Assembly (NCBI GenBank): GCA_012839605.1
Contig: DUNA01000063.1
Span: 1 to 64,000 of the forward strand
DNA length: 64,000 bases
Origin: Bacteroidales bacterium
GTDB lineage: Bacteria; Bacteroidota; Bacteroidia; Bacteroidales; UBA932
Direction: 5' to 3'
A program made the position numbers and the translations under genes. Shown piece by piece: positions 1-64,000 of this stretch. The notes beneath the pieces are model-generated. The model ran no database searches and had not been told where the DNA came from. It was given only the letters and a program-made list of their open reading frames with translations. Each line of letters starts with the position of its first letter. Position 1 is the stretch's first letter.

Positions 1-138
1 CTTATCTTTGGTTTGCTGTTAACAGGGTTTTCCGTGAGCCTCAAAGCCCAAGAAACAGTTACAGCCACAGCTTCTGATTGTGAGCTTTTTCATAATTTGG
101 AGTGTTTATTGTTTAAATTATTATTTTTTTATTTTGAA
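1..138 (+). pseudogene. 3' part of a short ORF: signal peptide plus start of a secreted protein, then non-homologous-looking residues and a stop (possible truncated DUF4402-like gene)
   Basis: Frame +1 reads LIFGLLLTGFSVSLKAQETVTATASDCELFHNLECLLFKLIIFLF*. The signal peptide ending AQ and the ETVTATAS start resemble the N-termini of the DUF4402 neighbours. Open at the window edge. Confidence 0.35.
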
Positions 139-200
139 AAATTCCCCCGGAACGCTCCATTCCTATGAAAGGAGCGACCGGGGAAATATACTGTATTGGA

Positions 201-710
201 TTATTCGTAAGTTACGGTTACATCAAATGTTCCTGTATATTCGCCTACGGCTTGCTCAGCCCCTACATTCAAGGTAGCACCTACCTTGAAGTTTTTAGTT
301 CCTGAAGAAAGTGCGGGAGCGCTTCCAGCGTCATGGTTCCAACCTGTCACTGTCATTTCCTCATCGTCATCATTTTTAATAGTAACAGTTGTGGGAAGTT
401 CAATTTTGAATTTTTGGCTTCCATGACCATCTACTTTAAATTCAGCAACTGACACATTAGTGTTGCCGTTGATTAGCGCAGCTTCATTAGAGGATGATCT
501 TGTTCCAGTGGTTGGCAGTGTTACTGTAAACCCAGCTGTCTGAGATACCATATCACCAAAGTGCAAGTCTGTAACTTTTGATATAGACAAAGCAGTCAAA
601 ATGTTTGCACCGGCAGATGCTGTACCATCGGCGCTGCTTTGTGCGTAAGAAATAGTTGCGAATCCGAAGAGGATTGCTGTGAGTGTAAAAATTTTTAATG
701 TTGTTTTCAT
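201..710 (-). CDS. DUF4402-type secreted protein
   Basis: Signal peptide (..ISYAQ), then LSISKVTDLHFGDM...GTYTGTFDVTVTYE-type pattern shared with two other window proteins. Confidence 0.8.
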   Translation of the reverse strand: MKTTLKIFTLTAILFGFATISYAQSSADGTASAGANILTALSISKVTDLHFGDMVSQTAGFTVTLPTTGTRSSSNEAALINGNTNVSVAEFKVDGHGSQKFKIELPTTVTIKNDDDEEMTVTGWNHDAGSAPALSSGTKNFKVGATLNVGAEQAVGEYTGTFDVTVTYE

Positions 711-912
711 AATGAATGAGAGTATTTAAATGGTTTTTTTACTAAAAAATAATTTCATGATTTTTGAACGCGGTACAAAAGTATGTTGCAGGTACAAGAA
801 ATAAAAACGTTTTCAACATACACGTTGTTTTTTTCAACTAAACGTACATATTGTTCTATTGTCTATTTTGGAAATAGAGGGAAAGGAGTGAGAAAGGAGT
901 GAGATACAGGGG

Positions 913-1428
913 TTAATCGTAAACTACACTTAGTTCGTAAGTGCCGGAATATGTTCCGGATGGGTGGTTATACCACGTGTCTGCGGTAGCTCCTATATAA
1001 ACATATCCTATACCGGAGGAATTTAAAGTAATGCTTTCGGCATTTTTAGTATAGTGAATATTCATGGTGGCGTCTGGACCGTATAGAGTATGACACCAGG
1101 CTGCACAGATAATGTTAACCTTAGCATTGGGGTTTCCTGAAACACGAAACTTACCTGCCGATAGGCCATGTGTAGACAAAACGGTTACATAGCCGGTGTA
1201 GGAAAGCTGTGGGGTTTCTGAAGCGGTAAGTGTAATGGTTCCCGATCCCTTTCCCGCCTGGAAAGCCCCAAAGTAAAGAGGTGTTTCTTGTGTTAGAGTG
1301 AGAGCTGTGTTTACGTTAAGGCTTGCATTAACGGTAACGTTTTGCGTCTGTATCTGTGCTACAGCAGGATGGATTCCCCACAGCAGAAGGGTTAGAAAAA
1401 CGGAAGTTGTTAATACAGTGCCTCTCAT
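913..1428 (-). CDS. DUF4402-like secreted protein
   Basis: MRGTVLTTSVFLTLLLWGIHPAVAQ signal peptide; ends GTYSGTYELSVVYD. Start trimmed from the longer ORF (913..1731), which would overlap the divergent regulator gene. Confidence 0.7.
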   Translation of the reverse strand: MRGTVLTTSVFLTLLLWGIHPAVAQIQTQNVTVNASLNVNTALTLTQETPLYFGAFQAGKGSGTITLTASETPQLSYTGYVTVLSTHGLSAGKFRVSGNPNAKVNIICAAWCHTLYGPDATMNIHYTKNAESITLNSSGIGYVYIGATADTWYNHPSGTYSGTYELSVVYD

Positions 1429-1471
1429 GATGGGGTAAAGATACATAAAAATATTTTTTACATTTGCATGT

Positions 1472-2806
1472 ATGGTTAAAATATTGATCATAGAAGATGA
1501 TGCTGCGTTTAATTCTCTGCTAAAAACCTGGCTTACTAAAGCCGGATACAGAGCGGAAAGCGTGCTCTCTGCAGGAGAGGCCATGAAGGCTGTACAGGCG
1601 GGGGTGTACGATATTATTCTTTCAGACTTGCGTCTTCCGGACACGGAGGGGCTCACACTTTTGAAATGGATACGAGAAACGTCGCCCGACAGCGCTGTAT
1701 TTATTATGACCGGGTATGCAGATATCCACACGGCCGTTCAGGCTATAAGGTTGGGGGCTGCCGATTATTTAGAGAAACCGGTAGATCCGGTGTTGCTGAG
1801 AGAGAAAATTGACGAAATCATCAAGAAAAAAGATCGGCCGCATGAACGCATACCTTTTATTAAAGGAGAGAGTGCTGCTTCTGAGAAGCTGTACGAACAT
1901 ATGATGCTGGTAGCGCCTACCTTTTTATCGGTACTTATTTCCGGTGCCAGCGGTACGGGAAAAGAGTATGTGGCCAATCACATCCATCAAAACAGCTTGC
2001 GACGCGAAGAACCGTTTGTGGCACTCGACTGCGGAGCCATTCCCAGGGACCTGGCGGGAAGCGAATTGTTTGGACACATCAAAGGGTCGTTTACGGGGGC
2101 CATAGGCGATAAAAAGGGAGCCTTTGAAATGGCACACGGCGGGACGTTGTTTTTGGACGAGGTGGGAAACCTTTCTACAGATATTCAGATGCAATTGCTA
2201 CGCGCTTTGCAGGAAGGTGTTATAAAGCCGGTAGGCAGTTCTAAGTTTATTGAAGTAAACATCCGCATCATCACAGCTACCAATGTGGATTTGAAAGAAA
2301 TGATAGAGCAGGGCAAATTCCGGGAAGATTTGTACCACAGGATCAATGAATTTCAGCTGAACATGCCGCTTTTGAAAGACCGCGGACAAGACATTCTGTT
2401 GTTTGCCGAACATTTTCTGGAGTATGCCAACCGCCAAATGAATAAGAAAATTGCAGGATTTGCACCGGAAGCGCAAGAGTTGTTGAAGGTGTACGAGTGG
2501 CGCGGCAACCTTAGAGAACTGCTGAATGTGGTAAAGAGAACGGTGCTGCTGAGCGAAGGCCCTTTGGTGCAGGCGGTTGATTTGCCAGAGGAAATCCGCA
2601 ACATTCCCCTTAAAGGAACGGCACCTGATATAGCACTTGCCGAGGCTGCCGGCCAGGATGCACAAACCTTAAAGGAGCAACATGAACGGCAGATGATTAC
2701 TCAAGCTCTGGCACGTACAAAGAACAATCGTACACGGGCGGCTCGCCTGCTGGGCATTGACCGCAAAACGTTATACAACAAAATGAAGCTTTATAATATG
2801 GAGTAG
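1472..2806 (+). CDS. Sigma-54-dependent response regulator (NtrC family: REC, AAA+, Fis-type HTH)
   Basis: REC DxxL phosphoacceptor (DIILSDLRLPD), Walker A GASGTGKE, GSFTGA loop (GAFTGA variant), C-terminal TRAARLLGIDRKTLYNKMK HTH. Confidence 0.93.
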   Translation: MVKILIIEDDAAFNSLLKTWLTKAGYRAESVLSAGEAMKAVQAGVYDIILSDLRLPDTEGLTLLKWIRETSPDSAVFIMTGYADIHTAVQAIRLGAADYLEKPVDPVLLREKIDEIIKKKDRPHERIPFIKGESAASEKLYEHMMLVAPTFLSVLISGASGTGKEYVANHIHQNSLRREEPFVALDCGAIPRDLAGSELFGHIKGSFTGAIGDKKGAFEMAHGGTLFLDEVGNLSTDIQMQLLRALQEGVIKPVGSSKFIEVNIRIITATNVDLKEMIEQGKFREDLYHRINEFQLNMPLLKDRGQDILLFAEHFLEYANRQMNKKIAGFAPEAQELLKVYEWRGNLRELLNVVKRTVLLSEGPLVQAVDLPEEIRNIPLKGTAPDIALAEAAGQDAQTLKEQHERQMITQALARTKNNRTRAARLLGIDRKTLYNKMKLYNME

Positions 2807-5299
2807 CTCCCGTGCCCGGTTTATCACGTATTGTGTCTTTTCAACATCTTTGCCACCTGTACGCTCCAAAAAGGCCAGTTGTTCTGCCAAAGGAGAATGC
2901 AATTGGCGGAACATAGGCAGCATTTTATGAGCCAACATTGTAATCTGCACGCTGTCTTTAGCCTTCAGGCTTTTTTCCAGATGAGAAAGACTTTCTAAAG
3001 TAGTTGTATAAAATACCTGCAGCACTTGAGAGACAGATTCCAAATCCGCATCCAACATGCGCCCCATCTCTACCAGAGAGAAGGCTTTGTAAGGCACCAT
3101 GGGGGCAAAATTGTCCAAAGTTGCTTTCAATTGGCTCATTATAAAGGGCTTGGACAAATGGGCCGCAAATCCTTTTTCTATATAATAAGGAGTAGGATGC
3201 ATGCCTTCTGCCGTAACTGCAATTACCGGAGCTTCCAGCTTTGTTCGAATGGCTTCTAAAAGACAAAAACCGTCTTCTTTTGGCATGCGAATATCTGTGA
3301 GAACCAAATCTACACGTACTGTATTGAGTTTTTCCAATGCTTGACGGCACCCTTCTGCTGTTGTTGATAGGTGGCCCAACAGGCGAAGCATTTCTTGAGA
3401 CAAGGCACGTTGCGACGGGTCGTCGTCTACTACTAAAATTCTTAAAGGTGCCGTTTTGTGTGTTTTGAGAACATCGGAATCTGAAGTTGGCCGGGTGGCT
3501 GTCAAATCACTTGGATGTGTATGAGTGCCTTCAAGAGCCGAAACAGGCCGGATGGGAAGGGTAACGCTAAAAGTACTGCCGCCCTCTTTGTTGTCTGTGA
3601 GCGTAAGGCTTCCTTTGAACAAATCTACCGTTCGTTTCACGATGGACAGTCCCAAGCCCATGCCTTCTCTTTCAGGCGAAAGGACATGGTTCAATTGGGT
3701 GAATTCTTCAAAAATAGATTGTCGGGCTTGTGGTGAAATGCCTATTCCCGTATCGTATATTGAAAAAAATAGCTCTTTTTCGTCTGCCGTCACGTAGAGG
3801 TCTATGTGTCCTTTCTCTGTGAATTTCACAGCGTTGGAAAGGATGTTCATCACAATCTGTCGCAAGCGCAAGGGGTCTGTCAATACGTAACAATCCGGGG
3901 AAACGTCTGTTTTTAAATGCAGAGAAAGTCCTTTTTGACCGGCAACAGGCACAAATACGGCCAACGCTTCTTCAAAAAAACGTTTTATAGGGGTAGGTAC
4001 AGGGTTTAGTTGTATTTTTTGTGATTCCAGGCGGTAATACTCCAACAAGTTGGCCAATAGTTCCATGACGTGTTCGGCAGAGTGTATCATGGGACCTACG
4101 TAACTGTTGTCTGAAGATTGGCGCATCAAATCCAGGTAGCCCACAATAGAACTCAAAGGTGCTTTGATGTCGTGGGTAACGGTTAAGAGCAATTTTTCCC
4201 GGCTTTCCATCAGGTCTTCTGCTCGGCTTCTGGCTACTTCCAGGTCTTTCCTGTATTTGCGGCTTTTGTTGACATCTGTAAAAATAAGCAGGGTAAACAG
4301 AAAGATGACAAACAGAGCCGTAGCTCCTAAAATGGAAAGCGACGCACCGGCTTGTTCCAATGATGCCCTCCTGGCTTCAAGCGCTCCGGCCGTAGATTGA
4401 AACCACTCCTTGTTGAGCTCGTCAAGCAGTTTGTTGATTTCCAGATTGAGTGCTCTGTCTGTTTCTATCAATTTTTCTAGCCGTGCACTAATGGCTTTCA
4501 GTTGTGCTTGCCGTTCCGTTTCAACATAGTCCAATACCTCTAAGACGGCTCGTACTACCGTGTCGCGTCTGGCTTCCCTAGAAGGGGCGGTGTCTTGTGC
4601 CGGATGAATGATCCGTACGAGCGAATCTGTGACGGTGCGTCTGATTTGTTTGACTTCCGTTATGCTGTCTTGCATACGCTCCGGAACAAAAGCTTGTCCC
4701 AGCCTTTCAAAAAATGTGAGTTTGGGGCGGTGTACAGCCGTCACGATGGTGTCGTAAATGATTTCTTGTCGAACAACTACAGGGGCAGAGGGGCGGGAGG
4801 TTACCTCTGTGAGTACAGGTCCTCTTGGTACGGGTGGTAATGGAGGGATAGCCCTATCTACTTTTTGAACGACGGCTTCTTGTCGGCTTCGTTTACTCAA
4901 TTCTTGTTGTTGGCGAGCAATGTCCAGAATGTTGGTGTCTCTGTATAATAGCAGGCTGTCTATTTCTCTGATGATTTTCTTTTGTCGCTCTACGGGTGTA
5001 CTTCTGACAAGCGAATCCAGTAACGTGTCTACTTTATGGAGTGCACCTTTATATAAGGTGTAGTTGTCGTCTTTTGGGTCTTGAATAAAACGTGTCCCCA
5101 GCCATTCGGCTTCGTACAACAAAGAGATGGTGTTGCTTATGAGTAAACTCCTCTCTAAAATTTCCTCACGACGGTCTTCGCTTTGAAAAAGAAAAGGATA
5201 CACGTGTTTGTATACATACCATCCCGATCCCAAAGCCAGGGCCAGGAGCAAGAGGTAACTGAAAACAATTTTCAGCTTAAAACGCGCATCTTGTTTCAT
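2771..5299 (-). CDS. Hybrid sensor histidine kinase (TM-coil-TM, HisKA, HATPase, REC, C-terminal HPt)
   Basis: H-box VTHDIKAPLSSIVGYLDL, N/G boxes (DTGIGIS, GMGLGLSI), REC LVLTDIRMPKEDG, HPt-like LAHKMLPMFRQL. Confidence 0.92.
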   Translation of the reverse strand: MKQDARFKLKIVFSYLLLLALALGSGWYVYKHVYPFLFQSEDRREEILERSLLISNTISLLYEAEWLGTRFIQDPKDDNYTLYKGALHKVDTLLDSLVRSTPVERQKKIIREIDSLLLYRDTNILDIARQQQELSKRSRQEAVVQKVDRAIPPLPPVPRGPVLTEVTSRPSAPVVVRQEIIYDTIVTAVHRPKLTFFERLGQAFVPERMQDSITEVKQIRRTVTDSLVRIIHPAQDTAPSREARRDTVVRAVLEVLDYVETERQAQLKAISARLEKLIETDRALNLEINKLLDELNKEWFQSTAGALEARRASLEQAGASLSILGATALFVIFLFTLLIFTDVNKSRKYRKDLEVARSRAEDLMESREKLLLTVTHDIKAPLSSIVGYLDLMRQSSDNSYVGPMIHSAEHVMELLANLLEYYRLESQKIQLNPVPTPIKRFFEEALAVFVPVAGQKGLSLHLKTDVSPDCYVLTDPLRLRQIVMNILSNAVKFTEKGHIDLYVTADEKELFFSIYDTGIGISPQARQSIFEEFTQLNHVLSPEREGMGLGLSIVKRTVDLFKGSLTLTDNKEGGSTFSVTLPIRPVSALEGTHTHPSDLTATRPTSDSDVLKTHKTAPLRILVVDDDPSQRALSQEMLRLLGHLSTTAEGCRQALEKLNTVRVDLVLTDIRMPKEDGFCLLEAIRTKLEAPVIAVTAEGMHPTPYYIEKGFAAHLSKPFIMSQLKATLDNFAPMVPYKAFSLVEMGRMLDADLESVSQVLQVFYTTTLESLSHLEKSLKAKDSVQITMLAHKMLPMFRQLHSPLAEQLAFLERTGGKDVEKTQYVINRARELLHIIKLHFVV

Positions 5300-5343
5300 A
5301 AGACGAAGTTAAAAAGAAATCCCTGTAGCACAAATCGGGGAAT

Positions 5344-5363
5344 AATTCCCCAGCTGGGGAATT
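5344..5363. promoter_or_regulatory. Perfect 20-bp palindrome AATTCCCCAGCTGGGGAATT, with further GGGGAAT/ATTCCCC half-sites at 5337..5343 and 5387..5393
   Basis: Read directly; lies 45-64 bp upstream of the kinase start codon (minus strand). Confidence 0.6.
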
Positions 5364-5600
5364 GGGTGCCCCGGACTGTTTGTGAGATTCCCCATACTTT
5401 TGTGAAAAACAGAACATGTTTTTTGCAGTTGTTTTGATATTTTAATGATTAACAAGAAGATAGCCGGGGGCTGTGTGGTGTTTGTCAAAAAAGTAAAAAA
5501 TGTGGAACGGTATTTGGGGATGTAGGTATATAAAAGGTTGTAGTAGTGAGCGCGGACATTTTTTCATGCAAACAAAAGATAGCAAAGCGCGCCACAAAAT

Positions 5601-5632
5601 AAAAAGAGGACGGTGTTTTCCGCCCTCTTTTT
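5601..5632. terminator. Bidirectional intrinsic terminator downstream of cysS
   Basis: AAAAAGAGGaCGG-TGTTTT-CCGcCCTCTTTTT; stem flanked by A- and T-tracts. Confidence 0.8.
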
Positions 5633-5639
5633 ATTTTGG

Positions 5640-7109
5640 TTACATCTCCCATTCTGTTCCTTGAGGTGTATCTTTTATTTCTATACCCAAGTGGGAAAGT
5701 TTGTCTCTGATAAAATCAGAAGTGCTCCAATCTTTTTCTTCCCTAGCACGCGTTCTGAAATCCAACACCATATCTACAAGGCCTTCCACTACGGGCATTT
5801 GGTTCTGATCTGTTTCTTCCTGAAGTCCTAAAATGCCGTGGACTACACGTTCGTACAGGCGTGTAGCTGTTTCTTTATCAACAGGGGCTATGGCTTTGCC
5901 CGATTGCGCTGCCGTATGGATCCATGAAACAACTTGGAAAAGTTCTGCCAAAGCTATGGGTGTGTTCAAGTCATCACACAGGGCTTTGTATATCCGCTGT
6001 TCTGCTTTTTCCATCAATTCTGCCGGAAGAGCTTTTGCATCTGTCTTGATTTTTTGCAATTGGTCGTACCCTCTGAACAACCTTTTGAGTCCCGTCCCGG
6101 CAGCCACCAAAGCTTGGTCGCTGAAGTCCAAGGGGCCCCTGTAGTGGGCTTGTAAGATAAAAAAACGGACGGTCATGGGATGGAATGCTTGAGAAAGAAG
6201 CTTATGGTTTCCGCTGAACACCTCTTCCAGAGTAATGAAGTTCCCCAAAGACTTCCCCATTTTTTGACCATTTATGGTAATCAAATTGTTATGCATCCAA
6301 TAGCGGATGCTGTCTTTACCACGTGTTACTGTGTTTTGAGCCAATTCGCATTCGTGATGAGGAAACAGCAAGTCCATGCCGCCTCCATGGATATCAAATA
6401 CCTCTCCCAAATATTTGGAGCTCATTACGGAGCATTCCAGGTGCCAGCCCGGGAATCCTTCTCCCCAAGGGGAGGGCCAACGCATGATGTGTTCCGGGTC
6501 TGCTTTTTTCCAAAGGGCAAAATCGTACGGAGAACGCTTGTCTTCACTGCCTTCCAAGTCTCTTGTTTGTACTTGCAGGTCTTCTAAAATTCGGCCTGAT
6601 AGTACTCCGTAGTTGTGCTTTTTGTTGTACGCATCTATATCAAAATAGACAGAGCCATTGACTTCATAAGCCACACCTGCATCAAGAATTTGCTGTACCA
6701 TGGCAATCTGTTCCGTAATATGACCGGAAGCCCGTGGTTCAATAGAAGGCGGCAAGGTGTTGAGTTGTTCCATGGCTTTGTGATACCGGATGGTATAGTG
6801 TTGCACAATTTCCATAGGCTCCAACTTTTCCAAGCGGGCCTTTTTGGCAATTTTGTCTTCCCCTTCATCGGCATCGCTTTCCAGATGGCCCACGTCTGTA
6901 ATATTGCGAACGTAGCGGACTTTGTATCCCAAGTCCTTTAAAAGCCTTACAAAGACATCGTAGACCACTCCGGGACGTGCATGTCCCAGGTGCGGATCTC
7001 CGTACACGGTGGGACCGCAAACGTACAGTCCCACGTGTCCGGGCACTAGTGGCTCAAATTGTTCTTTTTTTCTTGCAAGTGTATTATAAATAAAGATTTT
7101 GTGCGGCAT
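5640..7109 (-). CDS. cysS: Cysteinyl-tRNA synthetase
   Basis: [46 protein letters not shown] (KMSKS) motifs. Confidence 0.97.
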
Positions 7110-7161
7110 AATCTGTTGTTAGTGAAAGGACAAATGTAGTGATTTTCTACGGGAATGCTTG

Positions 7162-7494
7162 TTAGTCGGGATTTGCCTCTTTGAGTGTTTGTGCCAAAAT
7201 TTCTTGATAATGTCTTGTTTGACCGTCTTTTTCATACACGTTTGTACGAATACGTCCTGTTATGGAAAGACGGGCTCCTTTTTTCACCTTATCAAAGGGG
7301 AGGATTTCTTTTCCTTCCCACGCTACAATTTTGTGCCATGTGGTCTCTTCTCTCAGCGCTCCATCCGGCAGGCGGATGACTTCTCCCGTAGCTAAGCTGA
7401 AATTCATGACTTTTCTTCCTTCTTCCGATTGTCCAAACCGAGGATCCGCTCCTACGCGCCCCAGCAATTCTACTTTGTTAATTGATAATTCCAT
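7162..7494 (-). CDS. ssb: Single-stranded DNA-binding protein (OB fold)
   Basis: MELSINKVELLGRVGADPRF...TTWHKIVAWE...GARLSITGRIRT; start trimmed from ORF 7162..7557. Confidence 0.85.
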   Translation of the reverse strand: MELSINKVELLGRVGADPRFGQSEEGRKVMNFSLATGEVIRLPDGALREETTWHKIVAWEGKEILPFDKVKKGARLSITGRIRTNVYEKDGQTRHYQEILAQTLKEANPD

Positions 7495-7590
7495 ACTTAC
7501 AGGTATTAAAATGTTTGTAGTCAAACGTAACCTGTCTGTTTGTAAAATTTTGGACAAAAAAGATAAAGGTGCTGTGACGCGTTTTCTTTG

Positions 7591-9672
7591 TTATTTTAAA
7601 TACGTGTCTAAAAAATCAAAGAATACGCGATTCCAAAGCATGTTGTTTTGCGGTTTCAAAATCCAGTGGTTTTCATCCGGGAACAACAACATCTTAGCAG
7701 GTACTCCATTCAGCCTCGCGGCATTGAAAGCAGCCATGGCTTGGTCAACAGGTACTCGGTAATCCAGTTCGCCATGGGTAATCAGAATGGGTCTATCCCA
7801 GTGTTGCACGCGTTTGTGCGCAGAAAGGGCATAGTGGCGTTTGGCTACCGGATTGTTGTCCCAGGGAGCACCTCCGTTATCCCAGTGAGGGAAAAAGACT
7901 TCTTCCGTTGTCATGTACATGTGTTCCTGGTTGAAAATACCGGCATGGGCAATAAAAGCAGCAAACCGTTCTTTATGGTATCCGGCCAACTGGAAAATGG
8001 AATACCCTCCGTAACTGGCTCCAACGGCTCCAATGCGCGTACCATCTACAAAAGGTTCTCGTTTTATGTGGTCTACGGCACTTAGGTAGTCCTGCATGTT
8101 CTGTCCCGGATAATCACCGCTGATTTGCTCTGTCCATTCTTTGCCAAAGGCCGTGGTGCCTCTGCGGTTGGGCAGAAGAACAATGTACCCGTTGGCTGCA
8201 ATCAATTGATGGCACCAGCGGTACGACCAACTTTGAGAGAGGGTGCCTTGCGGACCTCCCGTACAGAATAAAACAACCGGATACTTTTCCTGGGGGTTGA
8301 AATGCGGCGGGTATACTACCCACATAAGCATTTTTTTATGGTCGGTAGTCGTTACCCAGCGTTCTTCTACGCGTCCCATGATTAGCGCATCCAGCAGATG
8401 TTTGTTTTCATGGGAAAGTTGCGTGTATTCGCCGGATACGGGATTGATGGAAACCAATTCCGAGGGCATAGACAAAGAAACGTATGTGCCAATGAGTTGT
8501 TGCCCTTCCTTTGCATTTCCTATTACTTGTATAGAGCCGCAATCGTACAATCCGTTTGTTACTTGATTGATTTTCTCTGTTGATAAATCCAGCACAAAGA
8601 CATGTTGAACACCTTCTGACAACGATGTAAAGTACAGACCTTTGCCGTCCGGCATCCAGGCAGCTTGGCTTACGTTGTAGCGGAAGCGGGCAGTCAAATC
8701 TTTGATGGAACCGTCTTTGAAGGAATAAAGCATCAAGCGGTTTTTATCGGCCTCGTAGCCATCGCGTTCCATGCTGCTCCATACCAAGAATTCTCCACAA
8801 GGGGAAAACAAGGGAGCCGTATCGTATCCCATCATGCCTTCGCTCAAGTTGACTTCTGCTCCTGTTTCCAAGTTTCTCAGATAAATATCTGTGTTGGTAG
8901 ACACGGCGTATTCGGCTCCGGTTAATTTGCGACAGGAGTATGCAACGGCTGTTCCATCCGGACTCCAACTTAATTCTCCCATTCCTCCAAAAGGCAATGT
9001 AGGTAACTCATAAGGCAATCCTTCCAACAAGTCTTCTTCCCCGCTTATGGATGTGCCGTCAAAGGAAGCTACAAAGGTGTGTGGAATTTCTTCCACAAAG
9101 CAATCCCAGTGGCGGTACATCAGATCGTCAATGATGCGCCCCGTAGCTTGATTTAAAGAAGGATCCAAGTCTGTGGGACGTGTTCCTGTAGGTACATAAG
9201 ATATGTACAGAATTTTGTCTTTGTTGGGGGACAGACTGAATCCGGCTATGCGACGCTCTGTTCCTTTCACTTGTTTTTTGCCCGTTCCATCTGTTCGCAT
9301 GAGCCACAATTTTCCTTGACTCAAGAACAGGATGCGGTCGTTATCCAGCCAGCGGGCGTTGGATTCGTTTTCCGGAGTAAAGGTAATTTGGCGGTTGTTG
9401 CTGCCGTCTGTATCCATAACAAAGAGTTCTCGGTTGCTCTTGTTTTGTTCTACAGAAATGTAGCTTACACCATAGACTATTTGTTTTCCGTCCGGTGATA
9501 CTTGCGGATCCGATACGCGTCCAAAACTGTTGAGGACCGATGCGCTCAACAGATCGTTTTCCGGAACAGCAGTGTTTTTTCCAATAAGAGGAGTTTGAGA
9601 TGCGCTCCCGTTGCATGCATTCAACGCTAAGGAGCCTGCAATAATCATAAATAAAAAGATTTTTCTGTTCAT
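7591..9672 (-). CDS. S9 family prolyl oligopeptidase/dipeptidyl peptidase-like secreted hydrolase
   Basis: Lipoprotein-type signal, WD40-like propeller repeats, GASYGGYS nucleophile motif, C-terminal GELDYRVP...DENHWI. Confidence 0.92.
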   Translation of the reverse strand: MNRKIFLFMIIAGSLALNACNGSASQTPLIGKNTAVPENDLLSASVLNSFGRVSDPQVSPDGKQIVYGVSYISVEQNKSNRELFVMDTDGSNNRQITFTPENESNARWLDNDRILFLSQGKLWLMRTDGTGKKQVKGTERRIAGFSLSPNKDKILYISYVPTGTRPTDLDPSLNQATGRIIDDLMYRHWDCFVEEIPHTFVASFDGTSISGEEDLLEGLPYELPTLPFGGMGELSWSPDGTAVAYSCRKLTGAEYAVSTNTDIYLRNLETGAEVNLSEGMMGYDTAPLFSPCGEFLVWSSMERDGYEADKNRLMLYSFKDGSIKDLTARFRYNVSQAAWMPDGKGLYFTSLSEGVQHVFVLDLSTEKINQVTNGLYDCGSIQVIGNAKEGQQLIGTYVSLSMPSELVSINPVSGEYTQLSHENKHLLDALIMGRVEERWVTTTDHKKMLMWVVYPPHFNPQEKYPVVLFCTGGPQGTLSQSWSYRWCHQLIAANGYIVLLPNRRGTTAFGKEWTEQISGDYPGQNMQDYLSAVDHIKREPFVDGTRIGAVGASYGGYSIFQLAGYHKERFAAFIAHAGIFNQEHMYMTTEEVFFPHWDNGGAPWDNNPVAKRHYALSAHKRVQHWDRPILITHGELDYRVPVDQAMAAFNAARLNGVPAKMLLFPDENHWILKPQNNMLWNRVFFDFLDTYLK

Positions 9673-9740
9673 AACATGGGCTTTTAGGTCTTCAAAATTA
9701 ACGAATAGTTTGTAAGTTTGGGAAAACTTTAAAGAAATAC

Positions 9741-10646
9741 ATGATGAAACGTTTATTGAGCGGTTTATTTATTTGTGCGGCACTTACGCTGCAAGCCCAA
9801 CATATAACATTGGTATTCAATCCTGCAGAAGGGGTTGAATATCCGGTATCTTTACAAATTAATCAAAAAACAACGTTGCGGGTTCCTATGATGGGAGATA
9901 TGACTACAGAGACAGACCAAGTGTTTAAAGCAGTTCTTACGCTTGATAAAGAGACGGAGCAAGGATATTTGATGGATGTACGTTTGACACACGTTTTTTT
10001 ACGCACAGCAGCGCAAGGTCAATCGCAAGAGTACAATTCTGAAGGAGAAGATGTGAAGAGCCAAGCCATTAAGTCTGTAATGGCACAACCGTTTGAAGTA
10101 GTGGTATCTTCTTTGGGAGAAGTGGTAGAGGTAATGCCTTTAAGCGAAGACTCTTTTCATGAAGCAGATAGCATTCTGGCAACGCAATACGCACGTAGAA
10201 AACGGAACGCAGCGTTGGATGAAATAAAAGCCCTTTTCAAAGAGCAGACTATTAAAAGCGTAGTTCAGGCGGGGCTCACCAAATTTCCTGACAGAGCATT
10301 GGCTGTGCCTTCTGTATGGACAGACGATGATAAAAATGAAGAGATGGGTGTTTTGGCTACTACGCAACAACGTCTTACGGCAATAGAAGGGAACAAAGCG
10401 TATTTGACTACTCAAGCAGTCGTTATGCCCGATCCAAACGCCAAAAAGTCCGATGCTCCGCAACGTATGGAAAACATTTCAGGCAGCGGACAGGCTACTG
10501 CAACAGTAAATACAGATAGCGGATGGGTGGTAGAGAGTGAAGGAACTCAGAGCTTGAAGGGAGATTTGGTAATAGAGCAGGGCGGGATGGTTCAAACCGT
10601 AGATCTGTCTATGGAGATAAAGACTACAGTGAGTGCGGTGCAGTAA
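9741..10646 (+). CDS. Secreted protein of unknown function (DUF6263-like)
   Basis: Signal peptide MKRLLSGLFICAALTLQAQ, then a beta-rich domain. Family assignment tentative. Confidence 0.6.
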   Translation: MMKRLLSGLFICAALTLQAQHITLVFNPAEGVEYPVSLQINQKTTLRVPMMGDMTTETDQVFKAVLTLDKETEQGYLMDVRLTHVFLRTAAQGQSQEYNSEGEDVKSQAIKSVMAQPFEVVVSSLGEVVEVMPLSEDSFHEADSILATQYARRKRNAALDEIKALFKEQTIKSVVQAGLTKFPDRALAVPSVWTDDDKNEEMGVLATTQQRLTAIEGNKAYLTTQAVVMPDPNAKKSDAPQRMENISGSGQATATVNTDSGWVVESEGTQSLKGDLVIEQGGMVQTVDLSMEIKTTVSAVQ

Positions 10647-10651
10647 TAGAC

Positions 10652-11209
10652 TTATTGGAGTATAACGACTACTTTTAGGTCTGTGGTGTTGGAATAAACA
10701 CCGTTGGGTTGATTGGCATTGATGTTTAATGTGCCACCCACAAAAAGAGTTGCCTTTCCCTGGTTATTCGTTTGACCGTAACCTATATGTTCCCCCAGGC
10801 CCGCTTGTCCGGATTGGGGGGTTCTGTAAACCGTCATGTCGCTAACAGTCATGGTGTTGCCCTGGGCGTTTCTGAGGACAACATTTGTTGGGAGTGTGTA
10901 AGCATAATCTTTTCTTCCTCTGGAACCATCTAAATCAAATGTAGCAATGCTGGTATTTCCGGATAGTATAAAATTGCCCGACAAGATGGTGACCGTTCCG
11001 TATTGTGGATTAATGGCAATGGCACCGCCCGATCCCGATATGGGTTTGATGTCGCCAAAATGAAGATCAGATGTTTTGGTAACAAGAAATCCATCTCCTA
11101 TTCCAAGTATAATAGAAGCATGGCCTGTTTCTGTAACATTTTGTGCAACAGTTACATGAGAAAAACCCATTAGAAAGGCGATAGCAAAAAGTAATTTTAA
11201 AGTCTTCAT
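10652..11209 (-). CDS. DUF4402-type secreted protein
   Basis: MKTLKLLFAIAFLMGFSHVTVAQ signal; TSDLHFGDIKP motif shared with the protein at 201..710. Confidence 0.75.
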   Translation of the reverse strand: MKTLKLLFAIAFLMGFSHVTVAQNVTETGHASIILGIGDGFLVTKTSDLHFGDIKPISGSGGAIAINPQYGTVTILSGNFILSGNTSIATFDLDGSRGRKDYAYTLPTNVVLRNAQGNTMTVSDMTVYRTPQSGQAGLGEHIGYGQTNNQGKATLFVGGTLNINANQPNGVYSNTTDLKVVVILQ

Positions 11210-11460
11210 TGTGAGCAATTTTTCCCAATTAATACAAAAGTAAATATTTTAAAACAAAAACCAAGCCGCTTTCAACAGACACCCTTTTTTGTTCAGCAGA
11301 AAGGGGGTTACCAGAACAGTCTTAGATGGTTATAGGTATTTAGGGGTGGTGTGGGCAAGCAGGTTATTTCGTAATATGGAATAATTTTTTTTACTTTGCT
11401 GTTTGCATAGTTTTATAAATTTTGCATTTAAAACTACATTTATTAACTAATCACTTAATT

Positions 11461-11706
11461 ATGGCAGTTAACATTGAAGAAAAAGTGAAGCAAATTATTG
11501 TGGACAAATTGGGTGCAGACGAAAGTGAAGTAACCACCACAGCTAACTTTACAAACGATTTAGGTGCGGATTCTTTAGATACCGTAGAATTGATTATGGA
11601 ATTTGAAGAAGCTTTCGGCATCAACATCCCGGACGAAGCCGCTGAGAAAATTTCTACAGTAGGCGACGCCATCAAGTACATTGAAGATAACGTTAAAGCC
11701 GAATAA
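11461..11706 (+). CDS. acpP: Acyl carrier protein
   Basis: [21 protein letters not shown] phosphopantetheine site. Confidence 0.97.
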
Positions 11707-11721
11707 TTAACCAAAACCATT

Positions 11722-12975
11722 ATGAAACTGAAACGGGTAGTCATTACCGGAATAGGTACCATAAACCCTTTGGGACATAACGTACCGGAGTATTTTGACA
11801 ACCTGATAGCCGGTATGTCCGGTGCCGGTTGGATTACCCGTTTTGATTCTCAGAAATTTAAAACACGTTTTGCTTGCGAAATCAAGGATTACGATCCGGA
11901 GAAATTTGGAATAGATAAGAAAGTAGCTCGCAGGAACGACTTGTTTACTCAATATGCTTTCATAGCGGCAGACGAAGCCATTCGTGATAGCGGTTTGGAT
12001 TTGGATGGTATTGATAAAGACAGAGTGGGGGTTATTGTAGGGTCGGGTATAGGCGGTATTGAAACTTTGCTGGAAGAGGTGAGGCAATTCTACGCCGGAG
12101 ACATGGAGCCCAGATTCAGTCCCTTTTTAATACCTATGATGATTCCGGACATTGCGTCCGGTATGTTGTCTATGAAATACGGGTTTCAAGGACCCAATTA
12201 CGCAACCGTATCTGCCTGTTCCACTTCCAACCACGCCATGAGCGATGCGTTTACGCTTATCCGGTTGGGAAAAGCAGAGGTTATACTTACGGGAGGATCG
12301 GAAGCTCCCATCAACGTAGCCAGTGTAGGCGGTTTTAATGCGGCCCGGGCCATCTCTACAAACAACCAGGAGTACATGACAGCATCGCGTCCGTTTGATA
12401 AGACAAGGGATGGTTTTGTCATGGGCGAGGGAGCCGGAGTTCTGGTATTTGAAGAGTATGAGCACGCCAAGCGCCGCGGCGCCAAAATATATGCCGAGGT
12501 AGGCGGCTGCGGCATGACAGCCGACGCCTATCACATTACGGCACCGCATCCCGATGGAAAGGGTGCACGTAGGGTTATGGAATTGGCCATAGAAGAAGCC
12601 GGCATGAAACCTACCGATGTAGATTACATCAATTTGCACGGCACTTCCACACCCCTGGGGGATATTGTGGAAGCGAAGGCCATCAATACTCTGTTTGGAG
12701 ACCATGCTTACAAGATGAATTTGAGCTCTACAAAATCCATGGCAGGACATGCTCTGGGTGCTACGGGAGCTTTAGAAATCTTGGCTTGTATTTGCGCTAT
12801 GGAGCGCGATATGGTGCCGCCAACCATCAACTTCAAGGAAGAAGATCCCGCTATTGATTACAAACTGAATTTCACGTTCAACGAAGCTCAGGAGAGAAAA
12901 GTACAAGTGGCTATTTCCAATACTTTTGGATTTGGGGGCCACAACGCCAGCTTGTTGATAAAAAAAGCGGAATAA
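11722..12975 (+). CDS. fabF: 3-oxoacyl-ACP synthase II
   Basis: KRVVITGIGTINPLG; ACSTSNHAM active-site Cys; HGTSTPLGD; FGFGGHNASL. Confidence 0.97.
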   Translation: MKLKRVVITGIGTINPLGHNVPEYFDNLIAGMSGAGWITRFDSQKFKTRFACEIKDYDPEKFGIDKKVARRNDLFTQYAFIAADEAIRDSGLDLDGIDKDRVGVIVGSGIGGIETLLEEVRQFYAGDMEPRFSPFLIPMMIPDIASGMLSMKYGFQGPNYATVSACSTSNHAMSDAFTLIRLGKAEVILTGGSEAPINVASVGGFNAARAISTNNQEYMTASRPFDKTRDGFVMGEGAGVLVFEEYEHAKRRGAKIYAEVGGCGMTADAYHITAPHPDGKGARRVMELAIEEAGMKPTDVDYINLHGTSTPLGDIVEAKAINTLFGDHAYKMNLSSTKSMAGHALGATGALEILACICAMERDMVPPTINFKEEDPAIDYKLNFTFNEAQERKVQVAISNTFGFGGHNASLLIKKAE

Positions 12976-13718
12976 TGACGTCCTTCCGGCCTACGGATAA
13001 AGATTCCCAAGACCACATCTTAAGAAAAGCCATCCGCAAGTCCTTTCGTTTCAGACCAAGGAATTTGAGGTATTACAAAATTGCTTTAACCCATCGTTCC
13101 ACCGTTTCAAACAACATGGAATCGAACGAACGGTTGGAGTTTTTGGGAGATGCCGTATTGGGAGTTGTAGTTGGAGAGGCTGTTTACAGAAGGTACCCTC
13201 ATGCTGATGAAGGGTATTTGACTCGTATGCGCTCCAAATTGGTCAGTCGCGACTCTTTGAACAAAATTGCCGTTGGGGCAGGCATGCACCATTGGCTTTA
13301 CGTAAAAGGAAAAGACGTGAACTCCAGAAATTTGGCCGGCAATATGTACGAGGCATTGGCGGGAGCCATTTTTCTAGATGTGGGATTTGAAAAATCCAAG
13401 AAAATCTTACTCAACCATTTGCTTTCTGCTGTAGACTGGCAAGAATTGGAATACACGGAAACAGATTTTAAGTCTCGTTTGGTAGAACGGTACCAGAAGA
13501 AAGGGAAGGCACTTACTTTTCGTGTGCGGATGCTTCCGCAGAAACCGGGAGAATGTGTGACATTTCAAGCCCAAGCTGTTACAGAAGGGAGTGTGTTGGG
13601 AACGGGTACGGGCTATTCAAAAAAAGACGCCGAACAGGAAGCATCCAAACAAGCTTGGATGAATGAATGCAACAGAGGGGTGGTGACCTCGGAGGGATTC
13701 GAACCCTCGACCCAATGA
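12975..13718 (+). CDS. rnc: Ribonuclease III
   Basis: NERLEFLGDAVLG signature plus C-terminal dsRBD (GTGYSKKDAEQEASKQAW). Confidence 0.95.
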   Translation: MTSFRPTDKDSQDHILRKAIRKSFRFRPRNLRYYKIALTHRSTVSNNMESNERLEFLGDAVLGVVVGEAVYRRYPHADEGYLTRMRSKLVSRDSLNKIAVGAGMHHWLYVKGKDVNSRNLAGNMYEALAGAIFLDVGFEKSKKILLNHLLSAVDWQELEYTETDFKSRLVERYQKKGKALTFRVRMLPQKPGECVTFQAQAVTEGSVLGTGTGYSKKDAEQEASKQAWMNECNRGVVTSEGFEPSTQ

Positions 13719-13756
13719 TTAAGAGTCATTTGCTCTACCTGCTGAGCTACGAAGTC
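13681..13756 (-). tRNA. tRNA-Lys (anticodon CTT), CCA encoded
   Basis: Reverse complement folds as a cloverleaf: acceptor GACTTCG/CGAGGTC, D-stem GCTC/GAGC, anticodon stem AATGA/TCATT with loop CTCTTAA, T-arm GAGGG-TTCGAAT-CCCTC, ends ACCA. Confidence 0.95.
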
Positions 13757-13762
13757 TTTTTT

Positions 13763-15100
13763 TTATAGTTGTAAGACGGCGTATGTGATTCGAACATACG
13801 GCGGTCTGTCTGAAAGATTTCCGTTAAAGAGTGTGTTGCGGTACGTAAAATTGTCTACTTCGTATACTTCTCCTTGGTTGGTGCTATAGGAGTATGTGGG
13901 AAGAATCCACAAGTTGTCCTTTTCTGCGAACTCTTGTTTCTTTAACAATTCTTGAATGTAAGAGGTAATCTCGTACGTATACTCCCAGTGGGTTCTGTTC
14001 ATGGTACCGCCATGGTTTTCCTGATTCACTTCCCGCAGGGGTCTGTGGTATACAAGGGTGTCTTTATCTACCCACGTACAAGGAAACAGTTTTTCCGGAG
14101 CGTTGTCAACGGCCGTGTAATCTCCGTCTTGGGGAATGGGAACGGGCATGACAAGTTGCGCTCTGGACACCAGCAGTTGGCTGGTTTGTATAGGTGGAAC
14201 TTGCTGGTCACCCCAGCTTTTTATTTGTTTTGCCAAAGCGGCAGCGTCCAGGCACGGCTTCACACCTGCCAATCCTTCGTAGTACAGGGCAGAGGCCGGC
14301 TCTTTTGTAGCCAGGTGGGATGATTCGTGTGATGATATATTATAATAGGTGTTGTAGATATTGAAGAAATAGGTAATCAAGCTGTCGCCACCTTCTGACT
14401 TGTAGTTGAGGTACAAGTTTGCCTCTTCCATATCCAAGTAGTTGATTCTGCCACCCGGTTCTGTGCCTTTATACGGTTCTGTTGTAAAGTAAAGGCCTTT
14501 AAACCGTTTTGCAAATTCGTCCGGGTTGACTCTTTCTGCAGAATCTGCTTGTAACAATTCGTAAGCAAAGGATTTTTTGAATTCCAAGTACAACGTGTCG
14601 CCACCCAGATAGATATAGCCCGGTTTGTTCACAGGGATGGGATCAATGAAGTCTTCCGAGAAGGAATTGTGGTATACGCTCAAATGGTCTAAATCCTTTA
14701 TCAATTTATAGACGTAGACGTTTTGCGGAGTGTATCTGTCTTGTTCTTGGAAAATAGTACGACCGCTCAATGGAATGTGAACGAACATGTTTTCCACAAC
14801 AGGATCTTTTCCGTATTCTGTCTGGTAAGCGTAGGGAGCTATTTGAATAACGGAACTGCTTGAGGTTTTTCCAAAAAGCGGAGTGTTCAGCGATCCAAAT
14901 TCTATGTACGGAGGGGAAGACATATTCAGGCTGTCTGCTGTGGCCGTATACATGGGCGCTTCAAAGTCTGCTGTATAAATGTGGATGATTTGATTGGCGG
15001 GCACCAAGTCCGATCCCATACGGTTGTCTACCGTGATGCAGGAGCTGGTATGTACTAAGAAAAAAGCAGCCAAAAATAGGCTGCGGGGTCTTAACTTCAT
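13763..15100 (-). CDS. DUF4270 family lipoprotein
   Basis: Lipobox-like HTSSC; GSDLVPANQIIHIYTADFE; typical neighbour of the GT5-like gene in Bacteroidota. Confidence 0.8.
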   Translation of the reverse strand: MKLRPRSLFLAAFFLVHTSSCITVDNRMGSDLVPANQIIHIYTADFEAPMYTATADSLNMSSPPYIEFGSLNTPLFGKTSSSSVIQIAPYAYQTEYGKDPVVENMFVHIPLSGRTIFQEQDRYTPQNVYVYKLIKDLDHLSVYHNSFSEDFIDPIPVNKPGYIYLGGDTLYLEFKKSFAYELLQADSAERVNPDEFAKRFKGLYFTTEPYKGTEPGGRINYLDMEEANLYLNYKSEGGDSLITYFFNIYNTYYNISSHESSHLATKEPASALYYEGLAGVKPCLDAAALAKQIKSWGDQQVPPIQTSQLLVSRAQLVMPVPIPQDGDYTAVDNAPEKLFPCTWVDKDTLVYHRPLREVNQENHGGTMNRTHWEYTYEITSYIQELLKKQEFAEKDNLWILPTYSYSTNQGEVYEVDNFTYRNTLFNGNLSDRPPYVRITYAVLQL

Positions 15101-15924
15101 TTGATACCTGATATTTGGTCGTAAAAGTTATTGTAATCTGAAAGGTATGTGCTGTCCGGTACTTGCGGGTCCACATAGGGCAAGATTGGGACTTTCCTTT
15201 CTTTGACGTATGTTTCCAGTTTTGAATCTATTTGTGGTGCGGCCATGACGATTCCGTCTGCATATTGAACAGCCGTTTTGGCTAGGTGCAATGCCGTAGG
15301 ATCTTCCAACCATTCCATATCTTTTGTTTTCAATCCCGGTGCCATGGCTTTGTCGCGCATAGATTTATTAAAAGTTTCCGTAGTAAGGTCGTTGTATAGC
15401 GACACCACTACTCGTGTTTTTGCAAAGAGTGGGTCGTCGCGGTATGCCTTTTTCAAATACATAGGAAGCAGGTGGCTGAGCCAGCCGTGGCAATGTACTA
15501 TAGTAGGCATCCAACGCAGCTTCTTTACTGTCTCCAGTACACCACGAGCAAAAAATATGCCTCGTTCGTCGTTGTCTTCAAAAAATTGGTCGTCTTCGTT
15601 GCGGTAAAGCAATTTCCTTTGGAAGTAATCTTCGTTGTCAATAAAATAGACTTGCATACGGGCAGCCGTGATAGAGGCTACCTTAATAATTAAGGGACGG
15701 TCTATTTCGTTTATGATAAGATTCATTCCGGAAAGCCGGATGACTTCATGAAGCTGATTGCGACGTTCGTTGATGCAACCGTATTTGGGCATGAACAAAC
15801 GTATTTCCCCACCCGCCTCTTGAATTGCCTGCGGCAGATGACGGCCAATGTGTGACATATCCGTCTGTGGCAGGAACGGGAAGATTTCTGAACTCACATA
15901 AAGGATTTTTTTTCTTTTGGCCAT
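15097..15924 (-). CDS. Glycogen/starch synthase N-terminal (GT5) domain protein, short form
   Basis: KILYVSSEIFPFLP...HIGRHLPQAIQEAGGEIRLFMPKYG; HCHGWLSHLLP. Only ~275 aa, lacking a C-terminal GT-B half. Confidence 0.8.
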   Translation of the reverse strand: MAKRKKILYVSSEIFPFLPQTDMSHIGRHLPQAIQEAGGEIRLFMPKYGCINERRNQLHEVIRLSGMNLIINEIDRPLIIKVASITAARMQVYFIDNEDYFQRKLLYRNEDDQFFEDNDERGIFFARGVLETVKKLRWMPTIVHCHGWLSHLLPMYLKKAYRDDPLFAKTRVVVSLYNDLTTETFNKSMRDKAMAPGLKTKDMEWLEDPTALHLAKTAVQYADGIVMAAPQIDSKLETYVKERKVPILPYVDPQVPDSTYLSDYNNFYDQISGIK

Positions 15925-16000
15925 AATCTTTTTTCTCTTGTTTAATCATACAAAGATAACTAAAATCTTAGACTTTTCCTTATCTTTGAAATTCGCAACC

Positions 16001-16891
16001 ATGATACAGCAAGATAAAAGCATTATAAATCAGCAGCTTGTACAGTCTTACCTGTCTTCTGTAATCAGTATAGCGCTGGTGTTGCTTCTGATAGGTATTA
16101 CCGGGTTGTTGGCCATCAACGCACGCACGGTATCTGATTATTTTAAGGAACATTTGGGCGTTACCGTTATTTTGGATCAAGAAACGAAAGATACCGATTC
16201 TACGCTATTGGTCAAGCAATTGTTGGCGGCATCGTATGCCAAAGAAGCCGTACGCGATGCGCACTTTGTGTCTCGGGACAAAGGGGCGCTTGAAATGGAA
16301 GAGTTGTTGGGGCCGGATTTTTTAGACGTTTTTGAATACAATCCCTTACCGGCATCTGTAGAGTTGAAGCTGCGTGCCTCTTACGTTCACAACGACAGCA
16401 TCATGAAGCTGGAGCAGAGTTTGGCGCGTTTGCCGTTTGTGGAAGAGGTGACGTATCAAGCTCCTTTGATATCTTTAATCAACAGGAATCTGCGGAATTT
16501 GGGCTGGATTTTGGGAGTCATAACGCTTGTCTTGCTTGTGATTTCTTTTGCTCTCATACACAACACCATCAGGTTGTCTGTTTACGCCAGGCGTTTTACC
16601 ATTTATACCATGCGCCTGGTAGGAGCCACCAAGCGGTTTATACGACGACCGTTTATGGCACAGGCCGTCGTACAAGGGTTCTTGTCTGCTCTGTTGGCCA
16701 TTTTGCTTCTTATGGGAGGGCTCTATTTGTTGCAACGTGAATTTCCAGGTATACTTATGTTTATATCGCGAGAGATGTTTCTTGTAGTGTTAGGAAGTAT
16801 GGTGGCCATGGGAATTGTTTTGTGCCGGTTGTCCACATTTTTTGTAGTCAACAAGGTAGTAAAATTAGAAACCTCTGCATTTTATTATTAG
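16001..16891 (+). CDS. ftsX: Cell division protein FtsX-like permease
   Basis: Four-TM topology with large extracellular loop; IRLSVYARRFTIYTMRLVGAT motif. Confidence 0.88.
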   Translation: MIQQDKSIINQQLVQSYLSSVISIALVLLLIGITGLLAINARTVSDYFKEHLGVTVILDQETKDTDSTLLVKQLLAASYAKEAVRDAHFVSRDKGALEMEELLGPDFLDVFEYNPLPASVELKLRASYVHNDSIMKLEQSLARLPFVEEVTYQAPLISLINRNLRNLGWILGVITLVLLVISFALIHNTIRLSVYARRFTIYTMRLVGATKRFIRRPFMAQAVVQGFLSALLAILLLMGGLYLLQREFPGILMFISREMFLVVLGSMVAMGIVLCRLSTFFVVNKVVKLETSAFYY

Positions 16892-16896
16892 CTATT

Positions 16897-17172
16897 ATGA
16901 AGAAACAACAGATACATAAAAAAGAAAGAGAGAAATCGTTTGCTCTTCCAAGAAGGAACGCTTGGATGTTGGTAGGCACAATGGTTGTCATAGCGTTGGG
17001 ATTTGTGTTGATGGCCGGGGGCGGATCTAAGGACCCCGATGTCTTTGCCGGAGAAACGCTCTTTAGTTTTAGAAGGATGGTGGTGGCTCCCATACTCGTA
17101 TGCGGGGGTTTTGTCTATGGTGTGTATGCCATCATGCGCATAAGAAAAGAGAAAGACAATGAGCGCACTTGA
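16897..17172 (+). CDS. DUF3098-like two-TM membrane protein
   Basis: NAWMLVGTMVVIALGFVLMAGGGSKDPDVF pattern, located between ftsX and uppP. Confidence 0.8.
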   Translation: MKKQQIHKKEREKSFALPRRNAWMLVGTMVVIALGFVLMAGGGSKDPDVFAGETLFSFRRMVVAPILVCGGFVYGVYAIMRIRKEKDNERT

Positions 17173-17962
17173 AGCCTTTCTTTTAGGCCTTGTACAGGGA
17201 TTGACGGAATTCCTTCCCGTGAGCAGCAGCGGCCACCTTGTGATTGGTAAGGCACTCTTTGGTATTGAGTTGGAGGATGCTTCTTTTGAGATTATTGTAC
17301 ACATTGCCACGGCCTTGAGCATTGTAGTTGTGTTTAGGCGGCAGATTTGGGAAATGATTGCAGATACAGTACGTTTTCGCAAGACAGAAGCTACTGCGCT
17401 TACATGGCGTGTGTTGTTTTCTGCTTTGCCGGTACTTGTGGTAGGGCTCTTTTTCAAGGATCGGATAGAGATCTTTTTTACAACCAAAGGAACGGCTGTG
17501 GTGGGGTGGATGTTGTTGTTGACTGCCGTTTTGTTGGGTTTGGCTCATTGGCTTTCCGTAAGAAGGCAGAAAACGGGCAAGACGCATCCCATTAGGTTTT
17601 TGGATGCGTTTGTTATAGGTGTGGCGCAGGCGTGTGCCGTCATGCCCGGACTTTCCAGGTCCGGTGCCACCATTGCTACCGGGTTGATGTTGGGCGTGGA
17701 GAAAGACAAAGTGGCGCCTTTTTCTTTTCTTATGGTTTTGATACCCATTTTGGGACAGGCGTTTTTAGGCATTGTGGGCGGAGAGTTTACGCCGGCTGCC
17801 ACGGGCCTTTCCGTAACAGCTATGGGGATAGGTTTTGTTACGGCTTTTGCATCGGGGTGGTTGGCTTGTCGCTTTATGTTGGCATTGGTGCGTAATATGA
17901 AACTTACTTGGTTTGCCGGATATTGTTTGTTGGTAGGCTTGGCGTCTGTGTTGTTTCTGTAA
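17159..17962 (+). CDS. uppP: Undecaprenyl-diphosphatase
   Basis: LGLVQGLTEFLPVSSSGHLVIG; MPGLSRSGATIATGL. Confidence 0.96.
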   Translation: MSALEAFLLGLVQGLTEFLPVSSSGHLVIGKALFGIELEDASFEIIVHIATALSIVVVFRRQIWEMIADTVRFRKTEATALTWRVLFSALPVLVVGLFFKDRIEIFFTTKGTAVVGWMLLLTAVLLGLAHWLSVRRQKTGKTHPIRFLDAFVIGVAQACAVMPGLSRSGATIATGLMLGVEKDKVAPFSFLMVLIPILGQAFLGIVGGEFTPAATGLSVTAMGIGFVTAFASGWLACRFMLALVRNMKLTWFAGYCLLVGLASVLFL

Positions 17963-17964
17963 AT

Positions 17965-18747
17965 ATGAGGAAAACGGGAGATTATTATTTTGTGTCCGAT
18001 GTGCACCTTGGCTTGAAGGTGGGCGATTCTATAGCTAGGGAGCGGCATTTTATAGCGTTTTTGGAAGGACTGGAAGAAGGCACAAAAGGGCTGTTTCTGC
18101 TGGGAGACATCTTCGATTTTTGGTACGAATACAAACACGTGATTCCAAGAGGGTATACGCGTGTGCTGGGGGCTTTGGCCGGAGTGGTTGACAGGGGTGT
18201 TCCCGTTCATTTTTTTCCGGGAAACCATGATTTGTGGACATTTGGATATTTAGAGCACGAAGTGGGTATGCAAGTACACAGGGATCCCTTGCATATCTGT
18301 TTGGATGGAAAGAACTTTCTGTTAGGTCACGGTCACAGAATGGGTACGTATCCATGGAAAAGCAGGATGTTGCACAACATGTTTCACAGCCGCTTTTTGC
18401 AAAAGACATTTAGTATGCTGCACCCTCGTCTTGCTTTTGCTTTGGCGGAAAAATGGTCTTTGTGCAACAGGAAGAACGGATCCGCATATGCTTTTAAAGG
18501 CGTGGAAGAACCCACGTATTTGTATGCGGCATCTTATGACAAGCCGATAGATTATTGTATTACCGGTCATTTACACACGTCGGTTCGCCTGGCATTGCCC
18601 GATGGCGGGGAGTGGATTGTTTTGGAAGATTGGCTTTCAACGGGTAGCGGCCCGGGTGCCGTGCGGGGAGATGTTGGGATCTTTGGGGGGACCGAACAAG
18701 GAAAAGTACAAGTAGTAAAAGCGGCCGTCGTGGTACATCAAGACTAA
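17965..18747 (+). CDS. lpxH: UDP-2,3-diacylglucosamine diphosphatase-like metallophosphoesterase
   Basis: FVSDVHLG, LGDIFDFWYEY, FPGNHD, GHGHRMG, TGHLHT metallophosphoesterase motifs. Confidence 0.85.
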   Translation: MRKTGDYYFVSDVHLGLKVGDSIARERHFIAFLEGLEEGTKGLFLLGDIFDFWYEYKHVIPRGYTRVLGALAGVVDRGVPVHFFPGNHDLWTFGYLEHEVGMQVHRDPLHICLDGKNFLLGHGHRMGTYPWKSRMLHNMFHSRFLQKTFSMLHPRLAFALAEKWSLCNRKNGSAYAFKGVEEPTYLYAASYDKPIDYCITGHLHTSVRLALPDGGEWIVLEDWLSTGSGPGAVRGDVGIFGGTEQGKVQVVKAAVVVHQD

Positions 18748-19308
18748 TTCTTCCAACAGCTTGTCGTCCCCGTATTTGTCGTAAGGTTTTTTCATATCGG
18801 CGCCAAAGATGCGTGCCACACCTTGCCAGAACGAGGCTGTTATTCCGCCTCGGTAATTTTTTACCACAGCAAAGGAAGTCATGCCTATTTCTCGGTCAAT
18901 GAGACGTAGCAACATGCGTCCCTGAGAAAAGGTCAATTTACGCAGAGGCGCTTCAAACTCGGCAAACAATTCTCTTTCCGTCTTTTCCAGGAACTTCTCT
19001 TTTTCCCGTGCGGTAAACGGTCGGGAGGCCAGGATGCTGTCGGCTCTGTCCAAGCGCGCCCTGGATTGAAGGGCGTACGGGTAGGCTTTGGAGAAATTGT
19101 GGACCACCATATAAAACTCGCGCCATTCCCTGTCTTTTTTTCTTTTGTCTCTGGAGAAAACATGAAGCGGCGGGATGGAAGAAACAAACAAAGTGTCTCC
19201 GTCTTCTATGACATATCCCATAAGGTGTCCTTGCAACTCTTGAGCCGTAAGAGAAGGTGCAGAGAAAAAGAACAGGCAAAGTGCTGTATACAGCCAACGG
19301 GTTTTCAT
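18637..19308 (-). CDS. DUF4294 family secreted protein
   Basis: Signal peptide; Y.IEDGDTLFVSSIPPLHVFSR; FSQGRMLLRLIDREIGMTSFAVVKNYRGGITASFWQGVARIFG. Confidence 0.85.
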   Translation of the reverse strand: MKTRWLYTALCLFFFSAPSLTAQELQGHLMGYVIEDGDTLFVSSIPPLHVFSRDKRKKDREWREFYMVVHNFSKAYPYALQSRARLDRADSILASRPFTAREKEKFLEKTERELFAEFEAPLRKLTFSQGRMLLRLIDREIGMTSFAVVKNYRGGITASFWQGVARIFGADMKKPYDKYGDDKLLEELVLMYHDGRFYYLYFSLFGPPKDPNISPHGTRAATR

Positions 19309-19361
19309 GGTATCTTTTAGCAAAAGTAACAAAATAGGTATTATTATGATATATTTACAAG

Positions 19362-20420
19362 ATGAAACTCATATTCCTGATTGGCTTGCTGACGCAAGCT
19401 CTTTTTGCAGACTCTTTGGATAGAAGAGTAGAGCAATTGCACGATGTTATTATATCTATAGATACCCATAACGACTTTGCCATGAATTATGCTTTTCCCG
19501 GCATGGAAACGACTGTGGCTAAAGGGCAGGTTTCTTTTGAATTGATGAAAGAAGGGCGGTTGGACGGGGCTTTTTTTGCGGCGTACCAAGCCCAAGGACC
19601 TTGTACAGAAGAAGGGCACGTACAAGCTAAATTTCTAGCTGACAGCATGTTGTTGTCTTTGCACCGGTATGCGGCAGAACATGAGCATCTGGGGGCTGTG
19701 GCGTATTCGGTTGAGGATGTGATGGCTTTGAAAGCGCAAAGAAAAGCAGCCATGCTCCTGTCCATAGAAAATGCGTACTGTATGGGAGAAGACATTTCCT
19801 TGGTGGAGCATTATTACAATTTGGGCGTACGTATGGTGGGTCTTACCCACAACGGCGACAACTGCATAGCAGACGCCGCCACGGATACTACTCGGACGCA
19901 CGGAGGATTGTCGCCGTTTGGACGGCAAGTTATAGAAGAGATGAACCGTTTGGGTATGATTGTGGACGTGTCGCACGCTTCTCGTGAGGCCTGTTTGCAA
20001 TCTGTGGAATGGAGTAAAACACCTATTATGGCCAGCCATTCCGGGGTATATGCCTTAAAACCCATTCCCAGGAATCTTACCGATAAAGAAATCATAGCCA
20101 TAGCTGAAAAAGACGGCTTGATACAGATTTCGATTGGGCGTTATTTCTTGTCCACGTTGCCAAGAGCAGAGGTAGGTATTCCCCATTTGATAGAGCACAT
20201 CAATTATGTGGTTGACCTTGTAGGTATAGATCATGTGGGAATAGGGAGCGATTTTGACGGCGGAGGAGGCATAGTTGGGGTGGAAGATATGGGCAAGATG
20301 AAAGCTATCACCCGGGCCTTGCTGGAAGAGGGATATTCACCCCGGGAAATTGGCAAGTTATGGGGTGACAATGTTTTGCGCTTGCTGGAAGCGGCTCGTA
20401 AATACGCTGAAAGTTTCTAA
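19362..20420 (+). CDS. Membrane dipeptidase (peptidase M19, renal dipeptidase-like)
   Basis: IDTHNDF, VGLTHNGDN, VDVSHAS, ASHSGVYAL, HVGIGSDFDGGGG. Confidence 0.93.
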   Translation: MKLIFLIGLLTQALFADSLDRRVEQLHDVIISIDTHNDFAMNYAFPGMETTVAKGQVSFELMKEGRLDGAFFAAYQAQGPCTEEGHVQAKFLADSMLLSLHRYAAEHEHLGAVAYSVEDVMALKAQRKAAMLLSIENAYCMGEDISLVEHYYNLGVRMVGLTHNGDNCIADAATDTTRTHGGLSPFGRQVIEEMNRLGMIVDVSHASREACLQSVEWSKTPIMASHSGVYALKPIPRNLTDKEIIAIAEKDGLIQISIGRYFLSTLPRAEVGIPHLIEHINYVVDLVGIDHVGIGSDFDGGGGIVGVEDMGKMKAITRALLEEGYSPREIGKLWGDNVLRLLEAARKYAESF

Positions 20421-20425
20421 CAATT

Positions 20426-20456
20426 TTTGTAAATCAGAAATTAAGTTCTATCTTTG
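20426..20456 (+). promoter_or_regulatory. Bacteroidota-type promoter (TTTG, 19-nt spacer, TATCTTTG) ahead of rplP
   Basis: TTTG at 20426..20429 and TATCTTTG at 20449..20456; matches the published Bacteroides -33/-7 consensus TTTG/TAnnTTTG. Confidence 0.75.
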
Positions 20457-20460
20457 CAAC

Positions 20461-20523
20461 CCGCAATTTTAGGGGAAGTGTGCCTTAATAATTTGCGGAT
20501 CAAGGGGTTACGTTTGTAGTCCC
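20461..20523 (+). promoter_or_regulatory. Structured 5' leader of the rplP operon (two predicted hairpins)
   Basis: CCGCAA (20461..20466)/TTGCGG (20493..20498) and GGGGTTA (20504..20510)/TAGTCCC (20517..20523) with a 6-nt loop. Confidence 0.45.
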
Positions 20524-20586
20524 TAACAGAAATGCACCGAAGCAACAATACATAATTTACGTTACGTTAAACGTTAAGGAAAAACA

Positions 20587-21006
20587 ATGTTACAACCAAA
20601 AAAAACCAAATTCAGAAGGCAACAAAAAGGCCGCATGAAAGGTATGGCTCAAAGAGGCAACCAACTTGTCTTTGGGTCATTCGGAATCAAGGCTACGGAA
20701 TCCTGCTGGCTGACCGGACGTCAAATAGAAGCTGCACGTCAGGCAGTAACCCGTTACATGAAACGTGAGGGGCAGCTGTGGATTCGTGTATTCCCGGATA
20801 AGCCTTTTACTAAAAAACCTGCTGAAGTTCGTATGGGTAAAGGGAAAGGTGCTCCGGAAGGATTTGTCTGCCCCGTGACACCCGGCAGACTTTTGCTGGA
20901 AGTAGAAGGTGTTCCCTACGAGGTGGCAAAAGAGGCCCTTAGACTGGGTGCCCAAAAGCTGCCTGTCGTTACCAAATTTGTGGTACGAAGAGATTATGTA
21001 GAATAA
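20587..21006 (+). CDS. rplP: 50S ribosomal protein L16
   Basis: [14 protein letters not shown]...[27 protein letters not shown]. Confidence 0.98.
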
Positions 21007-21018
21007 AGTTTAACAACA

Positions 21019-21219
21019 ATGAAAGCACCTGAAATACGCGAGTTATCTGAAAAAGATTTAATAGATCGTATTGAGGCGGAAAAAGCCAACTTGCTTCGTC
21101 TTAAAATGAATCACGCCATCTCTCCTATAGATGACTTAACACAAATTAAGAAAGCACGCCGCACCATCGCACGGATGCTAACGATTTTAAGTACCGAAAA
21201 AAATGGAAAGAAATCTTAG
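21019..21219 (+). CDS. rpmC: 50S ribosomal protein L29
   Basis: [10 protein letters not shown]...[14 protein letters not shown]...RRTIARMLT; position. Confidence 0.96.
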
Positions 21220-21457
21220 AAAAGAAAGAATAGGACTGGTGGTCAGCAACAAAATGGACAAATCTATTGTAGTTGCTGTGAGAAGAAAAGTAAAACACCC
21301 CATGTACGGCAAATACGTAAACAAAACCACCAAGTTTGTTGCTCACGATGAGAACAACGATTGCAGTGAAGGGGATACAGTACGCATTATGGAAACACGG
21401 CCTTTGAGTAAAACCAAATGCTGGCGTTTAGTAGAAATTATTGAAAAAGTCAAATAG
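21203..21457 (+). CDS. rpsQ: 30S ribosomal protein S17
   Basis: [33 protein letters not shown]. Confidence 0.97.
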
Positions 21458-21459
21458 CC

Positions 21460-21828
21460 ATGATACAGCAAGAATCACGTTTATTGGTGGCTGATAACAG
21501 CGGTGCAAAGGAAGTCCTTTGTATTCGCGTTTTAGGCGGCACAAGACGTCGCTATGCCCGAATTGGCGATACGATTGTGGTTAGTGTCAAGAGTGCGGTT
21601 CCCGGTGGCGGAGAAGCCAAAAAGGGAACCATTTCCAAAGCTGTGGTGGTAAGAACCAAGAAAGAAATCCGTCGTCCGGACGGATCGTATATACGCTTTG
21701 ATGACAACGCTTGTGTTCTGTTGAGCGCCACCGGTGAATTGCGCGGTACGCGTATTTTTGGACCGGTAGCACGAGAACTCAGGAGTCGTTATATGAAAAT
21801 TGTATCACTTGCCCCCGAGGTATTATAA
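21460..21828 (+). CDS. rplN: 50S ribosomal protein L14
   Basis: [37 protein letters not shown]. Confidence 0.98.
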
Positions 21829-21839
21829 GAATAGGTAAT

Positions 21840-22163
21840 ATGAGCACAAAATTGCACATTAAAAAAGGAGATACGGTATTCGTCAATACCGGGGAAGACA
21901 AAGGAAGAACCGGGAGGGTACTGGAAGTACGTCCGGCTGAGAAAAGGGCTATTGTGGAAGGTGTGAATTTGATTAAAAAGCACACCAAACCTTCTGCAAG
22001 ACATCCCCAAGGAGGCATTATAGAACAAGAGGCCCCTGTACATATTTCCAATTTGCAGGTAGTAGATCCTGTAAAAGGCGGTCCAACACGCATAGGACGC
22101 CGTTTGAACGACAAGGGCAAATTGGTACGTTACGCAAAAAAATCGGGAGAGGAGATTAAATAA
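21840..22163 (+). CDS. rplX: 50S ribosomal protein L24
   Basis: [35 protein letters not shown]. Confidence 0.97.
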
Positions 22164-22768
22164 TGGCAAAAGCAGATAAAAAAGAAAAGGCAACCCCTGT
22201 AGTATCTACGGGTTATGTGCCGTCCCTGCAAAAGAAATACAAAGAAGAGATTGTTCCCAAGTTGATGAAAGAATTTGGGTATACATCTGTTATGCAAGCC
22301 CCCCGATTGGATAAAATTGTGTTGAATGAAGGTGTGGGAGCTGCCGTTGCAGACAAGAGATTGATTGAAACAGCGCAACAGGAACTGACTTTGATTGCCG
22401 GACAAAAAGCTGTACAAACGGTGTCCACCAAAGACGTTTCCAACTTTAAATTGCGTAAAGGCATGCCCATTGGCGTAAAAGTGACGTTGCGTGGTGCTAA
22501 GATGTATGAATTTTTGGACCGTTTGATTGCTATAGCCTTGCCCCGTATCAGGGACTTTAAAGGCATAGCGGAGAAATTTGACGGCCGTGGAAATTATACA
22601 TTAGGTATTAAGGAACAGATTATTTTCCCCGAGATTGATATAGATAAAATCTCTAAAATCATGGGTGTGGAAGTTACGTTTGTGACGAACACCAATGACG
22701 ACAAACAAGCGTATGCTTTGTTAAGGGAATTTGGATTACCGTTTAGAAACATAAAAAAAGTACAATAG
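22163..22768 (+). CDS. rplE: 50S ribosomal protein L5
   Basis: [19 protein letters not shown]...[26 protein letters not shown]. Confidence 0.97.
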
Positions 22769-23038
22769 ATGGCAAAGGAATCAATGAAAGCCCGCGAAGT
22801 GAAGCGTGCCCGTATGGTAGCCAAATATGCAGAGAAGAGGAAGGCCTTGAAAGAGGCAGGTGATTGGGAAGGTCTGGCAAAGTTGCCCAGAAATTCCAGC
22901 CCCGTACGTTTGCATAACCGCTGCTCCATAACAGGCAGACCCAAAGGGTACATGCGCAAGTTTGGCGTTTCCAGGATTCAGTTCAGGGAAATGGCAAGCC
23001 ACGGCTTGATACCCGGTGTGCGCAAAGCAAGCTGGTAA
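22769..23038 (+). CDS. rpsN: 30S ribosomal protein S14
   Basis: [38 protein letters not shown]. Confidence 0.97.
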
Positions 23039-23045
23039 TTAAGGA

Positions 23046-23077
23046 CCGGTCGGGAGACCGGCTATACATATTTTTTT
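23046..23077 (+). promoter_or_regulatory. Hairpin followed by U-tract in the rpsN-rpsH gap (possible attenuator or regulatory element)
   Basis: CCGGTC-GGGA-GACCGG (23046..23061), then TTTTTTT at 23071..23077, about 9 nt after the stem. Confidence 0.4.
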
Positions 23078-23129
23078 ATTGGATATCGGGCAATTTATTG
23101 TCGAAATCAAATTTTTAAAAACTTTTATC

Positions 23130-23525
23130 ATGACTGATCCAATAGCAGATTATCTGACAAGGATTCGTAATGCGGTGCAAGCAGGACATAAAGTCGTAGA
23201 GATTCCCGCATCGAGGGTAAAAACGGAACTCACCCGTATTTTACATGAAAAAGGTTACATCCTCAGCTACAAAATTGAAGAAGGAAAACCTTTCAATACC
23301 ATTAAAATCGCTCTGAAGTATCATCCCGATACAAAACAGCCGGCCATCAAGAAACTGGAAAGAGTTTCGCGCCCGGGCTTGCGTCGTTATACAAAAGCAG
23401 ACGACTTGCCGCGTGTTTTGAACGGGTTGGGAATAGCGGTTATTTCCACATCTAAAGGCATCATCACCGACAAAGAAGCAAAAACGCTGAGAGTAGGAGG
23501 TGAGGTTATGTGTTACGTATATTAA
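23130..23525 (+). CDS. rpsH: 30S ribosomal protein S8
   Basis: MTDPIADYLTRIRNAV; RRYTKADDLPRVLNGLGIAVISTSKG. Confidence 0.97.
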   Translation: MTDPIADYLTRIRNAVQAGHKVVEIPASRVKTELTRILHEKGYILSYKIEEGKPFNTIKIALKYHPDTKQPAIKKLERVSRPGLRRYTKADDLPRVLNGLGIAVISTSKGIITDKEAKTLRVGGEVMCYVY

Positions 23526-23538
23526 TAAATAGAACAAT

Positions 23539-24099
23539 ATGTCACGAATAGGAAAACTCCCTGTAAACCTGCCAAAAGGTGTGAGTATAGACATTGACGA
23601 GCACAATTTGGTTACGGTGAAAGGCCCTCTGGGAACGCTTGTGCAAAAAGTGGATCCCGATATCAAAATAAAGGTAGAGGGAACCGAGCTTACATTTGAA
23701 CGTCCTACAAATCAGCCCAGACATAGATCTTTGCACGGACTCTACCGCTCATTGATCAACAATATGGTAATTGGTGTTTCAGAAGGATATACCATCAAAC
23801 AGGAACTGGTGGGCGTAGGATACCGTTTGGAAGTCAAAGAACAACTTTTGGAATTCAACTTAGGGTATTCGCATGAAATCCACTTTATGCTTCCCGACGA
23901 GGTGAAAGCCTCTGTGGAAGTAGCACGTAGAGGGGCCAACCCCATACTCACGTTGACGAGCTATGACAAACAGCTGTTGGGAACAGTAGCTGCCAAAATC
24001 CGCTCGCTGCGCAAGCCTGAACCTTATAAAGGCAAGGGTATTAAGTTTGTAGGAGAAGAAATCCGCCGCAAAGCCGGAAAATCGGCAGGTGCTAATTAG
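23539..24099 (+). CDS. rplF: 50S ribosomal protein L6
   Basis: [14 protein letters not shown]...[30 protein letters not shown]. Confidence 0.98.
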
Positions 24100-24113
24100 T
24101 AGGAGGTAGTATT

Positions 24114-24476
24114 ATGGCGTTAACAAAACAAGCAAGAAGACAACGGATAAGATACCGCATACGCAAGCGGATATCCGGAACTCCTGAACGTCCCAGAATG
24201 GCGGTATACAGGAGCAACAAACAGATATACGTGCAATTCATTGACGATACAACAGGAACAACACTGGCACAAGCGTCTTCAAAAGATGCGTTGTTGGCAG
24301 AAGATATAAAAGGAAAAACTCCGGTTGAGGCAGCTGCCTTGGTAGGCAAATTGGCTGCAGAACGGGCGTTGGAAAAGAATATTTCCGTTGTCTCTTTTGA
24401 TAGAGCAGGGTATCTTTTTCACGGAAGAGTTAAAAGTTTAGCAGATGCTGCCAGAGAAGGCGGTCTTAAATTCTAA
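24114..24476 (+). CDS. rplR: 50S ribosomal protein L18
   Basis: [38 protein letters not shown]. Confidence 0.97.
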
Positions 24477-24482
24477 AAGGAT

Positions 24483-25001
24483 ATGGGTAACATAAAAGCA
24501 AAAAAAGTTAAAGCTGCAGATCTTGATTTGAAAGACCGGCTTGTAGCTATCAAGCGAGTCACCAAAGTAACAAAAGGCGGTCGCAATTTTACATTTACCG
24601 CTGTTGTTGTGGTAGGCGATGAAAAAGGAGTGGTAGGATACGGTCTGGGTAAAGCAGGTGAAGTAACATCTGCCATATCCAAAGGAATAGAAGAGGCAAA
24701 GAAGAATTTGTACCGTGTTTCCCTTCTTGGTGAAACCATTCCTCATGAAATCATAGGAAAATTTGGAGGAGCACGTGTCTTTATGAAACCGGCAGCCCCG
24801 GGAACGGGTGTAATAGCCGGAGGTGCCATGAGGGCTGTGTTTGAATCTGTAGGTATAAACGACGTATTGGCCAAATCTCAAGGTTCGTCCAATCCGCACA
24901 ACTTGGTAAAAGCTACGGTGCATGCTCTCTTGGAGATGCGCGATGCTTACGAAGTAGCCGGGGTACGTGGAATTGCCATGGACAGAGTATTTAACGGATA
25001 G
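24483..25001 (+). CDS. rpsE: 30S ribosomal protein S5
   Basis: [42 protein letters not shown]. Confidence 0.98.
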
Positions 25002-25012
25002 GAGGAAAAGCA

Positions 25013-25192
25013 ATGGAAATTTGGAAAATCACACAAGTAAGAAGCAGCAATTCTGCTACAAAACGCCAGATTGCCACCTTGGAAGCTTTAGGACTCCGTA
25101 GGATCAATCACTTTGTTGAAAAAGAAGCTACTCCTGTAATCAAAGGGATGGTGGAAAAAGTACATCACTTGGTTAAAGTAGAAGTAAAGTAA
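25013..25192 (+). CDS. rpmD: 50S ribosomal protein L30
   Basis: Not in the supplied ORF track; reads MEIWKITQVRSSNSATKRQIATLEALGLRRINHFVEKEATPVIKGMVEKVHHLVKVEVK*. Confidence 0.95.
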   Translation: MEIWKITQVRSSNSATKRQIATLEALGLRRINHFVEKEATPVIKGMVEKVHHLVKVEVK

Positions 25193-25205
25193 AGGAGGAA
25201 ACAAT

Positions 25206-25655
25206 ATGAATTTATCTAATTTAAAACCCGCAAAGGGCTCTGTGGCCAAGAGAAAACGTATTGGTCGTGGCGAAGGCTCCGGTCGCGGAGGCCAGTCTAC
25301 ACGTGGACATAAAGGAGCACAATCCAGATCCGGATACTCCCGCAAGCCGGGCTTTGAAGGCGGTCAAATGCCTTTACAACGTCGTGTTCCTAAATTTGGA
25401 TTTAAAAACAGGAGCAGAGTTGAGTACAAAGCCATCAATCTTTCTACTTTACAGGCTCTTCACGAGAAGACAGGTATTTCCGATTTTGATCCAAACGTGT
25501 TTATAGACCAAGGCCTTGTGTCTAAAAACCATTTGGTTAAAATTTTGGGAAATGGAGAGTTGCAAGCGAAATTGAATGTAACCGCACACGGTTTTTCCAA
25601 GAAAGCGAAAGAAGCTATAGAGGCTAAAGAAGGGAAGGCAGAAATTGTAGAATAA
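25206..25655 (+). CDS. rplO: 50S ribosomal protein L15
   Basis: KRKRIGRGEGSGRGGQSTRGHKGAQSRSG. Confidence 0.98.
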   Translation: MNLSNLKPAKGSVAKRKRIGRGEGSGRGGQSTRGHKGAQSRSGYSRKPGFEGGQMPLQRRVPKFGFKNRSRVEYKAINLSTLQALHEKTGISDFDPNVFIDQGLVSKNHLVKILGNGELQAKLNVTAHGFSKKAKEAIEAKEGKAEIVE

Positions 25656-25674
25656 CCCAGAATAAGCCTGAAAA

Positions 25675-26994
25675 ATGAAGAAACTGATAGAAACCATAAA
25701 AAACATTTTCAAGATTGAAGAACTGCGTAATCGTATTGTTTACACAGTTTTGCTTCTTTTGATATACAGGTTGGGCAGCTTTGTGGTACTACCGGGAATA
25801 GATCCCATGCAATTGGCCAACTTGAAAGCGCAGACGACAGGCGGACTGATGGGGTTGCTGAATATGTTTTCCGGAGGAGCTTTTGGAAACGCATCTATAT
25901 TTGCTTTAGGTGTTATGCCTTACATTTCTGCTTCTATTGTCATCCAGCTTTTGGGAATTATGCTTCCCTATTTTCAGCGGATGCAACGGGAAGGAGAAAG
26001 CGGACAACGTAAAATCAACCAATGGACGCGCTATTTGACCATCCTTATTTTGGCACTTCAAGGACCTGCCTATCTTACAAACTTGCACGCCCAGCTTCCC
26101 GAATCGGCTTTCTTGTTGAGCGGGTTTTCGTTTAACATTTTTGCCACCATTGTGCTTATTGGAGGAACCATGTTCATTATGTGGTTGGGAGAAAGAATCA
26201 CCGACCGTGGATTGGGGAATGGTATTTCCTTGATTATTATGGTGGGGATTGTGGCACGCCTGCCCTTTGCTTTTACAGCCGAGGTAGGTGCTCGTATGTC
26301 ACAGACTGCCGGAGGCTTGCTGATGTTGGTTGTGGAATTGATCGTATTATTTTTTATCTTTATAGCTTCCATCGCCCTTGTTCAAGGTGTTCGCAAAGTG
26401 CCGGTGCAGTACGCAAAACGTATTGTAGGCAACAAACAGTATGGAGGAGTAAGGCAGTATATTCCTTTGAAGATTAACGCTGCCGGTGTGATGCCCATTA
26501 TTTTTGCTCAGGCTCTCATGCTCTTCCCCATGATTTTTGCCAGCTTTGATGCCACAAGAGGATTTGCAGCGGTCATGAGCAACATGCAGGGCTTTTGGTA
26601 CAACTTTGTATTTTTCATATTGGTAGTGGCTTTTACGTATTTTTATACAGCCGTAACCGTGAATCCTACCAATATGGCCGATGATATGAAAAAGAACGGA
26701 GGTTTTATTCCCGGTGTAAAGCCCGGTAAGAAAACAGCCGAATACTTAGATGCGGTCATGTCTCGCATTACGTTACCCGGTTCCATATTTTTGGGACTGG
26801 TAGCCATTATGCCGGTCTTTGCCCGTATGATGGGTGTAGATATGCAATTTGCACAGTTTTATGGAGGAACTTCGCTCCTTATTTTAGTGGGTGTTATCCT
26901 AGATACATTGCAGCAAATTGAAAGCCATCTTCTGATGCGTCATTACGATGGGCTGATGAAGACAGGAAGGCTGAAAGGCCGGTCCAACAGATAG
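25675..26994 (+). CDS. secY: Preprotein translocase subunit SecY
   Basis: Ten-TM SecY pattern; LGVMPYISASIVIQLL; RGLGNGISLIIMVGI. Confidence 0.98.
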   Translation: MKKLIETIKNIFKIEELRNRIVYTVLLLLIYRLGSFVVLPGIDPMQLANLKAQTTGGLMGLLNMFSGGAFGNASIFALGVMPYISASIVIQLLGIMLPYFQRMQREGESGQRKINQWTRYLTILILALQGPAYLTNLHAQLPESAFLLSGFSFNIFATIVLIGGTMFIMWLGERITDRGLGNGISLIIMVGIVARLPFAFTAEVGARMSQTAGGLLMLVVELIVLFFIFIASIALVQGVRKVPVQYAKRIVGNKQYGGVRQYIPLKINAAGVMPIIFAQALMLFPMIFASFDATRGFAAVMSNMQGFWYNFVFFILVVAFTYFYTAVTVNPTNMADDMKKNGGFIPGVKPGKKTAEYLDAVMSRITLPGSIFLGLVAIMPVFARMMGVDMQFAQFYGGTSLLILVGVILDTLQQIESHLLMRHYDGLMKTGRLKGRSNR

Positions 26995-27015
26995 AAAAGA
27001 ATAGTTCTTTGTTTA

Positions 27016-27795
27016 ATGAGTTATATTAAAACCGAAGAAGAAATAGCGCTTTTGCGCGAAAACGGGATTTTGGTTTCCAAAACTCTGGCTGAAGTAGGCC
27101 GCCATGTAGCTCCGGGTGTGACGACAAAGGAGCTGGACGCATTGGCGGAAACGTTCATCAGGGACCACGGAGCCGAACCCGCCTTTCTTGGTTATAATGG
27201 TTTTCCCCATTCCTTATGTATCTCTGTCAATTCTGTGGTTGTACACGGAATTCCGAGCGACTACACGTTGAAAGAAGGAGATATTGTTTCCATTGATTGC
27301 GGAACAAAGTATAAGGGTTTTTTTGGAGACTCGGCGTACACATTTGCCGTAGGCCAGGTGTCCGAAGCGGCTGAACGTCTTATGCAGACGACTCGGCAAT
27401 CGCTTTTTGAGGGAATTGGGAAAGCTCTTGCCGGTAACCGCGTTGGCGATATCGGCGCTGCTGTTCAAAGGTACGTAGAGGAATACGGATACTCCGTCGT
27501 GAGAGAGATGGTCGGCCACGGAATAGGGAGCAGGTTGCATGAAAAACCTGACGTCCCCAACTACGGCAGACCCGGCCAGGGAAAACAGTTGGCAGAAGGG
27601 ATGGTTCTTTGCATAGAACCTATGATTAATGAAGGAGGAAGAGGCGTTTATATGGAACGCGACGGATGGACCCTGAGAACGGCTGATAACAGGAATTCAG
27701 CCCATTATGAACTTACAGTTGTGGTTCGTAAAGAGAAGGCAGAACTCCTGTCCACATTTGCCTTTATAGAAAGGCCTAATGATATAGATATTTGA
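27016..27795 (+). CDS. map: Type I methionyl aminopeptidase
   Basis: GYNGFPHSLCISVNSVVVHGIP; SIDCGTKYKGFFGDSA; MVGHGIGSRLHEKPDVPNYG. Confidence 0.97.
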   Translation: MSYIKTEEEIALLRENGILVSKTLAEVGRHVAPGVTTKELDALAETFIRDHGAEPAFLGYNGFPHSLCISVNSVVVHGIPSDYTLKEGDIVSIDCGTKYKGFFGDSAYTFAVGQVSEAAERLMQTTRQSLFEGIGKALAGNRVGDIGAAVQRYVEEYGYSVVREMVGHGIGSRLHEKPDVPNYGRPGQGKQLAEGMVLCIEPMINEGGRGVYMERDGWTLRTADNRNSAHYELTVVVRKEKAELLSTFAFIERPNDIDI

Positions 27796-27821
27796 TAACA
27801 TGAAGATTAAAGATTGACAAC

Positions 27822-28040
27822 ATGCCCAAACAACCTGCCATAGAAAAAGAAGGTGTCATTATTGAAGCATTATCCAATGCCATGTTCCGGGTGGAACTTG
27901 ATAACGGACATGTGATTATTGCACACATTTCCGGGAAAATGAGGATGCACTACATCCGCATACTGCCCGGTGACAGGGTACGGGTAGAAATGTCTCCCTA
28001 TGATCTTACCAAAGGTCGCATTACCTTTAGGTATAAGTAA
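27822..28040 (+). CDS. infA: Translation initiation factor IF-1
   Basis: [63 protein letters not shown]. Confidence 0.98.
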
Positions 28041-28061
28041 TACTATTTAAAGATTACAGTA

Positions 28062-28181
28062 ATGAAAGTAAAAGCATCCGTAAAAAAGCGCAGCGAAGAT
28101 TGTAAGATCGTAAGACGTAAAGGGCGTCTGTATGTTATTTGCAAGAAGAACCCCAAGTTCAAAATGCGCCAAGGAAAATAA
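28062..28181 (+). CDS. rpmJ: 50S ribosomal protein L36
   Basis: Not in the ORF track; reads [39 protein letters not shown]. Two of the four zinc ligands of C+ L36 are absent. Confidence 0.95.
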
Positions 28182-28213
28182 CACGTAACATCTAAAAAAA
28201 AGGAATATACATT

Positions 28214-28591
28214 ATGGCACGAATAGCCGGAGTTGACTTACCTAACAACAAGCGCGGAGAAATAGGACTGACCTATATCTACGGGATAGGACGTAGTTCT
28301 GCCAATTCCATTCTTACCAAAGCCGGGGTTGATCCCGAGATTAAAGTAAAGGATTGGAATGACAATCAGATTGCGGCCATCCGTTCGACAATTGCAGAAG
28401 AATACAAAATTGAAGGTGAACTGCGTTCATCTGTACAAATGAACATCAAACGATTGATGGACATTGGTTGCTACAGAGGCATACGCCATCGTATTGGATT
28501 GCCTGTACGTGGACAAACGACTAAAAACAATGCCCGTACCCGTAAAGGACGTAAGAAAACGGTAGCCAATAAGAGGAAAGCAACCAAATAA
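28214..28591 (+). CDS. rpsM: 30S ribosomal protein S13
   Basis: [45 protein letters not shown]. Confidence 0.98.
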
Positions 28592-28602
28592 CGAGTAAGA
28601 TT

Positions 28603-28995
28603 ATGGCAAAAAAAACGAGTACTTCCAATAAGAAGAAAGTGGTCAAAGTGGATACCCACGGCCAAGCACATATTTCTTCTACATTTAACAATGTGATAGT
28701 TACCCTTACCAACAGCGAAGGACAAGTGATCAGCTGGTCTTCTGCCGGGAAAATGGGTTTTCGCGGTTCTAAAAAGAACACGCCGTATGCAGCACAAACA
28801 GCAGCTGCCGATTGTGCAAAAGTGGCATACGATATGGGATTACGCAAAGTAAAAGCGTATGTGAAAGGGCCGGGTTCGGGACGTGAGTCTGCCATTCGCA
28901 CCATTCACGGAGCCGGTATTGAAGTTACAGAGATAATTGACGTTACCCCGCTTCCTCATAACGGATGCCGTCCCAAGGCACGTCGCAGGGTATAA
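28603..28995 (+). CDS. rpsK: 30S ribosomal protein S11
   Basis: [44 protein letters not shown]. Confidence 0.98.
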
Positions 28996-29020
28996 TGGTT
29001 GACTTTTAAAATTAAAAACG

Positions 29021-29626
29021 ATGGCAAGATATATAGGCCCAAAGACAAAGATTGCACGTAAATTTGGTGAACCCATTTACGGACCTGATAAATACTTTGA
29101 AAGGAAAAATCACCCTCCCGGACAACACGGGACGGTTAGAAGACGTAGAAAAATTTCTGAATACGGCATACAGCTTAAAGAAAAACAGAAAGTCAAGTAT
29201 ACGTACGGACTGTTGGAACGCCAGTTCCACAACTTGTTTAAGAAAGCAAACTCTATGAAAGGGCGTACAGGTGAAAACTTGTTGCTTTTGCTGGAAAGCC
29301 GATTGGATAATATCGTTTTCAGAATGGGGATTGCTCCTTCCAGACAAGCTGCTCGCCAGCTAGTTACACACCGTCATATTACGGTAGATGGCAAAATTTG
29401 CAACATCCCTTCAGCCTTGATTCGTCCCGGATCTTTGGTGGCTGTCAGGGAACGTTCCAAAAACCTTGAGGTCATTCAGGAAAACATTTCACGTACCGTT
29501 AGCAAGTATCCTTGGATAGAGTGGGACGTGGCTTCTGTATCCGGAAAATTTTTGAATTATCCTGAAAGAACAGAAATTCCTGAACCCATCAACGAACAAT
29601 TAATTGTGGAGTTGTACTCCAAATAA
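29021..29626 (+). CDS. rpsD: 30S ribosomal protein S4
   Basis: [58 protein letters not shown]. Confidence 0.98.
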
Positions 29627-29641
29627 TTTTAAACTTTTACA

Positions 29642-30664
29642 ATGGCCATTTTAGCATTTCAAAAACCCGATAAAGTAATTATGCTGGAAGCTACCGATAC
29701 GTTCGGTCGTTTTGAGTTTCGTCCCCTGGAGCCCGGATACGCCACGACTATTGGTAATGCACTCCGTAGGATATTATTGTCCTCACTGGAAGGATATGCA
29801 CTGACACATGTCAGGATAGATGGTGTTGAACATGAATTTGCAACCATTCCCGGTGTCATAGAGAATGTAGTGGATATTGTTCTTAATCTTAAGCAGGTAA
29901 GGTTTAAGAGGATGATTGAAGATTTTGAGGAAGAAACTATTACCGTAACAGTTAAAGGCAAAGAAGCCTTTACAGCAGAAGACATTTCCGGACAACTGAA
30001 CTATTTCAAGGTGTTGAATCCCGATTTAGTGATTTGTCAGATGGAACCTTCTGTTACCCTCACTATGGAACTTCACGTAGGAAAGGGCCGCGGATATGTA
30101 CCTGCAGAAGAAAACAGGATAGAGAACGCACCTTTTGGGTTGATTGCAATGGATGCCATTTATACGCCCATAAAGAATGTTAATTACCTGATGGAGTATT
30201 TCCGTGTAGAGCAAAAAACCGACTATGAGAAGTTGATTCTGGAAGTAACTACAGACGGTTCTATTCATCCGAAGGATGCCTTAAAAGAAGCAGCAAAGAT
30301 ATTGATCCATCACTTTATGCTGTTTTCAGACGAGCGCATTAGTCTGGAATTGCCGGAAGAAGAGAAAGGAGCAGAATTGGATGAAGAATCTTTGCGTATG
30401 CGTCAGTTGCTGTTGACCAAATTGTCAGAAGTAGAGATTTCCGTAAGGGCGCTCAACTGCTTGAAAGCAGCAGATATAGAGACGTTTGCAGATTTGGTTT
30501 CTGTACCAAGACACGAATTGATGAAATTCCGAAACTTTGGGAAAAAGTCATTGTCAGAAATTGATTTACTCATGGAAAACATGAATCTTTCTTTTGGGAT
30601 TGACGTCACCAAGTATAATATTGAAAAGAAAGTAAAGAAGTATGAGACACAGAAAGAAGGTTAA
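29642..30664 (+). CDS. rpoA: RNA polymerase subunit alpha
   Basis: [32 protein letters not shown]-terminal domain [20 protein letters not shown]. Confidence 0.98.
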
Positions 30665-31496
30665 TTCACTAGGAAGGAAAGCCGGACATCGCAAGGCTAT
30701 GATGGCCAACATGGCTTCATCCCTCATTAAACATAAACGTATAGAAACAACAGTGGCTAAAGCCAAAGCATTGCGTGTATATGTAGAACCCTTGATTACC
30801 AAGTCGAAAAATGACACAACGCATTCCCGCAGAACGGTGTTTTCGTACTTGAAAGACAAGGAAGCAGTAAGTGAACTCTTCCGCGTTGTAGCTCCAAAAG
30901 TAGCTGATCGTCCGGGTGGTTACACACGTATTCTGAAAACAGGATACCGTCTTGGAGACGGTGCTGACATGGCCATCATTGAATTGGTTGATTTCAACGA
31001 AGCCGCATTGGCCGGAACAACCAAGAAAGAAGAGAAGAAAGGCACACGTCGCAGCCGCTCCCGCCGCAGTTCAACCGCCGCTCCCGCCGCCGCTGCTGCC
31101 GCCGAAAAAGCTGCTGCCGCCGAAAAAGCTCCTGCCGCTGAAAAAGCTCCTGCCGCCGAAAAAGCTCCAGCCGCTGCTGCTGAAGCCGCTCCCGTCAAGG
31201 AAGCTCCTGCAGAAGAAGTTGCTGCTCCCGCAGAAGAAACAGCTGTCGTAAAGGAAGCTGCACCTGCTGAAGAAGCTGCACCCGCCAAGGAAGCTCCTGC
31301 CAAGAAGGCTTCGGCCAAGAAGGAAACTCCTGCAGAAAAGCCTGCCAAGGAAGAAGCTCCCGTTAAGGAGGCAGCTGCTAAAAAAGCTCCTGCCAAAAAG
31401 GAAGCTCCAGCAGAAAAGCCAGCCGAAGAGGAAGCTCCTGCAGAAAAGCCTGCCAAAGAGGAAACTCCTGCCAAGGAAGAACCTGCAGCTGAATAA
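30642..31496 (+). CDS. rplQ: 50S ribosomal protein L17 with long Ala/Lys/Glu/Pro-rich C-terminal extension
   Basis: [36 protein letters not shown] core (~125 aa), then ~160 aa low-complexity tail. Confidence 0.96.
31080..31490 (+). repeat. In-frame degenerate tandem repeats encoding AEKAPA-type units in the rplQ tail
   Basis: Repeated GAAAAAGCTCCTGCCGC(T/C) 18-bp units, then AAPAEE/PAKKE/EKPAKEE variants. Confidence 0.85.
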
Positions 31497-31546
31497 ATAT
31501 GTGGTACCGGAAACGTTAGTGGACGGTACACCATTCTAATCTATAC

Positions 31547-31575
31547 ATGCCGGCCAAACCAGCCGGCATTTTGTA
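31547..31575 (+). terminator. Intrinsic terminator after rplQ
   Basis: ATGCCGGC-CAAACCA-GCCGGCAT followed by TTTTG. Confidence 0.85.
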
Positions 31576-31608
31576 TATATAGTGTCGCTCCCTTGTAAAA
31601 GCAGTCAC

Positions 31609-32499
31609 CTAAGGGAAGAAATTTTCAATAGGTATGTTTAGGCAGCGTGCTATCTGGCCACGACCGACTCTCTTCTGTCTTAGGATTTCTGCCACCTGAA
31701 TTTTATCCTTTTTAGAAAGCGTAACGTAAGACTCCCCTTTTTTATTATGCGATAGCCACTTGTCAATATATTGACAAATAACAACGTCGCTATATCTTCT
31801 TACTTTACTTGCAAGTTTTTCATAATTAAGCATGCCTCTTGCTTTTTCACCCATCCAGGATTCGATGGTAAGAGTAGTCCATTCATTTGTCGAAGACTTA
31901 TTCATATAAAAAGCAAATTTCCGAGAAGTACTATAATAATGCTCTACCATGGCACATTGAAGAATGTGTTCTTGTATGAGCAAACCGCCCTTATCTAAAG
32001 TAAAACCCGGAGGCAATTTCGTTGTCCAAGGTATGTGTTCTCGTTGCTCCTTCCAGGTGGTCAATGGAGTATGTTCCAAGTGTATACCTAAATCTTTCAT
32101 AAAGTAGTATCTGGCTGAACAATAAGGATATCCACTCGGGTAAGGCACCACATTGTGATGGACTCCATTTCTAAGAACATAGGTTATTCCGTCCAATATA
32201 TGGTTTAAATTTACTAGTTCCACCGAATGAAATCCTCTCGTTCCCAAAGGGCCTTTCCGTCCATATTTATTATTAAACCACTTTGTATAGCCATTACGCA
32301 TAGACCCGATAAATAAATCCGGATTGCTTGTTTCTGCTATAATGTGAAAATGGTTAGACATAAATGCGTACGCCAGCAATTCGGTATTATTCCGATAAGC
32401 AGACAGACATGCCCTATTTATACCTTGAATATAATCTTCCGGAACACGGAACATGATTTCAGGCGCGCTGACACAAAGATGATAAAGCTTTTTTTTCAT
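31609..32499 (-). mobile_element. RAYT-like (TnpA_REP/IS200-like Y1) transposase with C-terminal HTH-like region
   Basis: Histidine pair AYAFMSNHFHIIAE, then YTKWFNNKYGRKGPLGTRGFHSVEL (catalytic Tyr region), C-terminal LSKKDKIQVAEILRQKRVGRGQIARCLNI. Confidence 0.85.
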
Positions 32500-32601
32500 G
32501 AGATCTTCCCTTCAATCCAACAACGAATGGTCTAAAGTTAATGAATTCTTCCGTAAATCTTCAAGAAAGAGTAATTTTCCGATCCAAAATAGCTGTTTTC
32601 T

Positions 32602-32730
32602 ACTTACTACCTTTAAAAAAGAAGGTGCGGCAAAGCCGCGCATATAAGAAACCCCGGATCTTTTAAGGCCGGGGTTACCTTTTGCGTAGCTAAGCCCTCC
32701 CTTGAGGGAGGGTTTGGGAGGGTAGTAAGT
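32602..32730. repeat. REPIN/MITE-like element: 10-bp terminal inverted repeats (ACTTACTACC/GGTAGTAAGT) enclosing three palindromes
   Basis: Termini 32602..32611 and 32721..32730; GCGGC-AAA-GCCGC (32627..32639), AACCCCGG/CCGGGGTT (32650..32676), CCCTCCC-TTGA-GGGAGGG (32695..32712). Confidence 0.6.
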
Positions 32731-32830
32731 CGCTGTTTCCGGGCCTAAGTGTTAACTCACGGATTGCCAGCAAGTTGTGGTGATTTTCCGTCAAGGAATA
32801 CTTATCACCCTCGGCCCAAAAAAGACACTT

Positions 32831-32867
32831 TGGGCGAGATTGGGCAAGATTTGGGGGAGATTTGTTG
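32831..32867. repeat. Short ~10-11-bp tandem repeat (TGGGCGAGAT TGGGCAAGAT TTGGGGGAGAT)
   Basis: Read directly; immediately upstream of the putative tgt promoter. Confidence 0.55.
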
Positions 32868-32918
32868 GGAAAAAACGGCTTTTGTACAGGAACAAGCCGA
32901 AAAGCTTATATTTGTAAG

Positions 32919-34049
32919 ATGAAATTTGCGGTTTTGCATAAAGACAAGGAAAGTAAGGCTAGGGCGGGGAAGTTGGTTACCGACCACGGTGAAGTGGATA
33001 CTCCGGTTTTTATGCCGGTAGGTACGTTGGCTACGGTTCGGGGTGTTTTGCATAGGGATTTGGTGGAAGATATAAAGGCGCAGATTATTTTGGGCAATAC
33101 GTACCATTTGTATTTGAGACCGGGAACGGAAGTTATTGAAGAAGCCGGGGGATTTCATAAATTTTGTAGTTGGGACAAACCGGTGTTGACAGACAGTGGT
33201 GGATTTCAGGTGTTTTCGTTGGCCTCTAAAAGAAAGCTGACAGAGGAGGGATACTCCTTTCGGTCGCATATTGATGGATCCAAACATTTTTTCTCCCCGG
33301 AAAAGGTGGTAGATATTCAGCGAATTATAGGGGCAGATGTTATTATGGCATTGGATGAATGTACGCCGGGTGATGCTACGTATGCGTATGCCGAAAAATC
33401 GTTGGGTTTGACTCAGCGGTGGTTGGAAAGGGGCTTGGAGCGGTTCCGGAGTACAGAAGGAATGTACGGATACAATCAAGCATTTTTTCCAATAGTTCAA
33501 GGGTGTGTATATGCCGATTTGCGCAGAAAAGCAGCCGAACATGTGGCGGCTTTGGAAGCACAGGGATATGCTATAGGAGGTCTTTCTGTGGGAGAGCCTA
33601 CGGAAGTCATGTACGAAATGATAGAAGAAGTAGTACCCTTTTTACCGGAAGACAAGCCGAGGTATTTAATGGGAGTGGGGACGCCGGCCAATATCTTGGA
33701 GGCTATTGCCAGAGGGGTAGATATGTTCGATTGCGTGATGCCTACCAGGAACGGGCGGAATGGAATGCTTTTTACAGGAGAAGGTATCTTGAACATTAAA
33801 AACAAGAAATGGGAACGGGACTACAGTTTCATTGATCCCATGGGAGCATCGTTTGTAGATAAAACATATACGAAAGCTTATTTGCGTCATTTGTTTGCAG
33901 CCGGTGAAATGTTGGGTCCTATAATAGCCAGTTTGCACAATTTGGCTTTTTATTTGCAATTGGTGAAGGAAGCCGCTTTGCATATAGAGCAAGGAGATTT
34001 TCTTTCTTGGAAAAATAAGAAAGTCAAGCAGTTGGAGCAACGAATATGA
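32919..34049 (+). CDS. tgt: tRNA-guanine transglycosylase
   Basis: TPVFMPVGTLATVRG; LTDSGGFQVFSL; QGCVYADLR; GLSVGEP; DCVMPTRNGRNG. Confidence 0.95.
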   Translation: MKFAVLHKDKESKARAGKLVTDHGEVDTPVFMPVGTLATVRGVLHRDLVEDIKAQIILGNTYHLYLRPGTEVIEEAGGFHKFCSWDKPVLTDSGGFQVFSLASKRKLTEEGYSFRSHIDGSKHFFSPEKVVDIQRIIGADVIMALDECTPGDATYAYAEKSLGLTQRWLERGLERFRSTEGMYGYNQAFFPIVQGCVYADLRRKAAEHVAALEAQGYAIGGLSVGEPTEVMYEMIEEVVPFLPEDKPRYLMGVGTPANILEAIARGVDMFDCVMPTRNGRNGMLFTGEGILNIKNKKWERDYSFIDPMGASFVDKTYTKAYLRHLFAAGEMLGPIIASLHNLAFYLQLVKEAALHIEQGDFLSWKNKKVKQLEQRI

Positions 34050-35149
34050 AAGAAAAAAAACAGTACACGTGGCGTATCACTACCTTGGATAGGTACATCA
34101 TCCGTAAGTTTATGGGGACGTACTTCTTTGCTATTCTGATTATTATAGGTATTGTTATCATTTTTGATATTAGTGAGAAGATAGATGACTTTGTAGACAA
34201 GGAGGCTCCGTTGCGGGCTATTGTGGTGGATTACTACATGAACTTCATTCCCTATTTCATGAACATGTTTTCGCCGCTTTTTGTTTTTATTTCTGTCATC
34301 TTTTTTACGTCCAAATTGGCGGCGCATAGTGAAATCATAGCTATGCTCAGTGGGGGGATAAGCTTTAACAGGATTATGTATCCGTACATTTTGTCGGCCT
34401 TGTTTATTGCTTTGCTGTCGTTGGGGTTAAACTGGTTTGTGATTCCACCGGCCAATAAGGTGCGGTTGCGGTTTGAGGAACAGTACTTGAAGAAACGAAC
34501 GGAATACAACAGGAACATCCACTATCAGGTAGAACCCGATACGTACGTATATATGGAATCGTACAATTCTTGGAACAGTACGGCCATTCGGTTTACCTTG
34601 GAATCGTTTGAAGGGAATGAATTGGTATCCAAACTTTCTGCAGAAACGGCACGTTGGGACTCTACTGCAGGCAGATGGAGGTTGAATGAGTACCACTTGC
34701 GTACTTTTACAGACTCGGTTCATTCCGTTACTTGGGGCAAACAGCTGGATACGATTATTGATATTACGGGGGCAGATTTGATTCGAAGGAAAGAGTCGGT
34801 AGAGCAGTTCAACTTGAGGGAGTTGAATAGGTTTATAGACACGCTGCGGATGCGGGGTGATGCCAATGTGAAGTTTGCTTTGATTCAGAAAAATTCACGA
34901 TTGGCCATTCCGTTCTCTTCGTTCATTTTGACTATTATGGGTGTAGCCTTGTCTTCCAGAAAGAGAAGGGGAGGTATTGGCTTGAATATTGGGATAGGTA
35001 TTGCGCTGAGTTTCTCTTATATATTGTTCTTGCGATTTTCAGAGATGTTTGTACACGCAGATGTTATGTCCCCCGCCATTGCTTTGTGGATTCCCAATAT
35101 CTTATATGCCGGAATAGCTTTTGTTTTATACAGGTTGGCACCTAAATAA
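34046..35149 (+). CDS. LptF/LptG-family permease
   Basis: YIIRKFMGTYFFAILIIIGIVIIFD N-terminus; SSRKRRGGIGLNIGIGIALSFSYI C-terminal TM region. Confidence 0.9.
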   Translation: MKEKKQYTWRITTLDRYIIRKFMGTYFFAILIIIGIVIIFDISEKIDDFVDKEAPLRAIVVDYYMNFIPYFMNMFSPLFVFISVIFFTSKLAAHSEIIAMLSGGISFNRIMYPYILSALFIALLSLGLNWFVIPPANKVRLRFEEQYLKKRTEYNRNIHYQVEPDTYVYMESYNSWNSTAIRFTLESFEGNELVSKLSAETARWDSTAGRWRLNEYHLRTFTDSVHSVTWGKQLDTIIDITGADLIRRKESVEQFNLRELNRFIDTLRMRGDANVKFALIQKNSRLAIPFSSFILTIMGVALSSRKRRGGIGLNIGIGIALSFSYILFLRFSEMFVHADVMSPAIALWIPNILYAGIAFVLYRLAPK

Positions 35150-35159
35150 TGCCTCATCT

Positions 35160-36125
35160 ATGGATAACCCACTGATACTTATACTATTTATACTTGGCGG
35201 ATTTGTTCTCTTGACAGGAGGAGCCCATGTTTTGGTGAAGGGAGCAACGGGATTGGCTGTCAAACTAAAGGTACCTCATCTTGTGATAGGGTTGACAGTA
35301 GTTGCTTTTGGTACCTCGGCTCCTGAATTGTTGGTCAACGTGGTAGCTGCCGCTAGGGGGAGCAGCCAGATTGCCATTACAAACGTATTGGGTAGCAATT
35401 CCATAAATACATTTGTAATCTTAGGCTTGTCCATGCTCTTTTTTAAGTTGTCGGTCCGGTCTTCTACTATACGTTTTGAAATTCCCATGAGTTTTTTGGC
35501 TGCAATAGCTGTATTGCTTTTGGGTGCGGTGTTAACTATTGGGCAGGCTCAAGAGATATCGAAAGTGGAGGGGGGCTTGTTGCTTGTATGTTTTGTGGGT
35601 TTTATTGGCTATACCATTCGGTTGGTAGGGAAAGGAGGGTTGGATATGCCTCAGGAAGATTACAAGCCTATGACGTACGGCAAATCGTCTGCCTACGTTG
35701 TTGTTGGTTTGTTGGCTCTTATAGTAGGAGCGGAATTTGTGGTCAGAAGTGCCGTTAAAATAGCTACGGCATGGGGAGTTGCCGAGTCTGTCATTGGAGT
35801 CACCATCGTGGCCTTTGGTACCTCATTGCCCGAATTGGCTACATCTGTCATGGCGGCATACAAAAAGAATCCCGATATTGCTATCGGGAACATTGTTGGT
35901 TCCAATATATTAAATGTCTTTTTTATACTGGGAACGAGTGCTGTTATCCGTCCTTTGCCGTCTTATCCAAACCTTGTAGTGGATGCTTTGGTAGCTGCTT
36001 TGGGCAGTTTGTTGTTGCTGCTTTTTCTTATGACCGGGAAAAAGAAAATCCTTCATTCCGGGCACGGAATCATCTTGCTGGTTGTCTATGCAGCATACTT
36101 GGCGTGGATTATAAGTACGGTATAA
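35160..36125 (+). CDS. Calcium/sodium antiporter (CaCA family, YrbG-like)
   Basis: Two alpha repeats: VAFGTSAPELLVNVVAA...NVLGSNSIN and VAFGTSLPELATSVMAA...NIVGSNILN. Confidence 0.94.
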   Translation: MDNPLILILFILGGFVLLTGGAHVLVKGATGLAVKLKVPHLVIGLTVVAFGTSAPELLVNVVAAARGSSQIAITNVLGSNSINTFVILGLSMLFFKLSVRSSTIRFEIPMSFLAAIAVLLLGAVLTIGQAQEISKVEGGLLLVCFVGFIGYTIRLVGKGGLDMPQEDYKPMTYGKSSAYVVVGLLALIVGAEFVVRSAVKIATAWGVAESVIGVTIVAFGTSLPELATSVMAAYKKNPDIAIGNIVGSNILNVFFILGTSAVIRPLPSYPNLVVDALVAALGSLLLLLFLMTGKKKILHSGHGIILLVVYAAYLAWIISTV

Positions 36126-36126
36126 A

Positions 36127-37704
36127 TTATAGGAACATACCAATCATAGAGGCGGAAAGCAATCCGGCCAAAGTAGCACCCAGCAAGGCTCTGAAACCAA
36201 ATTTGGCCAACAAAGGCCGCTGGTTGGGAGCAATGCCTCCAATACCTCCAATTTGTATGCCTACAGAAGCAAAGTTGGCAAATCCACAAAGTACGTACGT
36301 GGCAATAATGATTGATTTGGTACTAATAAAGGCTCCTGTTTGGATCATGTTCGCCAAACTGCTGTATCCTACAAACTCTGTCATAATCAGTTTTTCACCC
36401 AACAGCCGTCCTACAAGAGCCAGGTCTTGACCGGTTACTCCTGTAAGCCAAATAACGGGCGCAAACAAATAGGACAAGATGCATTCCAGAGAGAGGCTGG
36501 TGTACATGCCGTTTGTCCAGTTGGTTATGAGGTTGTTGATATGTGTCCATTGTCCTATTTTCCCAAAGATGTAGTTGGCTCCTGCAATAAGGGAATAGAA
36601 TACCAACAGCATGGCTGCCACGTTGGCTGCCAGTTTCAATCCTTCAATGGCTCCATTGGCTATGGAATCCAGGGTACTTCTACCTATCTTTTCTTTTGTT
36701 ACCTCTACTTTGTTATCGATTTCTTCTGTTTGAGGAACCAGAATTTTGGCCATAGCTATGGCACCGGGAGCTGCCATCACAGAAGCGGAAAGCAAGTGTT
36801 TGGCAAAGGCTACGCTCAATTGTGGATCTCCTCCTCCCAACATGCCTATGTAAGCAGCCAGAACGCCACCTGCCATGGTGCTCATACCGGCCGTCATGAC
36901 CAACATGATTTCCGATTTGGTCATGGTAGGAACGTATGCCTTTACAAGCAACGGGGCTTCTGTTTGTCCCAGAAAGATGTTGCCGGCCGTGGAAAGGCTT
37001 TCGGCACCGGAAAGGTTCATCAGCTTGGTAAAGACCCAAGCCATCACCCAGACTACTTTTTGAATGACTCCCCAGTAAAACAACAACGATGTAAGGGCGG
37101 AGAAGAAGATGATGGTTGGCAGAATTTGGAACGCAAACACGTATCCAAACTTGTCCATATCCATAAGAGATCCGAACAGGAACTCTGAACCGGCTTTTGT
37201 CCAGTCCAATACTTTCACAAACGCTTTTCCAAAGACTTCAAAGACCGTTTGTACAGCCGGCACAGACAAGATACCAATGGCAATGAGCAATTGCAAAGCC
37301 AAGGCTATACCCACTGTTTTCCAGCTGATTTTCTTTCTGTTTGTACTGAACAGAAACGCTATCAATAAAATGGATAGCAATCCCAACAGTCCGCGCAGAA
37401 TGGAGCGAAAGCTGAACACAAATTGACGCTCCTGCAAAATGCTTTTATAAGGGTGCTCTGCCGGCGTCAATTGAGGAATGGATGCGGGGTCCTGCGAGTT
37501 TTGTTGAAGGGCCGAGGTGTCTGCAGGGGTGTCTTGTTGGAGGGCCGAGGTATCAGCAGTGGTGCTTTGCTGGAGGGCCGAGGTTTCTGCAGCGGTGTCT
37601 TGCCGGAGGGCAGCGGCGTCCGTATTCGAGGTGTGGCTTACTTTGGCGGTAACAAAGGTGGGAATGAGTACTGTTAAGAACAGCAACAAAGATATTTTTT
37701 TCAC
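36127..37704 (-). CDS. NupC/CNT-family nucleoside transporter with N-terminal repeat region
   Basis: GNIFLGQTEAPLLVKAYVPTMTKSEIMLVMTAGMSTMAG; CGFANFASVGIQIGGIG. Likely GTG start at 37704 followed by a signal-like segment. Confidence 0.9.
   Translation of the reverse strand: MKKISLLLFLTVLIPTFVTAKVSHTSNTDAAALRQDTAAETSALQQSTTADTSALQQDTPADTSALQQNSQDPASIPQLTPAEHPYKSILQERQFVFSFRSILRGLLGLLSILLIAFLFSTNRKKISWKTVGIALALQLLIAIGILSVPAVQTVFEVFGKAFVKVLDWTKAGSEFLFGSLMDMDKFGYVFAFQILPTIIFFSALTSLLFYWGVIQKVVWVMAWVFTKLMNLSGAESLSTAGNIFLGQTEAPLLVKAYVPTMTKSEIMLVMTAGMSTMAGGVLAAYIGMLGGGDPQLSVAFAKHLLSASVMAAPGAIAMAKILVPQTEEIDNKVEVTKEKIGRSTLDSIANGAIEGLKLAANVAAMLLVFYSLIAGANYIFGKIGQWTHINNLITNWTNGMYTSLSLECILSYLFAPVIWLTGVTGQDLALVGRLLGEKLIMTEFVGYSSLANMIQTGAFISTKSIIIATYVLCGFANFASVGIQIGGIGGIAPNQRPLLAKFGFRALLGATLAGLLSASMIGMFL
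37501..37632 (-). repeat. Four tandem 33-bp units encoding (D)TSALQQ(D/S)T-AD repeats near the N-terminus of the NupC-like protein
   Basis: TTGTTGAAGGGCCGAGGTGTCTGCAGGGGTGTC and variants at 33-bp spacing. Confidence 0.8.
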
Positions 37705-37762
37705 AAAGGTTGATTTTAGATGTTGTCCTGACAAAGATAAACAAAATGCTAACTTTGTGTCT

Positions 37763-38698
37763 ATGGAATGGCAAACAAAAGTGGAGGTTCCCTCACCGGA
37801 AGAACGGTTTACGTATGCGACAACTTTTTTGTTTTTAGGTTCATGCTTTTCTCGGGAATTGGCCGAGAGGATGCAAGCTTTGCATTTCTTGACGGCACCC
37901 GATGCGTTTGGTCCGTTGTTCAATCCGGCTTCTTTGGCAGCGGCTTTGGAGCGGTTGGAGGGCAACGTGCCTTTTGAAGCTTCAGATGTGGTAGCTTTTC
38001 CATACGGAGCATATGGTTCTTACAGCCACCACACGTCTTTTTCTAAAGAAAGTCCTGATGTGTTTTTACAACATGCAAACGAGAATTTGCACAAAGCAGC
38101 CGAATTCTTTAAAAATGCTCAAACGGTAATACTTACATTGGGAACGGCTTGGGCATACTTGCATGAAGGGAAAACAGTGGCCAATTGCCACAAGGTCCCG
38201 GAGCAACATTTTGAACGTATGTTCATGCAGCCGCAAGAAATTGTGGCTAGATTGAAACCAATAATTGAAAGAAATAAGAGCAAGCAATGGGTGTTGACCG
38301 TTAGTCCCATTCGCCATTGGTCAGACGGAGCTCATGGGAACCAATTGAGTAAAGCGTCGCTGTTGTTGGCGGCGAATGAATTGTGCAAGATGGAAGAAAG
38401 TGTTTTCTATTTCCCTTCTTATGAGATAGTTATGGATCAATTGCGCGATTATAGGTTTTATGCCCCTGATCGTTTTCACCTAACCCAAGAGGCTACAAAC
38501 TATATTATTCGGCGGTTTTTTGAAGCGGCTGCAGATGAAAAAACAATTTTATTGGCAAACAAAGTAGAAAAATTGAACAAATCTTTAGCCCACAAACCGT
38601 TTTTTCCCCATACGCCGGCACACGAAAATTTCTTGAGAAAACTTGATAAACAAAGAGATAAATTGTTGAAAACTATTGCAAATACAAGAAATTTATAA
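37763..38698 (+). CDS. GSCFA domain-containing protein
   Basis: FLFLGSCFSRELAERM signature; LTLGTAWAY; TVSPIRHWSDGAHGNQLSKASLLLA. Confidence 0.92.
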   Translation: MEWQTKVEVPSPEERFTYATTFLFLGSCFSRELAERMQALHFLTAPDAFGPLFNPASLAAALERLEGNVPFEASDVVAFPYGAYGSYSHHTSFSKESPDVFLQHANENLHKAAEFFKNAQTVILTLGTAWAYLHEGKTVANCHKVPEQHFERMFMQPQEIVARLKPIIERNKSKQWVLTVSPIRHWSDGAHGNQLSKASLLLAANELCKMEESVFYFPSYEIVMDQLRDYRFYAPDRFHLTQEATNYIIRRFFEAAADEKTILLANKVEKLNKSLAHKPFFPHTPAHENFLRKLDKQRDKLLKTIANTRNL

Positions 38699-38750
38699 TA
38701 GATTTGTGCTGTTGCCATAGAAAACTATATTTAACCTAATTATTACTATT

Positions 38751-39008
38751 ATGAACAAAGCAGATCTTATTGCCGCTATGGCTGCTGAATCAGGCCTGTC
38801 AAAAGTGGACGCAAAAAAAGCATTAGACGCATTTCTAGCTGCGACAACAGAAGCTTTACAAAGAGGTGAAAGAGTTACTCTGGTAGGGTTTGGCTCATTT
38901 GTTGTAGGGGAAAGAGGCGAGAGAATGGGAAGAAATCCTCGTACCGGTGAAGCGATTAAAATCAAGGCAAAGAAAGTTGTAAAATTCAGACCAAGTATTG
39001 AATTGTAA
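38751..39008 (+). CDS. HU-family DNA-binding protein
   Basis: MNKADLIAAMAAESGLSKVDAKKALDAFL...VTLVGFGSFVVGERGERMGRNPRTGEAIKIKAKKVVKFRP. Confidence 0.97.
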   Translation: MNKADLIAAMAAESGLSKVDAKKALDAFLAATTEALQRGERVTLVGFGSFVVGERGERMGRNPRTGEAIKIKAKKVVKFRPSIEL

Positions 39009-39049
39009 CCAACTCTATTGTAACGGCCTGAACTTAATCAGACGCGGAT

Positions 39050-39077
39050 AAGGAGGACGAAAACGTTCTCCTTTTTA
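39050..39077 (+). terminator. Intrinsic terminator after the HU gene
   Basis: AAGGAGGACG-AAAA-CGTTCTCCTT followed by TTT. Confidence 0.85.
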
Positions 39078-39093
39078 TGTATTTGAACTGCAA

Positions 39094-41457
39094 ATGAAGC
39101 GAATCCGTACCACTTTGCTCAGAAGTATTATTCTCCTTTTGGGACTGGCCGTGTGTCCGTTTACAAACTTGTATGCCCAAGATGCCTTTCAATGCTCGGG
39201 AAAAATTGTAGATGTTTCAACCGGGGAAGGGCTTCAAGGAGCTTTGGTGAAAGTTGTCAGTGATCAAGAATTTTGGACATTGACAGACGCCAAAGGGAGG
39301 TACTCTTTTCTTTTGCCGGCAGGAGACTTCCTGCTGGAAGCTTCTTATATAGGTTACAAAACAGAGCAGCACAACATCCGACTGGAAGAGGACAGGGAGT
39401 GTTTGTTTTTTTTAACTCCCTTGTCTTACCATTTACATGGTATTACCATTTTTGCAGAAAGTCCGGCACAGCGGCTTAGAAAGGCCGAAATGAGCATAGA
39501 GCGTATAGATGCAGAAATAGTCCAACGGGTACCTACTTTATTTGGTGAAACAGATTTGTTGAAGGTGGTTCAAATGCTCCCCGGCGTACAATCAGCTTCT
39601 GAAGGAAGTAGCGGTTTTATTGTGCGTGGAGGAAGTCCGGACCAGAACTTGATTCTGTTTGATAATACGGCTTTGTACAATGTATCCCATATGTTGGGAT
39701 TCTTTTCCATATTCAATACAGATGCCGTAAAAAACATGACCTTGTATAAGGGAGATATACCGGCTAAACACGGAGGAAGGTTGTCTTCTTTGTTAGAGGT
39801 AATTCCGGCTGACGGACAGGAACGCTTTTCATTAGATGGAGGGATTGGACTTATTTCCAGCAGGCTGACATTGAGCGGCCGCATAGGTTCGGATAACCTT
39901 ACGTATTTGTTGGCCGGAAGAAGGACGTATGCAGATATATTTCTTCCCTTGGCAAAGAATGAAATCATAAAAAGCACGGTACTCCATTTTTACGATCTCA
40001 ACGGACGCATGCGTTGGAAGATCAACAATAGGAATACGGTGCATTTGACTTTGTACAACGGCAAAGACAGGTTCAAGGTAACAGACATGGGTTTGCAGTT
40101 TGGCAATACGGCTGCCACACTCAATTGGAACCACTTCTTTTCTGATACCTTTTTCTTAAAAGTATTTACCACGTATACGCAGTACAACTACGATTTTAGC
40201 GGCAAAACACATGAAATGTCTATGGATTGGGTGTCGAAAGTAGAAGACGCCGGCCTGCGCATGGATTTTTCTTACGTGCCGTCTCACAACCATTTGTTTG
40301 AATTTGGGTATACGAGCAATTTCCAATGGTTTAAACCGGGAAAGGTGGTAGGTAGAAGCGAAATGAATTCAGGTCCTGCCATAGAGCAGGATATTACCAT
40401 GTCTCAAAGACAAGGCTTTGTCAATGTGATGTATTTTTCCAATGAACACAAGATTCCTGCTTTGCGGATCGAGGTGCGTTACGGATTGCGCTTTACACGC
40501 TTTGATAACGTAGGGCCTACCACGTTGTACAAAGTTGATGACAAATACAACTTGATAAACGAAGAAGGAGAAATCATCCCAAAAGGATTGTTTTTTCACC
40601 ACACATACGGTTGGGAGCCCAGGGCAGGTATTTCTTTTCTGGCGTTGCCCAATTTGTCTGTAAAAGCATCGTATTCCAGAACAAGTCAATACGTACATTT
40701 GCTCTCTTTTTCTTCTGCCGGGTCTCCTTTGGAGATTTGGATTCCGTCCGGTCCTTCCATTGCTCCACAGACTCAGCATCAAGTTTCGGCAGGTGTTTTT
40801 GCCACACTCTTTAACAGCCGCTATGAAGTATCAGCAGAAGCTTTTTATAAACATTTGGACAACGTACTTGATTTCAAAGAGCACCCCAATTTGTTGCTCT
40901 ACGACAAAATAGAAACGGAATTGCGTTTTGGAAAGGGCAAAGGGTACGGATTGGAGTTCTTGGTAAAGAAAAACGATGGAAAGATAAGCGGCTGGGTCAG
41001 CTATACGTGGTCCCGGGCTTTCAGGACTATACCGGGTGTAAATGAAGGAAATACATATAGAGCACCTACAGATAGACCGCATAACGTGAATGCTGTTTTG
41101 TTTTACGATATCACAAAACGGGTACAGGTGTCTCTCAATTGGATATACGCTACGGGGCAACCGCTCACGTTGCCGGAAGGAAGGTTCTGGTTTTTCAACG
41201 AACTGATTCCTGTCTATACAGAAAGAAACGCATACAGGTTGCCTGACTACCACAGGATGGACGCTTCTGTTACCATTCAATTGAACAGGCCGGGTAAGCG
41301 TCTGAATCATGCCATACACGCATCTGTTTACAATTTGTATGGAAGAAAAAATCCGTGGGCCGTAAATTACCGCATGCGTCCCACGGGAGAGCAATATTTG
41401 GAAATGACATACCTTTTTGGTGTTGTTCCATCTGTTACATGGAGTTTTAATTTTTAG
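39094..41457 (+). CDS. TonB-dependent receptor with N-terminal carboxypeptidase-regulatory-like domain
   Basis: Signal peptide; GKIVDVSTGEGLQGALVKV...LEASYIGYKTEQ; plug SSGFIVRGGSPDQNLILFDN; C-terminal beta-barrel. Confidence 0.93.
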   Translation: MKRIRTTLLRSIILLLGLAVCPFTNLYAQDAFQCSGKIVDVSTGEGLQGALVKVVSDQEFWTLTDAKGRYSFLLPAGDFLLEASYIGYKTEQHNIRLEEDRECLFFLTPLSYHLHGITIFAESPAQRLRKAEMSIERIDAEIVQRVPTLFGETDLLKVVQMLPGVQSASEGSSGFIVRGGSPDQNLILFDNTALYNVSHMLGFFSIFNTDAVKNMTLYKGDIPAKHGGRLSSLLEVIPADGQERFSLDGGIGLISSRLTLSGRIGSDNLTYLLAGRRTYADIFLPLAKNEIIKSTVLHFYDLNGRMRWKINNRNTVHLTLYNGKDRFKVTDMGLQFGNTAATLNWNHFFSDTFFLKVFTTYTQYNYDFSGKTHEMSMDWVSKVEDAGLRMDFSYVPSHNHLFEFGYTSNFQWFKPGKVVGRSEMNSGPAIEQDITMSQRQGFVNVMYFSNEHKIPALRIEVRYGLRFTRFDNVGPTTLYKVDDKYNLINEEGEIIPKGLFFHHTYGWEPRAGISFLALPNLSVKASYSRTSQYVHLLSFSSAGSPLEIWIPSGPSIAPQTQHQVSAGVFATLFNSRYEVSAEAFYKHLDNVLDFKEHPNLLLYDKIETELRFGKGKGYGLEFLVKKNDGKISGWVSYTWSRAFRTIPGVNEGNTYRAPTDRPHNVNAVLFYDITKRVQVSLNWIYATGQPLTLPEGRFWFFNELIPVYTERNAYRLPDYHRMDASVTIQLNRPGKRLNHAIHASVYNLYGRKNPWAVNYRMRPTGEQYLEMTYLFGVVPSVTWSFNF

Positions 41458-41459
41458 CT

Positions 41460-42344
41460 ATGCAACTTGTACAAAGAATCTCATGTGTTTTCATCTTGCT
41501 TGCAGCGTTGTTTACAAGCTGTACAGCTCCCATGGAATTGGAAAGCTTGGGGATGAAGCCGCATCTTGTGATAACAGGTGTGATTTCGACAGAGCCCGGG
41601 CAGCAAGCGATAGAAATATCGGCTACGGTTCCTTATTTTGGTTTGGCGTTGCCGGAAAACATACGGGCAGAAGAGGTACGCCTTGACGGAGAGCTGTTAC
41701 AATGGGACCCTTCAGGTATGTACGTAACAGACCGTACGTTTGCGGCGGAAGAAGGAAAAACGTACCTCTTGGAAGTTTGGATAGATTTTGATCATGACGG
41801 AGAAGTAGAATACTATTGGGCTACTACTACCGTACCATCTGTTCACAAGCTGGAAGCGCTTAGTTTGAGGTCTGTGATACCTTCTAGGAATGATGTGCCT
41901 TTTATCCTGATGGCCGGATTTTACGACACGCCGGGAGAAGACTATTACGGTGCAGCTCTTTGGATAAACGACATATTATACAGCAATCGTATTTTGAGGT
42001 ATTACGTACATTCGCTCAACAGCTATACTCAAGATGGCGAATACTTGCGGTATCCCATTCCGGAGTGGATTATTACAAAGTCTTTAGTTTGGGACAACCA
42101 GCAAACGTTTGATCTTTATGCCGGAGACGTGTTGACGGTAGAATTGCAGACTTTGAGCAAGGAATATTACGAATACCTACAACAGGCAAAAATTGAAAAG
42201 AACCAGCATTTTCCATTGTTTTCCGGTCCCAGAGGCAATGTGATAGGAAACATCCAGGGAGGGGCACTGGGTATCTTCGGATCTTGTGCCGGCAGTAGAA
42301 AATCTGTAGTACTGCCCGAATGTCCCGGATTGCCTAATAGATAA
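41460..42344 (+). CDS. DUF4249 family lipoprotein
   Basis: Lipobox FTSC; HLVITGVISTEPGQQAIEISATVPYF; downstream partner of a TonB receptor. Confidence 0.85.
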   Translation: MQLVQRISCVFILLAALFTSCTAPMELESLGMKPHLVITGVISTEPGQQAIEISATVPYFGLALPENIRAEEVRLDGELLQWDPSGMYVTDRTFAAEEGKTYLLEVWIDFDHDGEVEYYWATTTVPSVHKLEALSLRSVIPSRNDVPFILMAGFYDTPGEDYYGAALWINDILYSNRILRYYVHSLNSYTQDGEYLRYPIPEWIITKSLVWDNQQTFDLYAGDVLTVELQTLSKEYYEYLQQAKIEKNQHFPLFSGPRGNVIGNIQGGALGIFGSCAGSRKSVVLPECPGLPNR

Positions 42345-42345
42345 A

Positions 42346-42993
42346 TCAAAAATGTGGAAGGTATACCAATAGCGGTCCGTTGGTGAATTTTAAGTCTAAC
42401 GATGAGTCGGTACATGTGTTGAGGGTAGCCTTCCACCATGCGTCAAAAACGACATCTTCTACAGGATAAGCAATACCTTTTGCTTGTAGGTGCATAGTGG
42501 GGTTGAGTGCAAAAAAAGATACCGGCAAACCCGGCGAACAAGGGATTTCTATGGCCGTATAGCCATCCGGGGTGTGTGAACGGGTACTGTCTGAAAACAC
42601 GTAAAACACTCCGTAATCGGTTACCATACGGACGTTGTCCATCAGAAGTGCGTAAGAGCCCAACAGAGAAATATTGGCTAAGGTGTGGTCATCTCGCAAT
42701 CCGGTGGCTCCCAGAATGGTGATTTTCCGTATGCCTTGTTCGTGGGCATACGTCACGGCCTTTGTCAGGTCGTTTGTCTCTGTACATTTGTTTACGACCA
42801 ACCGGTCTTTGTATTTTTCTTGTAAGGATGTGGATAAAGAGTCCATATCTCCTACAATGACATGAGGTTCTTTGTCTATCAGGTTGTGTACCGCTCCGTC
42901 CGTACATATAAGCAGCTGAGTCGTGTGCAACAGTTGCAACGGGTAGGAATGGGTGGGGTAGGCACCTTGTGCCAAAATGACGGCTTCTTTCAT
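42346..42993 (-). CDS. Thiamine pyrophosphokinase
   Basis: LICTDGAVHNLID...VIVGDMDSL...ETNDLTKAVTYAHEQGIRKITILGATGLRDDHTLANI. Confidence 0.92.
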   Translation of the reverse strand: MKEAVILAQGAYPTHSYPLQLLHTTQLLICTDGAVHNLIDKEPHVIVGDMDSLSTSLQEKYKDRLVVNKCTETNDLTKAVTYAHEQGIRKITILGATGLRDDHTLANISLLGSYALLMDNVRMVTDYGVFYVFSDSTRSHTPDGYTAIEIPCSPGLPVSFFALNPTMHLQAKGIAYPVEDVVFDAWWKATLNTCTDSSLDLKFTNGPLLVYLPHF

Positions 42994-43001
42994 AACAGCA
43001 G

Positions 43002-43997
43002 TTATAACGAACTCTCAAACTTTATAAGTCCTTCTTCTCTGAATCCGGCCAAGAAAGCATCTACAGCCATTTTTTTCTTTCCGGGGAACTGCAGTTCCAA
43101 TATATGTACATAGCCGCTTTGGCAGGCTACTTTAAGGGTATTCTTATTTTGTATAAGTACTGTTCCCGGAGTATCTGTACAAGTTGTTTCTTCTGCTTGA
43201 GCGCGATAGATTTTTATGAAAAGTTCTGTAGTAGCTGCGTTTTTGTTGTCCTTTTGTTTGTTCCATACGGTAAAAGCACCGGGAACGGGGCTGAGTCCGC
43301 GTATGTGGTTGACGATATCTACCGGGTGCCGATTCCAGTTGATTCGGCACGTTTCCCTTGTAATCTTAGGGGCTGTTTTCAGGGGTGTGTCGCTAGGAAT
43401 GCGTTGAGGAACGGCCCGAAGTGTTTTGTTGCTCAATCCGTCTATGGTTTTTGCTATAAGCGGTCCCGCTGCTTTCATCATTTTGTCATGGAGGGTTCCT
43501 GCCGTATCCGACTCTTCAATGAGCAAACGTTCTTGCAACAGGATGTCTCCTGTATCTATTTGGTCATCAATGAAAAACGTAGTCAATCCCGTTTCTGTTT
43601 CTCCTTCCATAAGGGCGTGGTTAATGGGGGCCGCTCCTCTGTACATGGGCAACAGCGAGGCATGCAAATTGAAACATCCCATGGGTGGTATTTGCCAGAC
43701 TTCTTTGGGGAGCATTCTGAAAGCCACTACTACAAATAGTGCGGCGTTCCATTGGGAGAGCGTTTGAAGAAAGAGCGGATCTTTTAGCGATTCCGGTTGC
43801 AAAACGGGCAGGTTGTGTTCCAAGGCTGTTGTTTTAACTGCCGAGGCTTGCGCAGTCAAGCCTCTTCCGGATCGTCTGTCTGGGGCCGTTACTACGCCTA
43901 TTATAGGATACTTCATGGCCACCAGGGCCTGTAAGATCCCTGATGCAAAGGGGGGTGTCCCCATAAAAACGATGGAAGGTGTATTAGTTTTGGGCAC
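43002..43997 (-). CDS. fmt: Methionyl-tRNA formyltransferase
   Basis: IVFMGTPPFASGIL; NLHASLLPMYRGAAPINHALMEGETETGLTTFFID..DTGDIL. Confidence 0.97.
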   Translation of the reverse strand: MPKTNTPSIVFMGTPPFASGILQALVAMKYPIIGVVTAPDRRSGRGLTAQASAVKTTALEHNLPVLQPESLKDPLFLQTLSQWNAALFVVVAFRMLPKEVWQIPPMGCFNLHASLLPMYRGAAPINHALMEGETETGLTTFFIDDQIDTGDILLQERLLIEESDTAGTLHDKMMKAAGPLIAKTIDGLSNKTLRAVPQRIPSDTPLKTAPKITRETCRINWNRHPVDIVNHIRGLSPVPGAFTVWNKQKDNKNAATTELFIKIYRAQAEETTCTDTPGTVLIQNKNTLKVACQSGYVHILELQFPGKKKMAVDAFLAGFREEGLIKFESSL

Positions 43998-45423
43998 GTT
44001 TGATTTTATTCTTAAACTTTTTCAACAAAACAAGGTACGCATCTTTATTGAATAAGGCAGAGTCTGTGGTGGCTTTGTACGTCAGAAAAATACCTATGGG
44101 CAAAAGGACTAAAGCAGAAATAAACGTTCCCATAAGGGCCGATACAGACCCGTCTGTGGCCAATTTCTTTCCCGATATATCAATCACATAGTACACGACA
44201 AAGAAGAGCATAGACACAATGACAGGTGTGCCCAGACCGCCTTTACGTATGATGGCTCCCAGAGGGGCGCCTACAAAGAAGAAAATGAAACAGGCAAAGG
44301 CTACGGTGAATTTTCTGTACCATTCTACTTTTGTTCTGCGTAAAGGCAAATGGATTTGGAGTTCTTCTATCATGTAATTTTCCACTTGGTTACTCATTTG
44401 GTCTGTTTTGCCTATAGCCCTATTCAAAAGGTCAGGAAATTGGACCATTTCTTCCGGAACAGGCAAAGCATCTAAAGGAAAGTGCCCGTTAAATTCTGCT
44501 TTGTTGGCTGTGTCTATTTGACGTGCAAAAGCCAGGCCTCCCGCTACCAACATCCTTCTTTGGAATTGGGCAAGAGAAATGGAGTACAGAGAATCCAGAG
44601 AGTCGCGTCTGTGTCCCAGGCTGTGTAGGTTTTGCGCCATGACATCGCTTCCAAAGCGGTCTCCATCGCGTCTTTGAAAGGCGTAATTGGTCAATTCAAT
44701 AACGACATCTTGTTTGTCAAAAAGTACGTGTTGTATGGGAAAAGAAGTGTCTGCGATTGATTTTCTTTCCGTTTCCTCATAGCTTTCTCCGTTAAAAAGG
44801 GTGAAAATGATGTTTTTCTTGTCTTCTGTCAATCTGATGGTTCCGGAATCTGCCAAGGTCACGCTGGTGTTGCCTCTTCTGGAGGTGTGGTTGTATACCA
44901 TGATATCGTGCAACATATCAGTAGCGTTGTCGCGGCTGTCTACTCTAAGGCTGTAATTGTCAATTCCGTTATAGAAGATACCTGTGGGAATGCGGATTTC
45001 GTCTTTTGTACGTGAAATGTCGTCTCGCAGCGCAAAGATGTTTTTGTAAGCCAGAGGCATCAGGTCGTTGGCGGCAAAAAAGGCGGCTATGGAAATCACG
45101 AAAGACAAGATGATGAGCGGCCGCATGATGCGTAGAAGGGGAATACCGGCCGCTTTCATGGCCAGCAATTCGTTAAATTCTCCCATATTGCCCATGGTCA
45201 TAATAGAGGCCAAAAGAGTGGCCAACGGGAGCGCCAAGGGTATGACGGTGCAAGTGCCCCAAAATAGAAATTCTAAGATGACCCTCAAACCCAGTCCTTT
45301 TCCAACCAATTCGTCTATGTAAACCCATAGGAATTGTAGTACAAGTACAAAGAGTACTATAAAAATGGTCAGAAACAACGGACCCAAAAACGAGCGAATA
45401 AGAAAACGGTCAAATATTTTCAC
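43984..45423 (-). CDS. LptF/LptG-family permease (larger paralogue)
   Basis: MKIFDRFLIRSFLGPLFLTIFIVLFVLVLQFLW; FFVGAPLGAIIRKGGLGTPVIVSM. Confidence 0.9.
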   Translation of the reverse strand: MKIFDRFLIRSFLGPLFLTIFIVLFVLVLQFLWVYIDELVGKGLGLRVILEFLFWGTCTVIPLALPLATLLASIMTMGNMGEFNELLAMKAAGIPLLRIMRPLIILSFVISIAAFFAANDLMPLAYKNIFALRDDISRTKDEIRIPTGIFYNGIDNYSLRVDSRDNATDMLHDIMVYNHTSRRGNTSVTLADSGTIRLTEDKKNIIFTLFNGESYEETERKSIADTSFPIQHVLFDKQDVVIELTNYAFQRRDGDRFGSDVMAQNLHSLGHRRDSLDSLYSISLAQFQRRMLVAGGLAFARQIDTANKAEFNGHFPLDALPVPEEMVQFPDLLNRAIGKTDQMSNQVENYMIEELQIHLPLRRTKVEWYRKFTVAFACFIFFFVGAPLGAIIRKGGLGTPVIVSMLFFVVYYVIDISGKKLATDGSVSALMGTFISALVLLPIGIFLTYKATTDSALFNKDAYLVLLKKFKNKIKRAQN

Positions 45424-45434
45424 CGGTTGTTGTG

Positions 45435-48050
45435 TTAAGGGTTCTTCAAAGCATCAGCTATGGCGTCCAGGGCTGCTTGCAAGCCGTTTGTGTTTGTTCC
45501 GCCTGCTTGTGCGTAAAAAGGCTGTCCTCCGCCTCGGCCTTCAATATGGTGTGACGCATCACGGATAAGGGTTCCTGCATGAAAACCGGCGGTTGTCAGA
45601 TCTTTAGTCAAAGATACGGTCAGGCCGGCTTTGCCGTTGTGTTCGTAAGCAGCTGCAAAAGCCGTTTGTCCGGAATCGTCCTTACGGAAAGAAAAGGCCA
45701 GGTCTTTTATCATTTCCGGAGGGAAGGCACCCTTTACACTTACAAATTGGATGCCGTTCAAATCTTGCCGGTCTTCCCACAAGCTTTTGTGGAGGTCCAT
45801 GGATTGCTTGCGTCTGTTTTCTTCTGCTTCTTTTCGCAGTTGTTCGTTTTCTGCGATTGTTTTCTGCAACGCTCCCAACACATCTCCGGAGCTGTTCAAC
45901 AATTCTTTTACGCCTGCCAAAAGCGTTTCCATTTCTTCAACTCTTTCTTCTGCGGCTTGTCCCGTTATGGCTTCTACCCTTCGAACACCTGCGGCTATGG
46001 CTCCTTCACTGACTATTTTAAAGAGGCCTATATGTCCTGTACTTTCTACGTGGGTACCTCCGCAAAGTTCCATGGAATCTCCAAATTGAATGATACGTAC
46101 TTTGTCTCCGTATTTTTCACCAAACAGGGCTATGGCCCCAATGTCTTCCGCTTGTTTTTGTGTCAGGTCCTCCCGTGTTTCACGCAGCTTGTTGGTACGA
46201 ATCAGAGTATTGACCACACGTTCTATTTCTTTGATTTCTTCTGCAGACAAACGGTTGTAATGAGAAAAGTCAAAACGAAGCATATCCGGAGAAACGTGAG
46301 ATCCTTTTTGCTCAATATGGGTGCCTAGGACTTGGCGCAACGCATGGTGTAGCAGGTGTGTTGCCGTATGGTTTGCGGCAATGCGACGGCGTCTTTCATC
46401 ATCTACGACTGCATGGAATTCGCCGGCCGGGTCTTCCGGAAGGGTTGAGGATACGTGCAATATCAAGTTGTTTTCCTTGACCGTATCTACAATGCGTATT
46501 TTTTTGCCTTGTGCGTCTTCCAAGTATCCCGTATCGCCCGTTTGTCCTCCGCTTTCTGCATAGAAAGGGGTACGGTCCAAAACAATTTGCCAATAACTCT
46601 TGTTCTTGGTGCTGACTTTTCTGTAACGCAAGATATGTGTTTGCGATTGAGTTGTTTCGTATCCTAGAAAGACAGTCCGGCTGAAAGGGTGTACATCTAC
46701 CCAGTCGTCTTCTTTTGTTTGAGTGGCGCTACGTGCTCTGTCCTTTTGTTGCTGCAGGGCTTCTTCAAAAGCTTCTGTATCTACTGTCAAACCTTTTTCT
46801 TTTGCCATCAAAAGGGTTAAGTCCAAAGGGAAACCATATGTGTCGTATAATAGAAAGGCGCTTTTGCCGGGAAATGTTTTTTCAGGCGTATTGGCCGCAA
46901 ATTGGTCAAACAGTTGGATCCCTTTTTCCAACGTGCGCAAAAAGGCCTCTTCTTCTTGATAGATGATGTTGTGTATGAGTTTTTGATTCCTGGTCAATTC
47001 CGGAAAGGCTTCTCCCATTTCTTCCACAAGCGTAGGTACAAGGTGGCATAGAAAAGGCTCTTCAAAGCCCAAAAATGTATAGCCGTAGCGAACGGCACGA
47101 CGTAAAATCCTGCGGATAACGTAGCCGGCTCTTACGTTAGAAGGCAATTGTCCGTCTGCAATAGAAAAACAAATAGCTCTTAAGTGGTCTGCTATTACTC
47201 GTAACGCGATGTCTGTTTTCTCATCTGTTCCATACGTTTTGCCGGAAAGTTTGCTTACGGCTCCAATCAGGTTTTGGAACAAATCCGTATCGTAGGTGCT
47301 TTGTTTTCCTTGGATGACCATGCTCAGCCGCTCCAGTCCCATTCCTGTGTCTACGTGGTATTGCGGAAGGGGTTCCAGAGAACCGTCTGCTTTTCTATTG
47401 TATTGAATGAAGACGAGGTTCCAGATTTCTACCACAAGCGGGTGGTCCTTGTTTACAAGAGCCGCTCCCGGCAAGGCTTCCCGCTCCTTGTTTGACCGCA
47501 AATCAATATGGATTTCGCTGCACGGACCGCAGGGGCCGGTTTCACCCATTTCCCAAAAGTTGTCTTTTTTATTTCCATTTAAGATGCGCTCCTTGGGGAG
47601 CAAAGCTTCCCAATACGTTCTTGATTCTTTGTCTTCTTCCAGGTCGTCTGCTGAATCCCCCTCAAAAACAGTAGCATACAGCCTGCTTGGGTCCATATTG
47701 AAACCTTCTACCAACAGTTCCCATGCCCAGGCAATGGCTTCTTTTTTGAAGTAGTCGCCAAAGCTCCAGTTGCCCAACATTTCAAACATGGTGTGGTGGT
47801 ACGTATCGTGACCCACTTCTTCCAGGTCGTTGTGCTTACCGCTTACACGAAGGCATTTCTGCGAATTGGCTACCCGTTTGTAGGCGGCCGGTTCGTTGCC
47901 CAAGAACCAGTCTTTAAATTGGTTCATTCCTGCGTTTGTAAATAAGAGAGTCGGGTCGTTTTTCACTACCATAGACGCCGAAGGCACAAGGGTATGTCCC
48001 TTTTCTTCAAAGAAGTCTAGAAATGTTTTTCGTATATTGCTAAAGGTCAT
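45435..48050 (-). CDS. alaS: Alanyl-tRNA synthetase
   Basis: IRKTFLDFFEEKGHTLVPSASMV; HHTMFEMLGNWSFGDYFKKEAI; NHTATHLLHHALR; ELCGGTHVESTG. Confidence 0.98.
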   Translation of the reverse strand: MTFSNIRKTFLDFFEEKGHTLVPSASMVVKNDPTLLFTNAGMNQFKDWFLGNEPAAYKRVANSQKCLRVSGKHNDLEEVGHDTYHHTMFEMLGNWSFGDYFKKEAIAWAWELLVEGFNMDPSRLYATVFEGDSADDLEEDKESRTYWEALLPKERILNGNKKDNFWEMGETGPCGPCSEIHIDLRSNKEREALPGAALVNKDHPLVVEIWNLVFIQYNRKADGSLEPLPQYHVDTGMGLERLSMVIQGKQSTYDTDLFQNLIGAVSKLSGKTYGTDEKTDIALRVIADHLRAICFSIADGQLPSNVRAGYVIRRILRRAVRYGYTFLGFEEPFLCHLVPTLVEEMGEAFPELTRNQKLIHNIIYQEEEAFLRTLEKGIQLFDQFAANTPEKTFPGKSAFLLYDTYGFPLDLTLLMAKEKGLTVDTEAFEEALQQQKDRARSATQTKEDDWVDVHPFSRTVFLGYETTQSQTHILRYRKVSTKNKSYWQIVLDRTPFYAESGGQTGDTGYLEDAQGKKIRIVDTVKENNLILHVSSTLPEDPAGEFHAVVDDERRRRIAANHTATHLLHHALRQVLGTHIEQKGSHVSPDMLRFDFSHYNRLSAEEIKEIERVVNTLIRTNKLRETREDLTQKQAEDIGAIALFGEKYGDKVRIIQFGDSMELCGGTHVESTGHIGLFKIVSEGAIAAGVRRVEAITGQAAEERVEEMETLLAGVKELLNSSGDVLGALQKTIAENEQLRKEAEENRRKQSMDLHKSLWEDRQDLNGIQFVSVKGAFPPEMIKDLAFSFRKDDSGQTAFAAAYEHNGKAGLTVSLTKDLTTAGFHAGTLIRDASHHIEGRGGGQPFYAQAGGTNTNGLQAALDAIADALKNP

Positions 48051-48133
48051 AGTCACACTATTTAACACGCAAAGATACCGTTTTTTACTAAAAATAATTA
48101 TCTTTGTATGTTAATAACATGTTAACAAGAGGG

Positions 48134-49099
48134 ATGGCAGCAAAGAGAAAATACAAGTACAACCCAAAGACGTTGTCTTTTGAGCTTCAAAAGCCCGGTT
48201 GGCGTTTGTATTTGATACGGATACTCGTTGTTCTTCCTGTGAGTATTATGGTAGCCTTGGGGTATTATATGCTCTATACGGAAGCATTCAAATTGAAAAC
48301 GCCCAGAACTATTCGCTTGGAACGTGAATACAAGGTGGCTAAATCCAATTTGGAGTTGCTGACCAAACAACTGGAACGTTCAGAAAAGAAGTTGGAACAC
48401 TTGCAAGTGCGGGACAACAACATTTACAGGAACATGTTTGGGATGGAACAGATTCCGCCGGAGGTGAGAGATGCCGGTTTTGGCGGGTCCAATCGGTATC
48501 CACATCTGGAGTATTCTGAAAATGCAGACTTCCTGACTTCTATAGCACTCAGGTTTGATAAAATCATAAAGAAAGCCTTTATTCAATCAAAATCTTTTGA
48601 TGATGTGGAACGCGTGGCAGGACAAGCCGGAGAAGTGGCCAAATGCATTCCGTCCATACTTCCCCTTCCGGAAGACACGAAAAACTTCAGGTGGTCGGGA
48701 GCGTTCGGGTACAGAATTGATCCCGTGTATGGAGGTATTCGTATGCATGAAGGCATAGACCTGACAGGAGCAATGAATTCTCCCGTATACGCTACAGGAG
48801 ACGGGAAAATTGAAGCCATCAAGTATGAGTACAACGGCTACGGCCGTTATATTTTGATAGACCATGGGTTCGGGTATAAAACACGTTATGCACACTTGAA
48901 TAAAGCCCTTGTTTACGAAGGGCAATTGGTAAAACGTGGTGAATGCATAGGTCAGTTGGGATCAACCGGAAAATCTACCGGTCCACATGTGCATTATGAA
49001 GTAATTTATATGGGACGTCCTGTAAACCCGTATAATTATTTTAACAACAATATTGCTTCAGACGATTACCATGCGGTGATCCTGGGAGGTCGCCAATAA
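48134..49099 (+). CDS. M23 family metallopeptidase
   Basis: TM plus coiled coil; HEGIDL and HVHYEV zinc motifs intact. Start could instead be the ATG at 48119. Confidence 0.9.
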   Translation: MAAKRKYKYNPKTLSFELQKPGWRLYLIRILVVLPVSIMVALGYYMLYTEAFKLKTPRTIRLEREYKVAKSNLELLTKQLERSEKKLEHLQVRDNNIYRNMFGMEQIPPEVRDAGFGGSNRYPHLEYSENADFLTSIALRFDKIIKKAFIQSKSFDDVERVAGQAGEVAKCIPSILPLPEDTKNFRWSGAFGYRIDPVYGGIRMHEGIDLTGAMNSPVYATGDGKIEAIKYEYNGYGRYILIDHGFGYKTRYAHLNKALVYEGQLVKRGECIGQLGSTGKSTGPHVHYEVIYMGRPVNPYNYFNNNIASDDYHAVILGGRQ

Positions 49100-49108
49100 T
49101 TACTAAAT

Positions 49109-50065
49109 ATGGACCGTTACCAGTTCAACAGAGAAAAACTGGAATTCACTAAGGTGCGTCTTGGTTTGAAGACCGTTTTGAAACGCATTTCGCTGTTTGT
49201 ACTTGGCAGTATTGGTCTTGCTGTGCTGTATTATTTGATTTTCGGACTTTTCCTTTTTTCTCCGGCAGAAAGAAACTTGCAGCGAGAAACGCAATTGATG
49301 CAGAGTGAATACGAAAGGTTGGGTAGGGAAATGGAAAATGTCACAGCCGTCATTGAAGAATTGGACGCACGCGATAAAGGGATTTACGGAGCGGTGTTGC
49401 ATTCAACACCTTTGGAAGTGACGGAAGATGCAGATATAACACATTATAGAAATCTTATGGAAAATCAAGGTTTTGTGTTGGCGTATCATGCAGACTCTGT
49501 TATTACCGGGCTGGAAAAACGTATGGCGCGAGTAACGGCAGCTTTGTATCGGGCAGCCAACAAGGTATACGCAGATAGAGACAGTATGCACTTTCTGCCG
49601 GCTACTTTTCCTCTGCGCAACCTTCCTATGGAAGCGGTGGGAGCCACGGTGGGGCGCCGAATACATCCCTTTTATAAGATACCTATGGAGCATACGGGAA
49701 TGGACTTTCTAGCAGGACACGGAACGGACGTGCTGGCTACGGCAGACGGAAGGGTGGTGCATGTTTCACGTTCGGCCAGAGGTAGAGGGCATGTGATAGA
49801 AATTGAGCATCCGTACAGGGGATACAAAACGGTATATGCGCATTTGAGCGATATTTTTGTAAGAAAGGGGCAATACGTGGAAAGAGGGATGGTGATTGCG
49901 CGTATAGGTTCAACCGGGATGTCTTTTATGCCGCATCTGCATTACGAAGTAAGACAAGACGATTTGGTACGCGATCCGGTACATTATTATTTTATGGATG
50001 TGCTGCCTTACGATTACCATCAAATTATGTTGACAGCAAACAATACAGGACAATCTTTAGATTAA
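49109..50065 (+). CDS. M23 family metallopeptidase (tandem paralogue)
   Basis: TM plus coiled coil; HTGMDF and HLHYEV motifs. Confidence 0.9.
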   Translation: MDRYQFNREKLEFTKVRLGLKTVLKRISLFVLGSIGLAVLYYLIFGLFLFSPAERNLQRETQLMQSEYERLGREMENVTAVIEELDARDKGIYGAVLHSTPLEVTEDADITHYRNLMENQGFVLAYHADSVITGLEKRMARVTAALYRAANKVYADRDSMHFLPATFPLRNLPMEAVGATVGRRIHPFYKIPMEHTGMDFLAGHGTDVLATADGRVVHVSRSARGRGHVIEIEHPYRGYKTVYAHLSDIFVRKGQYVERGMVIARIGSTGMSFMPHLHYEVRQDDLVRDPVHYYFMDVLPYDYHQIMLTANNTGQSLD

Positions 50066-50070
50066 GAGAT

Positions 50071-50391
50071 ATGGGAAAAATGTATTACACCATTGGAGAA
50101 GTGGCCGAAATTATAGGTGAAAGCACCTCTTTGGTACGTTTTTGGTCAGGAAAATTCAGTGAATTCATTAAGCCGGCCAGGAACAAAAAAGGGAATCGGC
50201 TTTTCACAGCGGAAGATGTGGCCAATTATAAAATTATACATCATTTGGTAAAAGACAGGGGCATGACACTGGAAGGAGCCAGAGCCCGTATGCACGACAA
50301 CAAAGAGGGAGAAGACAGGACGGTTGATATCATTGCTTCTTTGAATCGCATCAAATCGCAGCTGTCGGAAATTAAAGATATGATGGAATGA
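50071..50391 (+). CDS. MerR family transcriptional regulator
   Basis: MYYTIGEVAEIIGESTSLVRFWSGKFSEFIKPARNKKGNRLFTAEDVANYKIIHHLV. Confidence 0.92.
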   Translation: MGKMYYTIGEVAEIIGESTSLVRFWSGKFSEFIKPARNKKGNRLFTAEDVANYKIIHHLVKDRGMTLEGARARMHDNKEGEDRTVDIIASLNRIKSQLSEIKDMME

Positions 50392-51179
50392 AATATAAAG
50401 TCATAGACATCATAGACGTGTTGGAGCAGTGGGCACCTACCCATATACAAGAGTCGTGGGACAATTCCGGTTTGTGTATAGGAAATACGCAAACGCCTGT
50501 GACGGGTGCTCTCGTATGTCTGGATTGTACGGAAGAAGTTGTTCAAGAAGCAATCTCTTTGGGAATCAACACGGTGATATCTCATCATCCTCTGATTTTT
50601 AAAGGATTAAAGCACGTGAGGTACGACACTCCTGTAGAAAGGACGGTGGCTTTGGCTATAAAAAACGATGTGGTAATATACTGTATGCATACGAATGCAG
50701 ACAAAGTCATGGACGGCGTGAGTGGAGAAATGGCCCGGAACTTGGGTTTGAAAAATATTTCTGTATTGGCTCCGGATGCCACGTGTCAAGAGCCATGCGG
50801 TCTAGGAGTCATAGGAGAGCTGCCGCAACCGATGGACATATCGCTATTTTTCGACTTGCTTAAGAAGACCTTTCATTTAAAACACTTTAAAGCGTCGCAT
50901 CTGTTTCATAACCGTGTGTCAAAAGTGGCTCTGTGTGGAGGAAGTGGTTCTTCACTGATTCCAAACGCATTAGAACAAGGAGCGCACGTTTTTGTAAGCG
51001 CTGATTTTAGCTACCATGCGTATTTGGATACTGCTCCGCGAATGGTGTTGGTAGATATTGGACATTACGAATCCGAGGTAGGTATCTGCGATGTTATCTG
51101 CAAGGAGCTTAAGAAAAAAATCCCTACCTTTGACGTCCGCAAAACAGAAATTGTTACAAATCCCATTAGAATATATTAA
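50388..51179 (+). CDS. Nif3-like dinuclear metal-centre protein
   Basis: SWDNSGLCIG; NTVISHHPLIFKGLK; YCMHTNADKVMDGVS; SADFSYHAYLD. Confidence 0.93.
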   Translation: MKYKVIDIIDVLEQWAPTHIQESWDNSGLCIGNTQTPVTGALVCLDCTEEVVQEAISLGINTVISHHPLIFKGLKHVRYDTPVERTVALAIKNDVVIYCMHTNADKVMDGVSGEMARNLGLKNISVLAPDATCQEPCGLGVIGELPQPMDISLFFDLLKKTFHLKHFKASHLFHNRVSKVALCGGSGSSLIPNALEQGAHVFVSADFSYHAYLDTAPRMVLVDIGHYESEVGICDVICKELKKKIPTFDVRKTEIVTNPIRIY

Positions 51180-51194
51180 GTTATCAATAGTATT

Positions 51195-51998
51195 ATGACA
51201 AAGAAAACGACAAAAAATGCCGGATCTCAAACAGGGTCCTTTACATTGTTGCAAAAAGCAGAACAAGATGGTGTGTTGACCATGGAGGATAAGTTGCGTC
51301 TTCTTTATCAGCTTCAGGAAACAGATTCGCAGATTGACCAAATCCTTCTGCTTCGCGGAGAGTTGCCGTTAGAGGTACAAGACTTGGAGGACGATATCAG
51401 CGGCATGGCAACACGTATAGAAAATTTGCAAAAAGAGATCAGAGGTATTGAAAAAGATATTTCTTCCCGGAGGATAGATGCTGACAATGCCAGGGCGATG
51501 GTGGCCAAATACGAGGCTCAGCAAGGAAATGTCAAAAACAGCCGTGAGTTTGATTCCTTGTCCAAAGAGATTGAGAATCAAAATTTGGATATGGAATTGG
51601 CAGAAAAATACATCCGTGAGTTTTCACTTTTGTTGAAAGACAGAAAAGAGAAACTGGAAGAAACAAAATTGGCGCACGAAGAAAGACAAAAAGACTTGGA
51701 GGTGAAAAACAAGGAACTGGATGTCATAGTCAAAGAAACGGCAAAAGAAGAAGAAGCATTACGTAAAAAAATAGAACAAATTTCTGCCCAAATAGATGCA
51801 CGCGTACTATCTGCTTATCAAAAAGTGCGGAACAACGCACGCAACGGATTGGCCGTTGTTACCGTAAAGCGTGGAGCATGCGGAGGATGTTTCAACAAAA
51901 TCCCCCCACAGCGTCAATTGGATATTAAAATGAGCAAGAAAGTAATTGTGTGTGAATATTGCGGCCGTATTTTGGTAAATCCTGAATTTGAAGAGTAA
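51195..51998 (+). CDS. Coiled-coil protein with C-terminal C4 zinc ribbon
   Basis: Long coiled coil; RGACGGCFNKIPPQRQLDIKMSKKVIVCEYCGRIL; follows Nif3. Confidence 0.9.
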   Translation: MTKKTTKNAGSQTGSFTLLQKAEQDGVLTMEDKLRLLYQLQETDSQIDQILLLRGELPLEVQDLEDDISGMATRIENLQKEIRGIEKDISSRRIDADNARAMVAKYEAQQGNVKNSREFDSLSKEIENQNLDMELAEKYIREFSLLLKDRKEKLEETKLAHEERQKDLEVKNKELDVIVKETAKEEEALRKKIEQISAQIDARVLSAYQKVRNNARNGLAVVTVKRGACGGCFNKIPPQRQLDIKMSKKVIVCEYCGRILVNPEFEE

Positions 51999-53187
51999 AA
52001 AAACCATACGCGAACAGTTTTTCTCTCTGCTGGGACAGACCTCCCCCTCTCCGTTAGGTGTAGAAATACATAAAGCAGAGGGGGTGTTTCTTCTGTCAGC
52101 TACGGGAAAGCGATACCTGGACCTCATTTCCGGTGTATCTGTAAGCTATGTGGGTCATGCCCGCCCCGAGGTAATCAAAGCGATTGAAGACCAGGCTCGC
52201 AACCATTTGCATTTGATGGTTTATGGAGAGTTGATCCAGCAGCCGCAAGTGCTCTACGCGTCTCTTCTTACGGAGCACCTTCCCAAGGCATTGAATTCAG
52301 TATATTTTGTCAATTCCGGGTCCGAGGCCAACGAAGCAGCCATGAAATTGGCCAAACGCATAACAGGCAGATCAAAGATGGTATGCTTCAAGAACGCGTA
52401 CCACGGAAGTACGCACGGAGCGTTGAGCATGATGGGGAACGAGTCGTTTCGCGGTGCTTTCCGTCCGCTGCTTCCGGGTGTGACGGCCTTGCGCTTCAAC
52501 AACAAGGAAGATTTGCAGCACATAGACAAGCGGACGGCGTGTGTGCTTGTGGAACCCATTCAAGCCGAGGCGGGAATCCGGCTGCCGGAGCTCGGCTTTT
52601 TGGAAGCCTTGCGTGAACGATGTGACCGTACGGGAACTTTACTTATATTTGATGAAATACAGACGGGTTTTGGTAGGACAGGGACCCTTTTTGCTATGCA
52701 AAAATACGGGGTAACACCGGATATGGTAACGTTGGCTAAGGCTTTGGGAGGAGGGATGCCTTTGGGAGCACTTGTATGCAACAAGACATTGATGGATGCC
52801 TGGCAATCCAATCCGGTACTGGGGCACATTACTACATTTGGAGGCCATCCCGTAAGTTGTGCTGCCGGGTGTGCCGCTTTTCAGGTGTTGCTTGAAAACG
52901 GGTGGGTGAAAGAAGTACATGAAAAAACGGAGTTCCTAAAGAAAACCCTTCGTGTTCATCCTGCTGTGTGTCAGGTGAGAGGAGAAGGGTTGTTGTTGGC
53001 TGTAGAATTGGGCAGCGCATCAAAAGTAGAACAAACCTTACAGCTGCTTCTGGAAGAAGGAGTAATGGCAGACGGGTTTTTATATTGTGACACAGCCTTT
53101 AGGATAGCACCACCTTTGTGTATTAATAAAGAAGAGCTGGAAGGGGCAGTTACGTCAGTATTGGCTGCTTTGGATAAATTGAAGTAA
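51988..53187 (+). CDS. Class III aminotransferase (acetylornithine/ornithine aminotransferase-like)
   Basis: YFVNSGSEANEAAMKLAKRITGR; LIFDEIQTGFGRTG; TLAKALGGGMPLGA. TTG start. Confidence 0.92.
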   Translation: MKSKKTIREQFFSLLGQTSPSPLGVEIHKAEGVFLLSATGKRYLDLISGVSVSYVGHARPEVIKAIEDQARNHLHLMVYGELIQQPQVLYASLLTEHLPKALNSVYFVNSGSEANEAAMKLAKRITGRSKMVCFKNAYHGSTHGALSMMGNESFRGAFRPLLPGVTALRFNNKEDLQHIDKRTACVLVEPIQAEAGIRLPELGFLEALRERCDRTGTLLIFDEIQTGFGRTGTLFAMQKYGVTPDMVTLAKALGGGMPLGALVCNKTLMDAWQSNPVLGHITTFGGHPVSCAAGCAAFQVLLENGWVKEVHEKTEFLKKTLRVHPAVCQVRGEGLLLAVELGSASKVEQTLQLLLEEGVMADGFLYCDTAFRIAPPLCINKEELEGAVTSVLAALDKLK

Positions 53188-53200
53188 AAAGGAACGCATT

Positions 53201-54721
53201 ATGGCAAAACAGGCAGCTGTTAGCAGAACAGCAAAAGCAAAGGCAAAAGAAAACGAAAAAAAGCAAGCGCAAGTTGAGCAGGTGGGTTTGGATATTGGGA
53301 AAGTGCCGCCCCAGGCCATTGACATGGAAGAGGCCGTGTTGGGTGCATTGTTGCTTGAACCGGCTGCATCGTTAGATATTGTGGGAACCATCAGGGAAGA
53401 ATATTTTTACAAGGACAGCCATAAAAAAATATTCACGGCCATTATGAACTTGGTCGCGGAACACAACCCGGTGGACATCTATACTGTAGCAGAAGAATTA
53501 AAAAACAACGACTTGTTGGATCAAGTAGGAGGTCCTTATTACTTAAGTCAATTGACCATGCGCGTGGCGGCTGCTTCTCACCTGGAATACCATGCCAAAG
53601 TGTTGACTCAGAAATACATTCAACGTGAGCTCATCAGTACCTCTTACTCCATTCTTAACACGGCTTTTGATGATACGGTGCCGGCAGATGAGTTGTTGGA
53701 TTCGTCGCAACAGCGGCTGTTTGATTTGGGAGAAATGAACCTGCGTAGGGATACGCGTCCCGTAAGGACTGTGTTGCAAGAAGTAGTGGACGAACTGTCC
53801 AGTGTACAGACAAGGGACGACGGATTGAGCGGACTCCCTTCAGGTTTTACTTCTTTGGACCGCATGACGTTGGGTTGGCAAAAAGCAGATTTGGTAGTTA
53901 TTGCTGCCAGACCCTCTATGGGAAAAACGGCATTTGTGTTGACTATGGCTCGGAATATGGCGGTAAACCACAACATTCCCGTAGCGTTTTTTTCCTTGGA
54001 AATGCCGGACGCCCAGCTTGTTAAAAGGCTGTTGGTTAGTGAAACAGGCCTTTCTTCACAGAAGATCAGAGGCGGGAAAAAATTGAAAAGCTTTGAGTGG
54101 GAACAATTAAACCAGCGTATTACCAACCTTTCAGAGGCGCCTTTGTATATAGACGATACGCCGTCTCTTTCCATTTTTGAATTTCGTGCAAAGTCAAGGC
54201 GTTTGGTGGCCGGAATGGGTGTGAAACTGATTGTTATCGATTACATGCAGTTGATGACGGGACCACCGGAATTACGCGGTATGCGCGAACAAGAAGTAGC
54301 CGCTATATCCAGGTCTTTGAAAGCCATTGCCAAAGAGTTGAACATCCCCATCATAGCTCTTTCACAGATGAACAGAGCGGCAGAAACAAGGGGAGGAACA
54401 CGCAAACCGCAATTGAGTGACTTGAGGGAATCCGGTGCTATTGAGCAAGATGCCGATATTGTGATCTTTTTATACCGTCCGGAATATTATGGATATAAAG
54501 AAGATGATTCAGGACGTTCTTTGGAAGGAATTGCCGATGTCATCATAGCCAAGCACAGGAACGGAGCCGTTGGTGAGTTTTCCATGCGCTTTAGGAGTTC
54601 TGAAATCCGTTTTATGGACTTGGACGAAGGTGGTCCGGATTTTGCTACCGATGAAACAGTGACGTACGCCTCGCGGATGAACCAAATGAACGACCTGAAT
54701 GATACCTTTGGCGTCTTATAG
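53201..54721 (+). CDS. dnaB: Replicative DNA helicase
   Basis: PPQAIDMEEAVLGALLLEP; ARPSMGKTAFVLTMARN; VIDYMQLMTG; LSDLRESGAIEQDADIVIFLYRPEYY. Confidence 0.98.
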   Translation: MAKQAAVSRTAKAKAKENEKKQAQVEQVGLDIGKVPPQAIDMEEAVLGALLLEPAASLDIVGTIREEYFYKDSHKKIFTAIMNLVAEHNPVDIYTVAEELKNNDLLDQVGGPYYLSQLTMRVAAASHLEYHAKVLTQKYIQRELISTSYSILNTAFDDTVPADELLDSSQQRLFDLGEMNLRRDTRPVRTVLQEVVDELSSVQTRDDGLSGLPSGFTSLDRMTLGWQKADLVVIAARPSMGKTAFVLTMARNMAVNHNIPVAFFSLEMPDAQLVKRLLVSETGLSSQKIRGGKKLKSFEWEQLNQRITNLSEAPLYIDDTPSLSIFEFRAKSRRLVAGMGVKLIVIDYMQLMTGPPELRGMREQEVAAISRSLKAIAKELNIPIIALSQMNRAAETRGGTRKPQLSDLRESGAIEQDADIVIFLYRPEYYGYKEDDSGRSLEGIADVIIAKHRNGAVGEFSMRFRSSEIRFMDLDEGGPDFATDETVTYASRMNQMNDLNDTFGVL

Positions 54722-55556
54722 GAACATTTTTCTTACAGGGATTTTGCTGTTGGGATCTCTTATACTTTCAGCACAAGAAACAGACAAACCGTGTTTGCCG
54801 GTACACGATGTCCCGCCGTCACGCTTGGCGTTTGGACCGGGAGAAAAAATCACGTTGATGGCCAGCTATACGTGGGGTGTGGTAAATACAGACGTAGGCA
54901 CGGTCTCTATGGAATTGAGTGAAAAAATCTTAGATGGGGGGGAACCGGGTTTTCAAGCCAAAGGTCGCATCCAAACGTTAAAATTCTTCAGTACTTTCTT
55001 TAAAGTTGATGATTATTACGAGAGCCATTTTAAGAAATCGAATTTGCGGCCCGTATATTTCATGCGAGATATTCATGAAGGAAAGTACACCATTCAGAAT
55101 TACTACAGGTACAATCAGGACTATTCCATCCAGGCACGCATCATACGCAAAGATGGGTCTGTACAGGATACGTTGTTACCGGGCAGGGTTTGTACGTTTG
55201 ATCTGGTCACCGTCTTTTATTTTTTACGGAACTTCAATGTAGACACTATGATACCGGGAGATGTGTCACCCATTTCTTTTGCCATTGACGAAGAAATCTT
55301 TGAATTGTATTTGCGTTTTGACGGACGTGAAGAAATACGTATCCCGGGTATGGGCACATTCAAAGCGTTGAAATTCTCTGCACAAACGGTAGCAGGTGTG
55401 GTGTTTGATGGGAAAGAAGATTTGCGCTTCTGGATTAGTGACGACAGAAACAGAATCCCGTTATTTTTGGAATCGCCCGTAGTCGTAGGAAGGGTGACAG
55501 GCAGGCTTTGCCATTATGAAAACTTGCGGTTCCCGCTTACCAGCAAGATAAAATAA
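54699..55556 (+). CDS. DUF3108 family secreted protein
   Basis: Signal peptide; FGPGEKITLMASYTWGVVNTDVGTVSMEL...FKVDDYYESHF; FWISDDRNRIPLFLESPVVVGRVTGRL. Confidence 0.85.
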   Translation: MIPLASYRNIFLTGILLLGSLILSAQETDKPCLPVHDVPPSRLAFGPGEKITLMASYTWGVVNTDVGTVSMELSEKILDGGEPGFQAKGRIQTLKFFSTFFKVDDYYESHFKKSNLRPVYFMRDIHEGKYTIQNYYRYNQDYSIQARIIRKDGSVQDTLLPGRVCTFDLVTVFYFLRNFNVDTMIPGDVSPISFAIDEEIFELYLRFDGREEIRIPGMGTFKALKFSAQTVAGVVFDGKEDLRFWISDDRNRIPLFLESPVVVGRVTGRLCHYENLRFPLTSKIK

Positions 55557-55557
55557 C

Positions 55558-55983
55558 ATGCATTCTAAAGAAACCATAACTCATAAAGGCATAGTTACAG
55601 CTACAAATCCCCTCAAAGTAGAGATTGTTACAGAAGGAGCATGTTCCGGCTGTCATGCAAAAGGATATTGTTCGCTGTCTGCAAAAAAAAGAAAAGAGAT
55701 TACTCGTTTTCAAGGAACGGAAGGATGGACTCCCGTATTGGGTGAAGAAGTTGTTATCAGTATGCATACACGATTGGGTTTTAAAGCCTTGTGGTATGGA
55801 ATGGGCATTCCTGCTCTTTTGTTGGGACTTTCCGTAACGTGTTTTTCCATATTGAAAATGAAGGAATGGGTGGTGGGGGTATTTGCTCTCTTGTGTATAG
55901 GAATCTATTATTTTGTTCTATATTTGCTCAAATATCGTATCCAAAATGATTTCTACTTTACTGTACACCGTCCTAATCCTTAG
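55558..55983 (+). CDS. SoxR-reducing system RseC/MucC family protein
   Basis: [33 protein letters not shown], followed by two TM segments. Confidence 0.9.
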
Positions 55984-56791
55984 CTTGTTAGGGGGATTAC
56001 TGGCGGTGGTGCTATACGTTGTTGCACAGAAATTCAACGTACAGGAAGATCCCCGTATAGATGAGGTTCTTGAAGTATTGCCGGGTGCCAATTGCGGCGG
56101 TTGCGGCTACGCCGGTTGCAGGGCTTTTGTAGAGGCTTTTGTCAACAATCCGGAACGTACAGATTTGTTTTGTCCTGTAGGAGGCAATAAAGCCATGCAG
56201 ATGGCTGCCATGGTTTTGGGTAGAGATACCCTGGAACAAGCCCCCAAGGTAGCCGTTGTGCGTTGCAACGGTTCTTGCCAAGTAAGGCCGCAACTGAACG
56301 TATACGACGGTTCGCCGTCGTGTGCCGTAGTTGCCGATCTATACGGAGGGGAAACGGCTTGTTCTTTTGGCTGCTTGGGATTGGGAGATTGTGTACAATC
56401 TTGTGCGTTTGATGCACTGACCATAGACCCGGAAACGTGCTTGCCTGTAGTTGATGAAGACAAATGTACATCTTGCGGAGCTTGTGTAAAGGCTTGCCCA
56501 AGAGGCATAATAGAAATCAGACCCAAAGGCCCGAAGAACCGGAGGATTTTTGTGTCTTGCATGAACAAGGACAAAGGCGCACTCACGCGTAAAGCTTGTC
56601 CTGTGGGATGTATCGGATGCGGATTGTGTGTAAAAGCTTGCCCGTTCGATGCCATTACTATTACTAATAATCTGGCGTATATAGACCCCGACGCATGTCG
56701 TTTGTGTAGAAAATGTGTGGCAGTATGTCCCACGCACAGTATTTTAGAAATCAATTTTCCGCCAAAAAAACAAGAGGTAGTTCATGAGTAA
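55946..56791 (+). CDS. rnfB: Rnf electron transport complex subunit B
   Basis: [21 protein letters not shown] plus several CxxCxxCxxxCP ferredoxin clusters. Confidence 0.96.
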
Positions 56792-58130
56792 AACGTTTTC
56801 TATTGGAGGTATTCATCCAAACGACAGCAAGTTTTCCAAAGACGTGTCCATAGTGGACCTTCCTGTGCCCGAGCGTGTCTTTTTGCCTATGAATCAACAT
56901 TTAGGCATACCGGCTGCCCCGGTAGTGAAGAAAGGTGACACAGTTTTGGTAGGACAAGTGGTGGCGGAAGCTGCCGGCTTTGTTTCAGCTCCCATTCACG
57001 CTTCTGTGAGCGGAACGGTAACAGATGTAGGGTTGTATCCGGATTTTCAGGGCAAAAGGGTCCAGACCGTCGTCATAGAGACGGAAGGAGACGATTGGCT
57101 GGATACTATAGACAGAACGGCACAGGTGAAACAGGAAATCACTATGGTACCTAAGGATACGTTCCAGAAAATTCAAGAAATGGGTGTTGTGGGATTGGGC
57201 GGAGCGGCGTTTCCAACGTATGTAAAGCTGACGCCTATTGAGGGCATGAATCCGGAATTTTTGATTATCAACGGTTCCGAGTGCGAACCCTTCTTGACAT
57301 CCGACTATCGCTTGATGTTGGAACACGGGCAAGAATTGATGATTGGAGCAGAATTGATGAGGCGTGTTCTGGGAACGGGAGTAACGGGAGTCATAGGAAT
57401 AGAGAAAAACAAGCCGCTAGCCATCAAGGCTATGCAAAAGATAACGGCGGGCTATCTGCAATGGAAGGTGGTTCCTTTAAAAAAACGCTACCCTCAGGGA
57501 GGAGAAAAGCAGTTGATAGATGCGGTGTTGGGAAGGAAAGTAGCTTCGTTTGCTTTGCCTATTTCTACGGGAGCCATTGTCCAGAATGTAGGGACGGCTT
57601 TTGCAGTATATGAAGCCGTTCAAAAGAATAAGCCTCTGGTTACGAACGTGTTGACTGTCACCGGTAGTGATCCGAAAATACAATACAACTATCGATTCAG
57701 GATAGGAACTCCTATTGAAGACGTGTTGAAGACAGCCGGAGCGCTTGATGCTGAAGGAAATTTGTTGCCGCATATAGCAAAAGTAGTCAACGGAGGTCCT
57801 ATGATGGGCAAAGCCGTGGTAAACATGAAAGCACCTGTAGTAAAAAGCACTTCGGGATTGTTGTTGTTGACGGAAAAAGAGACAAAGCGTCTTGAACCGG
57901 GAGAATGCATTCGCTGTGCCAAATGTTTCCAAGCCTGCCCCATGCGCTTGCAGCCTTATTTGCTGTATCAATTGGCGTTGGCGGGACGAACGGAAGAACT
58001 GGACGAATACCGTGTTTTTGATTGCATTGACTGCGGTTCTTGCTTGTATGCTTGCCCGGCTCATTTGCCTTTGTTGGACTTGATTCGTTTGGCTAAAAAC
58101 ACATCGTTGAAGAATATAAGGAAAAAATAA
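56784..58130 (+). CDS. rnfC: Rnf electron transport complex subunit C
   Basis: [54 protein letters not shown]. Confidence 0.96.
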
Positions 58131-58131
58131 T

Positions 58132-59175
58132 ATGGATAAACTGCTTGTTTCGCCGGCTCCGCATATACATACCAAAGAATCCACAAAAGGGATTATGCTG
58201 GATGTCATCATAGCCCTTGTGCCGGCTGTATTGGTAAGCTTGTATTTGGCAGGAATCAGTGCTTTTCTGGTACTTGCCGTATCTGTGACCGGCTGTGTGT
58301 TGATAGAACATTTGATTGCCAAGTATTTAATGAAAAAGGAGACAACGGTACGCGACTTGTCGGCTGTTGTGACGGGGCTGCTTCTTGCATTGAATTTGCC
58401 CGTTTCTGCTCCTTGGTGGATGGTTTTGATTGGATGTGTGGTAGCTATTGGTATTGCTAAGATGACGTTTGGGGGATTGGGGCACAATCTCTTCAATCCG
58501 GCTCTGGTGGCTCGCGTTTTTTTGCTCGTTTCTTTTCCCGTTCAAATGACAAATTGGGCTTTGTCCAACGGTATGTTTTCACCGGAGAATCCCTTGATTC
58601 CCGGGTTTTTGTTGGGTGTCCAGGGACAGTTGCCCGATGCACTCTCCGGAGCAACGCCACTGGGTCTGGTAAAAGAAGGCATATCGCTCGGTCTTACTCC
58701 ACAGGCGTTGATCAACCAAGAGGGCTTGACGTATGGAAAATTGTTTTTGGGACACATGAGCGGCTCTATGGGAGAGGCTTCCGGCGTGGCTCTTTTGATT
58801 GGATTTGTCTACTTGTTGGTGCGAAAAGTGATTAAGCCTATTATCCCCATAGCTATTCTTGTAACGGTTGCTTTGTTCTCAGGGATCCTGTATTGGGTTA
58901 ACCCTGCACAATTTGCAGATCCGTTGTTTCATTTGTTAACGGGAGGCTTGTTGATAGGGGCCTTCTTTATGGCAACCGATTACGTGACTTCTCCCATGTC
59001 TCCCTTAGGTATGATAATTTTTGGAGTAGGTATTGGAGTAGTGACGGTAATCATCAGGGTGTGGGGTGCCTATCCGGAAGGCATGTCGTTTGCCATCTTG
59101 TTTATGAACGCTTGGGTACCGCTTATTAATAAAATCAAACCTTTTCCGTATCAAAAGGAGGTGAGTCGTGGCTAA
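58132..59175 (+). CDS. rnfD: Rnf electron transport complex subunit D
   Basis: KLLVSPAPHIHTKESTKGIMLDVIIAL; SGATPLG flavin attachment; FMATDYVTSPMSPLG. Confidence 0.96.
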   Translation: MDKLLVSPAPHIHTKESTKGIMLDVIIALVPAVLVSLYLAGISAFLVLAVSVTGCVLIEHLIAKYLMKKETTVRDLSAVVTGLLLALNLPVSAPWWMVLIGCVVAIGIAKMTFGGLGHNLFNPALVARVFLLVSFPVQMTNWALSNGMFSPENPLIPGFLLGVQGQLPDALSGATPLGLVKEGISLGLTPQALINQEGLTYGKLFLGHMSGSMGEASGVALLIGFVYLLVRKVIKPIIPIAILVTVALFSGILYWVNPAQFADPLFHLLTGGLLIGAFFMATDYVTSPMSPLGMIIFGVGIGVVTVIIRVWGAYPEGMSFAILFMNAWVPLINKIKPFPYQKEVSRG

Positions 59176-59758
59176 AAAATCTTCGTTTAAAAATATGTTT
59201 TTGACCCTGCTGTTGATTTGTTTTGGAGGGTCTGCCATATTGGGAGGTGTGTATTTGTTGACACACGGTCCTATAGAAGCAGCACAAACAGCTAAAGTGA
59301 ACCGTGCTTTAATGGGAGTACTGCCTGAATTTGACAACACCCCTTCAGAAGAGTGTTTTGAGATGGATTTGGAAGGACAGGTAATAAAAGCTTATCCGGC
59401 TTTGTTTAACGGAGAGCCGGTTGGATGGGCAGTAGAAGTAGTTACCACAAGGGGCTTTGGAGGTCCCATTCAGATTATGGTAGGCTTTTTGCCCGATGGC
59501 ACCATATTCAACTCGGCCCTTATATCGCACTCGGAAACACCGGGCTTGGGCGACAAGTTGGATGCGGAGAAAAGCGATTTCAGTACGCAGTTCAAAGGAA
59601 AGCATCCGGCAACGTTCACTTTGGCGGTAAAGAAAGACGGAGGTATGGTAGATGCCATTACAGCGGCCACCATCAGTTCCAGGGCGTTTTGCCATGCCAT
59701 GGAAGTGGCTTATAAGGCGTTTCAACACATTGCAACACAAGAAGGAGGCAAGGTATGA
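59168..59758 (+). CDS. rnfG: Rnf electron transport complex subunit G
   Basis: FMN-binding motif DAITAATISSRAFC; GTG start behind AAGGAGGTGAGTC. Confidence 0.94.
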   Translation: MAKKSSFKNMFLTLLLICFGGSAILGGVYLLTHGPIEAAQTAKVNRALMGVLPEFDNTPSEECFEMDLEGQVIKAYPALFNGEPVGWAVEVVTTRGFGGPIQIMVGFLPDGTIFNSALISHSETPGLGDKLDAEKSDFSTQFKGKHPATFTLAVKKDGGMVDAITAATISSRAFCHAMEVAYKAFQHIATQEGGKV

Positions 59759-60336
59759 GTAAATGGAAAATTATTACACAAGGGATTATTAAAGAGAATC
59801 CCACGTTTGTATTGGTATTGGGCATGTGTCCCACGTTGGGAACCACTACATCTGCCATCAACGGTATGAGTATGGGCTTGGCTACCACGTTTGTATTGAT
59901 GTTGTCCAATTACGTGATTTCCCTTTTGGCCGGTTTTATACCTTCTAAGGTAAGGATACCGGCTTTTATTATAGTCATTGCCATTTTTGTAACGGTGGTA
60001 CAGTTGGTTATGCAAGCGTACGTACCGGCGTTATACCAAACGTTGGGCTTGTTCATTCCTTTGATTGTGGTCAACTGTATTGTGTTGGGTAGGGCCGAGG
60101 CGTATGCCAGCAAAAACAAACCTTTGGATTCTTTTCTAGACGGTTTGGGTTCCGGATTGGGATTTACCTTGGCGTTGACCGTATTGGGAATAGTAAGGGA
60201 ACTGTTGGGAGCCGGGTCGTTTTTTGGATTGAAATTGATTCCGGGAGATGCCATCCTTGTCTTTATTTTGGCCCCCGGAGCGTTTTTGGCTTTAGGCTAT
60301 TTGATGGTGTTGTTTAATAAATTAAAGAAAGCCTGA
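59755..60336 (+). CDS. rnfE: Rnf electron transport complex subunit E
   Basis: GIIKENPTFVLVLGMCPTLGTTTSAINGMSMG; NCIVLGRAEAYASKN. Confidence 0.95.
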   Translation: MSKWKIITQGIIKENPTFVLVLGMCPTLGTTTSAINGMSMGLATTFVLMLSNYVISLLAGFIPSKVRIPAFIIVIAIFVTVVQLVMQAYVPALYQTLGLFIPLIVVNCIVLGRAEAYASKNKPLDSFLDGLGSGLGFTLALTVLGIVRELLGAGSFFGLKLIPGDAILVFILAPGAFLALGYLMVLFNKLKKA

Positions 60337-60340
60337 CGTT

Positions 60341-60940
60341 ATGGAATATATATTGATCATCATATCTGCTGTTTTTGTAAACAACATTGTTCTGAATCAA
60401 TTTCTTGGGGTATGTCCTTTTTTAGGTGTATCAAACAGGATTTCCACGGCCGTAGGTATGAGTGCAGCCGTTTTGTTTGTAATGACACTGTCAACGCTCA
60501 TTACGTATTTGATCCAGATGTATGTGTTGAACCCGTTGCAAATAGGTTTCATGCAGACCGTTACCTTTATTTTGGTCATTGCCGCACTCGTACAAATGGT
60601 AGAGATTGTTCTTAAGAAAATCTCACCGGCTTTGTACCAGGCATTGGGTATTTTTCTTCCCTTAATTACCACCAATTGCGCCGTGTTGGGAGTAGCTATA
60701 TTGGTAGTGACTCAAGAATTTTCTTTTGGAGGAACACCGGCCTTGCTTACCTTGCCGCAAGCGCTCGTCTATACGGCCGCTATGGCTGCCGGTTTTGGGT
60801 TGGCACTGATTCTGTTTGCCGGCATGAGAGAACATATGGAATTGGTAGGTGTTCCGCAACCGTTTAAAGGAGTGCCTATTGCGTTGATTACGGCCGGTAT
60901 TTTGGCACTGGCTTTTATGGGTTTTTCCGGAATCGTATAA
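60341..60940 (+). CDS. rnfA: Rnf electron transport complex subunit A
   Basis: FVNNIVLNQFLGVCPFLGVSNRISTAVGM; TTNCAVLGVA. Confidence 0.96.
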   Translation: MEYILIIISAVFVNNIVLNQFLGVCPFLGVSNRISTAVGMSAAVLFVMTLSTLITYLIQMYVLNPLQIGFMQTVTFILVIAALVQMVEIVLKKISPALYQALGIFLPLITTNCAVLGVAILVVTQEFSFGGTPALLTLPQALVYTAAMAAGFGLALILFAGMREHMELVGVPQPFKGVPIALITAGILALAFMGFSGIV

Positions 60941-60949
60941 AAAAGAAGT

Positions 60950-61177
60950 ATGGAAAGCAAAGAGGCATTGAAACAATACGTTCAAACAGAAGAAGGGGCT
61001 AAAGACCAGAACGCTTGGTACAAACTGGGCAGCATCTACCGTAAAGAAGAAAACTGGGGCGAGGCGCTCAACGCGTATGCCAAATGTTTGGAACTGGGTG
61101 CATTCAATGCAGCCCGAGAAGCCACAGAATCCATCAAACGCATTTTGGATTTTAGGGATACTACCTGGATGCCGTAA
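60950..61177 (+). CDS. Small TPR-like protein (75 aa) at the end of the rnf operon
   Basis: AWYKLGSIYRKEENWGEALNAYAKCLELGAFNAAREATESIKRIL; 9 nt after rnfA. Confidence 0.75.
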   Translation: MESKEALKQYVQTEEGAKDQNAWYKLGSIYRKEENWGEALNAYAKCLELGAFNAAREATESIKRILDFRDTTWMP

Positions 61178-61180
61178 GCA

Positions 61181-62077
61181 TCAATTCAGCAATACTGTAA
61201 AACCGTAATCCATCAACTGCCTGGCGTCTTGATACCGTAACGCAGAGGTGGGTGCTTTCATGACTACGGCAATCACCCGTTTGTCGCCCATTTTGGCAGT
61301 AGTAGTAATACAAAGCTGTGCTGCCGTAGTGTAACCTGTTTTAAAACCATCACAGCCGGGATAGGCGTAACTCATACCGGGCAACATGCCGTTCGTAGCT
61401 CCGTATATGGTTCCTCTGAAATCCAATTTTGTTTTAGAGGTGTATTCCAGAATAATGGGAAAACGCCTGATAAAATCGCGCGTGAGTTTGGCCATGGACA
61501 ACGGCGTTATGTAATTGAGAGAGGACAATCCGGAAGCATCGTCAAAATGTGCGTCCAATCCCAGCGAATCTGCGTAGTGGTTCATGACTTCTTTGGCAAA
61601 CTGTTTTTCATAAGCCTGGGTTGTTCCCATTCCTCCAACAAAGTATTCGCCTAGTGCCACAGCGCACGCATTGCCGGATACCACACACAAAGCCCCTATC
61701 AGTTCGTCCACTGAATACGTAGGTGTTGCTGTCAAGGGCACATTGGACTCTCCCGGGTTTACAGAACGCGATGCAGCATAAGGACTGATGGGAATTTGGG
61801 AGTCCAAAGACAGGTATCCTTTGTCTATATGATCAAAAGCAATGTACATGGTCATGACTTTGGTCATGCTGGCAGGAACCAGCTGAAAATCAGGAGCCAT
61901 AGAGTATAAAACGTCACCTGTGTCGTAATCAATGACAACGGCTCCTTGACAGTTGAGACTGATAGAAAAAGGAGGTTTTGTTCCGTTTCCGTTATCAATG
62001 GGTGGAAGAGGTTGTTTCTCGCAGGCAACAAAGAGGAGCAGCCAGGCTGCTAGCAGCCGGCATCTTTTTATATTCAC
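61181..62077 (-). CDS. D-alanyl-D-alanine carboxypeptidase family lipoprotein
   Basis: SMTK (SxxK) motif, SGNACAVALG (SxN), DGFKTGYT (KTG). Confidence 0.93.
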   Translation of the reverse strand: MNIKRCRLLAAWLLLFVACEKQPLPPIDNGNGTKPPFSISLNCQGAVVIDYDTGDVLYSMAPDFQLVPASMTKVMTMYIAFDHIDKGYLSLDSQIPISPYAASRSVNPGESNVPLTATPTYSVDELIGALCVVSGNACAVALGEYFVGGMGTTQAYEKQFAKEVMNHYADSLGLDAHFDDASGLSSLNYITPLSMAKLTRDFIRRFPIILEYTSKTKLDFRGTIYGATNGMLPGMSYAYPGCDGFKTGYTTAAQLCITTTAKMGDKRVIAVVMKAPTSALRYQDARQLMDYGFTVLLN

Positions 62078-62083
62078 AATGTA

Positions 62084-62764
62084 TTAATTTTGCGCAGGTA
62101 AAATACTTAGGATGCGAATGTCTTCCACGGGTCTGTCTGCCGGGCCTGTTTCAGCGGAGGCTATGATATCTATGATTTCCAATCCTTCAATGACCTCTCC
62201 AAAGACAGTGTAGTTTCCATCCAGTTGACGGCACGTGGCTTCGTTGTGTACAATATAGAACTGCGAACCCGAGGATGCTTTTTCCGGATTGACGGCATCG
62301 CCTGTGCGTGCAGATGCCAAGGCTCCTTTCTTGTGGTACAATTCCGGAACAAACTCTGCAGGAACGGTATAACCGGGGCCTCCGGAACCCAATCTTTCAC
62401 CGGGTGCGGCCGTACGCGATTGCGGGTCTCCGCATTGGATCATGAAATTATGAATAACCCTGTGGAACAGAATGCCGTCGTAGTATCTTTCGGACGCCAA
62501 TTTGACAAAATTATCTCTGTGCAGCGGCGTTTCTTTGTACAGACGTACGATCATATTCCCTTTTGTAGTTTTGATTTCAAAGACAGGGTCTTCCGGTAAC
62601 ACTTGGGGGTCAAAAGCAATTTTTTCTTCCATAGAAATATCTGTTGTTTGTTCACTTTCACTTTTGGCAGCTTGAGCTTTTTTTGCTTTTTTTCCTGTCC
62701 AATTGCAGGAGCTTATTAAAAAAGCACTCATACTTATTAGAATAACGACTGTTGTTTTTTTCAT
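62084..62764 (-). CDS. Cyclophilin-type peptidyl-prolyl isomerase lipoprotein
   Basis: NFVKLASERYYDGILFHRVIHNFMIQCGDP; SSGSQFYIVHNE; NYTVFGEVIEGLEIID. Confidence 0.95.
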   Translation of the reverse strand: MKKTTVVILISMSAFLISSCNWTGKKAKKAQAAKSESEQTTDISMEEKIAFDPQVLPEDPVFEIKTTKGNMIVRLYKETPLHRDNFVKLASERYYDGILFHRVIHNFMIQCGDPQSRTAAPGERLGSGGPGYTVPAEFVPELYHKKGALASARTGDAVNPEKASSGSQFYIVHNEATCRQLDGNYTVFGEVIEGLEIIDIIASAETGPADRPVEDIRILSILPAQN

Positions 62765-62820
62765 AGATAGAACATGTTAAATCGAAGCGAAGGTAGTGTT
62801 TTTTTTCTATTTTTGTAATT

Positions 62821-63255
62821 ATGAAAATCAAAATCATCAATCGTTCTCCGTATCCTTCTCCTGCCTACGCTACGCCACTTTCTGCCGGAATGGACATCAG
62901 GGCTCATGTCTTGGAATCACTGACATTGCAACCGCTGGAAAGGGTGTTGGTGCCTACGGGGTTGTATGTGGAATTGCCGGCCGGGTATGAAGCACAAATC
63001 CGACCGCGGAGCGGATTGGCGTCACGTAAAGGCATAACGGTATTGAACAGTCCGGGAACGATAGATGCAGATTATCGCGGGGAAATTTGTGTGTTGCTGG
63101 TAAATACATCAAAGGAATCCGCAGTTATTGAGCCGGGTGAACGTATAGCGCAAATGGTAGTGGCAGCACATAGTAAGGTGGACTGGGAAGAAGTGGAAGA
63201 GTTGACGCCTACAAAGCGTGGAGCGGGAGGGTTCGGCTCTACAGGGGAGCAATAA
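62821..63255 (+). CDS. dut: dUTP diphosphatase
   Basis: [51 protein letters not shown]. Confidence 0.97.
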
Positions 63256-63275
63256 AACGGGTAAATGGTAGGATC

Positions 63276-64000
63276 ATGGAAGAATGGTATCAGTTGTTTA
63301 AAGACCATCCTTTTGTATGTACAGATACAAGGAAAATCAAAGCCGGGTGTATCTTTTTTGCTTTGAAAGGAGACCGTTTTGACGGAAATGCTTTTGCAAA
63401 AGAGGCTTTAGAAAAAGGGGCTGCTTATGCTGTGGTAGATAACCCGTGTGTTATTCCACATACAACAGAAGAAACCATCAAATATGTGTTGGTTCCGGAT
63501 GTCCTCAAAGCATTGCAACAATTGGCAGCTTACCATAGGAAGCAATACAATGTGCCGGTCATTGCTCTTACCGGATCCAACGGAAAAACGACGACGAAAG
63601 AATTGATCACCTCTGTTCTTTCTGCCCGTTACAACGTGACGGCCACGGAGGGCAATTTGAACAACCACATAGGATTGCCTTTGACGCTGCTGAACATAAC
63701 CGGCCGGACAGATATGGTTGTTTTGGAAATGGGGACGAATCATATGGGCGAAATAGCCTTGCTGACTTCTCTGTGCCGTCCAACGGCCGGATTGATAACG
63801 AATGTGGGTGGTGCTCATTTGGAAGGGTTGGGTGATTTGGAAGGGATAAAAAAAGAGAAGGGGGTCTTATACGATTATTTGAAAGGCCATGAAGGAACGG
63901 TGTTTTGCCATGAGAACGATTCTGTATTGACGGGTATGCTTACAGAGAGGGGCATAGCCGATAACGTTGTGTTTTATGGAGACGGGCCACAGGCAGAGAA
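63276..64000 (+). CDS. murF: UDP-N-acetylmuramoyl-tripeptide--D-alanyl-D-alanine ligase (partial, runs off window)
   Basis: MEEWYQLFKDHPFVCTDTRKIKAGCIFFALKGDRFDGN; ALTGSNGKTTTKE; TATEGNLNNHIGLPLTLL. Confidence 0.93.
   Translation, partial: MEEWYQLFKDHPFVCTDTRKIKAGCIFFALKGDRFDGNAFAKEALEKGAAYAVVDNPCVIPHTTEETIKYVLVPDVLKALQQLAAYHRKQYNVPVIALTGSNGKTTTKELITSVLSARYNVTATEGNLNNHIGLPLTLLNITGRTDMVVLEMGTNHMGEIALLTSLCRPTAGLITNVGGAHLEGLGDLEGIKKEKGVLYDYLKGHEGTVFCHENDSVLTGMLTERGIADNVVFYGDGPQAE

Follow-up and report, generated by a model that had tools for sequence, protein, structure and literature searches.

The gene order of the S10 and spc operons is among the best conserved in bacteria. Disconnection of ribosomal protein (r-protein) clusters by invasion followed by separation has been described in Gammaproteobacteria and Bacilli (PMC8046335). 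Eckert and Weinberg (2020; PMC7247131) tabulated 20 new ribosomal leaders (r-leaders), including S4 and L13 leaders of Bacteroidia, and the consensus of the Bacteroides primary sigma factor (sigma-ABfr) is TTTG / TAnnTTTG, near -33 / -7 (PMC7366714). We analysed a stretch of 64,000 nucleotides (G000:C62:1-64000, hereafter the window) from a Bacteroidota draft genome of 1.65 Mb (91 contigs, 92.5% completeness), in which the r-protein cluster begins at rplP.

The divided ribosomal protein cluster

In the window, rplP (20587-21006, + strand; Pfam Ribosomal_L16, E 2.5e-52) heads a continuous run of genes on the + strand that ends at rplQ (31496), in the order rplP-rpmC-rpsQ-rplN-rplX-rplE-rpsN-rpsH-rplF-rplR-rpsE-rpmD-rplO-secY-map-infA-rpmJ-rpsM-rpsK-rpsD-rpoA-rplQ (20587-31496). 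The names of map, infA and several small genes were taken from gene order and sequence, with representative members named by NCBIfam. Directly 5' of the rplP head lies an M19 dipeptidase gene (19362-20420, + strand; Pfam PF01244, E 1.3e-91), and the region before it (13763-19332) holds a neighbour module of DUF4270-like, glgA-like, ftsX-like, DUF3098-like, uppP, lpxH-like and DUF4294 genes, of which DUF4294 was named by Pfam and the others by resemblance. A sequence-only reading had put rplP first, behind an M19 dipeptidase gene ending at 20420, as the Pfam matches and open reading frames confirm; the order from rpmC to rplQ, which it took to be complete, is indeed so, with rpmD (25013-25192) and rpmJ (28062-28181) present as short open reading frames. 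The rplQ product (30642-31496) has a long C-terminal tail rich in Ala, Lys, Glu and Pro, and its match to the L17 'sunset' variant model falls short of the cut-off.

The genes from rpsJ to rpsC, which the same reading had reported as missing upstream, are absent from the rplP locus but not from the genome; a search elsewhere found them whole, on two other contigs. The gene rpsC (C86:16953-17726) is the last of the run rplC-rplD-rplW-rplB-rpsS-rplV-rpsC, which starts at C86:13829, 3' of an S58 peptidase gene, and closes with a terminator formed by an eight-pair stem followed by a T run (L001:2296-2322; read directly from the sequence, since the pattern scan lists the other strand only). On a third contig, rpsJ (C58:636-941) is the last gene of rpsL-rpsG-fusA-rpsJ. 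Because rpsJ lies on C58 behind rpsL-rpsG-fusA and the rplC-rpsC run on C86, there is a second break, at rpsJ|rplC, in addition to the predicted one between rpsC and rplP, and the cluster is in three pieces. The earlier reading had placed the rpsC|rplP break correctly and had noticed neither the separation of rpsJ from rplC nor the structured leader described below. The S58 peptidase gene (L004:12400-13587) precedes rplC in this genome; in nine other genus genomes examined the place is taken by carB-carA. The rpsC gene of the window genome encodes a Gly/Arg/Asp-rich tail (L004:17600-17726).

Distribution of the split and its single origin

Sixty relatives were searched with rplP and with rpsC. 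They are separated in each of the 12 other genus genomes and in 17 further genera of the family, the distance being ~274 kb and ~440 kb in two single-contig genomes (G023 and G016, respectively). The dipeptidase-rplP junction recurs in 13/13 genus genomes, where the dipeptidases are 71-80% identical to the window protein, and in other genera (G023, G025, and G030). Adjacent rpsC-rplP was kept in six genera of the family (G019, G020, G021, G032, G033, and G036) and in the other Bacteroidales families in which both genes were found, except for G047, which can be scored as neither split nor intact because its rpsC and rplP are on different contigs. Wherever rpsJ was located, it lies apart from rpsC in split genomes and within ~5 kb of it in intact genomes. 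In a phylum-wide draw, rpsC and rplP were adjacent on one contig in 142/142 other genomes having both, according to two gene tables compared by eye.

A draft of this contig number and completeness would leave room for an assembly join, that is, a dipeptidase contig wrongly joined to the interior of the S10 operon. Against this, the junction is also present in the 12 other genus genomes and in the single-contig G023, and the other pieces of the cluster have their own terminator, promoters, and leaders at their ends and starts. Because the junction is conserved throughout the genus and closed genomes of the family are split, the arrangement is not a misassembly, and we consider the chance of such a join to be negligible. 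Thirteen separately assembled genomes sharing the junction, the closed split genomes, and the conserved promoter and leader all speak for the earlier suggestion of an evolved, functional operon head rather than a random join. That suggestion had treated a split common to relatives as counting against it; the split is in fact the norm in the clade, a trait of most of the family and not a peculiarity of one genome. The split is a real, fixed clade trait. Within a limited set of open-access papers we came across no account of it. In practice, genomes of this clade would be flagged wrongly by checks for misassembly that rely on synteny.

A FastTree tree with 112 rows was computed from a concatenation of 16 proteins encoded in the rplP-rplQ half. 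All 49 split rows fall on one fully supported (100*) branch within the family, and one change suffices to explain them. The intact state is found in the basal members of the family, nearly all other Bacteroidales, and the 142 phylum-wide genomes mentioned above. The fission of the S10-spc-alpha cluster is therefore a derived state of single origin, as opposed to the intact ancestral state, and is lineage-specific; all cluster genes are present, in separated transcription units. Present rpsC-rplP distances and flanks differ between genera, as might be expected had two or more breaks occurred independently in different genera. Such a history is improbable in view of the single fully supported branch and of the features held in common, the leader being shared between genera and the neighbour module by many of them. 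Candidatus Cacconaster equi (L103) falls inside the split clade, and its genus has been assigned to the GTDB family UBA932 (PMC8957277); the family holding the split clade, and with it the window genome, is therefore probably UBA932.

In the phylum sample the rpsC-rplP bond was cleanly broken in this one clade only, and no sampled member has rejoined the halves. The clade offers a natural experiment: its sister genera kept the cluster intact, some relatives have halves that are still close, and other genera have fully separated ones, and in each the new promoter and leader can be read. The stoichiometry of r-proteins after an operon has been cut thereby becomes testable.

Promoter and leader RNA of the rplP operon

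The sequence at 20426-20456 (+ strand) matches the sigma-ABfr consensus (PMC7366714), with TTTG at 20426-20429 (-33), a spacer of 19 nt, and TATCTTTG at 20449-20456 (-7). The good consensus promoter that had been noted just after the dipeptidase is upheld by these exact boxes, which are identical in 13/13 genus genomes. The identity spans 48 contiguous columns of the alignment in all 13 genomes, starting at the -33 box and running through CCCGCAATTT, and is more than chance. The spacer (20430-20448) is likewise invariant in 13/13 genomes, exceeding the needs of a bare promoter, and a further factor may bind there. Intact genomes lack the new head, because their rpsC-rplP gap is only ~22-31 bases. 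The rplP operon is headed by a TAnnTTTG box of its own in the other split genera as well, and the rplC operons carry one too; the boxes were chosen by a script, and a few genomes were read by eye where the script took a later chance match. The rplC-operon transcripts of split genera have a predicted start near CCC and a 5' hairpin. A promoter between rpsJ and rplC was sought in the intact family members and was not found. In six of these (L210, L211, L214, L237, L238, and L239) the rpsJ-rplC gap has widened to 53-131 nt and contains no TAnnTTTG box; in some other families the gap is ~23 nt. We dropped the view that the rplP promoter had been copied from that of rpsL (83% over 40 bp), as the shared part is mostly consensus.

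With a predicted transcription start at ~20460, the rplP mRNA would carry a leader of ~127 nt (20460-20586, + strand), recognized from the genus alignment (A2) and a family covariance model (R1). Its 5'-terminal hairpin P1 (20463-20496, + strand) pairs 20463-20469 with 20490-20496 and, in an inner stem, 20470-20474 with 20483-20487. In the window genus 88% of the P1 cells are paired, and covariation does not go beyond that of shuffles because the 5' arm is nearly invariant. A second hairpin, P2 (20504-20523, + strand), has the arms GGGGUUAC and GUAGUCCC. In an arm-swap permutation test, P2 arms of the same genome paired better than arms swapped between genomes, with only 5 of the 2000 permutations as good; within the window genus alone, P2 gives the only structural signal. 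Further 3' lie an unpaired stretch, GCACCGAAGCAACAA (20534-20548, + strand), near-invariant in A2, and, just 5' of the rplP start, short direct repeats, ACGTTACGTTAAACGTT (20559-20575, + strand), which are invariant in nearly all genus genomes and are spelled ACTGTT in two other genera.

At the family level, the leaders of 17 split-clade genomes align nearly gap-free over 58 nt (MAFFT), and a tail of the form YUGANAAUNAG...UUUA is conserved across genera. The family hairpin equivalent to P1 has a covariation score of 0.396, while shuffles average 0.239 and 0/500 of them reach its value; the structure was hand-chosen from the same sequences on which it was scored, which favours it. The covariation falls when the structure is slid along the alignment, although it is still fairly high at a slide of +1, and a 20-row alignment gave the same picture. 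RNAalifold found no consensus structure in the family leader alignment. Model R1, built from the 17 leaders, was searched against 845 kb of loci outside the training set: the ten best matches were rplP leaders, all at the exact predicted start, and the best match in the intact loci scored 17.4 bits. The window itself was matched at the exact position (20460-20518) and weakly (16.1 bits, E ~2-3), and no leader was recovered from the deepest split group. A match in the intact genome G033 (34.3 bits), at a gene end before an unrelated gene, was taken as chance, and the AT-rich genomes G017, G029, and G045 gave many chance-like matches. With E thresholds of 1 for the window and 0.5 for 13 relatives, Rfam 15 contained no match to the leader.

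A conserved, covarying structure 5' of an r-protein operon, as in r-leaders, is present across genera, and the element may be a ribosomal leader controlling the rplP operon autogenously. Because 5' hairpins also occur on most rplC leaders and some rpsL leaders, where they are small, part of the structure may serve general mRNA protection. One could go further and take the whole leader of this genuine split for a generic mRNA-stabilising hairpin at the 5' end, with no specific ligand. The simple hairpins of the rplC leaders (CCCGCA...UGCGGG) and the small ones of several rpsL leaders fit that explanation, as does P1 covariation in the window genus that does not exceed shuffles; the near-ungapped spacing and conserved tail across genera, the internal-loop geometry, and the homology detected by the model in held-out genomes do not. 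We regard the generic hairpin as a serious possibility, at somewhat under even odds. That the rplP leader constitutes a new class of autoregulatory r-protein leader, arisen together with the operon fission, is a tentative proposal to which we would give close to even odds; if it is true, one branch of the tree can be linked both to a dated rearrangement of the chromosome and to the emergence of a regulatory RNA. The rplC leaders (L004 before 13829, and others), besides the hairpin, share a stretch of strong sequence conservation immediately 5' of the start codon.

Origin of the break and comparison with known systems

The breaks are observed, the tree gives them one origin, and a conserved TAnnTTTG promoter and a structured leader mark the rplP head. 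Building on this, we favour, with a probability of roughly 80%, an ancient fission of the str-S10-spc-alpha supercluster into three units, with an evolved rplP head, feedback through the leader, and invasion by a module followed by separation. The supercluster would have been broken at rpsJ|rplC and rpsC|rplP in an ancestor within one (gut) Bacteroidales family, and the resulting transcription units, rpsL-rpsG-fusA-rpsJ, rplC-rpsC, and rplP-rplQ, kept by all sampled descendants. The primary sigma factor would initiate the rplP transcript, and the leader hairpin with its conserved tail could serve as a site of feedback by one of the operon's own r-proteins and so make up for the co-regulation that the break abolished.

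The rpsC|rplP break may have begun when a module was inserted at that point, the separation coming later. A module of DUF4270, glgA-like, ftsX-like, uppP, lpxH-like, and DUF4294 genes lies 5' of rplP in many split genomes, and in the window the dipeptidase has been added between module and rplP. In three relatives (L068, L069, and L074) rpsC and rplP share a strand, rpsC being 10-15 kb 5' with uvrC and the module in the intervening DNA, and in G014 21 kb separates the two genes. The three close-halves relatives suggest invasion, then separation; all four possible intermediates are nested inside the split clade, and the three could be secondary instead. The ftsX-uppP genes of the intact genomes G020, G033, G032, and G059 are located elsewhere and have neither lpxH nor DUF4294 next to them. 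Doubt about the invasion step arises from the deepest split group, which does not have the module next to rplP, and from the nested position of the close cases.

Like the sigma-ABfr promoters (PMC7366714), the rplP promoter shows the -33 and -7 boxes exactly, at a spacing of 19 nt; the consensus demands less than is seen here, where the spacer too is invariant across the window genus. The leader resembles the r-leaders of PMC7247131 as a structured, lineage-restricted 5' UTR RNA of an r-protein operon with covarying pairs, but none of the 20 tabulated there lies 5' of rplP or is for L16, and the Bacteroidia S4 leader precedes rpsD. The closest parallel for the break is the disconnection described in PMC8046335, in which genes first come to lie between the parts of a broken r-protein cluster and the parts later drift apart; the three close-halves relatives resemble its intermediate state. 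That disconnection runs between operons, whereas one of the cuts described here is inside the classical S10 operon, and further differences are that the present fission occurred in Bacteroidales, maps to one node, and comes with a new leader.
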